NCBI GenBank assembly: GCA_947627715.1
Contig: CANQXK010000003.1
Coordinates: forward strand, 1-64,000
Length of the DNA: 64,000 nucleotides
Direction: 5' to 3'
Origin: an uncultured Oscillospiraceae bacterium
Lineage (GTDB): Bacteria > Bacillota > Clostridia > Oscillospirales > Oscillospiraceae
Of this stretch, positions 1 through 64,000 are shown piece after piece (positions within the stretch are counted from its first letter, which is position 1; each line of letters starts with the position of its first letter). Both the position numbers and the translations under genes were made by a program. The notes below the pieces were generated by a model. It was given only the letters and a program-made list of their open reading frames with translations. It was not told the origin of the DNA and did not search any database.

Positions 1-42
1 GTTTGACGTGTCCGCGAGGAACATAGGGCTTTGCCCGCATGT

Positions 43-75
43 GAAAAACCACCGGCTTCGCCGGTGGATGGTTAT
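43..75 (-). terminator. Intrinsic terminator of the BtpA-like gene
   Basis: An 8-bp GC stem (CCACCGGC at 49-56 with GCCGGTGG at 60-67, loop of three) is followed on the minus strand by five T (the A run at 44-48). It lies 14 bp past the stop of the leftward gene, so it probably ends that transcript. Confidence 0.75.
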
Positions 76-88
76 TGCGTTCACTGGC

Positions 89-808
89 TCAGGCGGACCT
101 GGCCCGCCGCACGCTGTCCATAAAGTCCTTTACGTAGGTTGCGCTGACCTCGGCGAAGGCGGTGTGCCCCTCCTTCAGCCAGCTTCCGATGATGGCGCCG
201 TCGGAATAGCGGAGCTTCTCCGCCACCGTCTCCGAGGTCACGCCCGCGCCCACGATCAGCGGCTTTGTCCCCAGGACCTCTTTAAATTCCATGAGCTTCT
301 CCGTGGGGCTGTCCTCCCCGGTCCCGCTGCCCGTGGTGACCACGGCGTCACAGCGTTGTGAGGCCAGTGCCGCGTCCTCCGCGAGGCTTCTGCCGCTTAA
401 AACAGGCTGGTATTTAAAGCGCAGGCCGCCCAGAATGTCGAAGGTCCGCCCCTGGGCGCTCTTCATGAGCTTTTCAGCGTAGAGCTTGTCCTTCTCCGGG
501 GGGAGGTGGCCGCAGACGGAGTCGATCTGCACGAAGCTCCCGCCGTACTCCTTCGCCAGGGCGAAGGCGCGCTCATAGTCCCCCAGAATATTGACCCCGT
601 AGAGCCGGCCCGGAAACTTCCGCGCAAGATACCGAAGGCCGGCCTCGCAGTCCTCCACGCCGCCGAAATAGTTTTCCACCATCACGGCGTCCACGCCGTT
701 CTCATAATAGATGTCGGCCTCCCGGGCCATCCGCTCCAGGATGTCGCGGCTGCCGCTGCCCATCAGATGCAGCATGGCGATAATGGGCTTTTTCGTGTAG
801 TCCAGCAT
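89..808 (-). CDS. BtpA/SgcQ family TIM-barrel protein
   Basis: The 239-residue protein begins MLDYTKKPIIAMLHL and carries the BtpA-type pattern: PIIAMLHL strand, GVDAVMVEN around residue 40, a central VVTTGSGTG loop and a phosphate-gripping GAGVTSETV and DGAIIGSWLK near the end. This family (cyanobacterial BtpA, enterobacterial SgcQ) is a phosphate-binding TIM barrel of unsettled function; SgcQ sits in sugar operons, which fits this locus. A GGAGGTC ribosome binding site lies 5 bp before the ATG. It follows a YesL-like gene on the same strand and is divergent from the sugar transporter. The substrate is unknown; role in sugar use is inferred from context. Confidence 0.85.
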   Translation of the reverse strand: MLDYTKKPIIAMLHLMGSGSRDILERMAREADIYYENGVDAVMVENYFGGVEDCEAGLRYLARKFPGRLYGVNILGDYERAFALAKEYGGSFVQIDSVCGHLPPEKDKLYAEKLMKSAQGRTFDILGGLRFKYQPVLSGRSLAEDAALASQRCDAVVTTGSGTGEDSPTEKLMEFKEVLGTKPLIVGAGVTSETVAEKLRYSDGAIIGSWLKEGHTAFAEVSATYVKDFMDSVRRARSA

Positions 809-908
809 TTTTGACCTCCGTTTTAAATTTTTATTTTTTTATTTTTTATTATTTTATAATGATAGTGTCCTCCGGCGGGAGAGGCGGCGATCGGGGGGCA
901 CCAGGGGG

Positions 909-1715
909 TCACCGCTCGGCGGGGTCCTCATCGGAGGGGGGAGGCGGGGCCTTCACGTTGTCCTTCCCCAGGGCCGCCTCGATGCCGAAGGTCTCGTTCA
1001 GGGGCGTGTACAGGTAGAGCATGGTGACCAGCATGGGGAACCAAAAATTCAGGATCGCCGCGAAGATCAGGGAGACGGGGACCAGCGCCACGATCAGGAT
1101 CCAGTAGGCGTACTCGAAAATGGCGGTCCCCAGGGTCTTCAGGGGGAATTTGCCGCACAGCACCAGGGAGTTGAGCAGGATGCGCACCAGCGGGAGGTCC
1201 ACAATGGCAAGCTGCAGGACCGTCCACTTGGCGATGGCCGTGCAGAGGGCAACCACCACCAGCATCGCCACGGCGATGACGACGCCCGTGTCCTCAGAAT
1301 TGCCCTGCCGCAGCATCATAAGCTGAAAGCCGAAGACCAGGCCCATCAGGAGGCCGGGCGCGACACAGGCCCGGAAATTGCGCTTCCAGGCCCTTTTGTA
1401 ATTTTCCCACCAGAAGCCCGCCTCGCCTCGCATGGCCCTGAAGATGGTGTCGGCGGTACCGACCAGCTGGGGCATCAGCACAAGACCGCCCAACGGCGCG
1501 CCGATGAGCATGAAGATGAGCGCGCGGTATTTGATGGCCAGCGCCATGGCGAGAATATATACGGCGGAGGACAGGCCCGTGAGGAAGCCGGAGGCCATGA
1601 TCCCGCGGCCGTTTTGGGACAGGAGCCGGAAAAAGCGGCCGATTTTTCCGACAGGCTCATACACCTGATGGCCGTCCGGCCCCATGCCGTTGAGATTTGG
1701 GGAAAACAATCCCAT
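909..1715 (-). CDS. YesL-like (DUF624) membrane protein
   Basis: About 268 residues with five or so hydrophobic segments: roughly 40-60, 65-90, 120-145, 155-175 and 205-240 from the upstream GTG. The N-terminal GKIGRFFRLLSQNG and the length match the YesL/DUF624 family, whose members sit beside LplABC-type oligosaccharide transporters and rhamnogalacturonan genes in Bacillus and Clostridia; their function is unproven. I chose ATG 1715 because an AGAGAGG site lies 8 bp upstream; GTG 1724 is the alternative. The C-terminus is a short Pro/Asp/Glu-rich tail (PPPPSDEDP). The 100 bp between it and the BtpA-like gene contain an AT-rich stretch and that gene's ribosome binding site. Confidence 0.7.
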   Translation of the reverse strand: MGLFSPNLNGMGPDGHQVYEPVGKIGRFFRLLSQNGRGIMASGFLTGLSSAVYILAMALAIKYRALIFMLIGAPLGGLVLMPQLVGTADTIFRAMRGEAGFWWENYKRAWKRNFRACVAPGLLMGLVFGFQLMMLRQGNSEDTGVVIAVAMLVVVALCTAIAKWTVLQLAIVDLPLVRILLNSLVLCGKFPLKTLGTAIFEYAYWILIVALVPVSLIFAAILNFWFPMLVTMLYLYTPLNETFGIEAALGKDNVKAPPPPSDEDPAER

Positions 1716-1921
1716 TTTTCGCACCTCTCTCCCGCGTCAAACAGAGCTGACAGCGGCCTTTCATAGAAAGTATTGTACCACATCGCCGCCGCAAGCGCCA
1801 TAATAAATTGCATAAAACTAAACGGAAGATTTGGCGATTTGCCGCCTTTTTCTCAGAAAAAACCTGAAAAATTGTCGCTTTTTTCAAAAGGGTTCATTTT
1901 TGCGAAAGGAAAAAGTGTTCC

Positions 1922-1950
1922 TTGTATTCACGACCGCGCGAAATTATATT
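1922..1950 (+). promoter_or_regulatory. Probable sigma-A promoter of the sugar ABC operon
   Basis: TTGTAT (1922-1927), a 17-bp spacer and TATATT (1945-1950) lie 64 bp upstream of the first permease start in the AT-rich divergent region. Position and spacing fit a vegetative promoter; activation by the downstream AraC-type regulator is inferred. Confidence 0.5.
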
Positions 1951-2014
1951 AAATGTATGACCCTGTGGGAGGACCCAGGCTTCAATTTTTTGAATGGGAG
2001 GGAAAAAAGAGTAC

Positions 2015-2977
2015 ATGGCTTTGGGAAAAAAGAAATCGCCGTCCTCAGGCGGCGAGAAGATCATCCGCACCAACGCTGACAAGCCGCTGGGCGTCCGGCT
2101 GTACAAGTACCGCTGGCTCTACCTTATGTACTTGCCGGTGTTCCTTGTGCTGCTGGTCTTCGACTACATCCCCATGGTCGGCATCATTATCGGCTTCTGC
2201 GACTTTACGCCGTTTTCCAGGAAGCTGAAATGGGTCGGACTGGAAAACTTCAGGACACTCTTTAAGAGCAGCATCTTCTGGCGCGCCGTGAAAAACACGT
2301 TGATCATCAGCTCGGTGAACATCATTTTGAGCCTGACGACCTGCGTGGCGCTGGCGCTCCTGATCGACGAGATCCGGGTGAAATGGTTCCGTAAGACGGT
2401 GCAGTCCGTCATTTACATACCGCACTTCATCTCGTGGGTCGTTGTCGCCTCCATTTTTACAATGCTTCTTTCCCCGCAAAACGGCCTTGTCAACGCCATT
2501 CTGGGAATGTTCGGCGTTGAACCCATCTACTTCCTGGCCAACAGCAAGTGGTGGAGGATCATGCTTTGGATCATCGACCGCTGGAAGGGCATCGGCTGGG
2601 GCACCATCGTCTACATGGCGGCCCTCACCAACGTGGATCAGGGGATGCTGGAGGCGGCCACCATCGACGGGGCCAGCCGGTTCCAACGTGTCCTCCACGT
2701 GACCATCCCCTGCATCAGCCCCACCATCTTAGTGGTCTTTATCATGGACCTTGCGAAGATCCTGAACATCTTTGACCCGGTCTGGGTGCTGCAGAACTCC
2801 GCCGTTCTGGAGACCTCCGACGTTATCGCCACCTATGTGTACCGCTTCGGTATCACAAACGCCCAGTACGGCATCTCCACGGCTGCCGGCCTCTTCAAGT
2901 CCGTCATCTCCGTGGTGCTGGTGGTCATCGCCAATAAGATGAGCAAGAAGATCAGGGGGGAGGGGATCCTTGCATGA
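2015..2977 (+). CDS. Oligosaccharide ABC transporter permease (LplB/YteP type)
   Basis: Inner-membrane permease of about 320 residues with six predicted helices and the binding-protein-dependent EAA loop near residues 210-230 (EAATIDGASRFQRVLH), which contacts the ATPase. This is the LplB/YteP branch of the CUT1 family, which imports complex oligosaccharides. The start at 2015 is preferred over ATG 1994 because the GGGAGGGA site (1997-2004) lies just before it. Its stop overlaps the next permease by 4 bp. No ATPase gene is in the cluster, as is usual for this branch, which borrows a shared MsmX-type ATPase encoded elsewhere (established for B. subtilis; inferred here). Confidence 0.9.
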   Translation: MALGKKKSPSSGGEKIIRTNADKPLGVRLYKYRWLYLMYLPVFLVLLVFDYIPMVGIIIGFCDFTPFSRKLKWVGLENFRTLFKSSIFWRAVKNTLIISSVNIILSLTTCVALALLIDEIRVKWFRKTVQSVIYIPHFISWVVVASIFTMLLSPQNGLVNAILGMFGVEPIYFLANSKWWRIMLWIIDRWKGIGWGTIVYMAALTNVDQGMLEAATIDGASRFQRVLHVTIPCISPTILVVFIMDLAKILNIFDPVWVLQNSAVLETSDVIATYVYRFGITNAQYGISTAAGLFKSVISVVLVVIANKMSKKIRGEGILA

Positions 2978-3834
2978 GAGAGAGGTTTTCCTTTAAGAAG
3001 GGCTATCGCGGCAGGACGATCTTCCTTATCTGCGACGTGCTGTTCCTTGTTTTGCTGATGGTCGTCATGCTGATCCCGTTCCTCAAGGTGCTGGTGGACT
3101 CGCTGGATCCCCACACCTACGGCCTGCGCCTCTTCCCCAAGGAGGTGGACCTGACCGCCTATAAGTACATCCTCAGCAAAAAGTCCATTTACCAGCCTCT
3201 GTGGGTGTCGGTCTACACCACCATCATCGCCACGGTGATGGGCCTGCTGCTCACGTCCCTGGCCGGTTACGTGGTGCTCCAGAAGGAGATGCCCGGCCAC
3301 AAGCTGATCGTCAGCTCCATCATGCTGACGATGATGTTCTCCGGCGGCATGATCCCCACGTACCTGACCATCAAGAACCTGGGGCTGATGGACCACATCA
3401 TGACCTGCATCCTGCCGGTGTGCCTGAGCGCGTACAACATCATTCTGATGAAGAGCTTCTTTGAGGGCATACCAAGCACGCTTTACGAGGCGGCGGAGCT
3501 GGACGGCGCCACGCCCATGGGGATCTTCTGGCGCATCGTGCTGCCGCTCTCAAAGCCGGCGCTGGCGTCCGTGGGCCTCTTCATCGCGGTGAGTATGTGG
3601 AACAACTACATGAACTTCATCCTGTACATCACCGACACCAGCAAGAAGAACTTCCAGGTCAAGGTCCGTGAGCTGATCCTCAGCGACGGCCTCTCCGGCA
3701 CCAACATCGGCATCTCGGAGGATATGCTGAAAAACGCCATGGTGGTGCTTGTGGTCCTGCCGTTCCTGGTCATCTATCCGTTCCTGCAGAAGTACTTCGT
3801 CAAAGGCGTCACCATCGGCGCCGTCAAGGGTTGA
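2974..3834 (+). CDS. Oligosaccharide ABC transporter permease (LplC/YtcP type)
   Basis: The 286-residue partner permease has six predicted helices and the EAA loop YEAAELDGATPMGIFW near residues 170-185. It ends with the typical FLQKYFVKGVTIGAVKG tail of LplC/YtcP/YesQ proteins. The ATG overlaps the stop of the first permease (ATGA), indicating translational coupling. It forms the heterodimeric channel with its neighbour and is followed 46 bp later by the substrate-binding lipoprotein. Confidence 0.92.
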   Translation: MRERFSFKKGYRGRTIFLICDVLFLVLLMVVMLIPFLKVLVDSLDPHTYGLRLFPKEVDLTAYKYILSKKSIYQPLWVSVYTTIIATVMGLLLTSLAGYVVLQKEMPGHKLIVSSIMLTMMFSGGMIPTYLTIKNLGLMDHIMTCILPVCLSAYNIILMKSFFEGIPSTLYEAAELDGATPMGIFWRIVLPLSKPALASVGLFIAVSMWNNYMNFILYITDTSKKNFQVKVRELILSDGLSGTNIGISEDMLKNAMVVLVVLPFLVIYPFLQKYFVKGVTIGAVKG

Positions 3835-3880
3835 TTATGGCCGTTGGCCTGATCATAACAGTATAATAGGAGGAAAGTAT

Positions 3881-5383
3881 ATGAAAAAGAGCATTATCTG
3901 CATTCTTCTTGCCGTGGTATTGGCCCTGTCCCTGGTGGCCTGCGGCGAGAAGACCGGCGGCAACACCACCAATGGCGGCGCCGGCAACAACACATCCGCC
4001 GGCAACGGCGAGACCGCGGGCAACAACGAGACCCCCACGGTTGAAAAGCCCGACAGCATCAGCTGGTGGACCCACTCCGGCCTCAACGAGGAAGATTACG
4101 TTCAGGAATGGGACGCCGCCTTTGAAGAGCTGGTGGGCGTGGACCTGAAGCACACCCAGGTCTCCAACAACGAGTACGCCACCCTTCTGGACACCGCCTT
4201 CACCTCCGGCACCGAGCCTAACGTCTTTGACCTGTCCTCCGAGCAGAGGCTTACCTACTTTGCAAGCCAGGGCGGCGTTGCGGACCTCACCGACCTTGTC
4301 AAGGCCTCCGGCATCTATGACAGAGTTGACCCCGCCGTCTGGGAGGCCATCGCCATCGACGGCCGCATCTACGGCGTTCCCACCGAGATCCCCAGCGGCG
4401 CCGAAACCTATGTCCGCCAGGACTGGCTGGACCGTCTGAACATGGACGTCCCCACCAACTATGACGAGTTCATCACCATGCTTCGCGCTTTCCGCGACGA
4501 CATCGAGGAGTGCACCGTCCCCCTGACCGTCCCCGGCTTCAAGAGCGCCATGAACCTTCCTGAGTTCTATTGGGACGCCGAGTCCGACTTCACCTATGTG
4601 GACGGCAAGTGGGTGGACGGTATGCAGCAGCCCAACTTCAAGGACGCCATGCAGCGCCTGCATGACGCCTACGCCGAGGGCCTCATCGACATGGAGGCCG
4701 TCACCAACACCACCAGCGCCTGCCGTGACAAGTGGTACTCCGGCGGAGCCGGCGTGTTCAACTACTGGGGCGGCAAGTGGGGCGACACCCTGACCACCAA
4801 CCTGAAGGCCAACTTCCCCGAGGCCGAGGTCACCGGCATCCCCGCCATCGACGAGACCTATTACCGTTACTCCGCGTTCAACGTCTACTGCATCGACGGA
4901 ATGCTGTCCGACGAGGAGGTCGCTCAGGTGTTTGAGTACTTCTTCAAGGTCATCTTCGACGGCAAGGAGGGTTCCGCCCTCTATTATGCCGGCGTGGAGG
5001 GACTGCATCACAACACCGACGAGAACGGCTACATGACCTTCGCCCCCATGAAGACCAACCCCGACAACAACTTCCAGTCCGTCTGGGGCACCCCCTGGAT
5101 GAACGTTGTGGCCTTTGAGGAGCCTGAGAAGTTCCCCCAGCCCAGCGAGATCGTCACCACCACGCTGGATACGCTGGCCGCTTCCGCCACCTTCAAGACC
5201 AACACCCCCGTGTCCGAGACGCTGAACAAGATCACCGCGGACCTTACCTCTGTCCGTGAGGAGACCATTGCCAAGATCGTCATGGGCGATATTTCCGTTG
5301 ACGAGGGCATGGAACAGTATTATGCTAAGGCCAAGGAGCTTGGCGTTGACCAGGTCCTTGCGGAGATGAACGGCCAGGGCTGA
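3881..5383 (+). CDS. Sugar-binding lipoprotein (LplA/YtcQ type)
   Basis: A 500-residue extracellular solute-binding protein, family 1. The N-terminus MKKSIICILL leads to a lipobox LVAC with the lipidated Cys near residue 22, followed by a Gly/Asn/Thr-rich linker to about residue 48. The mature domain begins around PDSISWWTHSG and ends near VLAEMNGQG. The start at 3881 is set by a perfect AGGAGG (3869-3874); upstream in-frame codons belong to the end of the permease gene. It captures the oligosaccharide outside the cell and delivers it to the two permeases. Length and partner genes match LplA/YtcQ proteins for pectic or hemicellulosic oligosaccharides; the exact ligand cannot be read from sequence. 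Confidence 0.92.
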   Translation: MKKSIICILLAVVLALSLVACGEKTGGNTTNGGAGNNTSAGNGETAGNNETPTVEKPDSISWWTHSGLNEEDYVQEWDAAFEELVGVDLKHTQVSNNEYATLLDTAFTSGTEPNVFDLSSEQRLTYFASQGGVADLTDLVKASGIYDRVDPAVWEAIAIDGRIYGVPTEIPSGAETYVRQDWLDRLNMDVPTNYDEFITMLRAFRDDIEECTVPLTVPGFKSAMNLPEFYWDAESDFTYVDGKWVDGMQQPNFKDAMQRLHDAYAEGLIDMEAVTNTTSACRDKWYSGGAGVFNYWGGKWGDTLTTNLKANFPEAEVTGIPAIDETYYRYSAFNVYCIDGMLSDEEVAQVFEYFFKVIFDGKEGSALYYAGVEGLHHNTDENGYMTFAPMKTNPDNNFQSVWGTPWMNVVAFEEPEKFPQPSEIVTTTLDTLAASATFKTNTPVSETLNKITADLTSVREETIAKIVMGDISVDEGMEQYYAKAKELGVDQVLAEMNGQG

Positions 5384-5419
5384 GCGTCCATAAGCGGCAC
5401 AGAAACATAATCAACACAT

Positions 5420-5490
5420 GGGGGTCCGTTACAGGCGGGCCCCCGAAATCGGAAATGTCAGGCAGGGAACTCCCTGTCTGGCTTTCTTGC
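5420..5490 (+). terminator. Two hairpins after the binding-protein gene
   Basis: Hairpin one pairs GGGGGTCCG (5420-5428) with CGGGCCCCC (5436-5444). Hairpin two pairs CAGGCAGGGA (5459-5468) with TCCCTGTCTG (5471-5480) and is followed by GCTTTCTTGC. They may give partial termination, so that transporter mRNA exceeds enzyme mRNA. Confidence 0.55.
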
Positions 5491-5539
5491 ATCAATCCCC
5501 CGTGCCGGCTCTGCCCGAAGGGGACGGCTTGAAGACGAA

Positions 5540-5568
5540 ATATTCTGTCTGCCGCACGGACAGAATAT
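5540..5568. promoter_or_regulatory. Perfect 10-bp inverted repeat before the AraC sensor gene
   Basis: ATATTCTGTC (5540-5549) and GACAGAATAT (5559-5568) form a perfect inverted repeat with a 9-bp centre, 32 bp upstream of the likely start codon. It could be an operator or a leader hairpin. It has no T run, so it is not an obvious terminator. Confidence 0.45.
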
Positions 5569-5599
5569 GATCTATGGACAAACTACGGAGCGGAGTGAT

Positions 5600-7840
5600 A
5601 TGATGGAAAAGAGATCCCCCCGCAAAAGACCGTCGAAGAACAGCTACGTTCTCTATCTGCTTCTTTCCTTTATCTCAGTGCTTTTGGTGCCGATCATCGT
5701 CATCGCCATCGGTATAACGACGCTGTTTTATATGTACAGCCAGCAGGTGATGCAGTCGAATATCGACAAGATCGACCACAGCATTGAGCTGATCGACGAT
5801 CAGCTGACCTCCGTGACCTATATGGTCAGCTCCATCGCCAAAAATACGGAGGTGATCGCCGCCTCCGAAGCGGATTTTGACACGGCGGGCCTTCGCCAGT
5901 ACAGCGCCGCCATTCAGGCCCTGAAGAGCATCACGCGCTTCTCCACGCCGGGCCTGGAGGACGAGTATTACGTCTATTTTCGGAAGACGGACAGCGTCAT
6001 CTACGAGTCCACCCTGTACCGCGCCGCGCTTTTCGAGCAGTATTTGAACGAGTGGGACATAAGCCGCGACGAATGGTATGAGAGGCTCGTCCCGTCTGAC
6101 CTCTCCCTGGGGAAATTTATCATGAGCGAATCGGGGACTTTGCAGTATGTTCAGCCCCTGAGTTCCGGCATCATCAGCGGCGACAACGGCGGCGCTGCCG
6201 TTTTTGTCATTAACGGCGTAAAGCTGGAACGGTTTTTTTCCTCCCTGGTGGAGTATGGGGAGTATGACCTCTATATCACCGACCGAAAGGGCGCTCTTTT
6301 ATACCAAAGCGACAGCGGCCGGGAGGTGGATCTCTCCGGGACGGGGGACCCCTTCCCGGAGGAAAAGGACCGAAACGTCATCCACCGCGCCTCCTCCTAC
6401 AACGGGTGGAACTACTATCTGGTCTTTCCCAAGGGGGCCATTTACGAAAAGATGGCCATCGTCTATGTCATCGGCCTGTTGGCGGGTGTTTTGACCATCT
6501 TTCTGGCCATGATGCTGGCCCTCCACCGATCCGTTCGGATCGGAAAGCCCATCGACGAGGTCTTTTCCCGGCTGGATAAGGAGGACGTGGGGCGCAGAGA
6601 CTCGGAGAAATTCAGCGAGATCGTCTCCGGCGTTCTGGAATCCAACGCCCTTTTGCGGGAGGAGATGGAGAAGAGCAAGCCCATGCAGAGGAAGATGTTC
6701 CTCCATGACCTCCTCTCCCTGGACGTGGTCAGCCCCCGCGAGATCCGGCTTATGGCGGAGAACGTGGGCGTCAACATTGATTACGACTGCTTCTGCATCG
6801 CCTCCGTCAGCTTTTACACCAACAACGATTTCATCGAGATCGACGAGCAGACCCTGAGCGACATCAAGGTCATCGAGCAGGCCCTTCTGCGGCGGCTGGA
6901 GGAGTCGGTGGGGGAGAACGTGTGGTGCTACCAGCGGAACTACCACTCGCGCCTGTTTATTTTCGGCGGGATCCAGACGGAGGAGGTCAAGGCCCTGGCC
7001 GAGGACGCGCGGCTCTGGCTGGAGGACGTGTTCAACACGGAGTCCAACTGGGGCGTCAGCTGCAGCTGCGACGACATCCTGAACGTGTGGAGATGCTGCG
7101 AAGAGGCGGAGGTCGCCCGCGAGAGGTGCAGCCTGAAAAACCACGTCCTGTGCTACGCGGCCCAGATGGAGGACCGGCGGAGCATCTACTTCACCGAGAG
7201 CGCGGAGGAACGGATCGCCAGCGGCGTCAGGTCAGGCGATTTCAAGTCGGTGAAGGATATTCTGAACATCATTTTTGAGGAGAACTTTGAAAACCGCGCC
7301 ATCACCCAGGCCAATCTCCAGAAGCTGAACGGGAAGCTGACGAACCTGCTGGCGTCGCTCCGCGCGGAGGGGGACGGCACGGAGGAGCAGATCGCCCGCC
7401 TCAACGAGATCGCGGCCAGCCCCGAAAAGCACGCCGAGGGGGAGTACCGGCAGGCGGTGACGGAGGCGTTCTCCGCCAAGTGCGGCGCTGTCAATCAGGT
7501 GAGGAACCTGCAAAAGAGCGAGCTGGTGGACGGCATCAAGGCGTACATCCTGGACAACTGGCAGAACGCCGATCTGGGGCTTTCCATGATCAGCCGCATC
7601 TTCCAGCTGTCGGAGGGCTACGTTTCCACGCTGTTCAAGGAGCAGACGGGGGTAAACTTCGTCAGCTACGTGGAAAACGTGCGTCTGGAGCACGCCTGTG
7701 ACCTCCTGCGGACGACGCAGATGAGCGTGGACGAGATCGGCGCGGCGGTGGGCTACAACAGCGTCCAGTCCTTCAGGCGCGCCTTCAAGCGGGTGTACAA
7801 CGAAAGCCCCAACGAATACAGGAAAACGGCTCAGCCGTAA
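5600..7840 (+). CDS. Membrane-bound AraC-family transcription regulator (YesS/YtdP-like)
   Basis: About 746 residues. A first membrane helix near residues 20-46 (LLSFISVLLVPIIVIAIG) and a second near 300 frame an extracellular Cache-like sensor region; a cytoplasmic linker follows, and the last 100 residues are an AraC double helix-turn-helix (ISRIFQLSEGYVSTLFK and VDEIGAAVGYNSVQSF). Such one-component sensors sit beside LplABC transporters in Firmicutes and activate the operon when the oligosaccharide is outside. Start 5600 (or the adjacent ATG 5603) is preferred because GGAGCGGAG lies just upstream; ATG 5567 falls in a hairpin and lacks a site. It ends 12 bp before the GH95 gene. Confidence 0.9.
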   Translation: MMEKRSPRKRPSKNSYVLYLLLSFISVLLVPIIVIAIGITTLFYMYSQQVMQSNIDKIDHSIELIDDQLTSVTYMVSSIAKNTEVIAASEADFDTAGLRQYSAAIQALKSITRFSTPGLEDEYYVYFRKTDSVIYESTLYRAALFEQYLNEWDISRDEWYERLVPSDLSLGKFIMSESGTLQYVQPLSSGIISGDNGGAAVFVINGVKLERFFSSLVEYGEYDLYITDRKGALLYQSDSGREVDLSGTGDPFPEEKDRNVIHRASSYNGWNYYLVFPKGAIYEKMAIVYVIGLLAGVLTIFLAMMLALHRSVRIGKPIDEVFSRLDKEDVGRRDSEKFSEIVSGVLESNALLREEMEKSKPMQRKMFLHDLLSLDVVSPREIRLMAENVGVNIDYDCFCIASVSFYTNNDFIEIDEQTLSDIKVIEQALLRRLEESVGENVWCYQRNYHSRLFIFGGIQTEEVKALAEDARLWLEDVFNTESNWGVSCSCDDILNVWRCCEEAEVARERCSLKNHVLCYAAQMEDRRSIYFTESAEERIASGVRSGDFKSVKDILNIIFEENFENRAITQANLQKLNGKLTNLLASLRAEGDGTEEQIARLNEIAASPEKHAEGEYRQAVTEAFSAKCGAVNQVRNLQKSELVDGIKAYILDNWQNADLGLSMISRIFQLSEGYVSTLFKEQTGVNFVSYVENVRLEHACDLLRTTQMSVDEIGAAVGYNSVQSFRRAFKRVYNESPNEYRKTAQP

Positions 7841-7852
7841 GGAGGAAACGGG

Positions 7853-10123
7853 ATGCTTCTCCACTATGACAGACCGGCGGAATACTGGGACCAGGCCCTT
7901 CCCGTGGGGAACGGGAGGCTTGGCGGTATGGTCTTTGGCGGCGTGAGGCGGGAGCGAATCCAGCTCAACGAGGAGGGGCTTTGGAGCGGCGGGCCGCAGG
8001 ACCGGGTGAACCCGGACTGCCTTGAGAATTTGGAGAAAATTCGCGCCCTGTTCCGCTCCGGCGACGTGGAGGAGGCCCAGAGGCTGGCCGTCTCCGCCAT
8101 GTCCGGCACGCCGTACACCCAGAGGATGTATCAAACGCTGGGCGACCTGTGGATCGACTTTTTTGACGGGGACGGGGAGCCGGAGGGGGAGGAGGCCGCC
8201 GCGTACCGCCGGGGGCTTGATCTGGAGCGGGCCGTGGTGTGGACGCGCTTTGAGCGCGGTGGGACGCTCTACGAGAGGCAGCTTTTCGCCTCCCGTCCGG
8301 CGGACTGTCTGGTGCTCCGCATGACCGCCAGGGGCGGCGGGAGGATGAGCTTCACCTGCCGGCTGGACCGCAGGCGGCACATGGACTACGCGCTACATAC
8401 CCAGGACGGTATGCTCCTTTGCGGCGGGGACCAGCACGGTATCCTCTGGGCCATGGGCCTTCGGGTGCTGTCCACGGACGGGGAGAGCGCGGCGGTGGGG
8501 GCGCAGCTGTCGGCCCGGGGCGCCTCGGATGTGACACTGGTGTTCACGGCGCTGACCTCCATGGAGCGCATCACGGCGGCTGAGCTTGGGGAGCGGGTGG
8601 CGGAAAGACTCCGGGCGCTTTGCGCCTCGCGGCAGGACGCGGAGGCCCTTTACCGCGCCCACGCGGAGGATCACCGGGAGCTTTTCGGCCGGGTAAAGCT
8701 CCGCCTGGGGCCGCAGACCCCGCAGGGCGGCCCGGAGGAGCTGGACACCGGCCAGCGCCTTCGCCGGTTTGCCGCCGGGGGAGAGGACCCCGGCCTTGCC
8801 GCCCTCTATTTCCAGTACGGGCGGTATCTGATGATCTCCGGGAGCCGCCCCGGCGGCCTTCCGCTGACCCTTCAGGGCCTCTGGAACGAGGAGTTCATGC
8901 CGCCCTGGGACTCCAAATACACCATCAACATCAATCTTGAAATGAACTACTGGCCGGCAGAGGTCTGCGGCCTTTCCCCGTGCGCAGAGCCGCTTTTTAG
9001 GCTTTTGCGGCGGGTGTGCGAAAGCGGCCGGGACACCGCCCGGCGGATGTACGGCTGCCGGGGCTTTGTGGCCCACCACAACACGGACGTCCACGCGGAC
9101 ACCGCCCCACAGGACCAGTATATCCCGGCCAGCTACTGGGTCATGGGCGGGGCGTGGCTGTCCTTACATATCTGGGAACACTGGCTTTTCACCCGCGACC
9201 GGGAATTTCTGCGGGACAATTTCGATATTCTCGAAGAAGCCGTCCTCTTCTTCCGGGATTTCCTCCAGGAGAACGGGAAAGGGGAGCTGACGACCCTGCC
9301 CTCCGTCTCGCCGGAGAACAGCTATATGCGCAGCGGCCGCAGGGCGTGGATGTGCGAGATGCCCGCCATGGACATCGAGATCTTGACCGCCCTTTTCAAC
9401 GCCTATCTGGGGGCGGCGGAGGAGCTTCAACGCGGCGCGCTGGTCCCGGAGGTCCGGGAGATGCTCTCAAAGCTCCCCAAGCTCCAAATCGCCTCCGACG
9501 GGCGGCTGATGGAGTGGGAGCGGGAATATGAGGAGCCGGAGCCGGGGCACCGGCACATCTCCCACCTCTTTGGGCTTTTCCCCGGCGCGCAGATCACCCC
9601 GGAGGACACGCCGGAGCTGGCGGAAGCCGCCAGGCGTTCCCTTGTCTACCGCCTTGAACACGGCGGCGGGTACACCGGGTGGAGCAGGGCGTGGATCGTC
9701 CTCTTCTGGGCGCGCCTTCAGGACGGGGAGATGGCCTATGAAAATCTGCGGGCGCTGCTCGCGGATTCCACCTTTGAGAACCTGATGGACAACCACCCCT
9801 CCCGCGGACGGGAGCGGGGAAAGGTGTTCCAGATCGACGGCAATATGGGCGCTGCCGCCGGGATCGCGGAGATGCTGGTGCAGAGCCACAACGGGCGGAT
9901 CCGCATACTGCCCGCCCTCCCCTCGGCGTGGCCGGAGGGGGCCGTGGACGGCCTCCGGGTCCGGGGAAACGCCCAGGTGAGCATACGCTGGCGCGGCGGC
10001 AGGCTGGAGGCGTTCCGCCTTCTCGCCCACAGTCCGCTGAGGACTTTGGTGGCCTATGAAGGCCGGGAGCGGGAGGTCAGCCTCGCGGCGGGAGAGAGCT
10101 GGCGCTGGCCGGAGGGGGAGTGA
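7853..10123 (+). CDS. Glycoside hydrolase family 95 (alpha-L-fucosidase or alpha-L-galactosidase)
   Basis: The 756-residue protein starts with the GH95 hallmark (DQALPVGNGRLGGMVFGG) and keeps the inverting catalytic set known from Bifidobacterium AfcA: paired HHNTD residues (Asn410, Asp412), general acid Glu488 in SVSPENSY, and the base Asp662 in IDGNMGAAAGIAEML. The domain order is beta-sandwich, linker, (alpha/alpha)6 barrel, C-terminal sheet. No signal peptide is present, so it is cytoplasmic. In this pectin-like cluster, removal of terminal L-fucose or L-galactose from imported side-chain fragments is likely; sequence alone does not separate the two. It has a GGAGG site 5 bp upstream. Confidence 0.9.
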   Translation: MLLHYDRPAEYWDQALPVGNGRLGGMVFGGVRRERIQLNEEGLWSGGPQDRVNPDCLENLEKIRALFRSGDVEEAQRLAVSAMSGTPYTQRMYQTLGDLWIDFFDGDGEPEGEEAAAYRRGLDLERAVVWTRFERGGTLYERQLFASRPADCLVLRMTARGGGRMSFTCRLDRRRHMDYALHTQDGMLLCGGDQHGILWAMGLRVLSTDGESAAVGAQLSARGASDVTLVFTALTSMERITAAELGERVAERLRALCASRQDAEALYRAHAEDHRELFGRVKLRLGPQTPQGGPEELDTGQRLRRFAAGGEDPGLAALYFQYGRYLMISGSRPGGLPLTLQGLWNEEFMPPWDSKYTININLEMNYWPAEVCGLSPCAEPLFRLLRRVCESGRDTARRMYGCRGFVAHHNTDVHADTAPQDQYIPASYWVMGGAWLSLHIWEHWLFTRDREFLRDNFDILEEAVLFFRDFLQENGKGELTTLPSVSPENSYMRSGRRAWMCEMPAMDIEILTALFNAYLGAAEELQRGALVPEVREMLSKLPKLQIASDGRLMEWEREYEEPEPGHRHISHLFGLFPGAQITPEDTPELAEAARRSLVYRLEHGGGYTGWSRAWIVLFWARLQDGEMAYENLRALLADSTFENLMDNHPSRGRERGKVFQIDGNMGAAAGIAEMLVQSHNGRIRILPALPSAWPEGAVDGLRVRGNAQVSIRWRGGRLEAFRLLAHSPLRTLVAYEGREREVSLAAGESWRWPEGE

Positions 10124-10126
10124 ACC

Positions 10127-11173
10127 GTGTACAGGCAAGAGGGCTTTACGATCGCGCAGATCCCTGAGCCGCCCTTTCAGGTTTACGGCCTGGCTGTGGC
10201 GGACAGGGAGGCCGGGAAGTTCTACCGGCTGCCGGAAGCGATGCTGGAAAAGATGCCCCAGTACGACTTTCTGGGGCGGCGGAGCGTGGGCGGGCGCGTC
10301 CGCTTCGCCACCGATTCCCGCCGGATCCTGATCCGCATGACGCTGGACGCCTGCCGGGAGGACATCAACATCCCGCCCTCCGGCTCCGCCGGGGCGGACG
10401 TCTACCTGGGGACGGGGAAGAGCGCGGCGTTTCTCGGCTACATAGCGCCGGGCGTCCATTCAGACAAACGGCTGACGGTGGAGAAGATCTTCACAAAAGG
10501 CCCCGGAGACGGGGTCGTCACGGTGAACCTCCCCCGAAACGACCTGCTGCTGGCCCTGGAGATCGGCGTGGAGGAGGACGCCGGGCTTTGGCCGGCCCCG
10601 GCCTACCGCACGCCGGACCCCATCGTTTTTTACGGCTCCTCCATCACCGAGGGGGGCTGCGCGGACCGGGTGGGGTGCTCCTATGTGAATCTTGTGAGCC
10701 GCTGGCTGGACGCGGACTTCTGGAATTTCGGATTTTCCGGCAAGGCGCGGGGGGAGCCGGAATTTGCCCGGTACATCGCCTCCCTGCCGCGCGTCAGCGC
10801 CTTTGTGTACGACTACGACCACAACGCCCCGGATGTCTCCCATCTGCGCGCCACCCATGAGGCGTTTTTCAGGATCGTCCGCGCCGCCCGGCCCGCGCTG
10901 CCCATAGTGATGCTGAGCCGCCCGGACGCTGACAAGGACCCGGCGGACGCCGCCCAGAGGCGGCAGGTCATCCGGGAGACCTTTGACCACGCCGCCGCCG
11001 CGGGGGACAGGCGGGTGTGGTTTTTGGACGGCGGGACGTTCTTCGGGCCGGAGGGGCGGACGGAGTGCACGGTGGACGGCACCCATCCCAACGCCCTGGG
11101 CTTTATGAGGATGGCGCGGAGCCTGTACCCGGTGCTGGAGCGGATCCTCTACGGGGAGGACGCCCATGCTTAA
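10127..11173 (+). CDS. SGNH/GDSL-family hydrolase, probable carbohydrate esterase
   Basis: A 348-residue protein with a GTG start 3 bp after the GH95 stop, next to a GGAGGGGGA site. Residues 1-155 form a beta-rich N-terminal domain; the SGNH core follows. Block I is FYGSSITEG (nucleophile Ser172), block II GFSGKARGE, block III YDYDHN (Asn233), block V VDGTHPN (Asp317, His320). No signal peptide is seen. Relatives deacetylate plant polysaccharide fragments, which suits a neighbour set of pectin hydrolases, but the ester removed is not known. Its stop overlaps the next start by 8 bp. Confidence 0.85.
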   Translation: MYRQEGFTIAQIPEPPFQVYGLAVADREAGKFYRLPEAMLEKMPQYDFLGRRSVGGRVRFATDSRRILIRMTLDACREDINIPPSGSAGADVYLGTGKSAAFLGYIAPGVHSDKRLTVEKIFTKGPGDGVVTVNLPRNDLLLALEIGVEEDAGLWPAPAYRTPDPIVFYGSSITEGGCADRVGCSYVNLVSRWLDADFWNFGFSGKARGEPEFARYIASLPRVSAFVYDYDHNAPDVSHLRATHEAFFRIVRAARPALPIVMLSRPDADKDPADAAQRRQVIRETFDHAAAAGDRRVWFLDGGTFFGPEGRTECTVDGTHPNALGFMRMARSLYPVLERILYGEDAHA

Positions 11174-12521
11174 ATTCGCGCTCTGTCCCCCGGAGACGCG
11201 GGGGATCCCCTCCGAGGCCGTGGCGGCCTTTGAGCGGAGGCTGACGGAGCGCCGGGTGCGGATGCACGGGTATCTGATGCTCTCCGGCGGGGAGCTGATC
11301 GCGGAGCGGTACTGGCCGCCCTACGGGCCGGACGTTAACCATCGGATGTACTCCGTCACCAAGAGCTTCACCGCCCTGGCGGCGGGGCTTCTGGCGGGCG
11401 AGGGGCGCATCGGGCTTGCGGACCCCATCTGCGAATACTTCCCGGATAAGCTCCCGCCCGGCGGGCCGCACCCCTGGTGCGCCGGGATGACGGTGGAGGA
11501 TATGCTGACCATGCGCACCTGTCACGGCAGCACCACATACAAGCGTTACGACGGGGATTGGGTGGAGTCCTTCTTCCGCGTGACCCCCGACCACATCCCC
11601 GGGACGGTGTTCGCCTACGACACCTCCGCCTCCCATGTGCTGGCTGCCCTGACGGAGAGGCTGACCGGCATGGAGATGCTGGACTATCTGCGAAAAAACG
11701 CCCTGGACGCGCTGGGCTTCTCCGAGGGGGCGTATATCCTCAAGGACCCCTATGGCGTCTCCCAGGGCGGGACAGGCCTCATGTGTACCCTCCGGGACGT
11801 GGCGCGGGCCGCGTATCTGTGCCTCCACGGCGGGCGCTTTGAGGGCCGGACGCTCCTGCCGGAGGCGTTCGTGCGCCGGGCGACGGCAAATCTTGTGCCC
11901 ACGCGCCTTCAAAGCGCCGAGGACGAGCGTTATGGCTATGGCTATTTCTTCTGGATGCCGCGCAAGCCCGGCTTTGTGATGTACGGCATGGGCGGGCAGC
12001 TGGCCGTCTGCTTCCCGGAGGCGGACTTCTGCCTTGCGACCATGGCGGACACCATCGGCGATCCGGCGGCGCTTCGGCTGCTTTACGACAGCTTTTATGA
12101 GACGGTCTGGCCCTGCCTGGGCCTCTCCGGGAAGGCCCCCGCAGAGGGCGCGGCCTCCCCGCCGCCCCCCTCCGGCCATTTTACGTTTTATGAAAATGAG
12201 CCGGGCTGGGAGTGGGCGGAGCTTGATACGGAGCGCCGGGAGCTGCGCTTTGAGACGGCGGACGGCCCCGCCGCCCTGCGCTACGGGGAGGACGGGTACT
12301 GCGGCGGACAGACGTTCCCCGGTACCGCCTATCCCTGCGAGTGTCTGGGCGAGCAAAGGGACGGCCATTTTTTCCTCCACTGCTATGTGACGGGCGAGGA
12401 ACAGGGGCACGTCAGCATGGACTTCGCCCAAAAGGAAACCGGGCTGGGCGTGCGGATGAGCGCGACGGGGGAGCCGTTTTTCAGGCGTTACCGCGGCTTT
12501 GCCTCGGCGTTTTCCACATAA
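11166..12521 (+). CDS. Beta-lactamase-fold serine hydrolase (class C/esterase type)
   Basis: The 451-residue protein carries the SxxK motif SVTK (Ser63, Lys66), the second-motif tyrosine in YDTS (Tyr151) and a GMGGQ element in place of KTG/HxG. There is no signal peptide, so it is a cytoplasmic hydrolase, not a secreted penicillinase. Members of this COG1680 group placed in glycan loci often act as esterases; a role in removing acyl groups from imported oligosaccharides is inferred. Residues after about 330 form an extra C-terminal beta-rich part separated by a Pro-rich linker (SPPPPSGH). It overlaps the SGNH gene, implying coupled translation. Confidence 0.82.
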   Translation: MLKFALCPPETRGIPSEAVAAFERRLTERRVRMHGYLMLSGGELIAERYWPPYGPDVNHRMYSVTKSFTALAAGLLAGEGRIGLADPICEYFPDKLPPGGPHPWCAGMTVEDMLTMRTCHGSTTYKRYDGDWVESFFRVTPDHIPGTVFAYDTSASHVLAALTERLTGMEMLDYLRKNALDALGFSEGAYILKDPYGVSQGGTGLMCTLRDVARAAYLCLHGGRFEGRTLLPEAFVRRATANLVPTRLQSAEDERYGYGYFFWMPRKPGFVMYGMGGQLAVCFPEADFCLATMADTIGDPAALRLLYDSFYETVWPCLGLSGKAPAEGAASPPPPSGHFTFYENEPGWEWAELDTERRELRFETADGPAALRYGEDGYCGGQTFPGTAYPCECLGEQRDGHFFLHCYVTGEEQGHVSMDFAQKETGLGVRMSATGEPFFRRYRGFASAFST

Positions 12522-12567
12522 ACAAAAAAACCGTCGCCCGCCGGGAGCGGGCGGAAAGGAGCGAAGA

Positions 12568-14112
12568 ATGAGCGATCAACGTATATACCACAACCCGGTG
12601 CAGAGGGGCTTTTTCCCGGACCCGTCGGTGATCCGCGTGGGGGACGACTACTACATGGTCAACTCCAGCTTTCAGTATTTCCCCGCCATCCCCATCTCCC
12701 ACTCGCGGGACATGGTCCACTGGCACATCATCGGCCACGCCATCACGAACCCCGAATGGCTGGACCTCAGCGACATACGGGACTCTCACGGCATCTGGGC
12801 CCCGGACATCTCCTATGTGGACGGGAAGTTTTATATTTTCGCGCCCCTGCGCCTCAACGGCGACGGCGCCAGGGACAACAATGTGCTCCGCCGCCAGCTG
12901 GTGATGGTGTCCGACAGGCCGGAGGGGCCGTACTCCAAGCCCGTGTGCCTGGAGGTGGACAACATCGACCCCTCCCATTTCGTGGACGACGACGGCAGCC
13001 GCTACATCGTGACGGCGGCGGGGGCCACCGTGGTCCCTCTCACGCCGGACAGCCTGAAGCTCGCTGGCGAGAGCCGCGTCGCCTGGGGCGGGACGGGGGA
13101 GCGGTGCCCCGAGGGGCCGCACATTTTCAAGAAGGACGGCTGGTACTACGTCATGATGGCGGAGGGCGGCACCGGGTACAACCACGGCATCAACGCGGCC
13201 CGCAGCCGGGAGCTGTTCGGCACGTATGAGACGTCCCCCTATAACCCCGTGATGCGCCAGAAGGACCCCGCCGCCCCCATCCAGCGGGCCGGGCACGGCA
13301 AGCTGGTGCAGGATCAGAACGGGAAATGGTGGTGCTATTACCTGTGCGGGCGGCCCAACGGGGGCCGTTACACCACCGTGGGCCGGGAGACGGCGCTGGA
13401 CCCGGTGGAGTGGACGCCGGACGGCTGGTTTACCGTCAACGCGGGGCGCGGGCCGAGCCTGACACAGATGGCCCCGGACCTGCCGGAGTGCGTCTTCCCC
13501 CGGAACACCTTCGACGATTTCGACAGCGGGAAGCTGGATCTGGAGTGGGAGTTCGTCCGCAACCCGGACAACGGCTCCTGGTCTCTCACCGAGCGCCCCG
13601 GCTGGCTGCGCATCTGGACACGCGACGGACAGCTCTCGGAGCGGCGGGCCAAAAATACCCTGGTGCGCCGCGAGCAGGAGCTTTCCTACCGGGCGGAGAC
13701 GAAGTTAGAGTTCGCCCCGGACCGGGACGGCGAACAGGCGGGGCTTTGCTGCTACTACAGCACGGTCACCTACGCCCGCTTCTCCCTGTGCTGCGAGGGC
13801 GGCAGGAAGCTTCAGCTTGTCATCAACCGCAACCACGGCGAGGAGCTGATCGCGGAGGTCGGGGACGTCCCGGAGGGGGCCGTCTGGCTGGCGGTGGACG
13901 TGAAGGGGCTTGAGAGGACCTTCCTCTACAGCTTTAACGGCGCCGACTGGAAAAAGGCCGGCGTTCTGGAAAACTGCGTCTTTCTGTGCGACGAGGGCGT
14001 CCCGGACGACCGCAAGCGCCACACCGGGACCCTGGTGGGTATCTACGCCAACAACGGCGGCTGCGGCAGCAGAAAGGCGGCGGATTTTGACTACTTCAAA
14101 TACCAGGATTGA
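12568..14112 (+). CDS. Glycoside hydrolase family 43 (arabinofuranosidase/xylosidase type)
   Basis: About 514 residues: five-bladed propeller (roughly 1-315) followed by a concanavalin-like beta-sandwich (about 330-510) as in beta-xylosidases and GH43 subfamily 12. The catalytic set is visible: base Asp18 in FFPDPSVI, pKa-modulating Asp134 in NIDPSHF, acid Glu182 in CPEGPHIF. No signal peptide. The start at 12568 follows an AAAGGAG site; upstream in-frame codons overlap the previous gene and are unlikely. It probably removes L-arabinose or D-xylose side units from imported oligosaccharides. The next gene starts 8 bp beyond its stop. Confidence 0.9.
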   Translation: MSDQRIYHNPVQRGFFPDPSVIRVGDDYYMVNSSFQYFPAIPISHSRDMVHWHIIGHAITNPEWLDLSDIRDSHGIWAPDISYVDGKFYIFAPLRLNGDGARDNNVLRRQLVMVSDRPEGPYSKPVCLEVDNIDPSHFVDDDGSRYIVTAAGATVVPLTPDSLKLAGESRVAWGGTGERCPEGPHIFKKDGWYYVMMAEGGTGYNHGINAARSRELFGTYETSPYNPVMRQKDPAAPIQRAGHGKLVQDQNGKWWCYYLCGRPNGGRYTTVGRETALDPVEWTPDGWFTVNAGRGPSLTQMAPDLPECVFPRNTFDDFDSGKLDLEWEFVRNPDNGSWSLTERPGWLRIWTRDGQLSERRAKNTLVRREQELSYRAETKLEFAPDRDGEQAGLCCYYSTVTYARFSLCCEGGRKLQLVINRNHGEELIAEVGDVPEGAVWLAVDVKGLERTFLYSFNGADWKKAGVLENCVFLCDEGVPDDRKRHTGTLVGIYANNGGCGSRKAADFDYFKYQD

Positions 14113-14119
14113 CGCCGCC

Positions 14120-15253
14120 GTGGACGGGGCCGGGATCGGGCGCTTTTTAGACGGCTTTTTCTCCGACGACGCCCACATCGACCGAAACAAGTGGAATTAT
14201 GCCGACGGGTGCCTGCTCCTGGCGGCGCGGGCGCTTTATGAGGCCACGGGGGAGCGGAAATACGCAGACTACGTGCTGGCCTATGCCGCCCGCTATGTGG
14301 GCCGGGACGGGACCATATTCACCTACCGGCCTGAGCATCACAAGCTTGACGACATCCTCCCCGGCAGGGGGCTGCTGTTTGCCTGCGAGCGTATGGGGGA
14401 CGGGCGGTATCTGACCGCCCTGCGCGCCCTGGAAAAGCAGCTGGAGACCCAGCCGCGCACCGCCTCCGGCAACTACTGGCACAAGGACATCTACCCCCAT
14501 CAGGTGTGGCTGGACGGCCTCTTTATGGCCCAGCCCTTCCGTGCGGAGCTGGACGCCTTCCGGGGGAGGGCGGACAGTCTGCCCGACATCCTCTCCCAGT
14601 TCGAGACGGTGAGAAAGGTCATGCGGGACGAGAGAACGGGGCTTTACGTCCACGGCTGGGACGAGAGCCGCGCGGCCTTCTGGGCCGACCCGGTGACGGG
14701 CCGCTCAAAAAACGTCTGGCTTCGGGCCATGGGATGGATGCTGATGGCCCTGGCGGACACCGTGGAGGCAGCGGGACCCGATGCGCGGGAGCGCCTGTCC
14801 CCGCTGGGCGCTTTTTTGCGGGAGGCCCTGGACGCGCTGCTTGTCTGGAGGGACCCGGAGACGGGCCTTTTCTGGCAGGTGGTGGACCGGCCGGACCTCG
14901 CCGCCTCCGGCAACTACCTGGAGACCTCCGGCTCCGCCATGACGGCGGCGGCCATCCTGAAGGGCTGCCGGCTGGGACTTCTCCCGGAGGGGACCTACAG
15001 GCCCGCGGCGGAGTCGATCCTGGCGGGCCTTGCCCGGTACAGGCTGGCGATGAGGGACGGCGCGCCCGTCCTCGCCGGGACCTGCGCCGTGGCCGGACTT
15101 GGGCCGGAGAGAGGCCGGCGGGACGGGACGGCGGAATACTACTTCTCCGAGCCTGTCGCCGACAACGACAACAAGGGCGTGGCGGCCCTCGGTATGGCCT
15201 GGGCGCAATATCTGATGCTGACGGGAAAGGAGAACGCAAACCATGAATGCTGA
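14120..15253 (+). CDS. Glycoside hydrolase family 105 (unsaturated uronyl hydrolase)
   Basis: About 377 residues of an (alpha/alpha)6 barrel with YteR/RhiN signatures: KWNYADG near residue 25, the catalytic Asp132 in HQVWLDGLFMAQP, and RAMGWMLMAL. GH105 enzymes hydrate the 4,5-unsaturated uronic acid left by pectin or rhamnogalacturonan lyases, releasing a keto-uronate and the shortened sugar. The start is uncertain: no ATG is near, and I chose GTG 14120, with AGGA 11 bp upstream, which gives the usual family length. ATT 14108 is another option. The gene overlaps GH28 by 11 bp. No signal peptide is seen. Confidence 0.88.
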   Translation: MDGAGIGRFLDGFFSDDAHIDRNKWNYADGCLLLAARALYEATGERKYADYVLAYAARYVGRDGTIFTYRPEHHKLDDILPGRGLLFACERMGDGRYLTALRALEKQLETQPRTASGNYWHKDIYPHQVWLDGLFMAQPFRAELDAFRGRADSLPDILSQFETVRKVMRDERTGLYVHGWDESRAAFWADPVTGRSKNVWLRAMGWMLMALADTVEAAGPDARERLSPLGAFLREALDALLVWRDPETGLFWQVVDRPDLAASGNYLETSGSAMTAAAILKGCRLGLLPEGTYRPAAESILAGLARYRLAMRDGAPVLAGTCAVAGLGPERGRRDGTAEYYFSEPVADNDNKGVAALGMAWAQYLMLTGKENANHEC

Positions 15254-16823
15254 CCATACGCAGACCCTGCGCGTACTGGCGGTGACGGCCCGCAGCGCCG
15301 TCATCCAGACGGCGGCCGAGGGCGCGGACTATTTCACCAGCCCCTACGAGCTGTGGGTGAACGGCGCGTTTCGCCTGCGCTCTGAAAAGACCGTGGAGAC
15401 GGTGGACGGCCTGACGCCCGGCGCCGACTATGAGCTTCTTATAAAGCGCGCCGGCCAGCGCCCGGAGACGGTGCGCGTCAGGACCCGCCGGGAATTTGTG
15501 ACGCTGAACGTGCGGGATTTCGGCGCCCACGGGGACGGGGCGACGGACGACACGGCCTATCTTCAGGCCGCCATCCTCACCTGCCCGGAGGACAGCCGGG
15601 TCTACATACCCAAGGGCGACTACAGATTCACAAACCTCTTCCTGAAGAGCGGCATCACCCTGGAGCTGGGCGAGGGGGCCGTCCTGCGGGCCATCCCCGA
15701 CGGGGACAGGCTGCCCATTCTGCCGGGGCGGATCGACAGCGGCGACGGGGAGACGCAGTTTCGTCCCGGCACCTGGGAGGGCCGGCCCGTGGACTGCTAC
15801 GCCGGGCTTATCACCGGCCTGGACGTGGAGAATGTGACTGTCTGCGGCCGCGGGACCCTCGACGGGAGCGCGGATTTTACAAACTGGTGGAACCAGGCGT
15901 ACCGGGACGCCCGCCCGTCGCGTCCGAAGGCCGTCTTTCTGAACCGCTGTAAAAACGTCGCGGTCATGGGCATCACGGTGAAAAATTCCCCCGCCTGGAA
16001 CCTTCACCCCTACTTTTCCCAGGAGCTGCGGTTCTACGACCTGCATATCCAGTCCCCGGCCAATTCCCACAACACCGACGGCATCGACCCGGAGTCCTGC
16101 CGGGACGTGGAGATCGCCGGGATATGGTTCTCCGTGGGGGATGACTGCATCGCCGTCAAGTCCGGCACCTACGCCGATGGGGTCACCTACGGCAGAACCT
16201 GTACGGACGTCCGCATCCACCACTGCCTGATGGAGCGCGGCCACGGCGGGGTCACCGTCGGGAGCGAGATCGCGGCGGGGGTGGACAGGATCTCCATCAC
16301 CGACTGCCGCTTCGTGGAGACGGACCGGGGACTGCGGGTAAAGACCAGGCGCGGCCGTGGGAAGGACTCCTATCTCCGGGGCATCGTCTTTGACCGGGTG
16401 CGGATGGAGGGCGTCAAGACGGCCTTCGTCATCAACAGCTTCTATTTCTGCGGGCCGGACGGGAAGTCGGAGTATGTGGCCTCCAAGGAGGCGCTGCCCG
16501 TGGACGATCGGACGCCGCGGGTGGGGGCCGTGGAGATACGCAACGTGGTCTGTACCGGCTGCCATGTGGCCGGGATCTACTTCTACGGCCTGCCGGAATC
16601 GAAGATCGAAAAGGTCGTCATGGAGAACGTGAAGATCGCCTTCGCCCAGGACCCGGAGCCGGGCGTGGCCGCGATGATGACCGGCTGCGAGCCGGACGCC
16701 GGAAAGGGCGTCTTTATCCGCAACGCCAGGCGCGTGGAGCTGCGCAACGTGGAGGTCGCCGGCTGCCGTGGGGAGCCGGTGGACCTGGACGGAGTGGACG
16801 AATTTGACTGGGACCGCAAATAA
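15243..16823 (+). CDS. Glycoside hydrolase family 28 (polygalacturonase type)
   Basis: A 526-residue protein. Residues 1-85 look like a fibronectin-III/beta-sandwich cap; the right-handed parallel beta-helix follows from VRDFGAHGDGATDD (about 90-103). All GH28 motifs are present: NTDG (277-280), GDD (299-301), GHGG (333-336) and RGLRVK (362-367). It hydrolyses alpha-1,4-galacturonosyl or related rhamnogalacturonan bonds. It has no signal peptide, so it acts on imported oligomers, probably as an exo-enzyme. A GGAAAGGAG-like site overlaps the end of the GH105 gene. This is the strongest sign that the locus targets pectin. Confidence 0.93.
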   Translation: MNADHTQTLRVLAVTARSAVIQTAAEGADYFTSPYELWVNGAFRLRSEKTVETVDGLTPGADYELLIKRAGQRPETVRVRTRREFVTLNVRDFGAHGDGATDDTAYLQAAILTCPEDSRVYIPKGDYRFTNLFLKSGITLELGEGAVLRAIPDGDRLPILPGRIDSGDGETQFRPGTWEGRPVDCYAGLITGLDVENVTVCGRGTLDGSADFTNWWNQAYRDARPSRPKAVFLNRCKNVAVMGITVKNSPAWNLHPYFSQELRFYDLHIQSPANSHNTDGIDPESCRDVEIAGIWFSVGDDCIAVKSGTYADGVTYGRTCTDVRIHHCLMERGHGGVTVGSEIAAGVDRISITDCRFVETDRGLRVKTRRGRGKDSYLRGIVFDRVRMEGVKTAFVINSFYFCGPDGKSEYVASKEALPVDDRTPRVGAVEIRNVVCTGCHVAGIYFYGLPESKIEKVVMENVKIAFAQDPEPGVAAMMTGCEPDAGKGVFIRNARRVELRNVEVAGCRGEPVDLDGVDEFDWDRK

Positions 16824-16844
16824 ACGGAAGGAGAGCTTTCCACC

Positions 16845-18374
16845 ATGAACTATCAAAACCCCATTTTGTACGCCGACTACTCAGACCCCGACGTCATTCG
16901 TGTCGGAGAGGACTACTACATGGTGTCCTCCTCCTTCACCTACCTGCCCGGCGTGCCGCTTCTGCACTCAAAGGAGCTGGTCCACTGGGAGATCATCAAC
17001 TACTGCGTCCGCGCCCTGCCCTTTGAGAAGTACGACCGCCCCTCCCACGGGTCCGGCACCTGGGCCCCGTCCATCCGCTTCCACGACGGGCAGTTTATTG
17101 TTTTCATCCCTCTGCCCGACGAGGGCATTATGGTGGCGCGCTCCGCCGACCCCTATGGGGAGTTCAAGCTGAATCTCCTGTGCAAGTCCCTGGGATGGAT
17201 CGACCCCTGCCCCCTGTGGGACGACGACGGGCGCGCCTACATGGTCTTCGCCCTGGCCCGGAGCCGCTGCGGCGTCAAGCACCGGCTGATGCTGACGGAG
17301 ATCGACCCGGATTGTACGCGCCTCATCGGGGAACCCAGGCTCATCTTCGACGGGGAGCTGATGGCACCCACCACCGAGGGACCCAAGTTTTACAAGCGGG
17401 ACGGGGAGTACCTGATCCTGGCCCCCTCCGGCGGCGTGGCCACGGGCTGGCAGTCCGCTCTGCGGGCCTCGAACGTGTGGGGACCCTACGAGTACCGGGT
17501 GGTCATGCACCAGGGGAACACAGCGGTGAACGGCCCCCACCAGGGCGGGTGGGTGACCGCCCCCGACGGAAAGGACTGGTTTATCCACTTCCAGGACGTC
17601 CACGAGCTGGGCCGCATCACCCATCTCCAGCCCATGTGTTTCAACGGCGGCTGGCCCTTCGTGGGCAGCGACCTCAACGGAGACGGCATCGGGGAGCCGG
17701 TGGAGGAATGGAGACTTCCGGCGGAGGGCCAGCCCGCGTATGAGATCGCCCAATCCGACGCTTTCGCCTCCGGGCGGCCGGGTATCCAGTGGCAGTGGCA
17801 GGCAAATCCGAACCCGCGTTTCTTCGCGCCGGAGGAGCGCAAGGGCGCGCTTCGCCTGGCCTGTCTTCCCAACGGGGAGCGGGAGAACCTGCTGTGGTAC
17901 GCCCCCAACGCCCTGACGCAGATCCCCCAGCATCGGACCCTGTTGGCGGAGACGAAGGTGAGCCTTTCTCCCCAGGGGGCGGTGGGCGATACGGCGGCGA
18001 TCGGCGTCATCGGACACGCCTACGCCTACCTCGGCCTCCAGCGTACCGAGACCGGCTGGCGGCTCGCCCTGTACCGGGGCGAGGTGACGGGAAAGACCTT
18101 CGAGGGCGCGGCGAGTGAGACCCTGGCGGAGACGCTCGCCTGGCCCTGCGGCACGGCGTATCTGCGCCTTGAGATCTTCGGGGACAAGACCTTCGGCTTC
18201 TCCTGCTCGGCCGATGGGAAGGACTACGCGCCCGTCGGCGGGCGGTACCCCCTCCGCCGCGCCACGTGGACCGGGGCCAAGCTGTGCCTCTGGGCGTGCA
18301 GCCGGGATAACCGGGACTCCTCCGGCTACGGGGAGTACGAGGCCTTTCAGGTCAGCAAAACCGGGGACAAGTGA
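16845..18374 (+). CDS. Glycoside hydrolase family 43, second copy
   Basis: A 509-residue GH43 with the same propeller plus C-terminal beta-sandwich layout as the copy at 12.6 kb but clearly diverged. Catalytic residues: Asp14 (YSDPDVI), Asp120 (GWIDPCPL), Glu178 (TTEGPKF). Its N-terminus (NPILYADYSDPDV) and the GTWAPSIR loop resemble subfamily 12 arabinofuranosidases or xylosidases from gut bacteria. An AAGGAGAG site lies 10 bp before the ATG. No signal peptide. It is the last gene of the enzyme operon and is followed by a strong terminator. Confidence 0.9.
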   Translation: MNYQNPILYADYSDPDVIRVGEDYYMVSSSFTYLPGVPLLHSKELVHWEIINYCVRALPFEKYDRPSHGSGTWAPSIRFHDGQFIVFIPLPDEGIMVARSADPYGEFKLNLLCKSLGWIDPCPLWDDDGRAYMVFALARSRCGVKHRLMLTEIDPDCTRLIGEPRLIFDGELMAPTTEGPKFYKRDGEYLILAPSGGVATGWQSALRASNVWGPYEYRVVMHQGNTAVNGPHQGGWVTAPDGKDWFIHFQDVHELGRITHLQPMCFNGGWPFVGSDLNGDGIGEPVEEWRLPAEGQPAYEIAQSDAFASGRPGIQWQWQANPNPRFFAPEERKGALRLACLPNGERENLLWYAPNALTQIPQHRTLLAETKVSLSPQGAVGDTAAIGVIGHAYAYLGLQRTETGWRLALYRGEVTGKTFEGAASETLAETLAWPCGTAYLRLEIFGDKTFGFSCSADGKDYAPVGGRYPLRRATWTGAKLCLWACSRDNRDSSGYGEYEAFQVSKTGDK

Positions 18375-18398
18375 TCCCCACGTCCCGTTTTTTCAGAT

Positions 18399-18451
18399 TA
18401 AAAAGGCCGCTGACGCTTCGCCGGATCTCCGGCGCGTCAGCGGCCTTTTTT
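18399..18451 (+). terminator. Strong terminator ending the glycan operon
   Basis: A 17-bp arm AAAAAGGCCGCTGACGC pairs with GCGTCAGCGGCCTTTTT around a small inner CCGGATCTCCGG hairpin, followed by a T run. It lies 25 bp after the last GH43 stop. Confidence 0.9.
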
Positions 18452-18520
18452 CGTTATCTCCCCATTCCCTTTTGTGTTCCCGACGTATCGGGTCCACGAC
18501 CGGGGATGAATATTTGCCAG

Positions 18521-18554
18521 ACTGCGTGTATAAAATTTCCCCGCCGGCATAATT
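18521..18554. repeat. 33-bp direct repeat, left copy
   Basis: The left copy begins ACTGCGTGTATAAAATTT and ends CCGCCGGCATAAT; the right copy lies at 19033-19064 with one substitution and one missing T. Downstream, CGGGGAAAT (18560-18568) can pair with ATTTCCCCG inside the copy (18535-18543). The two copies bracket an AT-rich small gene. Confidence 0.75.
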
Positions 18555-18641
18555 GCTGACGGGGAAATAGTAAATCAGAATACAAAACACTGGGATTTAC
18601 AAAATGTTAGCGGTCAATTAGCCTTTGAATTATTCCGGCGT

Positions 18642-18920
18642 TTATTGACTGTTCTGTTTCCGCTTTATACTATGCGCAACAAGGTAGGCAATCATTGTCA
18701 AAAGGACAACAATTGCAAGATGGAAAAGTATACTAATTCCAAAATGCGCCCGATATTCGCCGTCGCTTAGAATGTTCGGCACAGCTATTATGCTAATGAT
18801 CATGGAAATTATGGTTGATATTAACGGCGATGTCCAAAGAAGTTTTCGCTTAACGAAAAAGATTAGAACAACAGTAAAAACGGGTATTATGCCAAACACC
18901 GATATGTTCCACCAGTCCAT
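18642..18920 (-). CDS. Small membrane protein of unknown function
   Basis: A 92-residue protein with three predicted membrane helices (about 6-24, 30-50 and 62-84) and a basic C-terminal end (HSIKRKQNSQ). A GGAGG site lies 7 bp before the ATG, so it is probably expressed. The base composition is clearly more AT-rich than the flanking genes and the gene sits between two 33-bp direct repeats, which suggests it arrived by transfer. I do not recognise the family. Confidence 0.65.
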   Translation of the reverse strand: MDWWNISVFGIIPVFTVVLIFFVKRKLLWTSPLISTIISMIISIIAVPNILSDGEYRAHFGISILFHLAIVVLLTMIAYLVAHSIKRKQNSQ

Positions 18921-19032
18921 TTATCTACCTCCAACATCATTTTTTGAAGATTTTGTATTACTATACCTATACACCGGGTCTCTTTTATGCCCCCAAAGCA
19001 TCTGAGCCATGCCGAGAGTGAAAATTAATCCA

Positions 19033-19064
19033 ACTGTGTGTATAAAATTCCCCGCCGGCATAAT
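19033..19064. repeat. 33-bp direct repeat, right copy
   Basis: Near-identical to 18521-18554 and in the same orientation. In both copies a GGGATTTACA-like stretch follows 30-40 bp later (18591 and 19091), so the homology is patchy beyond the core. Confidence 0.75.
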
Positions 19065-19097
19065 GATGGTTTTTCAACGACTCGATAACCGGGGGAT

Positions 19098-19499
19098 TTA
19101 CATTTTCATGAAAGCACAGCATCCCATATCGCTGGCTTTGACAAACCCAAGCGATTGATAAAAGGAGACGGTTTTGGGCGTGTTGTCCGTCATTAGCTCC
19201 ATCTGGTAGACGGAGGAATAACGGTCCATGACTTCTTGAAGAAGCCGCGTTCCTATTCCTCGGCGCTGATATTCTGGAATAACAAGGATATCCTGAATAA
19301 AAACAACAGAAAATCCATCGCCGACAGCGCGGATAACGCCGACTAACTGACCGTCAACGTAGGCCCCCAAAATCAGCAAAGAGTTTTCATATGCCCGCTT
19401 CAACAGTTCAGGCTTCTCTGTGTAATTTGTCCAGCCAACGCTTGAATACAGTCTGAGAATCGCATCAAAATCGAAAGTGGTCAACTCACAGATTTTCAA
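19098..19499 (-). CDS. GNAT-family N-acetyltransferase
   Basis: A 133-residue single GNAT domain. The acetyl-CoA pyrophosphate loop is PEYQRRGIGTRLLQEV (about 75-90), preceded by strand IQDILVI and followed by FYQSLGF. The substrate cannot be told. It lies just right of the second 33-bp repeat, and its codon use is somewhat AT-richer than that of the operon to the left. No clear promoter was seen; upstream is 136 bp of noncoding G-rich sequence before the next GNAT gene. Confidence 0.85.
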   Translation of the reverse strand: MKICELTTFDFDAILRLYSSVGWTNYTEKPELLKRAYENSLLILGAYVDGQLVGVIRAVGDGFSVVFIQDILVIPEYQRRGIGTRLLQEVMDRYSSVYQMELMTDNTPKTVSFYQSLGFVKASDMGCCAFMKM

Positions 19500-19635
19500 A
19501 TGATCACGTCCTTCGATTCACGCCGGTTCGCCGGGAAAGCGCCGGCCTGACATTTTCGGCGAGTACACCGGGAGAGCCGCGAGAGGGGGCGAGGGGGGGG
19601 GGAAATAGACCGTCAGGATTTGAGAGTTAAGTTTT

Positions 19636-20166
19636 TCATTCTTGGCGGCGAACGGAGGCGCGTAAGTATTCCTCCCGCGTCAATTCCAGCTGGACGAATC
19701 CGTCAACCATACCTGTTTCCCGAAAGCCCACCGCTTTGTGGATGTGATACCCTGCATCGCGGGTCATCTCAAAATCGTTGTGCAAACGGGAGACGCCGTC
19801 CGCTTTGAACGCGCGGTCCAGCAACAGGCGAAGCCCCTGGGTACCGTACCCCATTCCCCGTTCCGGGGCGTAGATCACGATCCCCATATCCCACCAGTCC
19901 TGCTTTGGGTTATAGTGATAATTCACATCTCCAACAAACGCCCCGTCGCTTTTTCGCCGCAGGAAAGCGTAGAACCGCTCCGGCTCCTTCCCAATCCAAA
20001 ACGCCTGGATGTCCAGCCACTCGGATTCCGGCGTGGGAATGCACCCGTCCGGCGGGAACCAGGGCGCGTTATAGGCCATCGTCTCCGGGTCAGACAGCAT
20101 CTTCACATAAAACCAGCCGTCCTCTGGATGGGGAATATATAGCTGTAAATCGCACGGCAGGTCCAT
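19636..20166 (-). CDS. GNAT-family N-acetyltransferase (RimJ/RimL type)
   Basis: A 176-residue acetyltransferase of the RimJ-like group: N-terminal LQLYIPHPEDGWFYVKM, central WDMGIVIYAPERGMGYG carrying the CoA-binding loop, and a C-terminal HKAVGFRETGMVDGFVQLEL. The start has AAAGGAA about 6 bp upstream. The acceptor is unknown: ribosomal protein N-termini or small amines are both known for this group. It is unrelated in detail to the 133-residue GNAT next to it. Confidence 0.85.
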   Translation of the reverse strand: MDLPCDLQLYIPHPEDGWFYVKMLSDPETMAYNAPWFPPDGCIPTPESEWLDIQAFWIGKEPERFYAFLRRKSDGAFVGDVNYHYNPKQDWWDMGIVIYAPERGMGYGTQGLRLLLDRAFKADGVSRLHNDFEMTRDAGYHIHKAVGFRETGMVDGFVQLELTREEYLRASVRRQE

Positions 20167-20262
20167 TCTGTTTCCTTTCGTTCGTTATGCAGGTTGATTC
20201 AATCGACTTCTATTTCTCCGTTTCAAGCGCCGCCTTGCCAAAAAGCCGCCCGCGTGACGGAC

Positions 20263-22065
20263 TCAGTCCAGGAGGGTCTCCATCTCGTCCAGAAGCTCGC
20301 CGAAGAGGGACAGGGCGTCGTTTACAGGCTTCGGGGTGCTCATGTCCACGCCGGCGATCTTCAGCAGGGACACGGGGTCGGTGGAGCAACCGCCGGAGAG
20401 GAAGCGCAGATAGTCCTTCACGGCCTCTTCCCCGCCGGTGAGGATGCGGTTTGACAGGGCCATGGCGGCGGAGAAGCCGGTGGCGTACTGGTAGACGTAG
20501 AACCGGCGGTAGAAGTGGGGGATACGCGCCCACTCCATGGCGATCTCGTCGTCCACCACCACGTCCGGGCCGTAGTAGAGCCGGTTGAGGCCGGCGTAGA
20601 TGTCGCAGAGGGTCTTGGCGGTGAGGGCCTCGCCCTGCTCGGCCAGGGTGTGGATTTTCAGCTCAAATTCCGCGAACATGGTCTGGCGGTAGAGGGTCGT
20701 GCGGAACTGCTCAAGGAAGTAGTTGATCAGCACGGCGCGGCGGCGCTTGTCGTCCGTGCGGGCCAGCAGGCTGCGCATGAGGATGGCCTCGTTGCAGGTG
20801 GAGGCGACCTCCGCCACAAAGAGCACGTAGTTGGAGTAGACCGTCGGCTGGGAGCTGGCGCTGAGGTAAGAGTGCATGGCGTGGCCCATCTCGTGGGCGA
20901 GGGTGAAGGCGCTGTCCAGGTTGTCGCTGTAATTCAGAAGCACAAAGGGGTGTACGCGGCAGCCGCTGGAATAGGCCCCGGAGCGTTTCCCCTCGTTTTC
21001 GTAAACGTCCATCCAGCGCCCGTCAAAGGCGGAGCGAAGGACGCGGCAATAGTCCTCGCCGTAGACCTTCGCGGCCTCCAGCACCCAGCCCTTGGCCTCC
21101 TCAAAGGGGATGACCTGCCCGGCCTCGGACAGCATGGGGGCATAGACGTCGTACATATGCAGCTCGTCCAGGGCCATGGCCTTTTTCCGAATGGACATAT
21201 ACCTGTACATCTTGTCCAGGTTCTGATGCACCGCCTTCAGGAGGTTGTGGTACACGCTCTCCGGGATCTCCGAGGGGAACAGCGCCGACTGAAGCGCGGA
21301 GTCGTACTTCCTGGCGCGGGCGCGGAACACGTTTTTCTGGACCTCGGCGTTGAGCATGGCGGCAAAGGCGTTCTTAAAGCCGCCGTATGTGTGGTACAGG
21401 GAGTTGAAGGCGTTCCGGCGGAGCGTCCTGTCGGCGTCGGACATGAGGGCAATGTAGCTGCCGTGGGTGACGGGATGGGCGTCTCCGCCGCTGTCCTCCG
21501 CCGCGGGGAATTTCATATCCGCGTCGGAGAAGGAGTTGAAGATATGGGACGGCCCCTGCGCCACCTGCCCGAAGGCGGCCAGCAGGTCCTCCTCCGGCTG
21601 GCTGAGCACGTGTTCCCGGTCGCGGCGGGCGCGGGTAAGATACCGGCGGTACTTCTCAAGCCCCGGCTCCTCGGCATAGAACCGCTCCAGCGTCTCCTCC
21701 GGGATGGCGTTCAGCTCCGGCCCCTCGAAGGCCGTGGCGGAACCCAGCTTCACCATGAAGCTCCGAAGCCGGCCCACCATGGCCTGGTGGCGGGGGTCGG
21801 CGGTGTCCTCATCGTGGCGCAGCATGGGATAGGAGAAGATGGGGTCGAGCTGCTCATCGATCTGCTCGCTGAGCTGAAGATACTCCAAAAGCGTCTTTGC
21901 GGACGTTCCGAGCTTCCCCCGGTAGGCCGCCGCCTCGCCGGGGACAGACTGGCAGGCGTCAAACGCCTTCTCCCACGCCTCGTCGCTGGGGAAAAGGTCC
22001 TGGATGCTCCACGTGGTTGCGGGGTCGCGTTGACTCCGGGAAACGATCGTCTTTTTTGCGGACAT
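20263..22065 (-). CDS. pepF: Oligoendopeptidase F (M3 family zinc peptidase)
   Basis: A 600-residue cytoplasmic metallopeptidase that cuts oligopeptides. The zinc site HEMGH (His391, Glu392, His395) and the downstream Glu of the M3 motif (AEVASTCNEAIL) are present, and the C-terminal PHFYRRFYVYQYATG segment is typical of PepF. The start at 22065 is set by GGAGGG 7 bp upstream; longer in-frame extensions lie in the promoter. It is transcribed alone from a good promoter at 22101-22128. Confidence 0.95.
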   Translation of the reverse strand: MSAKKTIVSRSQRDPATTWSIQDLFPSDEAWEKAFDACQSVPGEAAAYRGKLGTSAKTLLEYLQLSEQIDEQLDPIFSYPMLRHDEDTADPRHQAMVGRLRSFMVKLGSATAFEGPELNAIPEETLERFYAEEPGLEKYRRYLTRARRDREHVLSQPEEDLLAAFGQVAQGPSHIFNSFSDADMKFPAAEDSGGDAHPVTHGSYIALMSDADRTLRRNAFNSLYHTYGGFKNAFAAMLNAEVQKNVFRARARKYDSALQSALFPSEIPESVYHNLLKAVHQNLDKMYRYMSIRKKAMALDELHMYDVYAPMLSEAGQVIPFEEAKGWVLEAAKVYGEDYCRVLRSAFDGRWMDVYENEGKRSGAYSSGCRVHPFVLLNYSDNLDSAFTLAHEMGHAMHSYLSASSQPTVYSNYVLFVAEVASTCNEAILMRSLLARTDDKRRRAVLINYFLEQFRTTLYRQTMFAEFELKIHTLAEQGEALTAKTLCDIYAGLNRLYYGPDVVVDDEIAMEWARIPHFYRRFYVYQYATGFSAAMALSNRILTGGEEAVKDYLRFLSGGCSTDPVSLLKIAGVDMSTPKPVNDALSLFGELLDEMETLLD

Positions 22066-22100
22066 GGCATTACCCTCCGTAAATACTTTTTTACAGAATG

Positions 22101-22128
22101 ATTTTATCACATTTTTAAATTCCTTCAA
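22101..22128 (-). promoter_or_regulatory. Promoter of pepF
   Basis: On the minus strand TTGAAG, a 16-bp spacer and TAAAAT precede the pepF ribosome binding site by about 25 bp. Confidence 0.6.
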
Positions 22129-22177
22129 GCCCTTTCTTAAAAAAACACGCAAATATGGCCTGAGCGGGACAGCGGAC

Positions 22178-22205
22178 TTGACTTTTTTCGTTTATGGGTT
22201 AAAAT
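22178..22205 (+). promoter_or_regulatory. Promoter of the trk operon
   Basis: TTGACT (22178-22183), a 16-bp spacer and TAAAAT (22200-22205) lie 35 bp upstream of the TrkH start. The pepF promoter diverges from it 50 bp away. Confidence 0.6.
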
Positions 22206-22240
22206 AGAAAAGTGTATTCTTTCCATTGGGAGGTGACCTC

Positions 22241-23578
22241 ATGCGGGCCAAAAGACGCTGGGCGACCCCCGTGAGGCTCATTGTCCTGAGCTTCCTTGGG
22301 ATCATCCTTGCGGGCGCGCTTTTACTGACGACGCCCCTTTCCTCCGCGGAGGGCGTGTGGACGAACTTTGTGGACTGCCTTTTCACCGCCACGTCGGCAG
22401 CGTGCGTCACAGGGCTTGCCGTGACGGACACGGCGGCGCACTGGAGCCTTTTTGGGCAGATCGTGATCCTGCTGCTCATCCAGACCGGCGGCCTTGGGGC
22501 CATGACCATTATCACGGGCTTTTTCTCCGTGGTGCGCAAGAGGACGAGCCTTGCCGACACGCGGATGCTGATGCAGGCGGCGGGGAACGACAGCTACGCC
22601 GGCGTTGCCAAGCTTGTGCGGCGGCTCTTTCTGGGCACGATCCTCTTTGAGGCCGCCGGAACGGCGCTTCTGGCGGTGCGTTTTGTCCCGGCCTTCGGCT
22701 GGGGCCGGGGGCTGTGGTTTTCCGTGTTCCACTCCATATCCGCCTTCTGTAACGCCGGGTTTGACCTCATGGGCGACTATAGGGGCGGCGCGTCCCTGTC
22801 GGCTTTCGCCACGGACCCCGTGGTGGTGCTGACGGTGACGGCCCTCATCCTTATCGGCGGCCTCGGCTTCATCGTCTGGGACGACCTTATCAACTCCAGG
22901 TTCCGCCTGAAGGCCCTCAAACTCCACTCCAAGCTCGTGCTCGTCATGACGGCGGCGCTGGTCCTGGCGCCGTTTGCGCTCTTCCTGCTCTTTGAGAACA
23001 GCGCGGCTTTCGCCGGGTATTCTTTGGGGGACAAGCTCCTGCTGTCCCTTTTCCAGACGGTGACCCCGCGCACGGCGGGCTTTGCCACGGTGTCCATGGC
23101 CTCCCTGTCCGACGCCGGGCTGCTCCTGACCATGGTGCTCATGCTCATCGGCGGGGCCCCCGGCTCCACCGCCGGCGGCGTCAAGACCACCACCGTGGCG
23201 GTGATGCTCATCTGCACGGCGGCCTCCATGAAGAAGTCGCCCCCCACGGCCTTCAAGCGGCGCATCGAGGACGACATCGTCCGGCAGGCGACGGCCATCA
23301 TGGTCATCTACCTCACCGCCATCATCGTCGGCGCGTGCGCGCTGTGCGTCGTTGACGCGGTGACGCTCAAGGCCGCGCTGTTTGAAGTCATCTCCGCCAT
23401 CGCCACCGTGGGCCTGTCCGTGGGGATCACGCCGGGCCTGGGAGTAGCGGCAAAGCTTATTTTGACCGTTCTGATGTTCGCCGGCCGTATCGGCGGACTC
23501 ACCATGGCCATCGCTCTCACCGGGGAGCAGGGCGCTTCGCCGGTAAAATTCCCCACAGGCAAGCTCCTGGTGGGATAA
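22241..23578 (+). CDS. Potassium uptake channel subunit, TrkH/KtrB family
   Basis: A 445-residue membrane protein with the four-fold helix-pore-helix layout of K+ transporters. The selectivity loops can be read in order: AACVTGLAV, AFCNAGFDL, TPRTAGFAT and ATVGLSVG. The GGAGGTGA site 5 bp before ATG 22241 fixes the start. It pairs with the RCK-domain protein encoded 15 bp downstream, forming a Ktr/Trk system at the cell membrane that uses Na+ or H+ coupling in relatives. Length fits KtrB rather than the longer proteobacterial TrkH. Confidence 0.95.
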   Translation: MRAKRRWATPVRLIVLSFLGIILAGALLLTTPLSSAEGVWTNFVDCLFTATSAACVTGLAVTDTAAHWSLFGQIVILLLIQTGGLGAMTIITGFFSVVRKRTSLADTRMLMQAAGNDSYAGVAKLVRRLFLGTILFEAAGTALLAVRFVPAFGWGRGLWFSVFHSISAFCNAGFDLMGDYRGGASLSAFATDPVVVLTVTALILIGGLGFIVWDDLINSRFRLKALKLHSKLVLVMTAALVLAPFALFLLFENSAAFAGYSLGDKLLLSLFQTVTPRTAGFATVSMASLSDAGLLLTMVLMLIGGAPGSTAGGVKTTTVAVMLICTAASMKKSPPTAFKRRIEDDIVRQATAIMVIYLTAIIVGACALCVVDAVTLKAALFEVISAIATVGLSVGITPGLGVAAKLILTVLMFAGRIGGLTMAIALTGEQGASPVKFPTGKLLVG

Positions 23579-23593
23579 CAGGGAGGTACGTAC

Positions 23594-24244
23594 ATGAAAT
23601 CCGTATTGGTTATTGGCCTTGGGCGTTTCGGACAGCACCTGGCGCTGAAGATGCAGGAGCTGGGGAACGACGTGATGATCGTGGACAAGGACGCGGAGCT
23701 TGTGGAGCTGATGGCGAATCAGTTCACCGAATGCTCCATCGGGGACTGCACCAAGGAGCCTGTGGTGGCGTCTTTGGGCGTGGAGAATTTTGACCTGTGC
23801 TTTGTGACCACGGGGGACGACTTTCAGTCCTCCCTGGTGACCACGGCGCTGTTGAAGCGGTACGGGGCCAAAAAGGTCATTTCCAAGACCACCCAGGACA
23901 TCCAGGAGATGCTCCTGAAGCAGATCGGCGCTTACGAGGTGGTCTACCCGGAGCGGGAGATCGCCGAGCGCGTAGCCATGCGCTACAACTCCGACAACAT
24001 TTTTGACTTCATTCCCGTGACCGGGGATGTGGCCATCTATGAGATCAAGGCGCCCGCCTCCTGGGTGGGCAATACCATCGTGGGGATCGACGTGCGCCGC
24101 CGCCACGGCGTCAACGTCATCGCCGCCAAGCGGGGAGAGCGCGTCATCGCTACCCTGGGGCCGGACTTCGTGTTTGAGAACGGCGACCACATCATGGTCA
24201 TGGGGGCCTCCTCGGACGTGTTCAAGCTGGCCGGAAAATCATGA
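23594..24244 (+). CDS. Potassium uptake regulatory subunit, TrkA/KtrA (RCK domains)
   Basis: The 216-residue protein has an N-terminal Rossmann RCK domain (VIGLGRFGQHLA, residues 4-15; acidic VDKDAE near 36) that binds nucleotide, and a C-terminal RCK_C domain from about 140 (GVNVIAAKRG). It gates the membrane subunit encoded just upstream in response to ATP/ADP or NAD(H), and in related systems c-di-AMP. A GGGAGG site lies 7 bp before the ATG. Its stop overlaps the next start (ATGA), so the third gene is translated with it. Confidence 0.95.
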   Translation: MKSVLVIGLGRFGQHLALKMQELGNDVMIVDKDAELVELMANQFTECSIGDCTKEPVVASLGVENFDLCFVTTGDDFQSSLVTTALLKRYGAKKVISKTTQDIQEMLLKQIGAYEVVYPEREIAERVAMRYNSDNIFDFIPVTGDVAIYEIKAPASWVGNTIVGIDVRRRHGVNVIAAKRGERVIATLGPDFVFENGDHIMVMGASSDVFKLAGKS

Positions 24245-24585
24245 GGGCGAAGCTCGACCTTGTGCACCGCCGCCCCGATATGCCGGAGGGGGCGGAGTTC
24301 GGTATTCGGATCGCCGACGACAGCCTGGCCCCTGCGGTGAGGCCCGGCGAGGTGGTCTACGCCAGCAGCCGTGGGCGGCTGCGCCCCGGCGACGTGGGTA
24401 TCTTTCGGGTGGATGGCCGCCTCCTCTGCCGCCAGTACGCGGAGGACAGCGAGGGGAACATCTACCTCTTCACCCTGAACCGGGAGAGACGGGAGGGGGA
24501 CCTGATGCTGTCCGCCTCCACCCCCGTCACCCTCTACGCAAAGCTCCTGCTGGACCCCCTTCCCCTGCCGGGGATCGAGGAATAG
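24241..24585 (+). CDS. S24/LexA-like beta-fold protein lacking the catalytic lysine
   Basis: A 114-residue protein resembling the peptidase domain of LexA/S24 proteins without any DNA-binding domain. The serine position is kept (IADDSLAPAVRPGEVV, Ser28) and the RPGDVGIFRVDGRLL strand pair follows, but the expected Lys is Arg64 (LCRQY). Without that Lys, autocleavage would be impaired, so it may be a binding fold or a pseudo-enzyme. The 4-bp overlap with the TrkA gene makes it part of the potassium operon. The fold assignment is by pattern only. Confidence 0.65.
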   Translation: MRAKLDLVHRRPDMPEGAEFGIRIADDSLAPAVRPGEVVYASSRGRLRPGDVGIFRVDGRLLCRQYAEDSEGNIYLFTLNRERREGDLMLSASTPVTLYAKLLLDPLPLPGIEE

Positions 24586-24642
24586 GCCCGGAAACCCCCG
24601 CGTTTTTGCACGGAAAAATAGGAAATAGAGTCTCCATAGACA

Positions 24643-24678
24643 GAAATGCCCCCGTCCCGACTGGGACGGGGGCATTTC
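24643..24678. terminator. Perfect 16-bp hairpin between converging genes
   Basis: GAAATGCCCCCGTCCC (24643-24658) pairs perfectly with GGGACGGGGGCATTTC (24663-24678) around a 4-base loop. It lacks a clear T run on either side but sits between converging transcripts, so termination in one or both directions is likely. Confidence 0.65.
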
Positions 24679-24697
24679 CGCAAAAAATGAGGGAGAA

Positions 24698-24835
24698 TTG
24701 CTTGGACCATCCAAGCGTGCGGATTGGGAGAGATCCGCTGAAGCAGTTGCGGCGGTCTTTGAGGGAAGACACACCGCAGATTCGGAGGAATCGCTTCGCA
24801 AGATATTATATAGGCTGACGCTGGAGAGAATGTGA
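24698..24835 (+). CDS. Possible small protein, TTG start
   Basis: A 45-codon frame starts at TTG 24698 right after GAGGGAGA and ends at TGA 24833. It reads like a soluble, charged protein (KRADWERSAEAVAAVFEG, then ESLRKILYRLTLERM). The pattern VFEG...ESLRKILYRL loosely recalls the short TnpW-type proteins of Clostridial mobile elements, but this is weak. The spacing from TTG to the site is tight. It lies in the 283-bp gap between the S24-like gene and the histidine kinase gene, which otherwise holds only the hairpin at 24643-24678. Confidence 0.35.
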   Translation: MLGPSKRADWERSAEAVAAVFEGRHTADSEESLRKILYRLTLERM

Positions 24836-24868
24836 ATAAATTTTATACATTTTGTGAACAATTGCGGA

Positions 24869-26335
24869 TCAGGACTTCTGAGGGGGCCTTTCCGGGGCCG
24901 GACGGTTCTTCGCAAGCTTCAGACTGAAGGTAAACGTGGTCAATCCGTCCCGGCTGGTGACGAAAATGTCCCCGCCGTGGCTGTCCAGGATGGTCTTGAC
25001 GATGTAGAGGCCCAGGCCCACGCCGTCCCGGTCCTGGCTTCTGGACCGGTCGGTCTTATGGAACCGCTCGAAGATAAGGGGCAGCTCCTCCCGCGGGATG
25101 GTCTCGCCTCGGTTTGCCACGGAGACGTAGGCTTTCCCCTCCTCCCGCCAGAGCTTGAGGACCAGGGAGGTGCCGGGTTCGGCGAATTTCGCGGCGTTGT
25201 CCAGGAGGTTGTGGACCACCTGGGTGATGGCGTCGGAGTCCCCCGCCGTGTAGATGGGTTCCTCCGGCAGGACGGTCTCCACGTCCAGGTTCCGGGAGGT
25301 GATCTTCGCCTCCATGCTCAGAAGGGACTGACAGACCACCTCCAGCAGGTCGAAGGAGCGGCTTTGGAGTTCCAGGGGCGTCTTGGACTGGAGCTGGGAC
25401 ATATCCAGCATCCCGCGCACAAGGCGGGAAAGGCGCTTCGTCTCGGAGGAGATGACGGCCAGGTACTCCCGCTCCTTCTCCGGCGGGATGGTGCCGTCCA
25501 GGATCCCGTCGGCAAAGCCGGAGATGGTGGTCATGGGCGTTTTCAGCTCGTGGGACACGTTGGCGATGAGGTCGCGGCGGCTGCGCTCGGACCGCTCCAG
25601 GGAGTCGGCCATGACGTTGAAGGACTCGGCAAGCTCCCCCACCTCGTCCTGGCGGCCCTCCGTGTGGACCCTGGGGGTGAAGTCCCCCTGGCTGTAGCTC
25701 CTGGCGGCGTCAGACATCTCCTTGATGGGCCGGGACATCTTCCTCACCACGACGTAGGCGGTGATGAAGGAGAGAATGACCACAACGGCGGCGGCCACAA
25801 GGAAGATCTCCGCAAAGCTCTTCCACACGCCGCCCATGCGCCCCGCGTCGTCGGAGACAAAGATATACGCCTGCGTGGGGCTTGCCGGGATGGCGAGGCC
25901 CACCACAAAGCGCGGCTGGCCGTACACCCCGTCCAGGTCCGTGACCCCCTGAAATTTGTCCTGCCGGTTTACGGCGGAGATGACAGACGGCGGCACGGAC
26001 AGGGAGGCGTGGCCGCAGCTGAGTTCCCTGTCGGAGCAGTTGAGGATCGCCCCCTCGCCGTCGGTGATGATCATGTGATACCCGGCCATCTGGGACACCA
26101 GCGAGAGCATGGCGCGGGTGTTGATGCCGGTGTAGCCGCCGCCCACCTGCTGGGAGTAGGAGCGCAGCATGACGCCGGCGGTTTTCCCCGCCTCCTCCAT
26201 GCTCTCCGCGCGCTCGCGGATGATAAAGCTGTAGCTCATGGCGCCGAAGGCCGCCCCAAGAATAGCGAAGCTCAGGCAGAAGAGCAGCACCACGGCCATG
26301 AAGTTTTTCGCATATACGCTGCGCAGAAGACGCAT
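24869..26335 (-). CDS. Sensor histidine kinase with HAMP domain
   Basis: A 488-residue membrane kinase. Helix one spans about 12-34, an extracellular sensor region 35-172, helix two about 174-197, then HAMP, the phospho-acceptor His262 in IANVSHELKTPM, and the ATPase domain with N, G1 (RDGVGLGLYIV) and G2 boxes. It phosphorylates the response regulator encoded 25 bp upstream. The extracellular part is small and shows no named domain, so the signal is not known. No ribosome binding site of full strength was seen, but GCGGGAAAAATG is compatible. Confidence 0.93.
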   Translation of the reverse strand: MRLLRSVYAKNFMAVVLLFCLSFAILGAAFGAMSYSFIIRERAESMEEAGKTAGVMLRSYSQQVGGGYTGINTRAMLSLVSQMAGYHMIITDGEGAILNCSDRELSCGHASLSVPPSVISAVNRQDKFQGVTDLDGVYGQPRFVVGLAIPASPTQAYIFVSDDAGRMGGVWKSFAEIFLVAAAVVVILSFITAYVVVRKMSRPIKEMSDAARSYSQGDFTPRVHTEGRQDEVGELAESFNVMADSLERSERSRRDLIANVSHELKTPMTTISGFADGILDGTIPPEKEREYLAVISSETKRLSRLVRGMLDMSQLQSKTPLELQSRSFDLLEVVCQSLLSMEAKITSRNLDVETVLPEEPIYTAGDSDAITQVVHNLLDNAAKFAEPGTSLVLKLWREEGKAYVSVANRGETIPREELPLIFERFHKTDRSRSQDRDGVGLGLYIVKTILDSHGGDIFVTSRDGLTTFTFSLKLAKNRPAPERPPQKS

Positions 26336-26360
26336 TTTTCCCGCCTCGCAAGGATAGTTT

Positions 26361-27059
26361 TTACTCGTTGTCGCCCTTCAGCTCAAATTTGTAGCCCACG
26401 CCCCACACGGTCTTGAGGCACCACTCATCGGAGACGTTCTCCAGCTTCTCACGGAGCCTTTTGATGTGTACGTCCACGGTGCGGGAGTCCCCGAAGTAGT
26501 CAAAGCCCCAGACCTCGTCCAGAAGCTGATTTCTGGTGTAGACCCGGTTGGGGGACAGGGCGAGATGGTAGAGAAGCTCCATCTCCTTGGGCGGGATGTC
26601 CACCCGCTTCCCGTCCACGGTGAGGACGAAGGACTCCATGTCGATCACCAGCTTGTCAAAGACGAGACGGCGCTTGCTCTGGACCGTGTCGCCGCCGCCG
26701 TAGCGGCGCAGGACGGCGCGGATGCGGGCAACCACCTCCTTCATGTCGAAGGGCTTGGTGATGTAGTCGTCGGCCCCCATCTCAAGGCCGTTGACCTTGT
26801 CAAAGGTCTCGCCCTTGGCTGTCAGCATGATGACGGGCGTGTCCGCCTGGGAGCGGATCTTGCGCAGGACGCCCCAGCCGTCAAGGCCGGGGAGCATGAT
26901 GTCCAGAAGCACAAGCTCCGGGCGGACCCGCTCAAATTCATGGACGCCCTGTTCGCCGTCGTGGGCGATGGACGTCTCAAAACCCTCCCGTTCAAGGTAG
27001 AGACGGAGCAATTCCGCGATGTTGTGGTCGTCCTCCACCACGAGGATCTTTTCCGCCAT
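26361..27059 (-). CDS. OmpR/PhoB-family response regulator
   Basis: A 232-residue regulator: receiver domain 1-120 with acidic pocket VVEDD, phospho-acceptor Asp53 (LLDIMLPG), Thr and Lys residues (MLTAKG), then a winged-helix DNA-binding domain from about 130 (VDIPPKEMELLYHL; RTVDVHIKRLREKLE). It is the first gene of a two-gene operon with the kinase. A GGGGGG site lies 8 bp before the ATG. The target genes cannot be told from this window. Confidence 0.95.
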   Translation of the reverse strand: MAEKILVVEDDHNIAELLRLYLEREGFETSIAHDGEQGVHEFERVRPELVLLDIMLPGLDGWGVLRKIRSQADTPVIMLTAKGETFDKVNGLEMGADDYITKPFDMKEVVARIRAVLRRYGGGDTVQSKRRLVFDKLVIDMESFVLTVDGKRVDIPPKEMELLYHLALSPNRVYTRNQLLDEVWGFDYFGDSRTVDVHIKRLREKLENVSDEWCLKTVWGVGYKFELKGDNE

Positions 27060-27113
27060 GTCAAAATTCCCCCCTGTATATGAAATCAGATTTTATCCCG
27101 CTGTTTTCATACT

Positions 27114-27138
27114 ATTATAAAATCGTCCGCTTTTCAAG
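27114..27138 (-). promoter_or_regulatory. Promoter of the two-component operon
   Basis: A perfect TATAAT on the minus strand (27114-27119) lies 55 bp upstream of the response regulator. A -35 match is weak (TTACTC at 18 bp), which could mean an activated promoter. Confidence 0.45.
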
Positions 27139-27198
27139 AGTAAATTTTCTGTTACGGAAAAAAGAAAAAACTTTAAATTATTGAGCCGCGGCATACCT

Positions 27199-29538
27199 TC
27201 AAAGGCCCAGAGCGGCCAATCGGAAGTACCGGGGGGCGAGGCCTACCTCCACAGGCTGGGGCGACCCATCAAAGCCCACCCGCACCACGGGCGCCGTCAC
27301 CCGGCGGGCGACGGCCTGGGCGCGGCCCCGGTAAAGCTCGTATGTGCCCGTCTCAAAGCGGCTCTCGGTTTTGGGCCGGGCGCTTCCGAAGGCCAGAAGC
27401 TCGCCGCCCTCCAGGGAGAAGGTCACCTTCCTGTCCCGGTTGCACTCGATCTCCCCGTTTTCCCCCACAAGGTCGATGTTGAAATACACAAGGCCGTCCC
27501 CCGCGCCGGTGGTCTCCCGGCTCACCCGGAGGCGCAGCTTGCCCGTGGCGGAGCGGAGGGCGTGGGAGGAAAGCTCCGTGCCGTCGCCGTCCAGGGCCAC
27601 GGCCTTCAGCTCCCCCGGCTCGTAGGGCAGGGTGAAGTCGGCCCGGAAGCCGTGGGTTTCCGCCCGGCCTATGAGACGCCCGTTGAGATAGAGCGCCGCC
27701 TGCGGGGCGCGGGTGTACACCTCCACACGGGTCTCGTTCCCGGTACAGCCCCGCCAAGACCAGTGGGGGACGGCGTCGGTGCCGCGCCACGCCCCCCGGT
27801 ACTGGGGCTTGCCGGGGTGCGTGGGAGGGGCGACGGCGATGTACGGCTCCGTCCTGGCGCCCCACACCACGGCGGCAAGGCCGGCCTCGGCGTTGTCGTT
27901 CCCCAGGATGTCAAAGGCCCCGGTGTCGGCCAACAGCCAGGGGTACGGCTTGCCGAACACGTTGGCGTCCGGCTCGCAGCTCCACGCGCCGATGCCCGTC
28001 TCGCCCAGGTAGTCCCAGGCCGTCCACATGAAATCGCCTGTGAGATAGGGGTATTTCTCCACCGCCGCCCAGTTTTCCGCCAGCATGAAGGGGAAGGTCT
28101 CGCTGCCCACCACGGCCCTGTCCGGGTGAAGGGACGGCTCAAGGGGGTAGCGGTCGGAGGCGTAGTTGTAGCCGGCGATGTCCAGAAGGTCAAGGTACGG
28201 CGACGAGGCCCTGTCCGCGTCCGGCGTGGCGGAGGCCCGGCACATACCCACAAACTGCTCCTGCATACGGCGGTTGAAGGACTCGCTGTCCGCGCCGTCC
28301 CCGGCCTCCGGCCCCTGCCCGGACGGCTCATGGGGGTTGGCGGCGGAGGCAAGGATCACCAGGTTCGCCCCGCTGGTGACGGGGCGGGAGGGGTCAAGGC
28401 CGTGGAGCTTGTCCACCAGCCTTTTGGCGAGAGCAAGCCCCCGCTCCGACGCCGGCTCCGAGACCTCGTTGCCGATGGAGTACATGACCACGCAGGGGTG
28501 GTTGAAGTCCTTGTCCACCATCGCCTCAAGGTCCCGCTCCCAGTTGTCCATGAAGCGGGCGGAGTAGTCCCCCGCCGTTTTCGCGTAGTACCACATATCC
28601 CAGCCCTCGTCCATCACGTACATCCCCAGGGCGTCGCAGGCCTCAAGCATCGCCTCGGAGGCGGGGTCGTGGGCGGAGCGGATGGCGTTGAAGCCGAAGG
28701 ATTTGAGGATCGCCACCCGCCGCCACTCCGCCGTGGGAAAGCTACGCGCCCCCAGGATCCCGTTATCGTGGTGTACGCATCCGCCCCGAAGGAGGGTCTC
28801 CCGGCCGTTTACAAAAAAGCCCCTGGCGCTCCACGAGAGGGTGCGGATGCCAAAACGCGCCGTCTCGCTGTCCCCGCCGGGGAGGACGGCCCGGACGGAG
28901 TGGAGATTCGGCTCCTCCGCGCTCCACAGGGAGGCCCCCGGCAGCGCAAGGGTCACCTTGCGGCCGGTCCCGGTGAAGACCCCGCCCTCTTTGGTGAATA
29001 CGGTCACCTCCGGCTCGCCGTCATCGCAGTCCACCGTGACCTCCACCGTGGGCGGGTCGGCGGAGAGGGTCCTCACCCTCACGCCCCGCGGCCGGATATG
29101 CGCCCGCTCTCCCACCCAGACGGAGACGGGGCGGTGAAGTCCCGCGCCGGAGTACCAGCGGGAGTTGGGGACGTGGGAGTTGTCCGTCACCACCCGCAGG
29201 GTATTCTCCTCCCCCGGCCTCAGCCCGTCGCCGGGGACCAGGAACTGCCCGTACCCATAGGCGCAGCCGCCGGCGCGCACGCCGTTCAGCCAGACCTCCG
29301 CCATGGGGTAAGCGCCCTCAAACTCAAAGTACACGCTCTTGTCCCGAAACGCCTCCGGGACGGTAAAGACCTTCTCATACTCGTATACGCCGCCCTCATA
29401 AAAGGCGCAGCCGGACCCGGACGGACTGTCCGCGCGCCGGGCTTCCGTCTGCATGGCGTCGTGGGGCAGGACCACCGGGACGGCCTCGCCGCCCCTCTTT
29501 TTAAAGGTCCACCCCTCGTTAAAGCCGGATCTCTCCAT
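27199..29538 (-). CDS. Glycoside hydrolase family 2 (beta-galactosidase type)
   Basis: A 779-residue GH2 enzyme: sugar-binding jelly roll (1-165), immunoglobulin-like domain (165-265), TIM barrel (265-560), then C-terminal beta domains. The acid/base Glu is in YSIGNEVSEP and the nucleophile is probably the Glu of VVGSETFPF; GDFMWTAWDYLGETG follows. The N-terminal FNEGWTFKKRG and the SRWYSGAGLHR loop are typical of beta-galactosidases of the DUF4982 type. No signal peptide. A GGAGG site lies 7 bp before the ATG. It follows the HD-domain gene by 24 bp, perhaps one transcript. Confidence 0.9.
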   Translation of the reverse strand: MERSGFNEGWTFKKRGGEAVPVVLPHDAMQTEARRADSPSGSGCAFYEGGVYEYEKVFTVPEAFRDKSVYFEFEGAYPMAEVWLNGVRAGGCAYGYGQFLVPGDGLRPGEENTLRVVTDNSHVPNSRWYSGAGLHRPVSVWVGERAHIRPRGVRVRTLSADPPTVEVTVDCDDGEPEVTVFTKEGGVFTGTGRKVTLALPGASLWSAEEPNLHSVRAVLPGGDSETARFGIRTLSWSARGFFVNGRETLLRGGCVHHDNGILGARSFPTAEWRRVAILKSFGFNAIRSAHDPASEAMLEACDALGMYVMDEGWDMWYYAKTAGDYSARFMDNWERDLEAMVDKDFNHPCVVMYSIGNEVSEPASERGLALAKRLVDKLHGLDPSRPVTSGANLVILASAANPHEPSGQGPEAGDGADSESFNRRMQEQFVGMCRASATPDADRASSPYLDLLDIAGYNYASDRYPLEPSLHPDRAVVGSETFPFMLAENWAAVEKYPYLTGDFMWTAWDYLGETGIGAWSCEPDANVFGKPYPWLLADTGAFDILGNDNAEAGLAAVVWGARTEPYIAVAPPTHPGKPQYRGAWRGTDAVPHWSWRGCTGNETRVEVYTRAPQAALYLNGRLIGRAETHGFRADFTLPYEPGELKAVALDGDGTELSSHALRSATGKLRLRVSRETTGAGDGLVYFNIDLVGENGEIECNRDRKVTFSLEGGELLAFGSARPKTESRFETGTYELYRGRAQAVARRVTAPVVRVGFDGSPQPVEVGLAPRYFRLAALGL

Positions 29539-29562
29539 AGGCCGCCTCCTGATCTCCGTATT

Positions 29563-30747
29563 TTATAGGCATATCCACGCCACCTCCCGCGCCTCGCCGG
29601 GGGCGGGGGGAGAGAGCGCCGCGACAGACAGAGCGACGGAAGCCTCCGGCGCGGGTGCGGTCTGAAAACCGTCCCGCCGGGCCGCCGCGTCCGGGCCGGA
29701 CTCCAGATAGACCAGCCTGACCCACGCCCCGGAGGCGTGAAAAAGCTCCAGGGGCTGGCGGCGGTCCTCCTCCGTAAGGCAGGGGGCGCTCCAGATAAAG
29801 GATTCCCGGCGCTGAAGATACGCCCGCGCCCGGTGAGCCGCCTCCTGCGCGGCCCCCTGGCCGCCCTCCGGGGAGAGCGCCGGCAGGCCGGGAAGGTTTT
29901 CCCGCCTCCAGAGGTCCCGCGCCGCGCCGGAAGGGCCGGAGAGCAGGATCACCGGCCCCCAGCGGCCGTCCTTCAGCGCGGCGTCCGGCGGCACGTCCCG
30001 GCCGGAGAGATAGGCAAAGCGCGTATGCCCGTCCGGGAAGGGGTAGGGGCCGTTCAGACAGCCCTTCTCCCTGGCAATCCCCGCGCACAGCTCCACACAC
30101 GCGAGCATCTCCGGCAGGTCGCCGCAGATACGCCCCCGCGCGTCCGCCGCGGAGAGGGCGCACAGGCGTTCCAGCGTGAAGTCCGGCGCAAGAAGCCCCA
30201 TCTGGGAGACGGTGAGGATCCGCCTTTCGGCGTTCCGGCGGTCGATGCCCCTGGCGGGCATGGCGTGGCGGCGCACCAGGGCGCAGACCGCCTCCCGGAA
30301 GCCCTGCTTTTCCGGCGTGCCGTAAAGGCCCAGGCGCGTCCACAGAAGCTCCCTGGCCATCCCGGCCCCGATGGCGGAGTGGTTGGGGCTTGTCCAGCGC
30401 CCGTTCTCCCAGCGGGTGGCGCGCACCTTCCCCACGTCGTGGAGCAGGGCGGCGGAGAACAAGAGCGCCCGAACGCGCTCCGGCTGGGAGCGGTAATGAT
30501 CCGACGCGCACAGCTCCCCGCACACGTTCTTCGTGTGGGTCCACACGTCCCCCTCCCCGTGGTAGACGGGATTCTGCCCGGTCCCGGCCATGGCGGGGAC
30601 GTATACGCCCAGAGGGGAACGCTCGATGTCCGCCCAGGCGGCGGCGTAGTCCGGCGGCCCCGGCGTGAGGGCGGCGATCAGCGCAAGGCCGTCCACCGCC
30701 GGTCCCTCCCCCGGCGTTTCGGCACAGGTTCTCGGTAAGTAGTCCAT
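29563..30747 (-). CDS. HD-domain protein with a degenerate P-loop-like second half
   Basis: A 394-residue protein. The first half carries HD-phosphohydrolase residues: DVWTHTKNV (His71), LLHDVGKV (His103, Asp104) and SPNHSAIG (His123). The second half starts with VILLSGPSGAARD (about 267-278), placed like a Walker A loop of a polynucleotide-kinase-like domain but with the GK(S/T) replaced by AR. In relatives an HD domain is joined to an intact kinase and placed near RNA repair genes; here the kinase looks inactive. GGGAG lies before the ATG. Nucleotide or RNA metabolism is a guess. Confidence 0.65.
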   Translation of the reverse strand: MDYLPRTCAETPGEGPAVDGLALIAALTPGPPDYAAAWADIERSPLGVYVPAMAGTGQNPVYHGEGDVWTHTKNVCGELCASDHYRSQPERVRALLFSAALLHDVGKVRATRWENGRWTSPNHSAIGAGMARELLWTRLGLYGTPEKQGFREAVCALVRRHAMPARGIDRRNAERRILTVSQMGLLAPDFTLERLCALSAADARGRICGDLPEMLACVELCAGIAREKGCLNGPYPFPDGHTRFAYLSGRDVPPDAALKDGRWGPVILLSGPSGAARDLWRRENLPGLPALSPEGGQGAAQEAAHRARAYLQRRESFIWSAPCLTEEDRRQPLELFHASGAWVRLVYLESGPDAAARRDGFQTAPAPEASVALSVAALSPPAPGEAREVAWICL

Positions 30748-30972
30748 GCTTCGCTCCCTTTAAGCCGCCTGACGCCGGCATCCTGCCTTCGTCCCACGGC
30801 GTAGATCCGCATTGTTGTCCTGATGTTTTCACGTATGCGAACAGTATATCATATGGCCGGGCTTTTGAAAAGTCCGAACCTTTCCGAAAAACGAAGGACT
30901 CAGGCGTCTCGGCGGGAGACGGTCCGCCACTCGGCGGCGCAAACTGCCCGCTATAATTGGATTGCCTGTTAT

Positions 30973-31001
30973 TTGACGGAAGAGGAAATTTGTGCTAAAA
31001 T
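30973..31001 (+). promoter_or_regulatory. Promoter of the DUF308 gene
   Basis: TTGACG (30973-30978), a 17-bp spacer and TAAAAT (30996-31001) lie 31 bp upstream of the start codon. The rest of the 284-bp gap back to 30748 shows no other feature. Confidence 0.75.
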
Positions 31002-31031
31002 AAAAAATAAAATAAAAAGGAGGCCGTTTTC

Positions 31032-31574
31032 ATGACTGTACTGATGATCCTTTTAAGCATCCTCATGATCGTCTGCGGGGTGGACTGCATGGTGACCCCG
31101 ATCGAGACCTTTTCCTCCCTGGGCTGGATCGCGGGCTTCGCCATTGTGGTGGCCGGGGTCTCGGCCATCTTCCGCTACGCCGCAGGCAAGGTGAACCGCA
31201 GCGTCTGGGAACTGGTGGGAGGCGTCGCCGGCGTTGTGTTCGGCGGCTTCATCATCGTCAACGGGGTTGCCCAGTTCGCCACCAACATGGTCATCGCCTA
31301 TGCCGCCGCCCTGTGGCTCCTTATTTACGGCGTCACCGGCATCGTCGAGGCGCTGTCGCTGCGGAAGCTGAACCAGGAGCTTCCCAACGACCTTCGCACC
31401 GCCGGGTGGCTGGTGGTCATGATCCTTGGCGTGGTCACCGCGGCCATGGGCGTGATATGCATATTCCAGCCCATGATCACCGCCCTCTCCGTGGGGCTTC
31501 TCATTGGCGCGTCCATCCTCGTCTCCGGCATCAAGACCCTGATTTTGTCCATCCAGATCATCAGGGCCAGGTGA
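31032..31574 (+). CDS. HdeD-like DUF308 membrane protein
   Basis: A 180-residue protein made of about six membrane helices arranged as repeated pairs, as in HdeD/DUF308 proteins (linked to acid resistance in E. coli, function otherwise unclear). AAGGAGG lies 7 bp before the ATG and a near-consensus promoter precedes it. The cardiolipin synthase gene begins 67 bp after its stop, so both may be one transcript concerned with the membrane. Confidence 0.85.
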   Translation: MTVLMILLSILMIVCGVDCMVTPIETFSSLGWIAGFAIVVAGVSAIFRYAAGKVNRSVWELVGGVAGVVFGGFIIVNGVAQFATNMVIAYAAALWLLIYGVTGIVEALSLRKLNQELPNDLRTAGWLVVMILGVVTAAMGVICIFQPMITALSVGLLIGASILVSGIKTLILSIQIIRAR

Positions 31575-31641
31575 GCCGAGAGGCGCTTGCGTTCCCGGCG
31601 CTTCCGGGATAAAGACCGCCGGAGAGGGGAGTGGGAGAAAG

Positions 31642-33150
31642 ATGAAAAGGGTACTGCGCCGGGTGGTGACCGTGATCCCTGCGGTTGCCCTTCAGATCCT
31701 GCTGTATCTGCTGCTGTTTACGTGGCTCAAGCCCTGGGCCACGGCGATCCACATCGTGCTGGCCGTGCTGGCGCTGGTCCTTGTGCTCTACCTTATGACG
31801 AAGAGGGACGAGAGCACCTACCGCATTTTGTGGCTGGTCCTGGTCCTCGCCTTCCCGCTGCCGGGGGCGCTTTTGTTCCTCCTTCTGGGGGACAGGCGGT
31901 CCATGGCCCCCATCCGCAAAAAAATCGCCAGGACCCCGCCGCTCCCGCCGGAGGAGGACGCCTCCGGCCCGCTCTTTGAGGAGCTGGAGCGGGAGGACCG
32001 GCGCCTTGCGCAGACCCTCCGGCGCGTCCAGCGGCAGACCGGCCTTCCCCTGCGCCAGGGCAGGGAGACGGAGTACTACCCCCTGGGCGACGATATGTTC
32101 CCCAGGATGCTGGAGGAGCTTGAAAAGGCGGAGAAGTTTATTTTCGTCGAGTATCTGATCATCGAGAACGGGCTTTTCTGGGATTCCCTCACCGAGGTCA
32201 TGGCCAGAAAGGCCGCCCAGGGCGTGGACGTGCGCGTCATGTACGACGACCTGGGGAGCATCTCCACCTACACCGCCAAAAACGCCGAGGAGCTGCGGAA
32301 AAAGGGAATCCAATGCGTCGCTTTCAACCCGCTCCTCTTTGTCAGCGGGACCCTCAGCTGCCGCACCCATCGGAAAATGCTGATCATCGACGGCAAGACC
32401 GCGTTCAGCGGCGGGGTGAATCTGGCGGACGAGTATATCAACCACATCACCCGCTTCGGACACTGGAAGGACATCGGCTTCATGGTCCGGGGCGAGGCCG
32501 CCCGGAGCTTTACGCGGATGTTCGCGGAGCTTTGGAACGCCTTCACAAAGGACCCGGTTCCGGCGGAGTGTCTGTCCGCCCCGGCGGACGCCTCGGAGGT
32601 CCGGGACGGGCTTGTCCTGCCCTATTACGACTCCCCCCTGCGGCCGGAGGGGACCACGAACGAGCTTTATATCGACCTGTTGGCCCAGGCGGAGGACCAC
32701 GCATGGTTCTACACCCCCTACCTCCTCCCCGGAGAGGCGCTGGTGGACGCCCTCGTGCGCGCCGCCCGCCGGGGCGTGGACGTGCGGATCATCACGCCGG
32801 GGATCCCGGACAAGAAGATCGTCTACCGCATGACCCGCAGCTTCTACCCGGTGCTGCTGGAGGCCGGCGTGAAGATTTACGAGTACACCCCCGGCTTCCT
32901 CCACGCCAAGGCGTGTCTTGTGGACGGCAAGGTGGGCGCTGTGGGCACGGTGAATCTCGACTACCGCAGCCTCTTTTTGCAGTTCGAGAACAACACCGTG
33001 TTCTATAAGTCGTCGCTTTTGGAAAGCCTCCGGGCGGACTTCCTGGAGACCCAGTCCAAGTGCCGGGAGAGGACGCTTGCGGACCTCAACATCACCTTCT
33101 GGAAGTGGCTCGGCGACGGCTTTCTGCGCCTGGTGGCCCCCCTGTGCTGA
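31642..33150 (+). CDS. cls: Cardiolipin synthase (phospholipase D superfamily)
   Basis: A 502-residue membrane enzyme that joins two phosphatidylglycerols to cardiolipin. Two N-terminal helices (about 8-28 and 34-52, then a third hydrophobic stretch at 68-86) are followed by two HKD motifs: HRKMLIIDGK with FSGGVNLADEY, and HAKACLVDGK with VGTVNLDYRS. The WKDIGFMVRG segment between them is also typical. Start ATG 31642 follows GGGAGAAAG. Length and order match bacterial ClsA/Cls. It ends 31 bp before a terminator. Confidence 0.95.
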   Translation: MKRVLRRVVTVIPAVALQILLYLLLFTWLKPWATAIHIVLAVLALVLVLYLMTKRDESTYRILWLVLVLAFPLPGALLFLLLGDRRSMAPIRKKIARTPPLPPEEDASGPLFEELEREDRRLAQTLRRVQRQTGLPLRQGRETEYYPLGDDMFPRMLEELEKAEKFIFVEYLIIENGLFWDSLTEVMARKAAQGVDVRVMYDDLGSISTYTAKNAEELRKKGIQCVAFNPLLFVSGTLSCRTHRKMLIIDGKTAFSGGVNLADEYINHITRFGHWKDIGFMVRGEAARSFTRMFAELWNAFTKDPVPAECLSAPADASEVRDGLVLPYYDSPLRPEGTTNELYIDLLAQAEDHAWFYTPYLLPGEALVDALVRAARRGVDVRIITPGIPDKKIVYRMTRSFYPVLLEAGVKIYEYTPGFLHAKACLVDGKVGAVGTVNLDYRSLFLQFENNTVFYKSSLLESLRADFLETQSKCRERTLADLNITFWKWLGDGFLRLVAPLC

Positions 33151-33181
33151 GGCCGCGCCCTCATAAAGAATCGGCAAACTG

Positions 33182-33212
33182 AGCCGGATTTCCTGGGGAA
33201 ATCCGGCTTTTG
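33182..33212 (+). terminator. Terminator after cls
   Basis: AGCCGGATTTCC (33182-33193) pairs perfectly with GGAAATCCGGCT (33197-33208), followed by TTTTG. A second partial copy GGAATCCGGCTTTTCCCC follows at 33221. Confidence 0.85.
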
Positions 33213-33275
33213 CGACATAGGGAATCCGGCTTTTCCCCATGAGAGGGGGGCGCGGGGGCGCTTTCCCGGAAACAC

Positions 33276-33304
33276 TTGAAAAAAAGACGCGGTTCATATA
33301 TAAT
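33276..33304 (+). promoter_or_regulatory. Promoter of the methyltransferase operon
   Basis: TTGAAA (33276-33281), a 17-bp spacer and a perfect TATAAT (33299-33304) lie 59 bp before the first methyltransferase start. Confidence 0.8.
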
Positions 33305-33363
33305 TTAAAGAGGGCGTTTTGCGGCGCGGAGCCGGGCCTTATTTTTGGCTGAGGGGTAGAACA

Positions 33364-34299
33364 ATGGACCAACAGAAAGCTAAATTTATCTGCTCAAAAT
33401 GCGGCGCGGAGACGGACGCCGACGTGGACACCGAGCGGTATAAAAAAAGGCTCTGCCGAAACTGCTTCGGCAAGAAGAAGGACACCCGCGTCAATCAGCT
33501 GAACGACCTGACCGGGGCCGAGTGGGCCAGGCACAGCAAGAGCATTGAGAGCTACCCGGACACGCGGACCCAGAATCAAAAGGAGCACGGCGCCTGCTTC
33601 CCCAAGGCGCTGGCCCGCCATCAGATCGAGATCTATACGCAGGAGGGGGACGTGGTCCTCGACCCGTTCGTGGGCGTGGGCACCACGATGCAGGCCGCCC
33701 ACGAGCTGGGCCGCAAAAGCCTTGGCATAGAGCTGAACCCGCGTTTCGCCCAGATGTGCCGGGACGAGATCGCCGAAAAGGGGATCGAGGGCGAGCTTTT
33801 TGAGGACGACGCGGAGAATATGCTGGCCCACATCGCCAGGGACTCCGTCGATTTTATCCTCACCAGCCCGCCGTATGCAAACCTCCTGAAGACCATAAAC
33901 GGGAATTTCGCGTACAAGTGGCGCGAGCTTTCCGAGATCAACCCCATCAAAAATCCGGCCCCCTATTCCCTGGACGGGCGGGACATCGGGAATATGGAAT
34001 ACGGCGAGGGCATAGCCGCCATTTCCGGCGTCATGAAAAAATGCCACGCGGTCCAGAAGGCGGGGACCTACGCCGTCTGGGTCGTCAAGGATTTCAGAGA
34101 TTTAAAGCGCGGGGTCCCCTATATCGATTTTCACGGGGACATCATCCGCTGCGCCGAAGAGGCCGGGTACACGCTGTGGGATATACGCATCTACGATCAG
34201 ACCAACTTCCGCCCGCTGGTCTGTCTGGGCTATCCCTCAAGGAATTTTTATCTGAATATCGGACACTCCTATTTGCTGGTGTTCAAGAAGATGAGGTAG
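33364..34299 (+). CDS. Site-specific DNA methyltransferase 1 (amino-methyltransferase, Zn-finger N-terminus)
   Basis: A 311-residue DNA methyltransferase. Residues 10-34 hold a CxxC...CxxC zinc-ribbon-like motif (Cys10, 13, 31, 34). The SAM motif DPFVGVGTT (100-108) precedes the catalytic TSPPY (167-171); TSPPY favours N4-cytosine methylation. ATG 33364 has GAGGGGTAG upstream, and the longer in-frame start is in the leader. It is followed 2 bp later by a second methyltransferase with a different domain order, and both face a restriction gene on the opposite strand. Each probably modifies one strand of an asymmetric site; the recognition sequence is unknown. Confidence 0.88.
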   Translation: MDQQKAKFICSKCGAETDADVDTERYKKRLCRNCFGKKKDTRVNQLNDLTGAEWARHSKSIESYPDTRTQNQKEHGACFPKALARHQIEIYTQEGDVVLDPFVGVGTTMQAAHELGRKSLGIELNPRFAQMCRDEIAEKGIEGELFEDDAENMLAHIARDSVDFILTSPPYANLLKTINGNFAYKWRELSEINPIKNPAPYSLDGRDIGNMEYGEGIAAISGVMKKCHAVQKAGTYAVWVVKDFRDLKRGVPYIDFHGDIIRCAEEAGYTLWDIRIYDQTNFRPLVCLGYPSRNFYLNIGHSYLLVFKKMR

Positions 34300-34301
34300 A
34301 C

Positions 34302-35420
34302 ATGGAGGAGCGGTATTTCATTGACCTGGACGCCGTTACGGCCCAGGAGAAGCAGACCCTGACGCACAACATACACTCTTATCCCGCAAAGTTCATCCCG
34401 CAGATCCCCGGCTCGCTGCTGGAGTATCTGCGCCTCCCCGCCCACAGCCTCATCCTGGACCCCTTCTGCGGCTCCGGGACCACGCTTCTGGAGGCGGCCG
34501 TTCGCGGGTATGACGCCGCCGGGGTGGACTCCAACCCCATCGCCACCCTCATCTCCCGGACAAAATGCACGCCCCTCCGGGAGGAACAGCGCGCCCAGGT
34601 GGAGGCGGTCCTGTCACAGCTTCCCCTCTTTGACCCCTCCGATGAAAAGCGCCTCTCCATCCCCGTTTTCCTTAACCGCGACCACTGGTTTCAGCCCAAT
34701 ATGCTCAGGGAGCTGGGGTATATCCGGGCGCTCACCGCCTCCGTCGCCGGCGGCGCCGCGGCGGACTTCCTGAACACCGCCTTCTCCGCGGTGATCGTCA
34801 AGGCCTCCAATCAGGAGAGCGATACCCGCTGGCGGGCGGTGAACAAGAACCACCCGGACGGGTTTGCGCTGGCGGAATTTCACAAAAAGGCCGTGGATAT
34901 GCTGGCGCGGGTGAGGGAGCTGGAGAAGTTCTCCCTGGGCACGGTCACTGTGGCGACCCAGGACTCCCGGAATCTGGACTTCCTCCGGGACGGCTCCGCC
35001 GCCGCCGCCATCACGTCCCCGCCGTATATGAATTCCTTCGACTACTACCTCTATCACAAGCTGAGGATGTACTGGCTGGGCTACGACCACTATGAGGTCC
35101 AGGAGAAGGAAATCGGCTCCCGCAACAAGCACTGCGACAACGGGCGCGGCGTCGAGACGTATGTGGAGAGCATTTTCGAGGTGGCGCAGCAGGTGTACCG
35201 CAAGCTGGCCGGCGGGGGGTACCTCTGCGTGGTCATTGGCGATTCGATCTTCCGGGACGAGCTTATCTCAATGGACGAGGTGTACAGGCGCATCGCCCGC
35301 CGCGCCGGCTTTACGGAGAGGGAGACCTTCTCCTTTGACCAGAGAAAGTACACCAGGGCCTTTACGCCCAACTACAAGACCGCCGCCAAAAGGTCCCACA
35401 TCATGATCTTCCAGAAGTGA
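34302..35420 (+). CDS. Site-specific DNA methyltransferase 2 (amino-methyltransferase)
   Basis: A 372-residue DNA methyltransferase with DPFCGSGTT at 53-61 and TSPPY at 238-242. The roughly 180 residues between the two motifs give an alpha-class-like order with an internal target-recognition region, unlike the first enzyme. The N-terminal NIHSYPAKFIP is common in such proteins of two-methyltransferase systems. The start lies 2 bp after the previous stop with GAGGTAGAC just before it, indicating coupling. The pair plus the convergent nuclease is read as a type IIS-like system. Confidence 0.88.
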   Translation: MEERYFIDLDAVTAQEKQTLTHNIHSYPAKFIPQIPGSLLEYLRLPAHSLILDPFCGSGTTLLEAAVRGYDAAGVDSNPIATLISRTKCTPLREEQRAQVEAVLSQLPLFDPSDEKRLSIPVFLNRDHWFQPNMLRELGYIRALTASVAGGAAADFLNTAFSAVIVKASNQESDTRWRAVNKNHPDGFALAEFHKKAVDMLARVRELEKFSLGTVTVATQDSRNLDFLRDGSAAAAITSPPYMNSFDYYLYHKLRMYWLGYDHYEVQEKEIGSRNKHCDNGRGVETYVESIFEVAQQVYRKLAGGGYLCVVIGDSIFRDELISMDEVYRRIARRAGFTERETFSFDQRKYTRAFTPNYKTAAKRSHIMIFQK

Positions 35421-35453
35421 CCGTGCCCGCTCCCGGCGCGGAGGGTACAATGA

Positions 35454-35485
35454 AAAATCCCTGAATGTCTCAATTCAGGGATTTT
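35454..35485. terminator. Bidirectional terminator between methyltransferase and nuclease genes
   Basis: AAAATCCCTGAAT (35454-35466) and ATTCAGGGATTTT (35473-35485) form a perfect 13-bp stem with A/T runs on both outer sides, serving the two converging transcripts. Confidence 0.85.
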
Positions 35486-35491
35486 CGCTTT

Positions 35492-36682
35492 TTATTTGTT
35501 GATCCAGCCGCAGCGGCCGGGGTACTTGTCCGCCTCCGCGTCGCCGTGGGGGATCCTGCGCACAGAGCAATAATATTGCCCCTGCTCGCTCTGCGGGGCC
35601 AGCGTAAAGACCAGGACGTCGTCCTTTTCAAAGGTGTTGAAGATGGCCCGGTTGCGCATGGCGAAGCGCACCTCGCTGTTTTTCCGGGCGTGCGTCGCCG
35701 CCGGGACGTAGAAGATGACCCGCGCGTTGTCGGTGACAGCGCCGGTGTTTTCGTATTTCAGGCTGAAATACCGCTCAGACTGCATCGCCCCCTTGGGGGT
35801 CGTCTGGGGTTCGCTCAATTTGCCGAAAAAGGACTTAAAGCCGATGGGAATGATGATCTGGCCTGGGGAGGACTTCAGATCCACGTCGTTCCGGCTCAGG
35901 CGCTTATAGAAGCACCTGCACCGGGCGTTCTCCGCAACAGGTTCCGCCGGAGGGGCGGCGGCCTCCACGGAGGCGGCCGGCCCCGTCAGGTATTCCGCCC
36001 GGATCTCCGCCTCCGGCTTAAAGCGGCTGAGATCGTGGACCGCCGCCCGGCCTGTGATGGGTTCTGTGCGGAATATGGGGTCCGCCTCGGAGCCGCCGGC
36101 CGGGCGGCTCGCCTGCCGGAAAAGGCGAAGCTCGCTCTCGGAATAGATCATGCGCGCGTCGTACAGCGCCCGGATCAGATCCTCCGCCGCCCTTTTGCAG
36201 CAGGGGCCGTCCTGCCGAAAGACGTTCAGGGAGCGGGCGGCGTTGGCAAACGCCTCCGCCTGCGCCGGAACGGTCAGGTCGTACTCCTGGCAGCCGGCGA
36301 TCTCGTAGTTTGAAAAGAGGCCGCCCTCCGTCAGGTTGTTGGACCCGATGTAGATCTTCCCGGCCCCGTCGCCGGCGAAGATGCACGTTTTCGGGTGAAA
36401 ACAGGATCGGTCGTCGCTGTTGTGGAAGATGTACAGCCCGTCTGTGAGCGCCAGAAGGGCGCGCAGAGCTTCAAAGGAGGTGTTCGCCTGGTCGATGCCC
36501 ACCGTGGCGTGGACCTCCCCGCCCGCCGCGCGAAACGCGCTCAGCCCGTCCACCAATGCGTCCACGCCGCTGAGCTTGGCGTAGGCGACGGAGAAGAGAA
36601 AGAGCCGGTATTTCCCGGAACGGAGGTCCTCCGCCAGGCAGTTCCCCAGCTTGCGGGAATAGGGTTGAAGAATGAGTTCCAA
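35492..36682 (-). CDS. Phospholipase-D-fold restriction endonuclease (NgoFVII/BfiI-like)
   Basis: A 396-residue protein with a TTG start after AAAGGGGG. The N-terminal half is a single PLD-type nuclease domain with the HxK site CFHPKTCIF (His96, Lys98) and the downstream YIGSNNLTEGG (Asn115/116, Glu120). The C-terminal half (about 255-396: IIIPIGFKSFFGKL, RYFSLKYENTG, VRFAMRNRAIFNTF) looks like the B3-like DNA-binding domain found in NgoFVII and BfiI. PLD-fold restriction enzymes cut without metal ions and use one active site per dimer. It converges on two methyltransferase genes that should protect the host. It has its own near-perfect promoter. Confidence 0.85.
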   Translation of the reverse strand: MELILQPYSRKLGNCLAEDLRSGKYRLFLFSVAYAKLSGVDALVDGLSAFRAAGGEVHATVGIDQANTSFEALRALLALTDGLYIFHNSDDRSCFHPKTCIFAGDGAGKIYIGSNNLTEGGLFSNYEIAGCQEYDLTVPAQAEAFANAARSLNVFRQDGPCCKRAAEDLIRALYDARMIYSESELRLFRQASRPAGGSEADPIFRTEPITGRAAVHDLSRFKPEAEIRAEYLTGPAASVEAAAPPAEPVAENARCRCFYKRLSRNDVDLKSSPGQIIIPIGFKSFFGKLSEPQTTPKGAMQSERYFSLKYENTGAVTDNARVIFYVPAATHARKNSEVRFAMRNRAIFNTFEKDDVLVFTLAPQSEQGQYYCSVRRIPHGDAEADKYPGRCGWINK

Positions 36683-36697
36683 TGAAAGGCCCCCTTT

Positions 36698-36747
36698 ACA
36701 ATTATTAATGTTATTACGAATATAGCATAAACATTATTAATTGTCAA
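36698..36747 (-). promoter_or_regulatory. Restriction-gene promoter embedded in an AT-rich inverted repeat
   Basis: On the minus strand a TTGACA (36742-36747), a 17-bp spacer and TATATT (36719-36724) form a near-consensus promoter. ACAATTATTAATGTT (36698-36712) and AACATTATTAATTGT (36730-36744) form an imperfect inverted repeat that overlaps -35, spacer and the transcript start, a layout expected of an operator. No control-protein gene was seen. Confidence 0.7.
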
Positions 36748-36791
36748 GGGCCGGGAGAAAATTTTTTGTCCCAGCCGGGGTGCGCGGGAGC

Positions 36792-36840
36792 TTGACAAAG
36801 GGCGGGAGGTGTGATAAACTCTCAGCACACTGTGTGCTGA
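36792..36840 (+). promoter_or_regulatory. tetR promoter with 19-bp palindromic operator
   Basis: TTGACA (36792-36797), a 17-bp spacer and TAAACT (36815-36820) are followed directly by the palindrome TCAGCACACTGTGTGCTGA (36822-36840) covering the transcript start. The same palindrome recurs before degV (37476-37494). Autorepression by the TetR protein is inferred. Confidence 0.75.
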
Positions 36841-36855
36841 AGGGAGAGGACCGGC

Positions 36856-37434
36856 ATGGAGGAGCGCGGGCAGCTCATTCACGATGAGATGAGCGGGAAA
36901 ATCGTGGAGGCGGCGGCCGGCATGGCCCTGGAGCGGGGGGCCGGGGAGGTGACGGTCCGGGGGATCATCCGGGCGCTGGGGGTCACCAACCGGGTCTTCT
37001 ACAACCGCTTTCACAACGTGGAGGAGGTGCTGGCCCTGGTCTACCAGGATATGGCCCTGCGGATGCGCCAGAGTATTCTGGATCGATTCGACCCGGAGGG
37101 GGATTTCTTCGGACAGATCACGGACATCGCCGCCGGGACGCTGACCCTCTCCTATAAGCTGAAGCTTGGCATGAACCAGTATGTGTTTATTCAGGACAGC
37201 GTTTCCACCGAGAACTACCTATGGTGGCGCCGGCGCATCCGGGATTTTATCGAGCTGGGCAAGGAGCGCGGTCTTGTTAAGCCGGGAATCGACTCCGACG
37301 CCATGAGCTATGCCATCTGGTGCTTTATTCGCGGCTATAACACGGACGCACTGGCCCGTGAGATCCCCGAAGATAAGGCTTTGCGTGATTTTCGCCGCTC
37401 CTTTAACGTGCTCCTGGACGGGATGAAGGCCTGA
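36856..37434 (+). CDS. TetR-family transcription repressor
   Basis: A 192-residue regulator with an N-terminal helix-turn-helix (VRGIIRALGVTNRVFYNRFHNVEEVLALVY, about residues 33-62 in two parts) and a helical ligand domain ending FNVLLDGMKA. GGGAGAGGA lies 6 bp before the ATG. A perfect-type palindrome covers its own promoter and another copy precedes the DegV fatty-acid-binding gene 81 bp downstream. The simplest model is repression of itself and degV, released by a lipid-like ligand; the ligand is a guess based on the DegV partner. Confidence 0.9.
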   Translation: MEERGQLIHDEMSGKIVEAAAGMALERGAGEVTVRGIIRALGVTNRVFYNRFHNVEEVLALVYQDMALRMRQSILDRFDPEGDFFGQITDIAAGTLTLSYKLKLGMNQYVFIQDSVSTENYLWWRRRIRDFIELGKERGLVKPGIDSDAMSYAIWCFIRGYNTDALAREIPEDKALRDFRRSFNVLLDGMKA

Positions 37435-37475
37435 CGGCCTTTTCGGCAATGGGCGATCGCGCTTTTTTAAGCATT

Positions 37476-37494
37476 TTAGCACACAATGTGCTGA
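37476..37494 (+). promoter_or_regulatory. Second TetR operator, upstream of degV
   Basis: TTAGCACACAATGTGCTGA matches the tetR operator palindrome at 17 of 19 positions and lies 21 bp before the degV start, just ahead of its GAGGAAAGGA ribosome binding site, so it could also act on read-through transcripts. Confidence 0.7.
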
Positions 37495-37515
37495 GGAAAG
37501 GATAAGGAATACAAT

Positions 37516-38376
37516 ATGTCGGTAAAAATCATCACAGACTCCGCCTCGGACATTACCCAGGAGCGGGCCCGTGAATTGGGCATAGAGGTCATGCCTCTGA
37601 CCACGGTGTTCGGCGACCGGGAATATCTGGACGGGGTGACCCTCTCCAACCGGGAATTTTTTGAAAAGCTCATCGAGACGGACGAGCTGCCCCACACCTG
37701 CCAGATCACGCCCTTCCAGTACGGGGAGGCCTTTCGGAAAGCGGCGGAGGGCGGGGACGAGACGCTGTGCATCACGCTGTCCTCCAAGCTGTCCGGCTCC
37801 TGGGCCGGGGCCGCCGCCGCGGCGGAGGACTTCGGCGGGCGCGTCACGGTGGTGGACAGCGAGAACGTCAGCATCGGCCAACAGCTCCTGGTCCTCTACG
37901 CCGTGCGGCTGCGAAACGCCGGGCTGTCCGCCGGGGAGATCGTCCAAACGCTTGAGGCGCGCAAGAGAGACATCCGGGTGCTGGCTCTGCTGGACACCCT
38001 GGAATACCTGAAAAAGGGCGGGCGCATCTCCCCCACCGTGGCTTTCGCCGGGGAGCTTTTGTCCATCAAGCCGGTGGTGACGGTGGAGCGCGGGGAGGTG
38101 GCGCTGCTGGGCAAGGCCAGAGGGTCGAAAAACGGCAACAATCTCCTGGTGAGCTTTGTGGAGAAAAGCGGCGGCATCGACCTTGAGATGCCATACACCC
38201 TGGCCTACAGCGGCCTGGACGACACGCTCCTCAAGAAGTACATTCGGGACAGCGAGGCGCTGTACCGGGGCTGGACGGGCGAGCTGCCCGTCTGCGCCAT
38301 TGGGAGCGCCATCGGGACCCACGTGGGACCCGGCGCCATCGCCGTGGCCTTTTTCGCAAAAGGCGATAAGCGGTAG
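37516..38376 (+). CDS. DegV family fatty-acid-binding protein (FakB-like)
   Basis: A 286-residue two-domain protein. The N-terminal KIITDSASDIT (about 4-14) and CITLSSKLSGSW (about 85-95) are the DegV signature with serine residues that hold the fatty-acid carboxylate. The C-terminal half ends with IGTHVGPGAIAVAF, the standard final motif. FakB-type proteins present fatty acids to the kinase FakA; no FakA is in this window. Control by the adjacent TetR is suggested by the shared operator. A second DegV gene is at 44.9 kb. Confidence 0.93.
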   Translation: MSVKIITDSASDITQERARELGIEVMPLTTVFGDREYLDGVTLSNREFFEKLIETDELPHTCQITPFQYGEAFRKAAEGGDETLCITLSSKLSGSWAGAAAAAEDFGGRVTVVDSENVSIGQQLLVLYAVRLRNAGLSAGEIVQTLEARKRDIRVLALLDTLEYLKKGGRISPTVAFAGELLSIKPVVTVERGEVALLGKARGSKNGNNLLVSFVEKSGGIDLEMPYTLAYSGLDDTLLKKYIRDSEALYRGWTGELPVCAIGSAIGTHVGPGAIAVAFFAKGDKR

Positions 38377-38440
38377 TGCCGCGGCCATTGCCCGGCAGGG
38401 GGGATGTCAAAACCCGTACCGCCATCCGCCCTGCTTGGGG

Positions 38441-41400
38441 TCAGGCGAGCAGCCGGGAATACACGCTTCCCATTTGGTGAGAAGGCTCGATGGCCAGGGT
38501 CTCCTTTAAAAACGCGGCGGCCTTTTCCACGTTCCCAAGGCCCAGGTGCCCAAGGGCCATGAGATAGTTGCAGTGCGCCCGGTTCCTTGCGGTGTAGTCC
38601 TCGTCGAAAATGAGAAAGTCCGGCAGGGATACGGCAAAATACTCTATTTTCACCTTGTCCTCCAGATGCCGCTCTCCGTAGTCGATGAGCCGGTAGAATC
38701 TGGAACGGGCGGCTCTGACGTCGCCCAGCTTCAAATGGGCAAGACCCTGGTAGAGGATCATATCCGCCGGCTGGTCGTTATAATACATGGCCCCCGCCGG
38801 CTCGTCGGTGCCCACGGTGGCGCGCCGGTAGCACGCGCGGGCCTCCTCCGTTTTCCCCTGCCCCTCCAGGGCAAGCCCCAAGTGGTAGTAGATATGGTTG
38901 TCCTTTGTGCCCTCCAGCCTGCCCTCACCGAGATTTTCGGGGTAGACAAGGGCCTGACGCAGCAGCTTCTCGGCGTCCGCGTACCGCTCTTCCTTCAAGG
39001 CTTTCCGCGCTGATTGTAGCAGGGCGAGCGTGTACTGGGCGGTGATCTTCCCCTCGCCGCCCTCCCAGGGGTGGAAGCGCCGGGACATCATAAGCTCATA
39101 CGCCCGTTCGTGCTCCCCGCACAGGTTCACCAGCGTCACGTACTCCACAAAGAGGTCATCCCGCGCGCCGAGCAGCGCCTTGTGCGCCTCGTAGTTTTTG
39201 AGCCTGTCCTCAAAGCGCCAGCCCAGCTTTCTGTAGAGCTGGTCAAGCTCCAAAAACACCCGCGCATCCGCCTCGTTGAGGGAGAAGGCCCGCTCCATTG
39301 CCGCTTTTGCGCGCTGGCCGTCGTGGAGCCTGTTGAAATAGATGAGGGACAGATTCCGCCAGACCGTGGGGAAGTCCGGCGCGTTTTCCGCCGCCAGCTC
39401 CCAGCAGGTCAAAGCCTCCCGCCACTGGAGCCTATCGTACCACAGGCACCCCAGGTAGTAAGGGGCGCGGGCGCGGCAGCCGTTTTCCATGGCGAAGCGG
39501 AGCACGGCGATGTCCTCCGGCTTGTTGGGGAAGCAGTAGTCCGTGGGCGCGGCCTCGGCGGAGGCCAAGAGCGCCTTCGCCTCATTCTCCTTTCCAAGCC
39601 TGGCGGCGTAAAAGGCCCTGTAGTACCACAGCATGGGGTAGTCCTCCCCGCAGCGGTCCAGCACCTTTAGCGCCTCCTCATACGCGCCGAACGCGGCGTA
39701 GCCGCGGGCCGTCGTCAGGACGTTTTCGCGGGACCCCCGCATTCGCCCGGCAAGCTCCGAACCGTCCGCAAGGCCCAGAAGCACCTTCTCAAAGCCGGAG
39801 ACGAAGTCGAAGGGATCAAGCTTTAGGTTCTCCTCCACCCACCGGGCGGTGGCCCCGGCGCGGCCCAGCTTGCGCAGAAGATACGCCTTCAGCCCACGGG
39901 CCTTGACGTTGTGGGCGTTCTTCACCAGCGACCGCTCGATGTGCTCCAAGGCCCGGTCAAACCGCCCTCCGCGGGCGTCGATGGCCGCCAGCCAGTAAAA
40001 GCTCGTCTCCTGCTGCTCGCTTGTCCAGGTGGCCTTGTAGAAGGCGTCGTAAGCCTCGGCCTCCCGGTCCTGATACAGAAGGTCAAGCCCCAGCAGATAA
40101 TATGTCTCGCTGTTGTACGGGTTGGGGTTCCGCTCCGTGAGCCGCTCCAAGGCCTTGCGGAAATACGGCTCCGCCTTTTCAAACTGTCCCCGCCGCATCA
40201 AAAGCTGTCCGTAGGCGTTGTTCAGGCGGATGTCGCCGGGGTCCCGCTTCAGCCCCTCTAAGTAGTAGGGGTCCGGCAGATATGTGGCGTGGCGGTACTG
40301 CTCGATGTGCTGTCCCGTGAGCAAAAGCTCCTCGTTGGTGCGGTATTCCTCCGGCTCCTTTGCCGCTTTGGCGGGTTCGGGGAGCCGGGGGATCTCCTGC
40401 TTTTCGGGCCGGTACTCCACGAGACAGCGCCCCTGTGCCAGGACGGCGATGGACAGTTCCTCCTCGGCCGCGTCTCCCACGGGAACGGTCTTTTCATAAA
40501 TGTCCACCGGGGAGAGCCTCGCCGTCTCGTCCAGCGCTGTTTTGCCACGGGCGGTGAGGATGATTTGGGCGTTTTCAAAGACCCGCGTGGCGTAGACGAC
40601 GATCCGCGCCTCCCCGTTCTCCGCCGACAGGTGTACCGCCGCGTCGATGGTGGCGTTTTTGACCTGCCCCACGGCCTTGTAGGGCATGAAGTACTGCCGG
40701 AACACCTTCTCCTCGAAGGGCTTGAGCCAGGTGAAATCCGGCTGGTTGTCGGTGTATACGCCTGTCATCAGCTCCACATACGGCCCGTCGGAGTCCGTCA
40801 GGTTCCGATCCCAGGCCTTCCCGAAATCCCCACAGCCCCAGGTCCACTGCTTCTTGCCCGGAGAGATGTGGTGGTCCGCCACGTGGAGGATGCCCGCCCC
40901 CACGCCGTAGTCGTAGCCGCCCACGAAGTCGTATTTGGACTTCTCCGCCATGTAGGAGGTGGGGACGGGGATATTTTTATACCGGGAGATGTCCACGCCC
41001 TCGCTGTAGTCCTTCTTGTAGTAGACGCCCGTTGCAATGGGGAACCGGCTCACGTCCCGCTTGCCGTGGTCCATGACGGCGTGTACGTCCGGCGGGAACA
41101 CCGACTGGGTGTTGTCGTTCACCGCCACGGCGGGGTTTGCCCACCAAAGGAAGGTCTGGGGCAGACCCGTCCCGTTGTAGAGTTGCCCCGTGATCTCAAT
41201 ATACGCCCTGCCCGGATAAAGGGCAATCTTCGTCAGGGCGCTGGTGCCATACATACGGTCGGTGTCGTGCAAAAGCACCGCCGCCGAGCCGTCCTCGCCG
41301 CTCACCGTGGTGAACTCCACTGGCAAAAAGGTGGTGGGGCGGTGGTGCTGGGGCCAGTTGAACTCGATGCCGCCGGAGATCCAGGGGCCGGTAAGGCCCA

Positions 41401-41710
41401 CAAGGGCCGGCTTGATCACGTGGTTATAGTAGACGAAATCGTAATCGTTGGTCTTGTCCAGCGCCCGCTGGATCCGCCCGCCCAGCTCCGGCAGGACCAT
41501 GACCTTCAGGTAGTCGTTTTCCAGAAAGACGGCGGTGTACTCCTTGTCCCGCTTCGTGTCGCTGATGCGCTCCACGGTGGGGTAGGGGTAGACCTTCCCG
41601 GAGCTTCCCTGATAGACCCGCTTGTCCAGAAAAATGGGGTTCTTCTCCGCCGGGCCGATCTCATAGGTGGGGATCGTCACCTTCTCCGCCCAGACCTTCG
41701 CTGATTCCAT
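38441..41710 (-). CDS. Large DUF5107 and tetratricopeptide-repeat protein
   Basis: A 1089-residue cytoplasmic protein without a signal peptide. Residues 1 to about 430 form a DUF5107 domain, a beta-sandwich of the galactose-mutarotase kind (VMVLPELGGRIQRALDK; GGIEFNWPQHHRPT; FLWWANPAVAVND). Residues about 450-1089 are a long series of TPR helices (for example AYGQLLMRRGQFEKAEPYF). Such proteins occur beside glycan genes with AraC regulators in gut bacteria; the reaction is not established to my knowledge. Divergence from an AraC gene with an effector cupin domain suggests sugar-induced expression. Confidence 0.85.
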   Translation of the reverse strand: MESAKVWAEKVTIPTYEIGPAEKNPIFLDKRVYQGSSGKVYPYPTVERISDTKRDKEYTAVFLENDYLKVMVLPELGGRIQRALDKTNDYDFVYYNHVIKPALVGLTGPWISGGIEFNWPQHHRPTTFLPVEFTTVSGEDGSAAVLLHDTDRMYGTSALTKIALYPGRAYIEITGQLYNGTGLPQTFLWWANPAVAVNDNTQSVFPPDVHAVMDHGKRDVSRFPIATGVYYKKDYSEGVDISRYKNIPVPTSYMAEKSKYDFVGGYDYGVGAGILHVADHHISPGKKQWTWGCGDFGKAWDRNLTDSDGPYVELMTGVYTDNQPDFTWLKPFEEKVFRQYFMPYKAVGQVKNATIDAAVHLSAENGEARIVVYATRVFENAQIILTARGKTALDETARLSPVDIYEKTVPVGDAAEEELSIAVLAQGRCLVEYRPEKQEIPRLPEPAKAAKEPEEYRTNEELLLTGQHIEQYRHATYLPDPYYLEGLKRDPGDIRLNNAYGQLLMRRGQFEKAEPYFRKALERLTERNPNPYNSETYYLLGLDLLYQDREAEAYDAFYKATWTSEQQETSFYWLAAIDARGGRFDRALEHIERSLVKNAHNVKARGLKAYLLRKLGRAGATARWVEENLKLDPFDFVSGFEKVLLGLADGSELAGRMRGSRENVLTTARGYAAFGAYEEALKVLDRCGEDYPMLWYYRAFYAARLGKENEAKALLASAEAAPTDYCFPNKPEDIAVLRFAMENGCRARAPYYLGCLWYDRLQWREALTCWELAAENAPDFPTVWRNLSLIYFNRLHDGQRAKAAMERAFSLNEADARVFLELDQLYRKLGWRFEDRLKNYEAHKALLGARDDLFVEYVTLVNLCGEHERAYELMMSRRFHPWEGGEGKITAQYTLALLQSARKALKEERYADAEKLLRQALVYPENLGEGRLEGTKDNHIYYHLGLALEGQGKTEEARACYRRATVGTDEPAGAMYYNDQPADMILYQGLAHLKLGDVRAARSRFYRLIDYGERHLEDKVKIEYFAVSLPDFLIFDEDYTARNRAHCNYLMALGHLGLGNVEKAAAFLKETLAIEPSHQMGSVYSRLLA

Positions 41711-41816
41711 AAACGCACCTCCGCAGCGTTGAATTTGGCTCTACAGCATCCATGATACACCCGGAAAAGGAAGAAATCATTCACCTCAGTTGCGAAAGTA
41801 TACACATTTTTTGCTG

Positions 41817-41845
41817 TTGCAAGCGGCGACAAAGCGGTGTATGAT
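41817..41845 (+). promoter_or_regulatory. Promoter of the AraC regulator gene
   Basis: TTGCAA (41817-41822), a 17-bp spacer and TATGAT (41840-41845) lie 27 bp before the ATG in the 161-bp divergent region. A second promoter for the DUF5107 gene must lie here but was not clear. Confidence 0.6.
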
Positions 41846-41871
41846 AAGAAAAAACGCCGGGAGATGCCGCC

Positions 41872-42720
41872 ATGAGGTCCGTAGAGGAATTTGTCGCGCC
41901 GGGATCCGACTACTACATCCACACGCCCAGCCGCCAGGCGGAGTCGATGTTCCTGTACCCCTTGCAGGCGGGCCATTTTATCTATTTGCCGGGGTACTCC
42001 CTCCAAAGAGAATCCTTTGACAGCTTCCTTTTGATGTACATTCAAAAGGGGTCCCTTACGCTGACCCTTGAGGGCAGGACCCGGCGCGTCACCGCGGGAA
42101 GCTTCGTTCTCATGGATTGCTACAAGCTCCACGCCTACGCGACGCAAACCGGCTGGGAGTGCCTGTGGTGCCACTTTGACGGCGTCACCGCCAGAGGGTT
42201 CTATAACGCGGTCACCGCGCGTCTGGGGAATGTTTTCACCCTGACGGACGAGATACCGCCCCTGCGGAAGCTCCAGATGATCTACGATGCGTTCAGGAGC
42301 GGCGGCCCGGTGCGGGAGCCGGCGATGAACAAGTACCTCACCGACGTCATGACCTCCTTCCTCCTGGCGTCCCCCCATGCCGCAGGGGACACGGACCACA
42401 CGCTGATGGCGGAGAAGATCACCGGCTACATCTCGGAGCATTTCGCCGAGACGATCCGGGTGGAGGAGCTGGCCGCCCGCGCCAGCATGAGCCTCTACCA
42501 CTTCATACGGGTATTCAAGAGCGAAACGGGCTTCACGCCCCATGAATATATCCTCAACGTGCGCATGGCGACCGCGAAATATCTGTTGAAAAACTCCCGG
42601 CTGACAGTAAAGGACATCTGTTATGCCGTGGGGTACTCCTCCGAAAGCGTTTTCTGCGGCGCCTTCAAACGCGCCGCCGGCGTCCCCCCGGCTCAATACC
42701 GCTCCGCAGAGACGGCATAA
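41872..42720 (+). CDS. AraC-family regulator with N-terminal cupin domain
   Basis: A 282-residue soluble regulator. Residues 1-150 are a cupin ligand domain (FIYLPGYSLQRESF; GSFVLMDCYKLHAYA), and about 180-280 hold the two AraC helix-turn-helix units (IRVEELAARASMSLYHFIRVF; VKDICYAVGYSSESVF, written here in parts). It most likely activates the divergent DUF5107 gene in response to a sugar. The GGGAG site lies 7 bp before ATG 41872. It differs from the membrane-bound AraC sensor at 5.6 kb. Confidence 0.92.
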   Translation: MRSVEEFVAPGSDYYIHTPSRQAESMFLYPLQAGHFIYLPGYSLQRESFDSFLLMYIQKGSLTLTLEGRTRRVTAGSFVLMDCYKLHAYATQTGWECLWCHFDGVTARGFYNAVTARLGNVFTLTDEIPPLRKLQMIYDAFRSGGPVREPAMNKYLTDVMTSFLLASPHAAGDTDHTLMAEKITGYISEHFAETIRVEELAARASMSLYHFIRVFKSETGFTPHEYILNVRMATAKYLLKNSRLTVKDICYAVGYSSESVFCGAFKRAAGVPPAQYRSAETA

Positions 42721-42783
42721 TATCCGCAGAGCGGGGGGCTATGTCGATTTATAAAATTTTTTGTCTCTTTTTCTGTATTTTTG

Positions 42784-42812
42784 TTTCCATTTTCCGAATT
42801 ATGTGTTATACT
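42784..42812 (+). promoter_or_regulatory. Promoter of the sigma-factor operon
   Basis: TTTCCA (42784-42789), a 17-bp spacer and TATACT (42807-42812) lie 55 bp upstream of the sigma-factor start. Confidence 0.55.
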
Positions 42813-42867
42813 GTCCACATACGCAGGGCGTACACCAAATTTCGACTTTTTTCTCGGAGGCGGCGTG

Positions 42868-43341
42868 ATGAGGGAGAAGCAGCAGAAATTTCTCGAAGAG
42901 CTTTACGAGCAAAATTATGCTCATTTACATAGACTGGCCTTCCTCAAGCTGAAGAACAACGAGGACGCGGAGGACATGGTGCATGAGGTTTTTATGGTGG
43001 CCTCAAACTCGATGGATACGCTTATGGAGCACGAAAATCCCCGCGCCTGGCTCTTCAAAACGCTGACATTCCGCATCAAAAACGAGAAGCGCCGTCACGC
43101 GCGCAGAAGGAATATTTCTCTGGAAGAAATTGGCGACCTGGCCGCCCCGGAAGCCGAAGAACCGCTGGAATTTGTTCTCCCGTCAGATTTCACCGACAAG
43201 GAAAAAGAACTCCTGACCCTGCACATTCAAAACCGCTTCGACTATGACGAGATCGCCCGGATAATGGGCATTTCCGAGCTTACGTGCCGGGTGAGGCTGT
43301 GCCGTCTGCTGAGGAAATTAAGGAAACCGCGAGAAGAATGA
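42868..43341 (+). CDS. ECF-type RNA polymerase sigma factor
   Basis: A 157-residue sigma-70 family protein. Region 2 spans about 8-75 (LHRLAFLKLKNNEDAEDMVHEVF in part, then NPRAWLFKTL) and region 4 about 105-155 (EKELLTLHIQNRFDYDEIA, then GISELTCRVRLCRLLRKLR). No region 1 or 3, as expected for ECF factors. GGAGG lies 9 bp before ATG 42868. It is followed 73 bp later by a one-helix membrane protein that is a likely anti-sigma factor. Confidence 0.9.
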   Translation: MREKQQKFLEELYEQNYAHLHRLAFLKLKNNEDAEDMVHEVFMVASNSMDTLMEHENPRAWLFKTLTFRIKNEKRRHARRRNISLEEIGDLAAPEAEEPLEFVLPSDFTDKEKELLTLHIQNRFDYDEIARIMGISELTCRVRLCRLLRKLRKPREE

Positions 43342-43414
43342 AAAAAATTTTTTTCTGTTGTAACACAATGTCACTCCCAACACATATACAGGCAGGGGAG
43401 AAAGGGGTGAACAC

Positions 43415-44266
43415 ATGGACGGTAAGATAAGCTCCGGCGAAAAAACGCCGAATTTGCCTCAGGAATTGGACGAGCTGAAAAAGGAATTGGACGCCATGCC
43501 TCTGGAACAGCTGGAGGAGGAGCTTGAGATCCTCTGGGATGAGATGGACGAGGACTCCGTCAATCAGGACCTTCTGGACGCGTACCTTGACGCCATCGAC
43601 CGAAAATCCCCTTCCATGACGGAAGCGGACATTCGGGAATCCTACCAGCGGTTTCTGAACCGGTTAGAGGAGCAGGAACCCCGGAGTAAGCGCCGTGGGT
43701 TTCGGGGCGCGCTGAAGGCTGGGGTCATCGTCGCGGCGGTGGTCGCCCTCCTGGCGGCCTGCGTGGTCATCGCCCATGCCTCGTGGCCCGATTTCTTTGA
43801 CAGGATCGCCCGCTGGACGGCGGAGACTTTCGGCTTTGCGCCGGCCAATGCCGCGGACCTGGCCAGCGCAGAGCTTCCGCCCCAGCTAAAGGGGATGAAG
43901 GACGCTTTAAAGCAATACGGCATTGGAGAGGATTATCTCCCGCAATATTGGCCGGAAGGATATGAACAATCGAAAGTCTCTTATACGGAAGAACCGATGA
44001 CAAGTTCTATTACGGGAGCCTACGGGGAAACAGGGAATCGAATTGTTCTGACGTACATCTTTTTTCAGTCGGATATTCCCACGGAGTCGTACAACATTGA
44101 CAATCAAGAGCTTGAGATTTACGAGCATAACGGCATACAATTCCACGTTATGAAAAACACGGAAAAATATCTTGCGGTCTGGACCTCCGGGAACGTCGAG
44201 TGCCGCGTGTCCGGCCTTGCGTCCCGTGAGGAGCTTCTCAAAATACTCGATTCGATCGGAGGCTGA
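43415..44266 (+). CDS. Membrane anti-sigma-like protein with DUF4367-type domain
   Basis: A 283-residue single-pass protein. Residues 1-95 are acidic and helical (cytoplasmic), a membrane helix spans about 102-122 (AGVIVAAVVALLAACVVIA), and the outside part ends with a DUF4367-like domain (LTYIFFQSD, NGIQFHVMKNTEKYLAVW). This layout and its place after an ECF sigma gene point to an anti-sigma factor that releases the sigma factor on an envelope signal. A typical zinc-finger HxxxCxxC is not present. AAAGGGGTG lies before the ATG. Confidence 0.8.
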   Translation: MDGKISSGEKTPNLPQELDELKKELDAMPLEQLEEELEILWDEMDEDSVNQDLLDAYLDAIDRKSPSMTEADIRESYQRFLNRLEEQEPRSKRRGFRGALKAGVIVAAVVALLAACVVIAHASWPDFFDRIARWTAETFGFAPANAADLASAELPPQLKGMKDALKQYGIGEDYLPQYWPEGYEQSKVSYTEEPMTSSITGAYGETGNRIVLTYIFFQSDIPTESYNIDNQELEIYEHNGIQFHVMKNTEKYLAVWTSGNVECRVSGLASREELLKILDSIGG

Positions 44267-44272
44267 GCTTTT

Positions 44273-44707
44273 TTGAAAAAGTGCGTAAAATACATCGCCC
44301 TGCTGCTGGCCGTCGTTTCCGTTCTCTGCACCTGCGTCTCCGCACAAACGTACACAAATGCGTACATCTCCTCGGCGAGGGCCTACATCTACAAGTGGGC
44401 GGATGGGGACATCTCCGTGGAATACACCGTCACCGGCACGGACATCATGGACACCATCGGGGCGCATAAGGTCACTGTCTATAAGATGTTGGGCGACAAA
44501 ATCGACGCCGGGAAAGACGAGGTTGTCGATTCGTACTGGTATACCAATTTCCCCGATATGATGGGGGAAAAAGAAGTTGTTTACCACCACTCCATCCGGC
44601 TCAACGTGGAGGCCGGGGAATGGTATTACGCCGTCCTCTCCTTTTACGCCACCCTTGGCGGAGGCGGGGGCAATATGCCATACTGCACCACCGCTGTCAG
44701 GGGATGA
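44273..44707 (+). CDS. Secreted protein of unknown function, TTG start
   Basis: A 144-residue protein beginning (TTG)-KKCVKYIALLLAVVSVLC, a signal peptide with a likely cleavage after CVSA near residue 22. The mature part is Tyr-rich (TNAYISSARAYIYKW; NVEAGEWYYAVLSFYA) and has no Cys. GGAGG 44258-44262 supports the TTG. It starts 6 bp after the anti-sigma-like gene and should be the target or the signal carrier of the ECF module. No family was recognised. Confidence 0.7.
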   Translation: MKKCVKYIALLLAVVSVLCTCVSAQTYTNAYISSARAYIYKWADGDISVEYTVTGTDIMDTIGAHKVTVYKMLGDKIDAGKDEVVDSYWYTNFPDMMGEKEVVYHHSIRLNVEAGEWYYAVLSFYATLGGGGGNMPYCTTAVRG

Positions 44708-44729
44708 GGTCCCCCAACAAGCGAAAAGT

Positions 44730-44759
44730 CAGCCGCCGGTCCACGCCGGCGGCTGTTTT
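44730..44759 (+). terminator. Terminator after the sigma-factor operon
   Basis: CAGCCGCCGG (44730-44739) pairs with CCGGCGGCTG (44746-44755), followed by TTTT. Confidence 0.85.
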
Positions 44760-44826
44760 GCGCTCTCTTGTGGGGCGGGCCTGCGGCCCGGCCTTCATTT
44801 TTTTGCCGCCGGGCGGGCCGTAAGCC

Positions 44827-44856
44827 TTGACAGCGGTGGGTTTCGGGCCGTATAAT
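44827..44856 (+). promoter_or_regulatory. Promoter of the second degV gene
   Basis: TTGACA (44827-44832), an 18-bp spacer and TATAAT (44851-44856) lie 40 bp upstream of the start codon. The palindrome found before the first degV is absent here. Confidence 0.8.
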
Positions 44857-44896
44857 GATTACACACAATATCAATATCAGATGGATGTGAACGGAA

Positions 44897-45739
44897 ATGC
44901 GTATCAAAATCACAGCCGACAGCACCTGCGATCTGTCGCCGGAGCTTATCCGGGAAAACGGGATAACCATCTCGCCCCTGACGGTGAGCTGCGCCGGAGA
45001 GAGCTTCCATGACGGCGTGGACATCACGCCGGACGAGCTGTACGCCAAAATCGCCGCCAGCGGCCAACTGGGGACCACCGCCGCCGTGAACGTCCAGGAG
45101 TACCTGGACCTTTTCGGGGGCCTTCTCAGGGAGTATGACGCCATCGTCCACTTCACCATCAGCGCCTCCATGTCCGCCTGTTTTCAGAACGCCTCGACGG
45201 CGGCCGGGGAGCTGGGGAACGTCTACGTGGTGGACAGTCAGAACCTCTCCACCGGCATCGGCCACCTTGTCCTGGACGCCTGTGAGATGGCCCGCCAGGG
45301 CGTGGAGGCCGCGGAGATAAAGCGGCGGCTGGACGAAAAGCGGGAGAAGCTGGACGTGAGCTTCGTGGTGGACACGCTGGACTATCTGCGCCGGGGCGGG
45401 CGCTGTACGGCTCTGGCCGCGATGGGCGCCAACCTCCTGAAGCTCCACCCGTGCATCTACGTCAAGGACGGGGCCATGGGCGTGGGGAAGAAGTACCGGG
45501 GCCGGCTGGAGAGCTGCATCGAGGCGTACATACGCGACAGGCTTTCAGACCCGGAGACGGTGGACCCCCGCCGCGTCTTTATCACCGACTCCGGCGTGCC
45601 GGAGACGTGCCGCGCCATCGCCGAAAAGACGGTGCGGGAGCTGGTGCCCTTTGAGGAGGTCATCCACACCCGCGCCGGGTGCACCGTCTCCTCCCACTGC
45701 GGTCCGGGGACGCTGGGGATCCTGTTCTACAGAAAATGA
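44897..45739 (+). CDS. DegV family fatty-acid-binding protein, second copy
   Basis: A 280-residue DegV protein (KITADSTCDLS at the N-terminus; TISASMSACFQNAS; final SSHCGPGTLGILFY). It is clearly diverged from the copy at 37.5 kb, so the two may bind different acyl chains, as FakB1 and FakB2 do in Staphylococcus. It has its own strong promoter and is followed 28 bp later by a YcxB-like gene. Confidence 0.92.
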   Translation: MRIKITADSTCDLSPELIRENGITISPLTVSCAGESFHDGVDITPDELYAKIAASGQLGTTAAVNVQEYLDLFGGLLREYDAIVHFTISASMSACFQNASTAAGELGNVYVVDSQNLSTGIGHLVLDACEMARQGVEAAEIKRRLDEKREKLDVSFVVDTLDYLRRGGRCTALAAMGANLLKLHPCIYVKDGAMGVGKKYRGRLESCIEAYIRDRLSDPETVDPRRVFITDSGVPETCRAIAEKTVRELVPFEEVIHTRAGCTVSSHCGPGTLGILFYRK

Positions 45740-45767
45740 CGGGCGCGGCCCGTTTGGAGGTATTGTC

Positions 45768-46280
45768 ATGCAGACTGTTGCCGAAAACCGTTTTACCGTC
45801 ACCAAGGAGCTTTTCCAGGAGGGCATGGAGGGCATCATCAAGCTCGAATACACTCCCACGGTGAAAAAGCTCGTGGTCGTCCTGGCCGCGGCGTGGCTGG
45901 CCCTCACCGCCTTTACGCTGTGGAGGGGCGGCCATGTGGTCACCCTGATCATCGAGCTTGTGGCGATGTCCGCCGCGTGCCTCTATGTGGCGGTGCTCAT
46001 CCCCCGCAGCCGCATCAAGAAGGGCTGGAAGGCCCTGCTGGAGCGTTCCGGCGACTCCATGGAGCGCGTCACCAGGTTCTACGAGGACCGCATGGAGGTG
46101 GAGTCCGGGGCCTCCGAGCCGCTTATCATCAACTACGAGGACGTGACCAGGACGTTTGAGACGGCGCACCTTCTCATCCTCCAGAACACGGAGAAGCTGG
46201 GCGTCATGGCGGCGCTGGACGGCTTTACCAAGGGCAGCCGGGACGACGTGCTGGCCCTGGTGAGGGAGTGGAGCCGCTGA
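45768..46280 (+). CDS. YcxB-like membrane protein
   Basis: A 170-residue protein with two membrane helices (about 33-50 and 55-75) and a C-terminal soluble part (ERVTRFYEDRMEVESG, then INYEDVTRTFETAHL) resembling the YcxB-like C-terminal domain, which is PH-like. TTGGAGG lies 8 bp before the ATG. It probably shares the degV transcript and ends at the terminator at 46307. Function unknown. Confidence 0.7.
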   Translation: MQTVAENRFTVTKELFQEGMEGIIKLEYTPTVKKLVVVLAAAWLALTAFTLWRGGHVVTLIIELVAMSAACLYVAVLIPRSRIKKGWKALLERSGDSMERVTRFYEDRMEVESGASEPLIINYEDVTRTFETAHLLILQNTEKLGVMAALDGFTKGSRDDVLALVREWSR

Positions 46281-46306
46281 GCCTCCCGTTCCCTTTTCTA
46301 AATTCA

Positions 46307-46353
46307 AAAGCCGGGTGCGGCCTGCCCGTGGGCGGGAGCGCATCCGGCTTTTT
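46307..46353. terminator. Bidirectional terminator between converging operons
   Basis: AAAAGCCGG and CCGGCTTTT arms, extended inside by GCCTGCCC/GGGCGGG, lie between a rightward and a leftward gene and have A/T runs on both outer sides. Confidence 0.8.
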
Positions 46354-46367
46354 CTGTTCATTTATGT

Positions 46368-47156
46368 TTACACCCGGTTGTTCCACGGCTCCGGCGGCTG
46401 GGCGGGGCGGGTCAGCTCCGTGACGATGCCCGAACGGAGGCGCTGGCCGTTGAAGGTGACGTCGTCCGCCTTCAGGTTCCTGATAAAGACGTGCTTGAGG
46501 CTTTCGGACCATATGTACACCTGGGAATCCCGCTGAGGCCCCCGGTAGGGCCAGTAACGAAAGTCCAGGACCCCCGCCCTGGTGTAGCATACGGCATCCG
46601 CCACGGGGCCTGTGCGAAGCTCCGGCTCTAAGAGGGACAGCTTCCCGTCCATGTTGGCGACGCCGGGACTGCCCACCGACACCGAACTCAATTCGATATA
46701 CAGGCTGTGGTCGTATTTGGCGGCAAAGTCCATCATGCGGCGGACATTTTCCGCCCTTTCGGCGGCAAGCTCGCGGACCCCGGCCTTTCGCAGCTCGTCG
46801 ATGTGCCGAAAGGCGGGGCGGTCCGGGTCGGGGTCCTCCATGGAGCTGGGGCGCAGCTTGTAGCGCACATAGTTGAAAATCTCCTTCATGTCCCCCACAA
46901 CGTTGTCCTCGCCGCCCATCGGTTCGTCCAGGCAGGTCCACAGGTCCAGGTATTTGAGGGGGCAGAGATACGTGTCGGACTGCGTCTCCACCCGCGCCAC
47001 ATCGTTCACGATCTCAAAGGATTTGACCGGGTCGGTGTGGGGGATCCGGGCGTTTATGCCCAGCTTCGGGTGGTCGCCGGCGGTCCCGGCCAGCATATAG
47101 TCAAAGCCCGGCGCGTAGATAACACTCCACTGCTTCATTTTGATCTCATCCGGCAT
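46368..47156 (-). CDS. Protein of unknown function at the end of the ribF operon
   Basis: A 262-residue soluble protein with no signal peptide or membrane helix. It is rich in aromatic residues and Asp/Arg (DFRYWPYRGPQRDSQVY near residue 195). It has a good AAAGGAGG site and lies 36 bp after ribF on the same strand, so it is probably co-transcribed with the translation operon. I do not recognise the family and offer no function. Confidence 0.6.
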   Translation of the reverse strand: MPDEIKMKQWSVIYAPGFDYMLAGTAGDHPKLGINARIPHTDPVKSFEIVNDVARVETQSDTYLCPLKYLDLWTCLDEPMGGEDNVVGDMKEIFNYVRYKLRPSSMEDPDPDRPAFRHIDELRKAGVRELAAERAENVRRMMDFAAKYDHSLYIELSSVSVGSPGVANMDGKLSLLEPELRTGPVADAVCYTRAGVLDFRYWPYRGPQRDSQVYIWSESLKHVFIRNLKADDVTFNGQRLRSGIVTELTRPAQPPEPWNNRV

Positions 47157-47192
47157 GATGCGGCCCTCCTTTCCGGGCGTGTCGCGGCTCTT

Positions 47193-48149
47193 TCACCGCC
47201 ATTGGGGGTAGTCAAACGGGTCGATGGGGTTTCGGTCGAAAAATTCCAGCGTCGCGGCGGCGTCGGCGCGTATCTGCGCCCGCAGCTCCTCGATCCTGTC
47301 AAATTTGATCTCGTCCCGGAGGAATTTATACAGCTCCACCCGGATGGGCCGGCCGTAGAGATTCCCCTCAAACCCCAAAAGGTGGCTCTCCACGCTCACC
47401 GCCGTCTCCCCGCCCACGGTGGGGCGGACGCCGATGTTGGTCACCGCGGGGAAGCACTGGTTGGCGTCTATGATATGCGCCTCGGCTATGTACACCCCGT
47501 GGCGGGGTACAAGGACGCCCTCCTCGAAGCGCATATTGATGGTGGGCGTACCCAGCGTGCGCCCGAAGCGGTAGCCGCTGCGGACCGTGTCGTTGAGCAG
47601 GTGCCGGTGGCCCAGAAGCGCCCCGGCCTTCTGGCACTGCCCCTCCAGCAGGAGGGCGCGGATGCGCGTGGAGCTTATGGGTTCCCCGTCGTACACAACG
47701 GGGGGCACGATATGGCAACCCAGGCCGAGCCGCACGCACTTCTCGCTCAGGAGCCGGGCGTTTCCCGCCCCTCCGTAGCCGAAGCGGAAGTCGTACCCCG
47801 CCACCAGGCACACGGCGCCGAAATCGGATCGGAGCCACTCCACAAAGCGGTCCCAGGCCATATGCCGCAGCTCGTCGTCGAAGTGGAGGAAGATGAGGTC
47901 GTCGATGCCATAGAGCCGCCGCATGATGTCCGCCCGGTCCAGGGGGGAGTTGATCAGGGGGACGGGCTGGCCGTCGATGGTCTTTCCGGGGGGCGTATCA
48001 AAGGATATGACGGCAGGCGTCACCTTATACTGCCCGGCAAGCTCACGGGCGGCCCGCAGAAGGGCGGCGTGGCCCAAATGTACGCCGTCAAAGAAGCCCA
48101 GGGCGATGACTCTCTGTCCCTTTTCCAAACCTACCACCTCACACGGCAA
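47193..48149 (-). CDS. ribF: Bifunctional riboflavin kinase / FAD synthetase
   Basis: About 318 residues. The N-terminal FAD-synthetase domain has GFFDGVHLGH, with ISSTRIRALL near residue 165; the C-terminal riboflavin kinase domain has TPTINMRF and the GVYIAEAHI strand. It turns riboflavin to FMN and then FAD. The start is not certain: TTG 48149 gives the usual N-terminal length but a weak site, whereas TTG 48128 has GAGGTGG just before it. The gene overlaps the end of truB, the normal Firmicutes order. Confidence 0.94.
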   Translation of the reverse strand: MPCEVVGLEKGQRVIALGFFDGVHLGHAALLRAARELAGQYKVTPAVISFDTPPGKTIDGQPVPLINSPLDRADIMRRLYGIDDLIFLHFDDELRHMAWDRFVEWLRSDFGAVCLVAGYDFRFGYGGAGNARLLSEKCVRLGLGCHIVPPVVYDGEPISSTRIRALLLEGQCQKAGALLGHRHLLNDTVRSGYRFGRTLGTPTINMRFEEGVLVPRHGVYIAEAHIIDANQCFPAVTNIGVRPTVGGETAVSVESHLLGFEGNLYGRPIRVELYKFLRDEIKFDRIEELRAQIRADAAATLEFFDRNPIDPFDYPQWR

Positions 48150-49008
48150 AAAAGCTTTTTACGGTCTCCATCACACCGCCCCGCGCCCGCCCCAGCATGA
48201 GAAATTCGCCGGACCGGGCGTAGACCCGGTAGTCCCCGTCCGGGACATTCGCGGGAAACGCCGCGCCGCAGCGGCTTTTTTTCTCCTCCGCCGGACCCGC
48301 GGTAAAGGCGGGACTGGAGCGGAAGAGACTGTCCGTCGGCAGGAGAAGCTCCTGGGCCTTCCCCGCCTTCGCGGCGGAGACGATTTCGTCCAACGGGTGG
48401 GCGTCCTCGATGCCGAACGCCCCCGCGCGGGTGCGCCGGAGGGAGGACATACATCCCCCACAGCCCAGCCTCTGCCCTATATCGTGGCAGAGCGTGCGCA
48501 CATAGGTGCCCTTGGAGCACTCGATCTCCAAAAGAAGATCCTCCCCGCCGCGGCCTATAAGGTCGAGCCTGTACACGGCGATCTCCCTGGCCGGGCGCTC
48601 CACGCTCTGGCCCCGGCGGGCCAGCTCATAGAGCTTTTTGCCGCCGATCTTCACGGCGGAGTACATGGGCGGGGTCTGCATGACGCGGCCCGTAAACGCC
48701 GGGAGGACGGCTAAAAGGGCCTCCTCCGACACGTCCGCGGGGCACTCCGCAAGGACCGTCCCGGTAGTGTCCTGGGTGTCGGTGACAAGGCCCAGGCGGA
48801 GTCCGGCGGCGTAGCGTTTGCGGTCGTTTTCCGCAAACTCCACGGCGCGGGTGGCCCGGCCCACAAATACGGGCAGTACGCCTGTGGCCATCGGGTCCAG
48901 GGTGCCGGAGTGTCCCACGCGCTTTTCGTGGAGGACGCCCCGGAGCTTGGAGCAAACGTCCTGGCTCGTCCACCCGGAGGGCTTGTCTACGATGAATATT
49001 CCGTTCAT
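48139..49008 (-). CDS. truB: tRNA pseudouridine-55 synthase
   Basis: A 289-residue enzyme making pseudouridine 55 in the T-loop of tRNA. The N-terminal GIFIVDKPSGWTS and the catalytic Asp in VGHSGTLDPMATG (about residue 40) are diagnostic; RTLCHDIGQRLGCGG follows. The start at 49008 overlaps the nrnA stop by 3 bases (ATGA). Longer in-frame extensions upstream lie inside nrnA and are rejected. Confidence 0.96.
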   Translation of the reverse strand: MNGIFIVDKPSGWTSQDVCSKLRGVLHEKRVGHSGTLDPMATGVLPVFVGRATRAVEFAENDRKRYAAGLRLGLVTDTQDTTGTVLAECPADVSEEALLAVLPAFTGRVMQTPPMYSAVKIGGKKLYELARRGQSVERPAREIAVYRLDLIGRGGEDLLLEIECSKGTYVRTLCHDIGQRLGCGGCMSSLRRTRAGAFGIEDAHPLDEIVSAAKAGKAQELLLPTDSLFRSSPAFTAGPAEEKKSRCGAAFPANVPDGDYRVYARSGEFLMLGRARGGVMETVKSFFAV

Positions 49009-49946
49009 GATTGGTCCAGCGCCGCCTCGATGGGCGGGATCAGCATGGTCAGCGCCGTCTCCGGGCCGGCCTTTATGGTACACCCGGCGGCCATGGCGTG
49101 GCCGCCGCCGCCGAAGAGCCTGGCGATCTCCGAGACGTTGACCCGCTTCCCCGACCGCAGGGAGACGCGGGTGGTGCCGTCGCCGTTCTCCCGGAGGGTG
49201 AGGCTGACCTGGTGCCCCTCTAACTTCCCGGCCAGGGCCGCCAGATCGTCCATGTCGTTCTCCGTGACGCCGGCTTTCCGCACCATGTCCTGGGTGACCA
49301 CATTGGCGACGATCTCCCCGTTGTGGAAGGTGCGAAGGCCGGAATACACCGCCCCCTCTAAGGCGAGGCGGGCTTTGGAAAAGGTGCGGAAGAAGAGCCG
49401 CGAAAGGCCGGCGGTGTCAGCCCCCGCCCTTGCCAGGGCCGCCGCGGCCAGAAATGTATTCTCCGTCACGTTGGCGTACTGGAAGCAGCCGGTGTCGGTG
49501 CTGACGGCGATGTAGAGAAGGTCCGCCTCCTCCTTGGAAGGCCCGCCGTGGAGAAGGCCGATGAGGTCTAAAACGATCTCCCCGCAGGCGGCGCGGGAGG
49601 CGTCCAGGACCGTGTTCTCCGCAAAGCCGGAGTTGGAGGGGTGGTGGTCGAAGGCCAGCTCGACCCGCCCCTCAAAGCCCGCGGGGAAGAGGTTGGGGGC
49701 GGCGATGTCCACGCTGATAATGTGCGCGGGCCGGAAGCCCGCTTCCGCAAAAAGCGGCGCCACAAAGGGCGCGAATTTCTCCGTCACCTCCGGGTTCGGG
49801 TACAGATACGCCCGCTTCCCCGCCCGCCGGAGGGCGCGGCACAGCGCCCCGGCGGACCCCAGGGTGTCCCCGTCGGGGCGGGTGTGGGTCAGAATAAGGT
49901 AGCTGTCCCGCTCCGAAAGCCACCGGGCGGCCTCATTCAGCGTCAT
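49005..49946 (-). CDS. nrnA: DHH/DHHA1 phosphoesterase, nanoRNase/pAp phosphatase type
   Basis: A 313-residue protein with the DHH-family metal motifs: HTRPDGDTLGSA (about 20-31), SVDIAAP (about 80), FDHHPSN (about 100), STDTGCFQYAN (about 150), and the DHHA1 end FGGGGHAMAAG. It degrades 2-5-nt RNAs and pAp. It lies between rbfA and truB as in Bacilli and Clostridia. ATG 49946 is inside the last codons of rbfA, so translation is coupled. Confidence 0.92.
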   Translation of the reverse strand: MTLNEAARWLSERDSYLILTHTRPDGDTLGSAGALCRALRRAGKRAYLYPNPEVTEKFAPFVAPLFAEAGFRPAHIISVDIAAPNLFPAGFEGRVELAFDHHPSNSGFAENTVLDASRAACGEIVLDLIGLLHGGPSKEEADLLYIAVSTDTGCFQYANVTENTFLAAAALARAGADTAGLSRLFFRTFSKARLALEGAVYSGLRTFHNGEIVANVVTQDMVRKAGVTENDMDDLAALAGKLEGHQVSLTLRENGDGTTRVSLRSGKRVNVSEIARLFGGGGHAMAAGCTIKAGPETALTMLIPPIEAALDQS

Positions 49947-50307
49947 CTTCCGTCTCCTCCTCCGGCTGAATATCCAGGGCGGCCAGGAGCGAATTGATGT
50001 GCGCCCCCTCCTCGATGGAGTGGTCCAGGAAGAACGTAAGCTCCGGCGTGTTGCGAAGCCGGAGGCGCTGCCCCAGCTCCCGCCGCAGCCACCCGGAGGC
50101 GGACTTGAGGCCCTGCTTGAAGGACTTCTCGTCCTCAAGGCCCAGGACGCTCAGGTAGATTTTGGAATACTTCAAGTCGCCGCTTGTCTCCACGGCGGTG
50201 ACGGACAGAAGCCCCTGGTGGATCCGGGGGTCCTTCACCTCCCGCAGGAGCTTGTCCATGCACAGGCGAATGTCCTCGTTGATGCGGTTTATATGATTGG
50301 ATGGCAT
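49933..50307 (-). CDS. rbfA: Ribosome-binding factor A
   Basis: A 124-residue KH-like protein needed for 30S subunit maturation. The N-terminal INRINEDIRLCMDKLLREV and the central RIHQGLLSVTAVETSGDLKYSKIY region (cited in part) match RbfA. The acidic tail EEETEDDAE overlaps the nrnA start by 14 bp. AAAGGA lies 9 bp before the ATG. A membrane-protein gene separates it from infB, which is unusual. Confidence 0.95.
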   Translation of the reverse strand: MPSNHINRINEDIRLCMDKLLREVKDPRIHQGLLSVTAVETSGDLKYSKIYLSVLGLEDEKSFKQGLKSASGWLRRELGQRLRLRNTPELTFFLDHSIEEGAHINSLLAALDIQPEEETEDDAE

Positions 50308-50337
50308 AGTATCGTTTCCTTTCCCAAGGTGATGGTT

Positions 50338-50832
50338 TTAAGCGACGGGAGTTGTCCCCGCGTCCTCCACCTCAAGGCGGAGGATAACGTTGATCCCGTC
50401 ATAGCTCGTGTAGCGAATTTTTACATACATCCCGTTTTCGTGGATGGCGCCGCCGGATATGGAGGCGCGGTCATATCCGAAATACCCCTCCGCTTCGCCG
50501 TCAATGACAAACTCTACGCCGTTCACAGTAAAGCTCTCCCGGGGATTTTGCCATGCCGCCGCAGGGGCGAAGTCCTCCACCGGGCCTTCCACGGTTCTAT
50601 AGGCCCCTTGGTAGTATGGCGCCACCACAGCGCGATACACCCGTGCATCCTGAAACAACATCACAAACCCCACAGCGGCAAAGGCAATACCCAGCGCTAT
50701 GAGCTTCTTGTCCGGGCCTTTTCCCAGCCTGCGTCTGACAAGGACAATGACCAAAACAGCGGCGGCCACAGCTACGGGAACAAGGCTCCAGAAGTTGCCC
50801 GCCATTGGCCCGGTCTCGAAAACGGTTTTCAC
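50338..50832 (-). CDS. Membrane protein inserted between infB and rbfA
   Basis: About 164 residues with a GTG start after a GGGGGATGGG site. Two helices (about 13-30 and 43-60) are followed by a soluble beta-rich domain (FTVNGVEFVIDGEAEGYFGY; YVKIRYTSYDGINVI). No family recognised. Its codon use is like the neighbours. Upstream in-frame sequence is noncoding hairpin DNA, so the longer frame is rejected. It sits 30 bp before rbfA in an operon where infB and rbfA are normally adjacent. Confidence 0.65.
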   Translation of the reverse strand: MKTVFETGPMAGNFWSLVPVAVAAAVLVIVLVRRRLGKGPDKKLIALGIAFAAVGFVMLFQDARVYRAVVAPYYQGAYRTVEGPVEDFAPAAAWQNPRESFTVNGVEFVIDGEAEGYFGYDRASISGGAIHENGMYVKIRYTSYDGINVILRLEVEDAGTTPVA

Positions 50833-50848
50833 ACGCCCATCCCCCAAT

Positions 50849-50891
50849 AAAACATTTTTTCCAAGGACACGCGCCTTGGAAAAAATGTTTT
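50849..50891 (-). promoter_or_regulatory. Perfect 18-bp hairpin before the inserted membrane gene
   Basis: AAAACATTTTTTCCAAGG pairs perfectly with CCTTGGAAAAAATGTTTT around 7 bases. On the minus strand it lies 17 bp ahead of the GTG start, next to the ribosome binding site, so it could act on RNA stability or translation as well as termination. Confidence 0.6.
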
Positions 50892-50912
50892 TAGAAGACC
50901 TCAGATTTAATA

Positions 50913-50941
50913 TTTTTTGCGGGGCTGCGCCTCGCAAAAAA
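50913..50941 (-). terminator. Hairpin with T runs downstream of infB
   Basis: TTTTTTGCG and CGCAAAAAA form a 9-bp stem closed by a GC-rich centre, with a T run in the leftward direction; terminator-like. Confidence 0.6.
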
Positions 50942-50958
50942 TCCCTCATGTTGCCCTA

Positions 50959-50993
50959 TGGCTTTGAAGCCCGCAAAGCGGGCTTCAAAGCCA
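50959..50993 (-). terminator. Perfect 16-bp hairpin at the infB stop
   Basis: TGGCTTTGAAGCCCGC and GCGGGCTTCAAAGCCA, three-base loop, begin one base after the infB stop codon. There is no T run, so it may protect the mRNA 3' end rather than terminate. Confidence 0.6.
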
Positions 50994-50994
50994 G

Positions 50995-53352
50995 TTAAAT
51001 TTGTTCCATCACGAAGCACTCGATGATGTCGCCCACCTTGACGTCGTTGAATTTATCCACCTGCATACCGCACTCGTAGCCGGAGGCCACCTCCCGCACG
51101 TCGTCCTTGAAGCGGCGCAGAGACGCCAGCTCCCCGTCGAAGATGATGACATTGTCCCGGAGGACGCGGACCTTGCAGCCGCGCTGGATCTTGCCGTCCA
51201 GCACGTAGCAGCCGCAGACGGTCCCCACCTTGGAGACCTTGTAGGTCTCCCGGACCTCGGCGTGGCCCAGCTGGGCCTCGCGGAATTTCGGGGCCAGCAT
51301 CCCCTTCATGGCGGCCTCGATCTCGCCTATGCAGTCGTAAATGATGCTGTAGAGCCGGATGTCCACGTGGCTGCGGGCCGCGTAGTCCTTGGCGGCGTTG
51401 TCCGGGCGGACGTTGAAGCCCACCACGATGGCCCCGGAGGTGGCAGCCAGCATCACGTCGGACTCGCTGATAGCGCCCACGGCGGAGTGGATGACCCGCA
51501 CCCGGACCTCCTCGTTGGAGAGCTTTTCGAGGCTGGCCTTGATGGCCTCAGCGGACCCCTGAACGTCGGCTTTCACGATGATGGGCAGCTCCTTCAGCTC
51601 GCCCTCCTTGATCTGGGCGAAAAGGTCCTCCAGAGAGACCTTCTTCGAGCCGGTATCGGGGGCGTTGCGCCCGGCCTTGCGCTCCTCGGCCAGCTCCCTG
51701 GCCATGCGCTCGTCCGCCACGGCGTTGAAGATGTCGCCGGCGTCAGGCACCTCGCTCATGCCCGCGATCTCCACGGGGACGGAGGGGCCGGCCTCGGTGA
51801 CGCGCTCGCCCTTGTCGTTCATCATGGTGCGCACGCGCCCCACGGCCGTGCCGGCGATGATGATGTCGCCCTGATGGAGGGTGCCGTTCTGAACGAGGAC
51901 GGTCATAATGGGGCCGCGCCCCTTGTCCAGGCGCGCCTCGATGACCACGCCCCTGGCCTCGCGGTTGGGGTTGGCGCGAAGCTCCTGAACCTCGGCAAGC
52001 ACTACAAGGTTCTCCAGAAGCTCCTGGACGCCCTCCCCCGTTTTGGCGGAGATGGGGCAAACGATGGTGTCCCCGCCCCACTCCTCAGGCACGATGTCGT
52101 ACTCGGTGAGCTGCTGCTTGATGCGTTCGGGATTGGCCCCGTGAACGTCCATTTTGTTGATCGCCACCACAATGGGGATCTTGGCGGCCTTGGCGTGGTT
52201 GATGGATTCCACGGTCTGGGGCATGATGCCGTCGTCGGCGGCCACCACCAAAATGGCGATGTCCGTGGCCATGGCGCCGCGGGCGCGCATGGAGGTAAAC
52301 GCCTCGTGGCCCGGCGTGTCCAGGAAGGTGACGGGATTTCCGTTCACCTGGACGCGGTACGCGCCGATGTGCTGGGTGATGCCGCCGGCCTCGCCGGAGG
52401 CCACGTTGGTGGAGCGGATCTTGTCCAGAAGGGAGGTCTTGCCGTGGTCCACGTGGCCCATGACCACCACCACGGGCGCGCGGGGCTGAAGCTCCTCCGC
52501 CGTGTCCTCGTGGTCGCTGATCAGCCGCTCCTCGATGGTGACCACCACCTCGCGCTCCACCTTGCAGCCCAGCTCCATGGCCACGAGCGCGGCGGTGTCG
52601 TAGTCGATGGTGTCGCTGACAGAGGCCATAACGCCCATCTTGATGAGGGATTTGACCACCTCCGCGCCGGTCTTTTTCATGCGGGAGGCCAGCTCTCCCA
52701 CGGCGATCTCGTCGGGGATCTGCACCTTCACCGGGGCCTTTTTCGCCACCTCGAACTGGAGGCGGCGGAGGCGGTCGCGCTCCTCCTGGCGGCGCTTGGC
52801 GGACTTGTCCTGGGCGGGATTCACCCGCTGCTGACCGCCCTTCTTCTTGATCTGCTCCTTGCCACGGCGCATATTCTGGGCGCGCTCGCCGGCCATTTGG
52901 TCAAAGCGTTCGTCGTATTTTTCAATGTTGATGGTGACGCCGGAGGTGTCGATGACGCGCTTTTGCTTCTCCGGGCGGGGCTTGAAGGCCTTCGCGGCGG
53001 GCTGCTTGCCCGGCTGCTGGGACGCGGCGGGCTGCGTAGAGGGCTGCGCCTTGGCGGCCTTCTCCGCCGGCTGGGCCGCCGTCCCGGCGGTCTCCCCGGT
53101 CTTGATCTCCACCTTGGGCGCGGCCTCCTTGGGGGTGGGGGCGGGCGCGTCGGCAAAGACGTCCGCGATGGACGCCATCTGATGGTGCTGAGTCAGATAC
53201 TCAAAGATATAGTCAAGCTCCTGGTCCTCCAACACCTGCATATGATTTTTGGGCGTAGTGGCATACTTCGTCAGTATCTCCGTAACGACCTTGGTAGCGA
53301 CCTTGAAATCCTTCGCCACCTCATGTACCCTGTATTTTACCATAACTGCCAT
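50995..53352 (-). CDS. infB: Translation initiation factor IF-2
   Basis: A 785-residue GTPase that brings initiator tRNA to the ribosome. The N-terminus has an IF2_N fold ([13 protein letters not shown]), then an Ala/Pro/Lys-rich spacer (about 65-160), a second IF2_N repeat (about 210-260), and the G domain with P-loop [11 protein letters not shown] near 300, DTPGHEAF and NKMD. Domains II-IV end FVMEQI. The GGGAG site 9 bp before ATG 53352 supports the start. It is part of the nusA operon. The 89-bp leader after ylxQ holds a weak AAGGCG hairpin. Confidence 0.97.
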
Positions 53353-53441
53353 ACGTTCAATCTCCCTTTCAAAATGCTCATGCTGTTTTTCAAAGGCGTC
53401 CCGCCTTCAAAAAACAAGGAGGGCCTGCCGAATGGAATGCG

Positions 53442-53861
53442 CTATGCTTTCTTCTTCCCGCGCTTCAGGTTTCGGAGGTGCCGCCGCGCCTCCTCTTCCC
53501 GTTCCTGCGCTTTTTTGTTTTTCTCCTGAAGCTCCGCCTTTATCCCGTCAAAGCCCCCGCACGCGGCGGACAGCTTATCCATAAAGGCGCTGGCGAAGGA
53601 GATGTCGGTGATGGCGGCCGCGCTCACCTCGCCCTTTCCCAGGGCCGCGCCCAGCTCCGCCTTTGTGTAGGGGAGGGCCGCCACGGGACAGTGGCCGGCG
53701 CGGGAGGCGTTTTCGGCCCGGACGGCGGCGTTCCGCCCGGAGTCGGAGGCTGTCAGGATGACCTTCGCCTTTCCGGCCCTGGCGGCCATGGCGATGTATT
53801 CCTCGCCCAGCTCCACCTTGCCCGCCTTCATGGCAAGGCCGAGAAAGGAGAGCGCGCTCAT
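53442..53861 (-). CDS. ylxQ: L7Ae-family RNA-binding protein YlxQ
   Basis: A 139-residue protein: the L7Ae/L30e-like fold spans about 1-95 (FLGLAMKAGKVELGEE; KVILTASDSG), followed by a basic, coiled tail (EKNKKAQEREEEARR). YlxQ binds kink-turn RNA and is encoded between ylxR and infB in Firmicutes, as here. Its ATG overlaps the ylxR stop. The long charged tail is an addition to the usual roughly 100 residues. Confidence 0.92.
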   Translation of the reverse strand: MSALSFLGLAMKAGKVELGEEYIAMAARAGKAKVILTASDSGRNAAVRAENASRAGHCPVAALPYTKAELGAALGKGEVSAAAITDISFASAFMDKLSAACGGFDGIKAELQEKNKKAQEREEEARRHLRNLKRGKKKA

Positions 53862-54127
53862 TCCCCCGCCTCCATCTGGCTCTTGAGCGTCTCAAAGACC
53901 TCCTCCGGGATCTCCATACCCAGGGCGCGGCTGAGAGCCTTTGACTTGATCGCCTTTTTCAGGCAGTCGGGGTCCGGGCACAGATACGCGCCGCGGCCCG
54001 GCTTTTTCCCTTTTGAGTCGATGGACGCCTGCCCCTCCGGCGAGCGGACCACCCGGATAAGCTCGCGCTTGGGCCTCTGCGTCCTGCACCCCACGCACTG
54101 GCGCACGGGGATCTTCTTTTGGGTCAA
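53858..54127 (-). CDS. ylxR: YlxR family RNA-binding protein (RnpM)
   Basis: An 89-residue protein with the YlxR/DUF448 pattern: PVRQCVGCRTQRPKRELIR, then GRGAYLCPDPDCLKKA and a C-terminal helix. In B. subtilis and Clostridia YlxR affects RNase P and other RNA functions. The start TTG 54127 follows AAAGGA by 8-9 bp and gives the family length; longer readings upstream are unlikely. Confidence 0.92.
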   Translation of the reverse strand: MTQKKIPVRQCVGCRTQRPKRELIRVVRSPEGQASIDSKGKKPGRGAYLCPDPDCLKKAIKSKALSRALGMEIPEEVFETLKSQMEAGE

Positions 54128-54260
54128 AACAGTCAAATCCTTTCTGCGTCGAAATGGGGCGCGGTAAACAGACCAACGGGGACCCCGATTTCTCCGCCGC
54201 GCCGGCAAGGCGGTTCCTTACCGGGAGGGGCGGATTCGTCGCGGCCGCCGCGGCAGTCAT

Positions 54261-55337
54261 TTACCCTTCAAAACTTTCTGGCTTAATATCTATTTTAAAG
54301 CCGGTGAGCCGGGCGGCGAGGCGGACGTTCTGCCCCTCCTTGCCGATGGCGAGGCTCAGCTGGCTGTCCGGCACGATGACGCGGCAGACCTTCGAGTCGT
54401 CAAGGAAGTCAACGCGAATGACCTCGGACGGGGAGAGGGCCGCCGCCACATACTCGCGCGGGTCCTCGGAATATTTCACAATGTCGATCTTTTCGTCGTG
54501 AAGCTCCTTCACCACAGCGCCCACGCGGCCGCCGCGGGGCCCCACGCAGGACCCGATGGGTTCCACCTCCGGGTCGGAGGACCAAACGGCGATCTTGGTG
54601 CGGCTGCCCGGCTCGCGGGCGATGGACTTGATCTCCACGGTGCCGTCCATGATCTCAGGGACCTCCAGCTCGAAAAGGCGCTTGACAAGGCCGGGGTGGG
54701 TACGGGAGACGCGCACCTGGGGACCCATGCCGAGCTTGCGCACGTCGATGACGTAGACCTTGATCAGGTCCCCCTCCCGGAGGGCCTCGCCGGGGACGCG
54801 CTCGTCGGCGGGCATCACGGCCTCGGTGTACTCGCTGCCCGCGCCCAGGTTGAGGGTGACGGAGCCGCGGACCGGGTCGATGCGGCTGACGGTGCCGGTG
54901 AGGATCTCATGGCCCTTGGTGGAAAACTCCTGATAGACCTGGTTGCGCTCGGCCTCGCGGATGCCCTGGATGATCACCTGCTTGGCGGCCTGAGCGGCGA
55001 TGCGCCCGAATTTTTTCGTGTCCACCGGGACGTTCACCGTGTCGCCGGCCTCGGCGTGCTTCGACCAGCGGCGGGCCTCCTCAGGCAGAAGCTGGATGGC
55101 GGGGTTCTCCACCTCCTCCACCACATCCTTGCGGATATACATGGCGATGCGCTTCTTCTCCTCGTCCACGTCCACGACCATGCGCTCCTCGGCGTCCGGG
55201 TTGTCCTTGCGGAGGGCGGCCAGAAGAGCCTGACGGATCTTCTCCAGCATATCCTCCTTGGGGATGCCCTTCTCCTTCTCGATGTCCGCCAGGGCGTCAA
55301 AGAAATCAGCGTTGATTGCGTTTGTCGTATTGTTCAT
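54261..55337 (-). CDS. nusA: Transcription termination/antitermination factor NusA
   Basis: A 358-residue protein that binds RNA polymerase: N-terminal domain (1-125), S1 domain (about 130-200, GSVTLNLGAGSEYTEAVMP), and two KH domains (CVGPRGGRVGAVVKELHDEKIDIV region; VPDSQLSLAIGKEGQNVRLAARL region). It lacks the proteobacterial C-terminal repeats, as in other Firmicutes. AAAGGAT lies 9 bp upstream. It is the second gene of the operon, 47 bp after rimP. Confidence 0.97.
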   Translation of the reverse strand: MNNTTNAINADFFDALADIEKEKGIPKEDMLEKIRQALLAALRKDNPDAEERMVVDVDEEKKRIAMYIRKDVVEEVENPAIQLLPEEARRWSKHAEAGDTVNVPVDTKKFGRIAAQAAKQVIIQGIREAERNQVYQEFSTKGHEILTGTVSRIDPVRGSVTLNLGAGSEYTEAVMPADERVPGEALREGDLIKVYVIDVRKLGMGPQVRVSRTHPGLVKRLFELEVPEIMDGTVEIKSIAREPGSRTKIAVWSSDPEVEPIGSCVGPRGGRVGAVVKELHDEKIDIVKYSEDPREYVAAALSPSEVIRVDFLDDSKVCRVIVPDSQLSLAIGKEGQNVRLAARLTGFKIDIKPESFEG

Positions 55338-55384
55338 GTTCTTTAATCCTTTCCACCGCTCAGGCCCGGAGGGCCGAAAGGTGC

Positions 55385-55840
55385 TTATTCAAGTCTCAGA
55401 TGGACCGAGGCGACCTGGGCGGCCTCAAAGGTCACCGTCCGCCCGTCCCCGGTCTCGATGGTCACGGCCCCGTTGCCGTAGCCCCGGAGATGCCCCGTGT
55501 ACTCCTTTTGGTTGTCCGCCGCCTTGTAGAGCTTGACCGCCACATAAGCGCCCATAAAGCGTTCAAAATCCGAAGGCCGCTTCAAAGCACGCTCAAGTCC
55601 GGCGGAGGATACCTCAAAATTGTAGCTGGTCTCGATGGGGTCGGCCTCGTCTAAGAGCGGGTCCAGGGCGCGGGATATGGCCTCGCAGTCGTCAATGTTG
55701 ACGCCGCCCTCCTTGTCGATGTATACCCGCAAAAACCACTCGCCGGCCTCGCGGACGTACTCCACATCCCAAAGCTCGCACCCGCGTGCCTCCACAAGGG
55801 GGCGGGCCAATCCGGCAACAAGTTCGGTGACCTTGCTCAT
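55385..55840 (-). CDS. rimP: Ribosome maturation factor RimP
   Basis: A 151-residue protein needed for 30S assembly. The N-terminal LARPLVEARGCELWDVEY, the central LRVYIDKEGGVNIDDCEA and the EVSSAGLERALKRPSDFERF stretch (quoted in parts) are diagnostic. The start at 55840 follows TTGGAGAAA. It is the first gene of the nusA-infB operon and lies behind a promoter-terminator leader (55889-55969). Confidence 0.95.
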   Translation of the reverse strand: MSKVTELVAGLARPLVEARGCELWDVEYVREAGEWFLRVYIDKEGGVNIDDCEAISRALDPLLDEADPIETSYNFEVSSAGLERALKRPSDFERFMGAYVAVKLYKAADNQKEYTGHLRGYGNGAVTIETGDGRTVTFEAAQVASVHLRLE

Positions 55841-55888
55841 CCAGATTTCTCCAATCAAAAGCAATTTTAATATGCGTAAAATTTGCGC

Positions 55889-55914
55889 AAAAAAGAGTGG
55901 GAAGAAACCCACTC
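55889..55914 (-). terminator. Intrinsic terminator in the leader of the rimP-nusA-infB operon
   Basis: On the minus strand GAGTGGG and CCCACTC form a 7-bp stem with a 6-base loop, followed by six T. It lies between the promoter (55941-55969) and rimP, about 20 nt into the transcript, so full-length operon mRNA needs read-through. Confidence 0.75.
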
Positions 55915-55940
55915 AAGCAAACCTGCATACCAACAGTGTA

Positions 55941-55969
55941 ATTATAACATACGAACCACCAAATTGCAA
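55941..55969 (-). promoter_or_regulatory. Promoter of the rimP-nusA-infB operon
   Basis: On the minus strand TTGCAA, a 17-bp spacer and TATAAT, about 100 bp upstream of rimP. The TGTTATAAT context adds an extended -10-like look. Confidence 0.75.
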
Positions 55970-56064
55970 GGGTTATTTTCAACTTTCGGAACAAATCCCT
56001 GCCCAATTCCCCCGCGCCAAACAGTTGCATGTTGCCAGCTTTTGTGTTACAACATCTATACACA

Positions 56065-56104
56065 AAAAACGTCCCCGAAATCGTAAGATTTCGGGGGCGT
56101 TTTT
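56065..56104. terminator. Bidirectional terminator
   Basis: AAAAACGTCCCCGAAATC (56065-56082) pairs with GATTTCGGGGGCGTTTTT (56087-56104), with one G-T pair, and has T/A runs on both sides. It ends the leftward transcript of the acidic protein gene at 56187 and insulates the rimP promoter. Confidence 0.85.
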
Positions 56105-56186
56105 GGATGATATACAGGTTATGAAAGTACGTCAACTTACAAATTCCTTCATGTGACCCCGCTCCTTCTTTCTCTACATGGTGGAA

Positions 56187-56927
56187 TCAGAAATCGGACA
56201 TACCGTCCTCTCCGAAGAGCTCTCTCAGTCTCTTTTCGTCCTCCTCGGAAATACTGGTACTCTCTGCGGCCTGCCTGATCATCTCTTCCTCTTCCGGGGT
56301 GAGGGCACCAGACTCGTCAGGTGGGACATTCAATTCTACCTCGGGACCATAGTCTGCACCAGGAAAGTCGTCAGGATCAGGCTTTGGCTCAGGTGCGCCG
56401 GCCTGCGAGGGAACAGGCTCAGTGGCGGCGCTTGCGGTGTCCTTTGGCTTCTCCCTGCTGCCATCTTCCCCTTGTGGTACAAGCTCGCTTTCGGAGGCCT
56501 CGCCCTCCGTCGGCGGCGTCGCCGCATCCGGCGTTTCCTCTCCTGACTCGCCGTTCTCCGTGAGTTCCGGCGGGGTTTCTTTCTGTTTGTTGTCAGCCGG
56601 CGTGTCCTGGCTGTCACCGACGTCGCTGTCGGTGTCTGCCGGTGCGTCCTCGAAGGTGTCGGAGACATTCTCCCTGCTCTCTACCTCTTCGAGCGGTTGA
56701 GCCTGTTCATCCGCACCGCCGCCGCGCACATCGTTTGAGGCGGTGTTGGAAGTGGGATCGGCACCGCCGCTGTCATTAGTGGCGGTGGCATTTTCCTGTG
56801 TATCGTTGACCGGCGGTTCTGTCACATTCTGCCTGTTTCGGCTGCCAAGCGCGGGGATAGACACCGCAACGATCAGGCATACCGCTATCAATGTCCCCAC
56901 AACGGCGATGATTTTCTTTTTGTTCAC
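56187..56927 (-). CDS. Acidic, low-complexity anchored protein of unknown function
   Basis: A 246-residue protein with a GTG start (GGAGGG 7 bp before). A single N-terminal helix (about 5-28) acts as signal anchor; the rest is a Pro/Glu/Asp/Ser/Thr-rich chain with no Cys and almost no hydrophobic residues, ending in a helical EEEEMIRQAAESTSISEEDE stretch. It should be displayed outside the cell as an extended stalk. No catalytic domain is visible. It is divergent from an XRE regulator in a mobile-element remnant and has its own promoter. Confidence 0.65.
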   Translation of the reverse strand: MNKKKIIAVVGTLIAVCLIVAVSIPALGSRNRQNVTEPPVNDTQENATATNDSGGADPTSNTASNDVRGGGADEQAQPLEEVESRENVSDTFEDAPADTDSDVGDSQDTPADNKQKETPPELTENGESGEETPDAATPPTEGEASESELVPQGEDGSREKPKDTASAATEPVPSQAGAPEPKPDPDDFPGADYGPEVELNVPPDESGALTPEEEEMIRQAAESTSISEEDEKRLRELFGEDGMSDF

Positions 56928-56987
56928 TGAAAGACCCTCCTTTATTAATGGGGTTGCAAAACCCCTCAGAATAAAAAGTTTTTGAAA

Positions 56988-57008
56988 AACATCTAAACAG
57001 TAGATGTT
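56988..57008. promoter_or_regulatory. Operator-like inverted repeat
   Basis: AACATCTA (56988-56995) and TAGATGTT (57001-57008) with a 5-bp centre lie just downstream of the minus-strand start point of the acidic protein gene and 76 bp from the XRE gene. It is a candidate binding site for that regulator. Confidence 0.5.
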
Positions 57009-57022
57009 CCTCTCTATAGGCG

Positions 57023-57051
57023 ATTATAACACAACGAAAAATCAATTACAA
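57023..57051 (-). promoter_or_regulatory. Promoter of the acidic protein gene
   Basis: On the minus strand TTGTAA, a 17-bp spacer and TATAAT. A plus-strand TACAAT at 57047-57052, facing the XRE gene, overlaps it. Confidence 0.65.
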
Positions 57052-57083
57052 TAGTAAATATCTCATGTTTGGAGATTTTTGCT

Positions 57084-57470
57084 ATGGATATTGAACTCAA
57101 CTATAAATTGATAGGACAGCGACTGAGGGCTATACGAAAGTCACGCGGCCTTACACAGGAGGAGGTGGCCGAGCGTGCCGATATATCCCCGCAGCATTGC
57201 AGCGGTATAGAAAACGGCAGCGCAAAGGTGTCGCTCCCCGCCCTGGTGCGGTTGTGCAACGCCCTTGACGCTACCCCCGACGAGATCCTGATGGACTCCA
57301 TTAAAAAACCGTCTCCGATGGCACAGAAAGACATCAGCGACGTTTTTTCCGATTGCACCCCCGACGAGGTGTTCCTAATGCTGTCTCAGGCGAAGAGCTT
57401 GAAGGAGGCTCTGAGGTCAAGGTTCAACGAAAAGAACATAAAAGAGCAGGGGTTTCCAGCCCTCCGATAG
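57084..57470 (+). CDS. XRE-family helix-turn-helix regulator
   Basis: A 128-residue protein with a Cro/CI-type helix-turn-helix at about 6-62 (IGQRLRAIRKSRGLTQEEVA; PQHCSGIENGSAKVSLPAL in part) and a C-terminal helical region (EVFLMLSQAKSLKEAL). ATG 57084 has GGAG 9 bp upstream. It is divergent from the acidic protein gene and may control it through the inverted repeat between them. Its context is a decayed element. Confidence 0.88.
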   Translation: MDIELNYKLIGQRLRAIRKSRGLTQEEVAERADISPQHCSGIENGSAKVSLPALVRLCNALDATPDEILMDSIKKPSPMAQKDISDVFSDCTPDEVFLMLSQAKSLKEALRSRFNEKNIKEQGFPALR

Positions 57471-57572
57471 TCCAAGAAGTTGGCGGCCGCTTCCGCACCG
57501 GCCCAAGTCTTTCGGAGGGAGGGGAGCGCGAGGGGGACCGTCATGGTCCCGCCTCGAATTTAAATCTTAGCT

Positions 57573-57746
57573 CCAAAAAGAGAGTACCAGTCCGCAGACT
57601 GGTACTCTCTTTTTGGAATAAGCGGCTAAAAAACCTATTATGTAACAGGTGAAGATTTCGGAAGGAAGGGATCTGTGAAGGGGAACCATCAGGGTTCCCC
57701 TTCACGTAATATTCAGCGGAAACCCCCGCCCAAATGGGCGGGGGTT
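57573..57746. repeat. Cluster of three strong hairpins with a repeated tail
   Basis: The 483-bp gap after the XRE gene has no gene but three perfect or near-perfect hairpins: 57573-57616 (19-bp arms, CCAAAAAGAGAGTACCAGT, terminator-like T run), 57675-57705 (GTGAAGGGGAACC arms) and 57721-57746 (AACCCCCGCC arms). The first and third are each followed by TTGGAATAAGCGG(C/T)TAAAA and CCTATTAT, so the unit is duplicated. The remaining bases to 57953 show nothing I can name. Confidence 0.7.
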
Positions 57747-57953
57747 GGAATAAGCGGTTAAAACTCCTATTATTTAGAAATTCCGCGACGTGAGGTTCTT
57801 AAAAAATATGATTTGTCGGGCAATCGACTCACCGCTTCTTTGATGTTCCGAAAACCCCTTCCGTCATGGGGCCGCCCTTACCGGGCGGTCCCAAATCGTG
57901 TCTCAAAATGAGCCTGATGCAGCAAACCGTCTACCGCAGGTGAACCTCCTGCC

Positions 57954-58472
57954 TTACTCCTCATTCCAGAGGTTATAAAGTCGGCGTATTTCCTCCATCT
58001 CCTGGTCGATCCGCGAGATGCTGATGCCAAACATCTCTGCCATCTCGAACGGCTCATGGCCTCTCATGCTGAGCGTAAGAATCCTTCTGGCCAAGGGAGA
58101 AAGATTCAACAGGAATTCATCCACTTCGCTCCTGGTAAAATCCGTCGGTGTCGAGGGGATTAGGCAATAGCCCTCAAAAGTTTCGCCGGTCTTGTTGGAA
58201 AAGACGGTATCCAAGGAGCAGTGGTCAAACCGGGGAGATGGCGCACGCCGGTTGAGTTCTCCCATTTTCACCTCCAAGTCAGCCCTGAACTCCTCCAAAA
58301 AGTGCCCGGTGTTCAGCGGCATGGTTCGCAGGTCCTCTAAGAAGATCCGGCAGGCCTCGGATACCCTGTCCTGATACTCCAGCTTGTCCCATCTCCCCTC
58401 GCAAAGCTTCTGGATGGAGGGAATAGCGGCCTCCATAATGCGGGACTCGGCGGTGTCAGCAAAGCTTGCCAT
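57954..58472 (-). CDS. Sigma-factor-like helix-turn-helix protein
   Basis: A 172-residue protein. Residues 1-90 are helical and of unknown type; the C-terminal 60 residues (FLLNLSPLARRILTLSMRG, then MAEMFGISISRIDQEMEEI) resemble sigma region 4. Such region-4-like proteins are common in phage and integrative elements of Clostridia. It overlaps the upstream 147-residue gene by 17 bp, so they form a unit. Target unknown. Confidence 0.6.
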   Translation of the reverse strand: MASFADTAESRIMEAAIPSIQKLCEGRWDKLEYQDRVSEACRIFLEDLRTMPLNTGHFLEEFRADLEVKMGELNRRAPSPRFDHCSLDTVFSNKTGETFEGYCLIPSTPTDFTRSEVDEFLLNLSPLARRILTLSMRGHEPFEMAEMFGISISRIDQEMEEIRRLYNLWNEE

Positions 58473-58899
58473 GGTTCAGGCCCTCCAGAATATGATTTTC
58501 CTGGGAATTGCTAATCCTTCGGGACTTTTGCGCCGCCTTGCGCTTGGAGGCACCGGGCTTCGGAGGCTTCGGCACCCTCAGTTCCCCGAACAGCATCCCG
58601 TCCTCGACGTAGAAAATGTACCTCGCTGGGAGGATAACCCCGGCATCCTCTATGTCCCGCTGCAGCTTTGGGAGCTTCCTGCTGCCGTTCTTCCTCAGGG
58701 TGATGGTGCCTTCTGCCGACTCCACGATGCACATCACCCGCTTGTCTGGCGAGACGCAGAGGCGGAAGTGCTCCGGCAGTCGCTGCTGAAGTGCGGCGTT
58801 AAACCGAAGCCCACAGGACTCGGACACACCAATCCTCATCTCCGGCCTCCTGGGTTCCTGGTCGTACCATGTGAATGTGCTGATGTCGTATTTTGCCAT
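58456..58899 (-). CDS. Unknown protein of a mobile-element remnant
   Basis: A 147-residue basic protein with AAGGAGG 8 bp before the ATG and a TATAAT 33 bp upstream. Its middle (MRIGVSESCGLRFNAALQQR; TITLRKNGSRKLPKL) suggests a small beta-rich fold, and the Lys/Arg-rich tail (PPKPGASKRKAAQKSRR) suggests nucleic-acid contact. It is paired with the sigma-like gene. I do not recognise the family. Confidence 0.6.
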   Translation of the reverse strand: MAKYDISTFTWYDQEPRRPEMRIGVSESCGLRFNAALQQRLPEHFRLCVSPDKRVMCIVESAEGTITLRKNGSRKLPKLQRDIEDAGVILPARYIFYVEDGMLFGELRVPKPPKPGASKRKAAQKSRRISNSQENHILEGLNHGKLC

Positions 58900-58931
58900 A
58901 CAAAATACCTCCTTAAAATTAATAGGAGGGT

Positions 58932-58960
58932 ATTATAGCAGATTGGCACGAAAAATGAAA
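58932..58960 (-). promoter_or_regulatory. Possible promoter of the 147-residue gene
   Basis: A perfect TATAAT on the minus strand (58932-58937) with a weak TTTCAT 17 bp upstream, in the tail of the recombinase remnant. Confidence 0.4.
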
Positions 58961-58964
58961 TTTC

Positions 58965-59852
58965 TTACTTATTCACAGCTTCAAATGCCTCTCTGCTCAC
59001 GATCGCCGGATGGTGCTCATGTATCATGTACCTGCCCATTTGCCCTGCATTCCTGCGCTGCTTACCGATAAACACATCGCTCACATATGTTTTCTGCAAT
59101 ACAATATCGCCAGTGTATCTCTCGTTTTTCAAAAGCTTGTTGATTGTCTCCCTGCTCCACCGCTCTTTGCCGGTAGGAGAGGGGATATGTTCGTCATGTA
59201 ACCAATTGGATATTTCATTCAAGCTTCTGCCCGAAGCTCGAAGTTCAAAGATTTTTCGCACTACATCCGCCTCCGGCTCGTTGATCTCCAGGCGTCCGTC
59301 GCTACCTCGCCTGTAGCCAAAACAGGTAAAATCCGCATAGCCGGATTTCCCGCTTTAAAAACCTTTGCTAATGTCCCATTTGATGTTTTTACTTATGCTC
59401 TCGCTCTCTGCTTGCGCATAGGACATATACGCAGTCAACAATATCTGCATCTGACGGTCGTGAAGCCAGATGTTTTCTTTCTCAAAGAAAACGTCAACTC
59501 CGCATCCGCACAGCTCCAGTGATGCCTAGAGCATATCAACGGTGTTCCGTCCAAATCGGCTTACGGACTTGGTTAAAATCAAATCGATTTCACCGTTGCA
59601 TGCAAGTTCCATCATCCGAATAAACTCCGCCCTTTGCCAAAGACTCAATCCGCTCCCTCTCTTGACAAAGATTCCGTCATCGATCCATCCGGGTGTGCTT
59701 GCTACCTTCTGCAAATAATTCGATATCTGTGCCTCCAAACTTGTCCCTTGCTCCTCGTGATCAGAACTCACGCGACAGTAAGCGGCAACGCGAAGTGCAT
59801 TATCAGATTGGCCGCTATTAATATGTGCAGGTATTTCAGTAACCGTGCGCAT
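58965..59852 (-). pseudogene. Serine recombinase, broken by two nonsense codons and truncated
   Basis: One frame runs from ATG 59852 (AAAGGA upstream) to 58965 and encodes a serine recombinase of the TnpX/CcrB sort: catalytic domain AAYCRVSSDHEEQGTSLEA, LTKSVSRFGRNTVDML, FFEKENIWLHD, ending in the recombinase domain GYRRGSDGRLEINEPEADVV and RYTGDIVLQKTY. Two in-frame stops break it: TAG at 59526-59528 (after NTVDML) and TAA at 59355-59357 (after KWDISKGF). It also stops at AFEAVNK, about 200 residues short of the usual length, losing the zinc-ribbon and coiled-coil end. It is therefore a dead gene of an old integrative element. Confidence 0.85.
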
Positions 59853-59955
59853 TTTTGTCAATCCTTTCATAAAAAATAAAAGCCGAGGCACACGGCCACG
59901 GCAAAAAAATATATAAAGATGACAGCTTTCCATATGGAAAACTGTCATCTTATCT

Positions 59956-60001
59956 TGGAGCTGCTACCCAGATTCGAACTGGGGACCTCATCCTTACCAA
60001 G
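59956..60001 (-). other. 3' fragment of tRNA-Thr(GGT), probable attachment-site scar
   Basis: On the minus strand the sequence from the anticodon loop (CTTGGTAA, anticodon GGT) through GGATGAGG, the T-arm (CCCAGTTCGAATCTGGG) to the acceptor end and CCA reads as a correct tRNA 3' half. The bases before the anticodon loop do not form the 5' anticodon strand, D-arm or acceptor strand, so it is not a functional tRNA. Such 3' halves are left as attL/attR by tyrosine-recombinase elements. No intact tRNA-Thr is in the window. Confidence 0.75.
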
Positions 60002-60445
60002 TGGCTCGGAACCTTAAATCCCTTGCGCCGCAACGGTTTTTGGCCCTTTTTGGCCCAAAAGAATGAGGCCGAGGGTGCTGCTTCGTCCACTGTTTCCACC
60101 TCGTGATTTTCCCGTGTGGGTCAAAGTGTGGGTCAAGAGAAATGTGCGCAAAACGGGGGTGACTTTTCGCGCATGAGTGGGTCAAGGTTATTCTCCGTTT
60201 TGCCAACAAGGTTTCTCTCGACTTTCCGCCTTATCCTTTGCGGTATTGTGTGCTGCAAAAAGGGGTGACGAAAATGAACAGTATCATCAAGGAACAATGC
60301 TTCCGCGAAGTTTACCCTTGGGCGAAATTGATGGCTGAAATACTCACAGGAGTCCCTCAATAATTGCGGGGGATCCCCTGCAATTTTTGGGAGGGGAATC
60401 GTATTAACAAGACGTAGAGCAACAAATATAAAGCCCCTTTACCAT
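60002..60445. other. Noncoding element boundary with short direct repeats
   Basis: No convincing gene. It has two TTTTTGGCCC copies next to the tRNA fragment and three GTGGGTCAA copies (60116-60124, 60128-60136, 60177-60185), a pattern like the arm sites of an integrase. A short minus-strand frame from 60209 to 59994 (ending in the tRNA fragment) could be the last codons of a lost tyrosine integrase, but this is speculative. A hairpin at 60362-60387 (AATTGCGGGG with CCCTGCAATT, then TTTTT) looks like a rightward terminator. Confidence 0.45.
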
Positions 60446-62107
60446 TCATCCCTCCGGCTTGGGGAAGGTCACTGTGACGGTGGTGCCGGAAGGGGAGCTT
60501 TGCAAGTCGATGTTCGCAGAGTGGAGCTGGGCGGCGTGCTTGACGATGGAGAGGCCGAGGCCGGTGCCGCCGCGGGCCTTGGAGCGGCTTTTGTCTACGC
60601 GGTAGAAACGCTCGAAAACGCGGGGCTGGTGCTGCGGGGGGATGCCGATGCCGGTGTCGGAGACGGTGAGGGAGATTTGCGACCCCTCATTCCTCACGGA
60701 GACAGCGACGCTGCCGCCGGGGCGGTTATACTTGATGGCGTTGTCCGTGAGATTGTAGACGATGGAGGCCAAAAGCTGGGGGATGCCGGTGATCTCCGCG
60801 CTCTCGCCAGTGAGCGTGACGCTGACGTTGGCCTTTTCCGCCTCGGCGTTGAGGGCTTTGACAGCCTCCCCGGCGATGATGTAGAGGTCACAAGGTTCGC
60901 GCTTCATGTCTGCCGCGCCCTCGTCCAAGTGGGAGAGGCGGATGATGTCCTCCACAAGCCGGGTCATCCGCTGGGCCTCGTTGTAGATGCGGGCGTAAAA
61001 TTCCTGCCGGTCAGCGTCCCGGACCATGCCGTTCATCAGAAGCTCCGCGCTTCCGGCGATGGTGTGGAGAGGCGTTTTCAGCTCGTGAGAGACGTTGGCG
61101 GAGAACTCCCGGCGGAGGGCCTCCCGCTCATGCCGCTCTGTTACATCAATGATTAACACTACCGCGCCGGAGACCTTATCCTCCGACAGCACGGGGCTTG
61201 CCATAAGCTCATATTTCCGACCTTTCAGCTCCACGGACCGCTCCCCGTGGCGGCCCTCCAGCGCGTCACGCACAATTTCGGACAGCTCCGGGCCGCGGTT
61301 CACCGAGAGAACGTCCCGACCAAGACAGGACTTGCCGGTGTCGAAGATCTCCCGTGCCGCCCGGTTTATTGACAGCACCACGCCGCGAGAGGTGAGCAAA
61401 ATCATTCCCTCCGCCATATTCTCCGTGATGACCTCAAGCTCCTTCTGCTTTTGAAGGAGCTTTTCGCTTTGCAGGGCGATCTCCCGCTGCTGAATGTCGA
61501 TGCGGTGAAAGAGGGGCGCCAGCTCGTCAAAGCCCTCATTTTTCAGCGGCTCGTCCAGGTTGAGCGCGTTTAAGGGCTTCACGATTTGCCGTGATAAGCG
61601 CGACGCCAGGAAAAGCGACAGGGCGAGGGCGACGATGACGATGATAATCATGGGCTCCAGCATCCCCATGATGAGGGTCAAAATGGAATTTTGGGACACC
61701 GACAGCCGCAACACAGTACCGTCCGGGAGCCGCTGGGCCCGGTAGAAGGCCCGCTCCGTGAGGGTGACTGAGGTGCGGGAGCTTTCGCCCGCGCCGCTTT
61801 CAAGAGCCTCGCGGATCTCCTCCCGCTCAAGATGGTTTTCCATCTCCCCGGCGTCGGCGTCGCTGTCGTAGAGGACATCGCCGTCGGCGTCCACCCAGGT
61901 CACCCGGAAACGCTGGGTATCCAGGCCGTCAAAATAGCCCATGCCCTCACGGGATACGGCGTGGGCGGCCAGCTCTGTCTCCGCGCGAAGCTGGTCCCAC
62001 TGCACCGCGGAGAAATAGTCGTAGAGCACCCACAGAAAAAGCACCGCCGAGGCCAGGAACACCCCCACGGCGGCCAGGATAATGGAGCGAAAAATGCGTT
62101 TTGTCAC
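60446..62107 (-). CDS. phoR: Phosphate-regulon sensor histidine kinase
   Basis: A 553-residue kinase. Helix one about 8-32, a short extracellular part, helix two about 150-168, a HAMP-like stretch, a PAS domain (about 222-325, NMAEGMILLTSRGVVLSIN), phospho-acceptor His341 in SANVSHELKTPL, and the ATPase domain with N box and G boxes (TGIGIPPQHQPRVFERF; GGTGLGLSIV). GTG 62107 is chosen because GGGAGG lies 7 bp before and it overlaps the phoB stop (GTGA). With phoB, phoU and pstB it senses phosphate supply. Confidence 0.92.
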   Translation of the reverse strand: MTKRIFRSIILAAVGVFLASAVLFLWVLYDYFSAVQWDQLRAETELAAHAVSREGMGYFDGLDTQRFRVTWVDADGDVLYDSDADAGEMENHLEREEIREALESGAGESSRTSVTLTERAFYRAQRLPDGTVLRLSVSQNSILTLIMGMLEPMIIIVIVALALSLFLASRLSRQIVKPLNALNLDEPLKNEGFDELAPLFHRIDIQQREIALQSEKLLQKQKELEVITENMAEGMILLTSRGVVLSINRAAREIFDTGKSCLGRDVLSVNRGPELSEIVRDALEGRHGERSVELKGRKYELMASPVLSEDKVSGAVVLIIDVTERHEREALRREFSANVSHELKTPLHTIAGSAELLMNGMVRDADRQEFYARIYNEAQRMTRLVEDIIRLSHLDEGAADMKREPCDLYIIAGEAVKALNAEAEKANVSVTLTGESAEITGIPQLLASIVYNLTDNAIKYNRPGGSVAVSVRNEGSQISLTVSDTGIGIPPQHQPRVFERFYRVDKSRSKARGGTGLGLSIVKHAAQLHSANIDLQSSPSGTTVTVTFPKPEG

Positions 62108-62778
62108 GGTTTTGCCTCCCATCTATACCCCACGCCCCGGACGGTTGCCAGCATTTCCCCGCACGCGCCCAGCTTGGCGCGGAGCGTCCCCACGTGGACG
62201 TCCACGGTCCGGGTCTCACCCTCGTAGGCCGCGCCCCAGACGGTATCTAAAAGCTGTCCACGGGTGAAAACCGTGCCGGGGGAGGCCATCAGGGTCTTCA
62301 GAAGCTCAAATTCTTTCAGGGTGAGTTCGACCCGCTTGCCGTCCACGGTGACGGTGTGCTCCCGGAGATTCACCGTGAGGCCGCCGGATCGGAGTATGTC
62401 CTTGTTCTCCCTTGCGCCTGTCCTGCGGAGCACCGCCTTCACACGGGACACCATCTCCATCATCCCAAAGGGCTTGGCGAGATAGTCGTCGGCCCCCAAG
62501 TCGAGGCCCAGCACCTTATCAAACTCCGTCCCCTTGGCCGTGGCCATGATGACGGGGATGTCCGCCGTGGCCGCGTTTTCCCGGAGGCGCTTTAATATCT
62601 CGATCCCGTCCTCGCCGGGGAGCATGATGTCCAAGAGCACAAGGTCCGGCTTTTGGCTACGAATGGACTCCCAAAACGCGGCCCCATCGGGAAAGCCCCG
62701 CGCCTCCAGCCCCGCCGCGTTCAGCGCGTAAACCATCAGTTCCCGGATGCCGGGTTCGTCCTCCACGCAGTAAATCAC
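62104..62778 (-). CDS. phoB: PhoB-type response regulator
   Basis: A 224-residue OmpR-family regulator: receiver domain with YCVEDEPG, phospho-acceptor Asp50 (VLLDIMLPGEDG), ATAKGTEFDKV, and a winged-helix domain (VELTLKEFELLKTL; RTVDVHVGTLRAKLG). The start GTG 62778 is 6 bp after GGGAGGTG; the upstream GTG 62787 overlaps that site. Downstream phoR overlaps by 4 bp, and phoU lies 86 bp upstream. Confidence 0.93.
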   Translation of the reverse strand: MIYCVEDEPGIRELMVYALNAAGLEARGFPDGAAFWESIRSQKPDLVLLDIMLPGEDGIEILKRLRENAATADIPVIMATAKGTEFDKVLGLDLGADDYLAKPFGMMEMVSRVKAVLRRTGARENKDILRSGGLTVNLREHTVTVDGKRVELTLKEFELLKTLMASPGTVFTRGQLLDTVWGAAYEGETRTVDVHVGTLRAKLGACGEMLATVRGVGYRWEAKP

Positions 62779-62864
62779 GGAAAACACCTCCCTTATCGCC
62801 CATTATAAAACGTCAAAGTAAAATTCAAAATCAAGCCCTTGTAAAATGTTTGTTAAGTTCACTG

Positions 62865-63509
62865 TTATTCAGGTTCCTTTTCCCCTGTGACGGCGTAGAG
62901 CACCCATTTTGCGATGTTCACGGCGTGGTCGCCCATGCGCTCCAAATACTTCGCCACCATCAAAAGGTCAAGCGCAGCCTCCCCGTCCGCGTCAGGCCCC
63001 CGAAGCGTGCCGATGAGGGCGCTTTTGATGCGGTTGAAATGCCCGTCCACCACGTCGTCGTAGTCGATGACGGCCCGCGCCAGCTCCCGGTCGCTTTTGA
63101 CGAAGGCGTCGATGCTGTCCGTCACCATTTTGATGGTGGCGAGGGCCATATCGTGGAGATTTAGGCCGTTTTGGTCCAACCTGATGTGCCCCATGGAGAC
63201 GATCTCCGCGATGTCGCCGGAGTTGTCCCCGATGCGCTCCATGTCCGTCACCATCTTGAGGGCCGAGGAGATGACCCGCAGGTCCGTGGCCACGGGCTGT
63301 TGTTGGAGCAAAAGCTTGATGCAAAGGTTTTCAATGTCCCGCTCGGCCCGGTCGATTTTTTCCACAAAGTCAAAGACCCCTTGAGCCTTTTCCGCGTCCG
63401 CCTCCTCCAGCGCCTTGGCGGAGAGGGCTATGGCGCTCTCGCACAACGCGCCCATGGCGATAAGGTTCCGGTGAAGGGCCTCCAGCTGTTCGTCAAACTT
63501 ACTGCGCAT
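62865..63509 (-). CDS. phoU: Phosphate transport regulator PhoU
   Basis: A 214-residue all-helical protein of two three-helix bundles (1-105 and 110-205), with the repeated metal-binding E/D-rich pattern (ADAEKAQGVFDFVEKIDRAERDIE region, and MERIGDNSGDIAEI, YLERMGDHAVNIAKWV). It links the Pst transporter to PhoR signalling and restrains phosphate uptake. Its ATG shares one base with the pstB stop (TAATG), so the two are translated together. Confidence 0.96.
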   Translation of the reverse strand: MRSKFDEQLEALHRNLIAMGALCESAIALSAKALEEADAEKAQGVFDFVEKIDRAERDIENLCIKLLLQQQPVATDLRVISSALKMVTDMERIGDNSGDIAEIVSMGHIRLDQNGLNLHDMALATIKMVTDSIDAFVKSDRELARAVIDYDDVVDGHFNRIKSALIGTLRGPDADGEAALDLLMVAKYLERMGDHAVNIAKWVLYAVTGEKEPE

Positions 63510-64000
63510 TATCCAAACCTCCCCGTGATGTAGTCCTCGGTGCGCTTGTCGGCGGGATTGGAGAACATCTTCTCCGTGTGTCCAAACTCGATGAGTTCTC
63601 CCAAAAGGAAAAACGCCGTTCTGTCCGAGACACGCACCGCCTGCTGCATATTGTGGGTGACCATGACGATGGTGTAGCTCTTTTTCAGTTCCATCACCAA
63701 CTCTTCAATCTTGGAGGTGGAGATGGGGTCCAGCGCCGAGGTGGACTCATCCATCAGGAGGACGTCCGGCTTTACCGCCAAGGCACGGGCGATGCACAGC
63801 CTCTGCTGCTGCCCGCCAGAGAGGCCCAGGGCGGACTTTTTAAGCCTGTCCTTCACCTCGTCCCATATCGCGGCCGCGCGGAGGGATTCCTCCACGATTT
63901 CATCAAGCTTGGCGCGGCTCCTAACGCCGTGAGTGCGCGGCCCGTAGGCCACGTTTTCATAGATGGACATGGGGAACGGGTTGGGCTTTTGGAACACCAT
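63509..64000 (-). CDS. pstB: Phosphate ABC transporter ATPase PstB, 3' part only
   Basis: The last 163 residues are inside the window; the gene continues past the right edge and the Walker A part is not seen. Visible are the Q-loop [11 protein letters not shown], the ABC signature [15 protein letters not shown], Walker [14 protein letters not shown], and the switch His in [10 protein letters not shown], all PstB-specific. It drives phosphate import with PstA/PstC, which should lie to the right. Incomplete at 64000. Confidence 0.95.

Follow-up and report, generated by a model that had tools for sequence, protein, structure and literature searches.

A probable restriction-modification cassette of the BfiI kind, with two amino-methyltransferase genes facing a PLD-family nuclease gene, in an uncultured Oscillospiraceae bacterium

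Do two methyltransferase genes and the nuclease gene that faces them form one restriction-modification system, and of which known kind? The question arose within the window, i.e. the whole stretch of 64,000 nucleotides that was analysed, where an earlier note had proposed a BfiI-like system. Our analysis points, with a probability of roughly 85%, to a complete restriction-modification system of type II, probably IIS, that belongs to the BfiI kind. The gene anatomy and the active-site residues are established, as are a B3 fold by prediction and the fact that a second genome (L004) has conserved the cassette. The cassette is a divergent new relative of a known kind and brings no new principle, since REBASE already held, according to a 2014 review, more than 40 putative HXK enzymes beside BfiI isoschizomers (PMC4081073). 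In the literature searched, of which coverage was partial and did not include REBASE, no published account was recognised as this cassette. Few PLD-type restriction enzymes have been characterised, and BfiI needs no metal ions to cut. A branch so remote from BfiI, with complete methyltransferase partners, may supply new DNA specificities and also offers a test of how a B3 domain changes its target.

Two methyltransferase genes and the signals around the cassette

The gene order first observed was confirmed: M1 and M2 lie on the plus strand and the convergent nuclease gene R on the minus strand, all with intact reading frames (Table 1).

Table 1. Features of the cassette, in positions of the window
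Feature	Position	Strand	Remarks
Sigma-70-like promoter for M1-M2, TTGAAA-17-TATAAT	33276..33304	+	consensus scan, 11/12 matches
M1, amino-DNA-methyltransferase, 311 aa	33364..34299	+	PF01555 N6_N4_Mtase, E 4e-28
N-terminal CxxC-x17-CxxC of M1	33391..33465	+	Cys 10/13/31/34
M1 motif I (DPFxGxGTT)	33661-33687	+	
M1 TSPPY	33862-33876	+	
M2, amino-DNA-methyltransferase, 372 aa	34302..35420	+	PF01555, E 5e-13
M2 motif I (DPFxGxGTT)	34458-34484	+	
M2 TSPPY	35013-35027	+	
13-bp hairpin, likely shared terminator	35454..35485	.	between convergent genes M2 and R
R, PLD-family nuclease with predicted B3 C-terminal domain, 396 aa	35492..36682	-	TTG start
R B3 DNA-binding domain, residues 250-396	35495..35935	-	predicted structure
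R active-site stretch H96-x-K98 ... N116 ... E127	36302..36397	-	
Sigma-70-like promoter for R, TTGACA-17-TATATT	36719..36747	-	consensus scan, 11/12 matches

The two methyltransferases are coupled, as had been claimed, their genes being 2 bases apart. Both match PF01555, which rules out an m5C enzyme in either case, and PADLOC MTase_II models recognise M1 (PDLC03353, E 4e-36) as well as M2 (PDLC03364, E 2e-55). TSPPY comes after motif I in both proteins. Counted from where motif I ends, the gap is 58 aa for M1 and 176 aa for M2, close to the 60 and 180 residues given in the earlier note. TSPPY is typical of N4-cytosine methyltransferases. The N-terminal pair of CxxC motifs that the same note had ascribed to the first enzyme was found, at cysteines 10, 13, 31 and 34. 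It is retained in the M1 of L004 and missing from the Helicobacter homologue; judging from its residues it would be zinc-ribbon-like, and the N-terminus reaches 13.6 bits with TIGR04272, below the cut-off of 36.

Promoter-like sites of the kind listed in Table 1 number 3 in the region, for 0.9 expected, and the bounds drawn for the cassette in the earlier note (33276..36747) fall exactly on two of them, one on each strand. On either strand, the gap between M2 and R folds better than its shuffles (z -3.6 and -2.8), and so does the corresponding gap of L004, which holds another hairpin (z -3.7 and -5.4 on the two strands). The pattern scan scored the hairpin as a terminator on the plus strand only, and terminator-like sites in the region were at chance level (5 found, 4.8 expected). 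For these two reasons, the bidirectional action proposed for this terminator is no more than plausible. A decayed or silent remnant would be very improbable here, as the promoter-like sites and the hairpin accompany three full-length reading frames, in all of which the catalytic residues are retained.

The nuclease and its two halves

The earlier note had announced a PLD-type nuclease with an HPK site and SNNLTEGG, and both motifs were located, at residues 96-98 and 114-121, HPK being the single H-x-K of the protein. Residues H96, K98, S114, N116, T118 and E127 are invariant across 15 aligned PLD proteins, and the spacing of the catalytic H/K/N/E (+0/+2/+20/+31) is that of H105, K107, N125 and E136, given as the catalytic residues of BfiI in a review (PMC4081073). 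As each chain holds one HxK, two chains would be needed per active site, as in BfiI. At the column of the TTG start, the relatives in L003 and L004 have ATG.

Taken alone, R is barely recognised. Pfam gave only a weak PLD match (PF13091, 18 bits, below the cut-off of 27), NCBIfam gave none, and phmmer against the PDB found no PLD protein and no BfiI. Using blastp, R did not match the BfiI orthologue of locus L017 at 1e-3; the L003 relative of R did (5.5e-4). Among PADLOC models, no type II restriction-enzyme model was matched at E up to 1, and only DrmC, ZacB, PbeA and the type IV model mREase_IV (E 0.084) were hit. The absence of R from NCBIfam and from the type II models suggests a gap in these catalogues. 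The DrmC match (E 7.5e-6) is confined to the PLD part (residues 37-129), and DISARM was rejected as a fit, no drmA/drmB-type genes being present among the seven neighbouring genes.

Family profiles were more informative. The profile of alignment A2 matched BfiI with an E-value of 7e-44, a value that is biased because A2 included two BfiI orthologues. These were left out of alignment A3 (13 sequences), whose profile still matched BfiI (2c1l) in both halves, with an E-value of 2.3e-10. The next matches were 7clg ('putative helicase', 6e-10), which we take to be SauUSI, another PLD-domain enzyme, and the BfiI B3 fragment 3zi5 (4e-4), followed by the weaker R.NgoAVII (4rct, 4.7e-4) and LlaJI.R1 (6c5d, 0.063). 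SauUSI is covered in a review (PMC12707154). In the C-terminal half, the A3 match may stem from other members of the family and not from R. For the PLD half, the alignment of the R family (3 sequences) with that of the BfiI orthologues by hhalign reached a probability of 82% (E 1e-5), for at most 2.1% in five controls, the neighbouring cardiolipin synthase included. The full-length AF2 model of R, also built from 3 sequences, was poor (pLDDT 38.7) and gave no good three-dimensional model of the PLD half; the PLD fold, a test set beforehand, is upheld by the BfiI profile match together with the catalytic spacing.

The B3-like C-terminal half that had been proposed is supported by a predicted structure of fair quality, whose best structural match is the B3 domain of BfiI. 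The models were made from 3 input sequences and the five of them span pLDDT values from 46.8 to 80.3. The B3 domains of the EcoRII N-terminal part, UbaLAI and LlaJI.R1, which come combined with different nuclease or partner domains, score about 3 Z units below BfiI. At the sequence level, the C-terminal domain alone had no Pfam match, a profile search of the PDB with it found no B3 protein, and hhalign against B3 gave at best 1.2%, near the controls (up to 0.5%). The domain also gave no match in nine plasmid records carrying PLD or M relatives. PF09217 (EcoRII-N) had 0 matches in 149 relatives, a result without weight because the control genomes were equally silent.

Comparison with known systems

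In BfiI, according to PMC4267653, an R2 nuclease is accompanied by two methylases, which work independently of each other and on opposite strands of its asymmetric site; the gene make-up found here, two methyltransferases plus a nuclease with PLD and predicted B3 halves, is the same, in line with the BfiI-like system first proposed. The likeness to BfiI and BmrI (type IIS, ACTGGG) thus extends to one HxK...N...E PLD site, a C-terminal B3 domain (predicted here) and two separate methyltransferases. There are also differences: R is too remote for a single-sequence search to find BfiI, M1 is of another type than the second methyltransferase of the BfiI orthologues and bears CxxC-x17-CxxC, and R faces the M genes, whereas at the BfiI-orthologue loci L017 and L018 the two methyltransferase genes and R are co-directional.

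The PLD plus B3 architecture predicted for R is shared with NgoAVII and CglI (NgoFVII-like). R could then be a protein of their type, which would need a DEAD-family ATPase from another locus in order to cut. The A3 match to R.NgoAVII points in this direction, as do the L003 and L004 relatives, whose matches to Pfam RE_NgoFVII are weak and do not reach its cut-off (E 0.055 and 0.064), a distant relative at L009, which passes the cut-off of that family (29.2 vs 23.8 bits), and a Haloferax plasmid (L020), where the M1 relative adjoins a gene annotated as an ATP-dependent DNA helicase. However, the known systems combine the gene of a PLD/B3 R-protein with those of a DEAD ATPase and of one C5-methyltransferase (PMC4267653), and both methyltransferases here are PF01555 amino-methyltransferases, with no C5 enzyme. 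R itself has no RE_NgoFVII match and its family matches BfiI more strongly. Also, no DEAD-family ATPase was found among the seven neighbouring genes scanned (27.2-41.7 kb), which encode GH2, HD, DUF308, cardiolipin synthase, TetR, DegV and DUF5107/TPR proteins. We therefore regard an NgoAVII/CglI-type system as improbable. The BfiI kind is the best reading because both methyltransferases are amino-type and no DEAD-type ATPase lies among these seven neighbours. One of the latter, the PLD-superfamily gene at 31642-33150, was rejected as a member of the system, being a cardiolipin synthase above the NCBIfam cut-off.

In a system of the BfiI kind, R would dimerise via its N-terminal PLD domains, the single HxK of two subunits making up one active site, which would be metal-independent and pass through a covalent histidine intermediate. 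The C-terminal B3 domain would recognise a short, asymmetric site, next to which the DNA would be cut. M1 and M2 would each methylate one strand of this site and so protect host DNA; TSPPY suggests N4-cytosine as the modified base. M1-M2 and R would each have a promoter of their own, their transcription converging on the hairpin.

Relatives, layouts and distribution

The genome scan yielded two close relatives of R. The one in L004 is part of a whole cassette arranged as it is here; the locus of the other, L003, is cut by a contig end. Identities to L004 are 79% for M1, 72% for M2 and 59% for R. On plasmids, relatives of M1 were found in 8 records (4 loci inspected), those of M2 in 44 (30 listed, 5 loci inspected) and those of R in 9, of which 6 were inspected (H7-H9 left out); the plasmid gene tables are incomplete, and a weak match in genome G048 (L012) was left out of the loci inspected. 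The best plasmid relative of M2, among the 30 of 44 matches listed, is the first methyltransferase of the BfiI-orthologue loci L017 and L018, and M2 is 38% identical to the methyltransferase adjoining the BfiI orthologue in L017. The nuclease of L018 matches 2c1l almost end to end (E 3.5e-145); that of L017 is 70% identical to it and matches a PADLOC REase_II model (8e-154).

The best plasmid relative of M1 is carried by Helicobacter sp. NHP19-003 (L016), where homologues of M1 and M2 (38% and 30%) stand in the same order. The third gene of that system is, in contrast, an unrelated type II restriction enzyme (PADLOC PDLC03439, E 5e-67). In the stretches fetched, no PLD nuclease is annotated at this locus, at those of two further M1 relatives, on the haloarchaeal plasmids L020 and L021, or at L019, a Priestia plasmid that carries a relative of M2.

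One may ask from this whether M1 and M2 act on unrelated motifs, R being paired with one of them or with neither, as would be the case for two juxtaposed systems, or for orphan methyltransferases that adjoin a type IV-like nuclease. The different types of M1 and M2 (unequal gaps before TSPPY), the unrelated nuclease on the Helicobacter plasmid, the pairing of an M2-type enzyme with another methyltransferase beside BfiI orthologues and the weak type IV match of R are consistent with this view. Against it, M1 and M2 are 2 bases apart in L004 as they are here, their order is kept in Helicobacter, where 43 bases separate them, and M1, M2 and R travel together in L004. Such unrelated motifs thus appear unlikely, though slightly less so than an NgoAVII/CglI-type system, and a single system of the BfiI kind is preferred.

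The cassette fits an accessory, laterally moving element. Relatives of R are rare: they occur in 3 of 99 relatives at E 1e-5, in 3 of 391 class genomes at E 1e-10 and in 1 of 398 phylum genomes, the own genome being counted each time. Only the own genome, among the 391 of the class, had M1 (E 1e-35) and the R C-terminal domain (E 0.01). Of 34 genus genomes, 7, the own one among them, have the tetR gene that adjoins R, with degV after it in all 6 relatives fetched; in these, tblastn (1e-10) found none of M1, M2, R and the cardiolipin synthase in the 4.6-6.5 kb before tetR. The GC content of the cassette (0.58-0.64) is near that of its surroundings and therefore gives no mark of insertion. Viral contigs scanned with A1, A4, M2 and M1, patterns that reach close relatives only, gave 0 relatives, and phage records none.

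Layouts were counted over 12 uncut relative loci (L004-L010, L017, L018, L039-L041), with incomplete gene tables. The PLD nuclease directly faces two methyltransferase genes in half of them (6/12: L004, L005, L007, L039, L040, L041), and adjacent, co-directional methyltransferase gene(s) were seen in three (L008, L017, L018). A methyltransferase lies about 3.4 kb from the PLD gene in L009, and none is annotated beside it in L006 and L010. It is conceivable, if somewhat doubtful, that these systems are assembled from mix-and-match modules, the M1-M2 pair being used with at least two unrelated nucleases, and a PLD platform with strongly diverged C-terminal halves being combined with several methyltransferase types, often facing them. 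In L039, two different PLD nucleases stand in tandem; they could pair as a heterodimer, in which a single active site made by both chains would be flanked by two unlike DNA readers.

Methyltransferase pairs and single relatives

On a Helicobacter plasmid, homologues of the two window methyltransferases follow one another in the window order, M1 then M2, and the third gene encodes a type II REase (PDLC03439) unrelated to R, the PLD-family nuclease of the window. The pair stands there with a different nuclease. On the Haloferax plasmid, two genes come after the M1 relative, one annotated as an ATP-dependent DNA helicase and one coding for a hypothetical protein; this is possibly a different restriction set-up built around an M1-type enzyme.

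Features of the window and of relative loci
Locus	Coordinates	Strand	Feature
Window	31642-33150	+	Immediately upstream of M1: cardiolipin synthase of the PLD superfamily
L016	5106-8801		M1 homologue, M2 homologue, type II REase; Helicobacter plasmid
L020	4911-9926	+	M1 relative, two following genes; Haloferax plasmid
L007	9789-11183	-	M2-type methyltransferase; Rhizobium system
L008	4472-6967	+	Single 832-aa methyltransferase of PLD system; Salipiger plasmid
L039	5446-6609	+	First PLD nuclease; tandem with second
L013	1495-2682	+	Second PLD nuclease, next after first

Variants in PLD systems

The Rhizobium M2-type methyltransferase has a MerR-like helix-turn-helix at its N-terminus (PF00376, E 6.6e-9) and may regulate itself. 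The Salipiger enzyme, with Eco57I-type and N6_N4-type domains, resembles a fused methyltransferase pair.

The tandem PLD nucleases of L039, which differ in their C-terminal halves, face two methyltransferases, one a TSPPY enzyme of 329 aa and the other an Eco57I-type enzyme of 656 aa; the two nucleases could form a heterodimeric PLD restriction enzyme.

Neighbor of M1

The window cardiolipin synthase is an ordinary one, sharing the PLD superfamily with R but differing in function.
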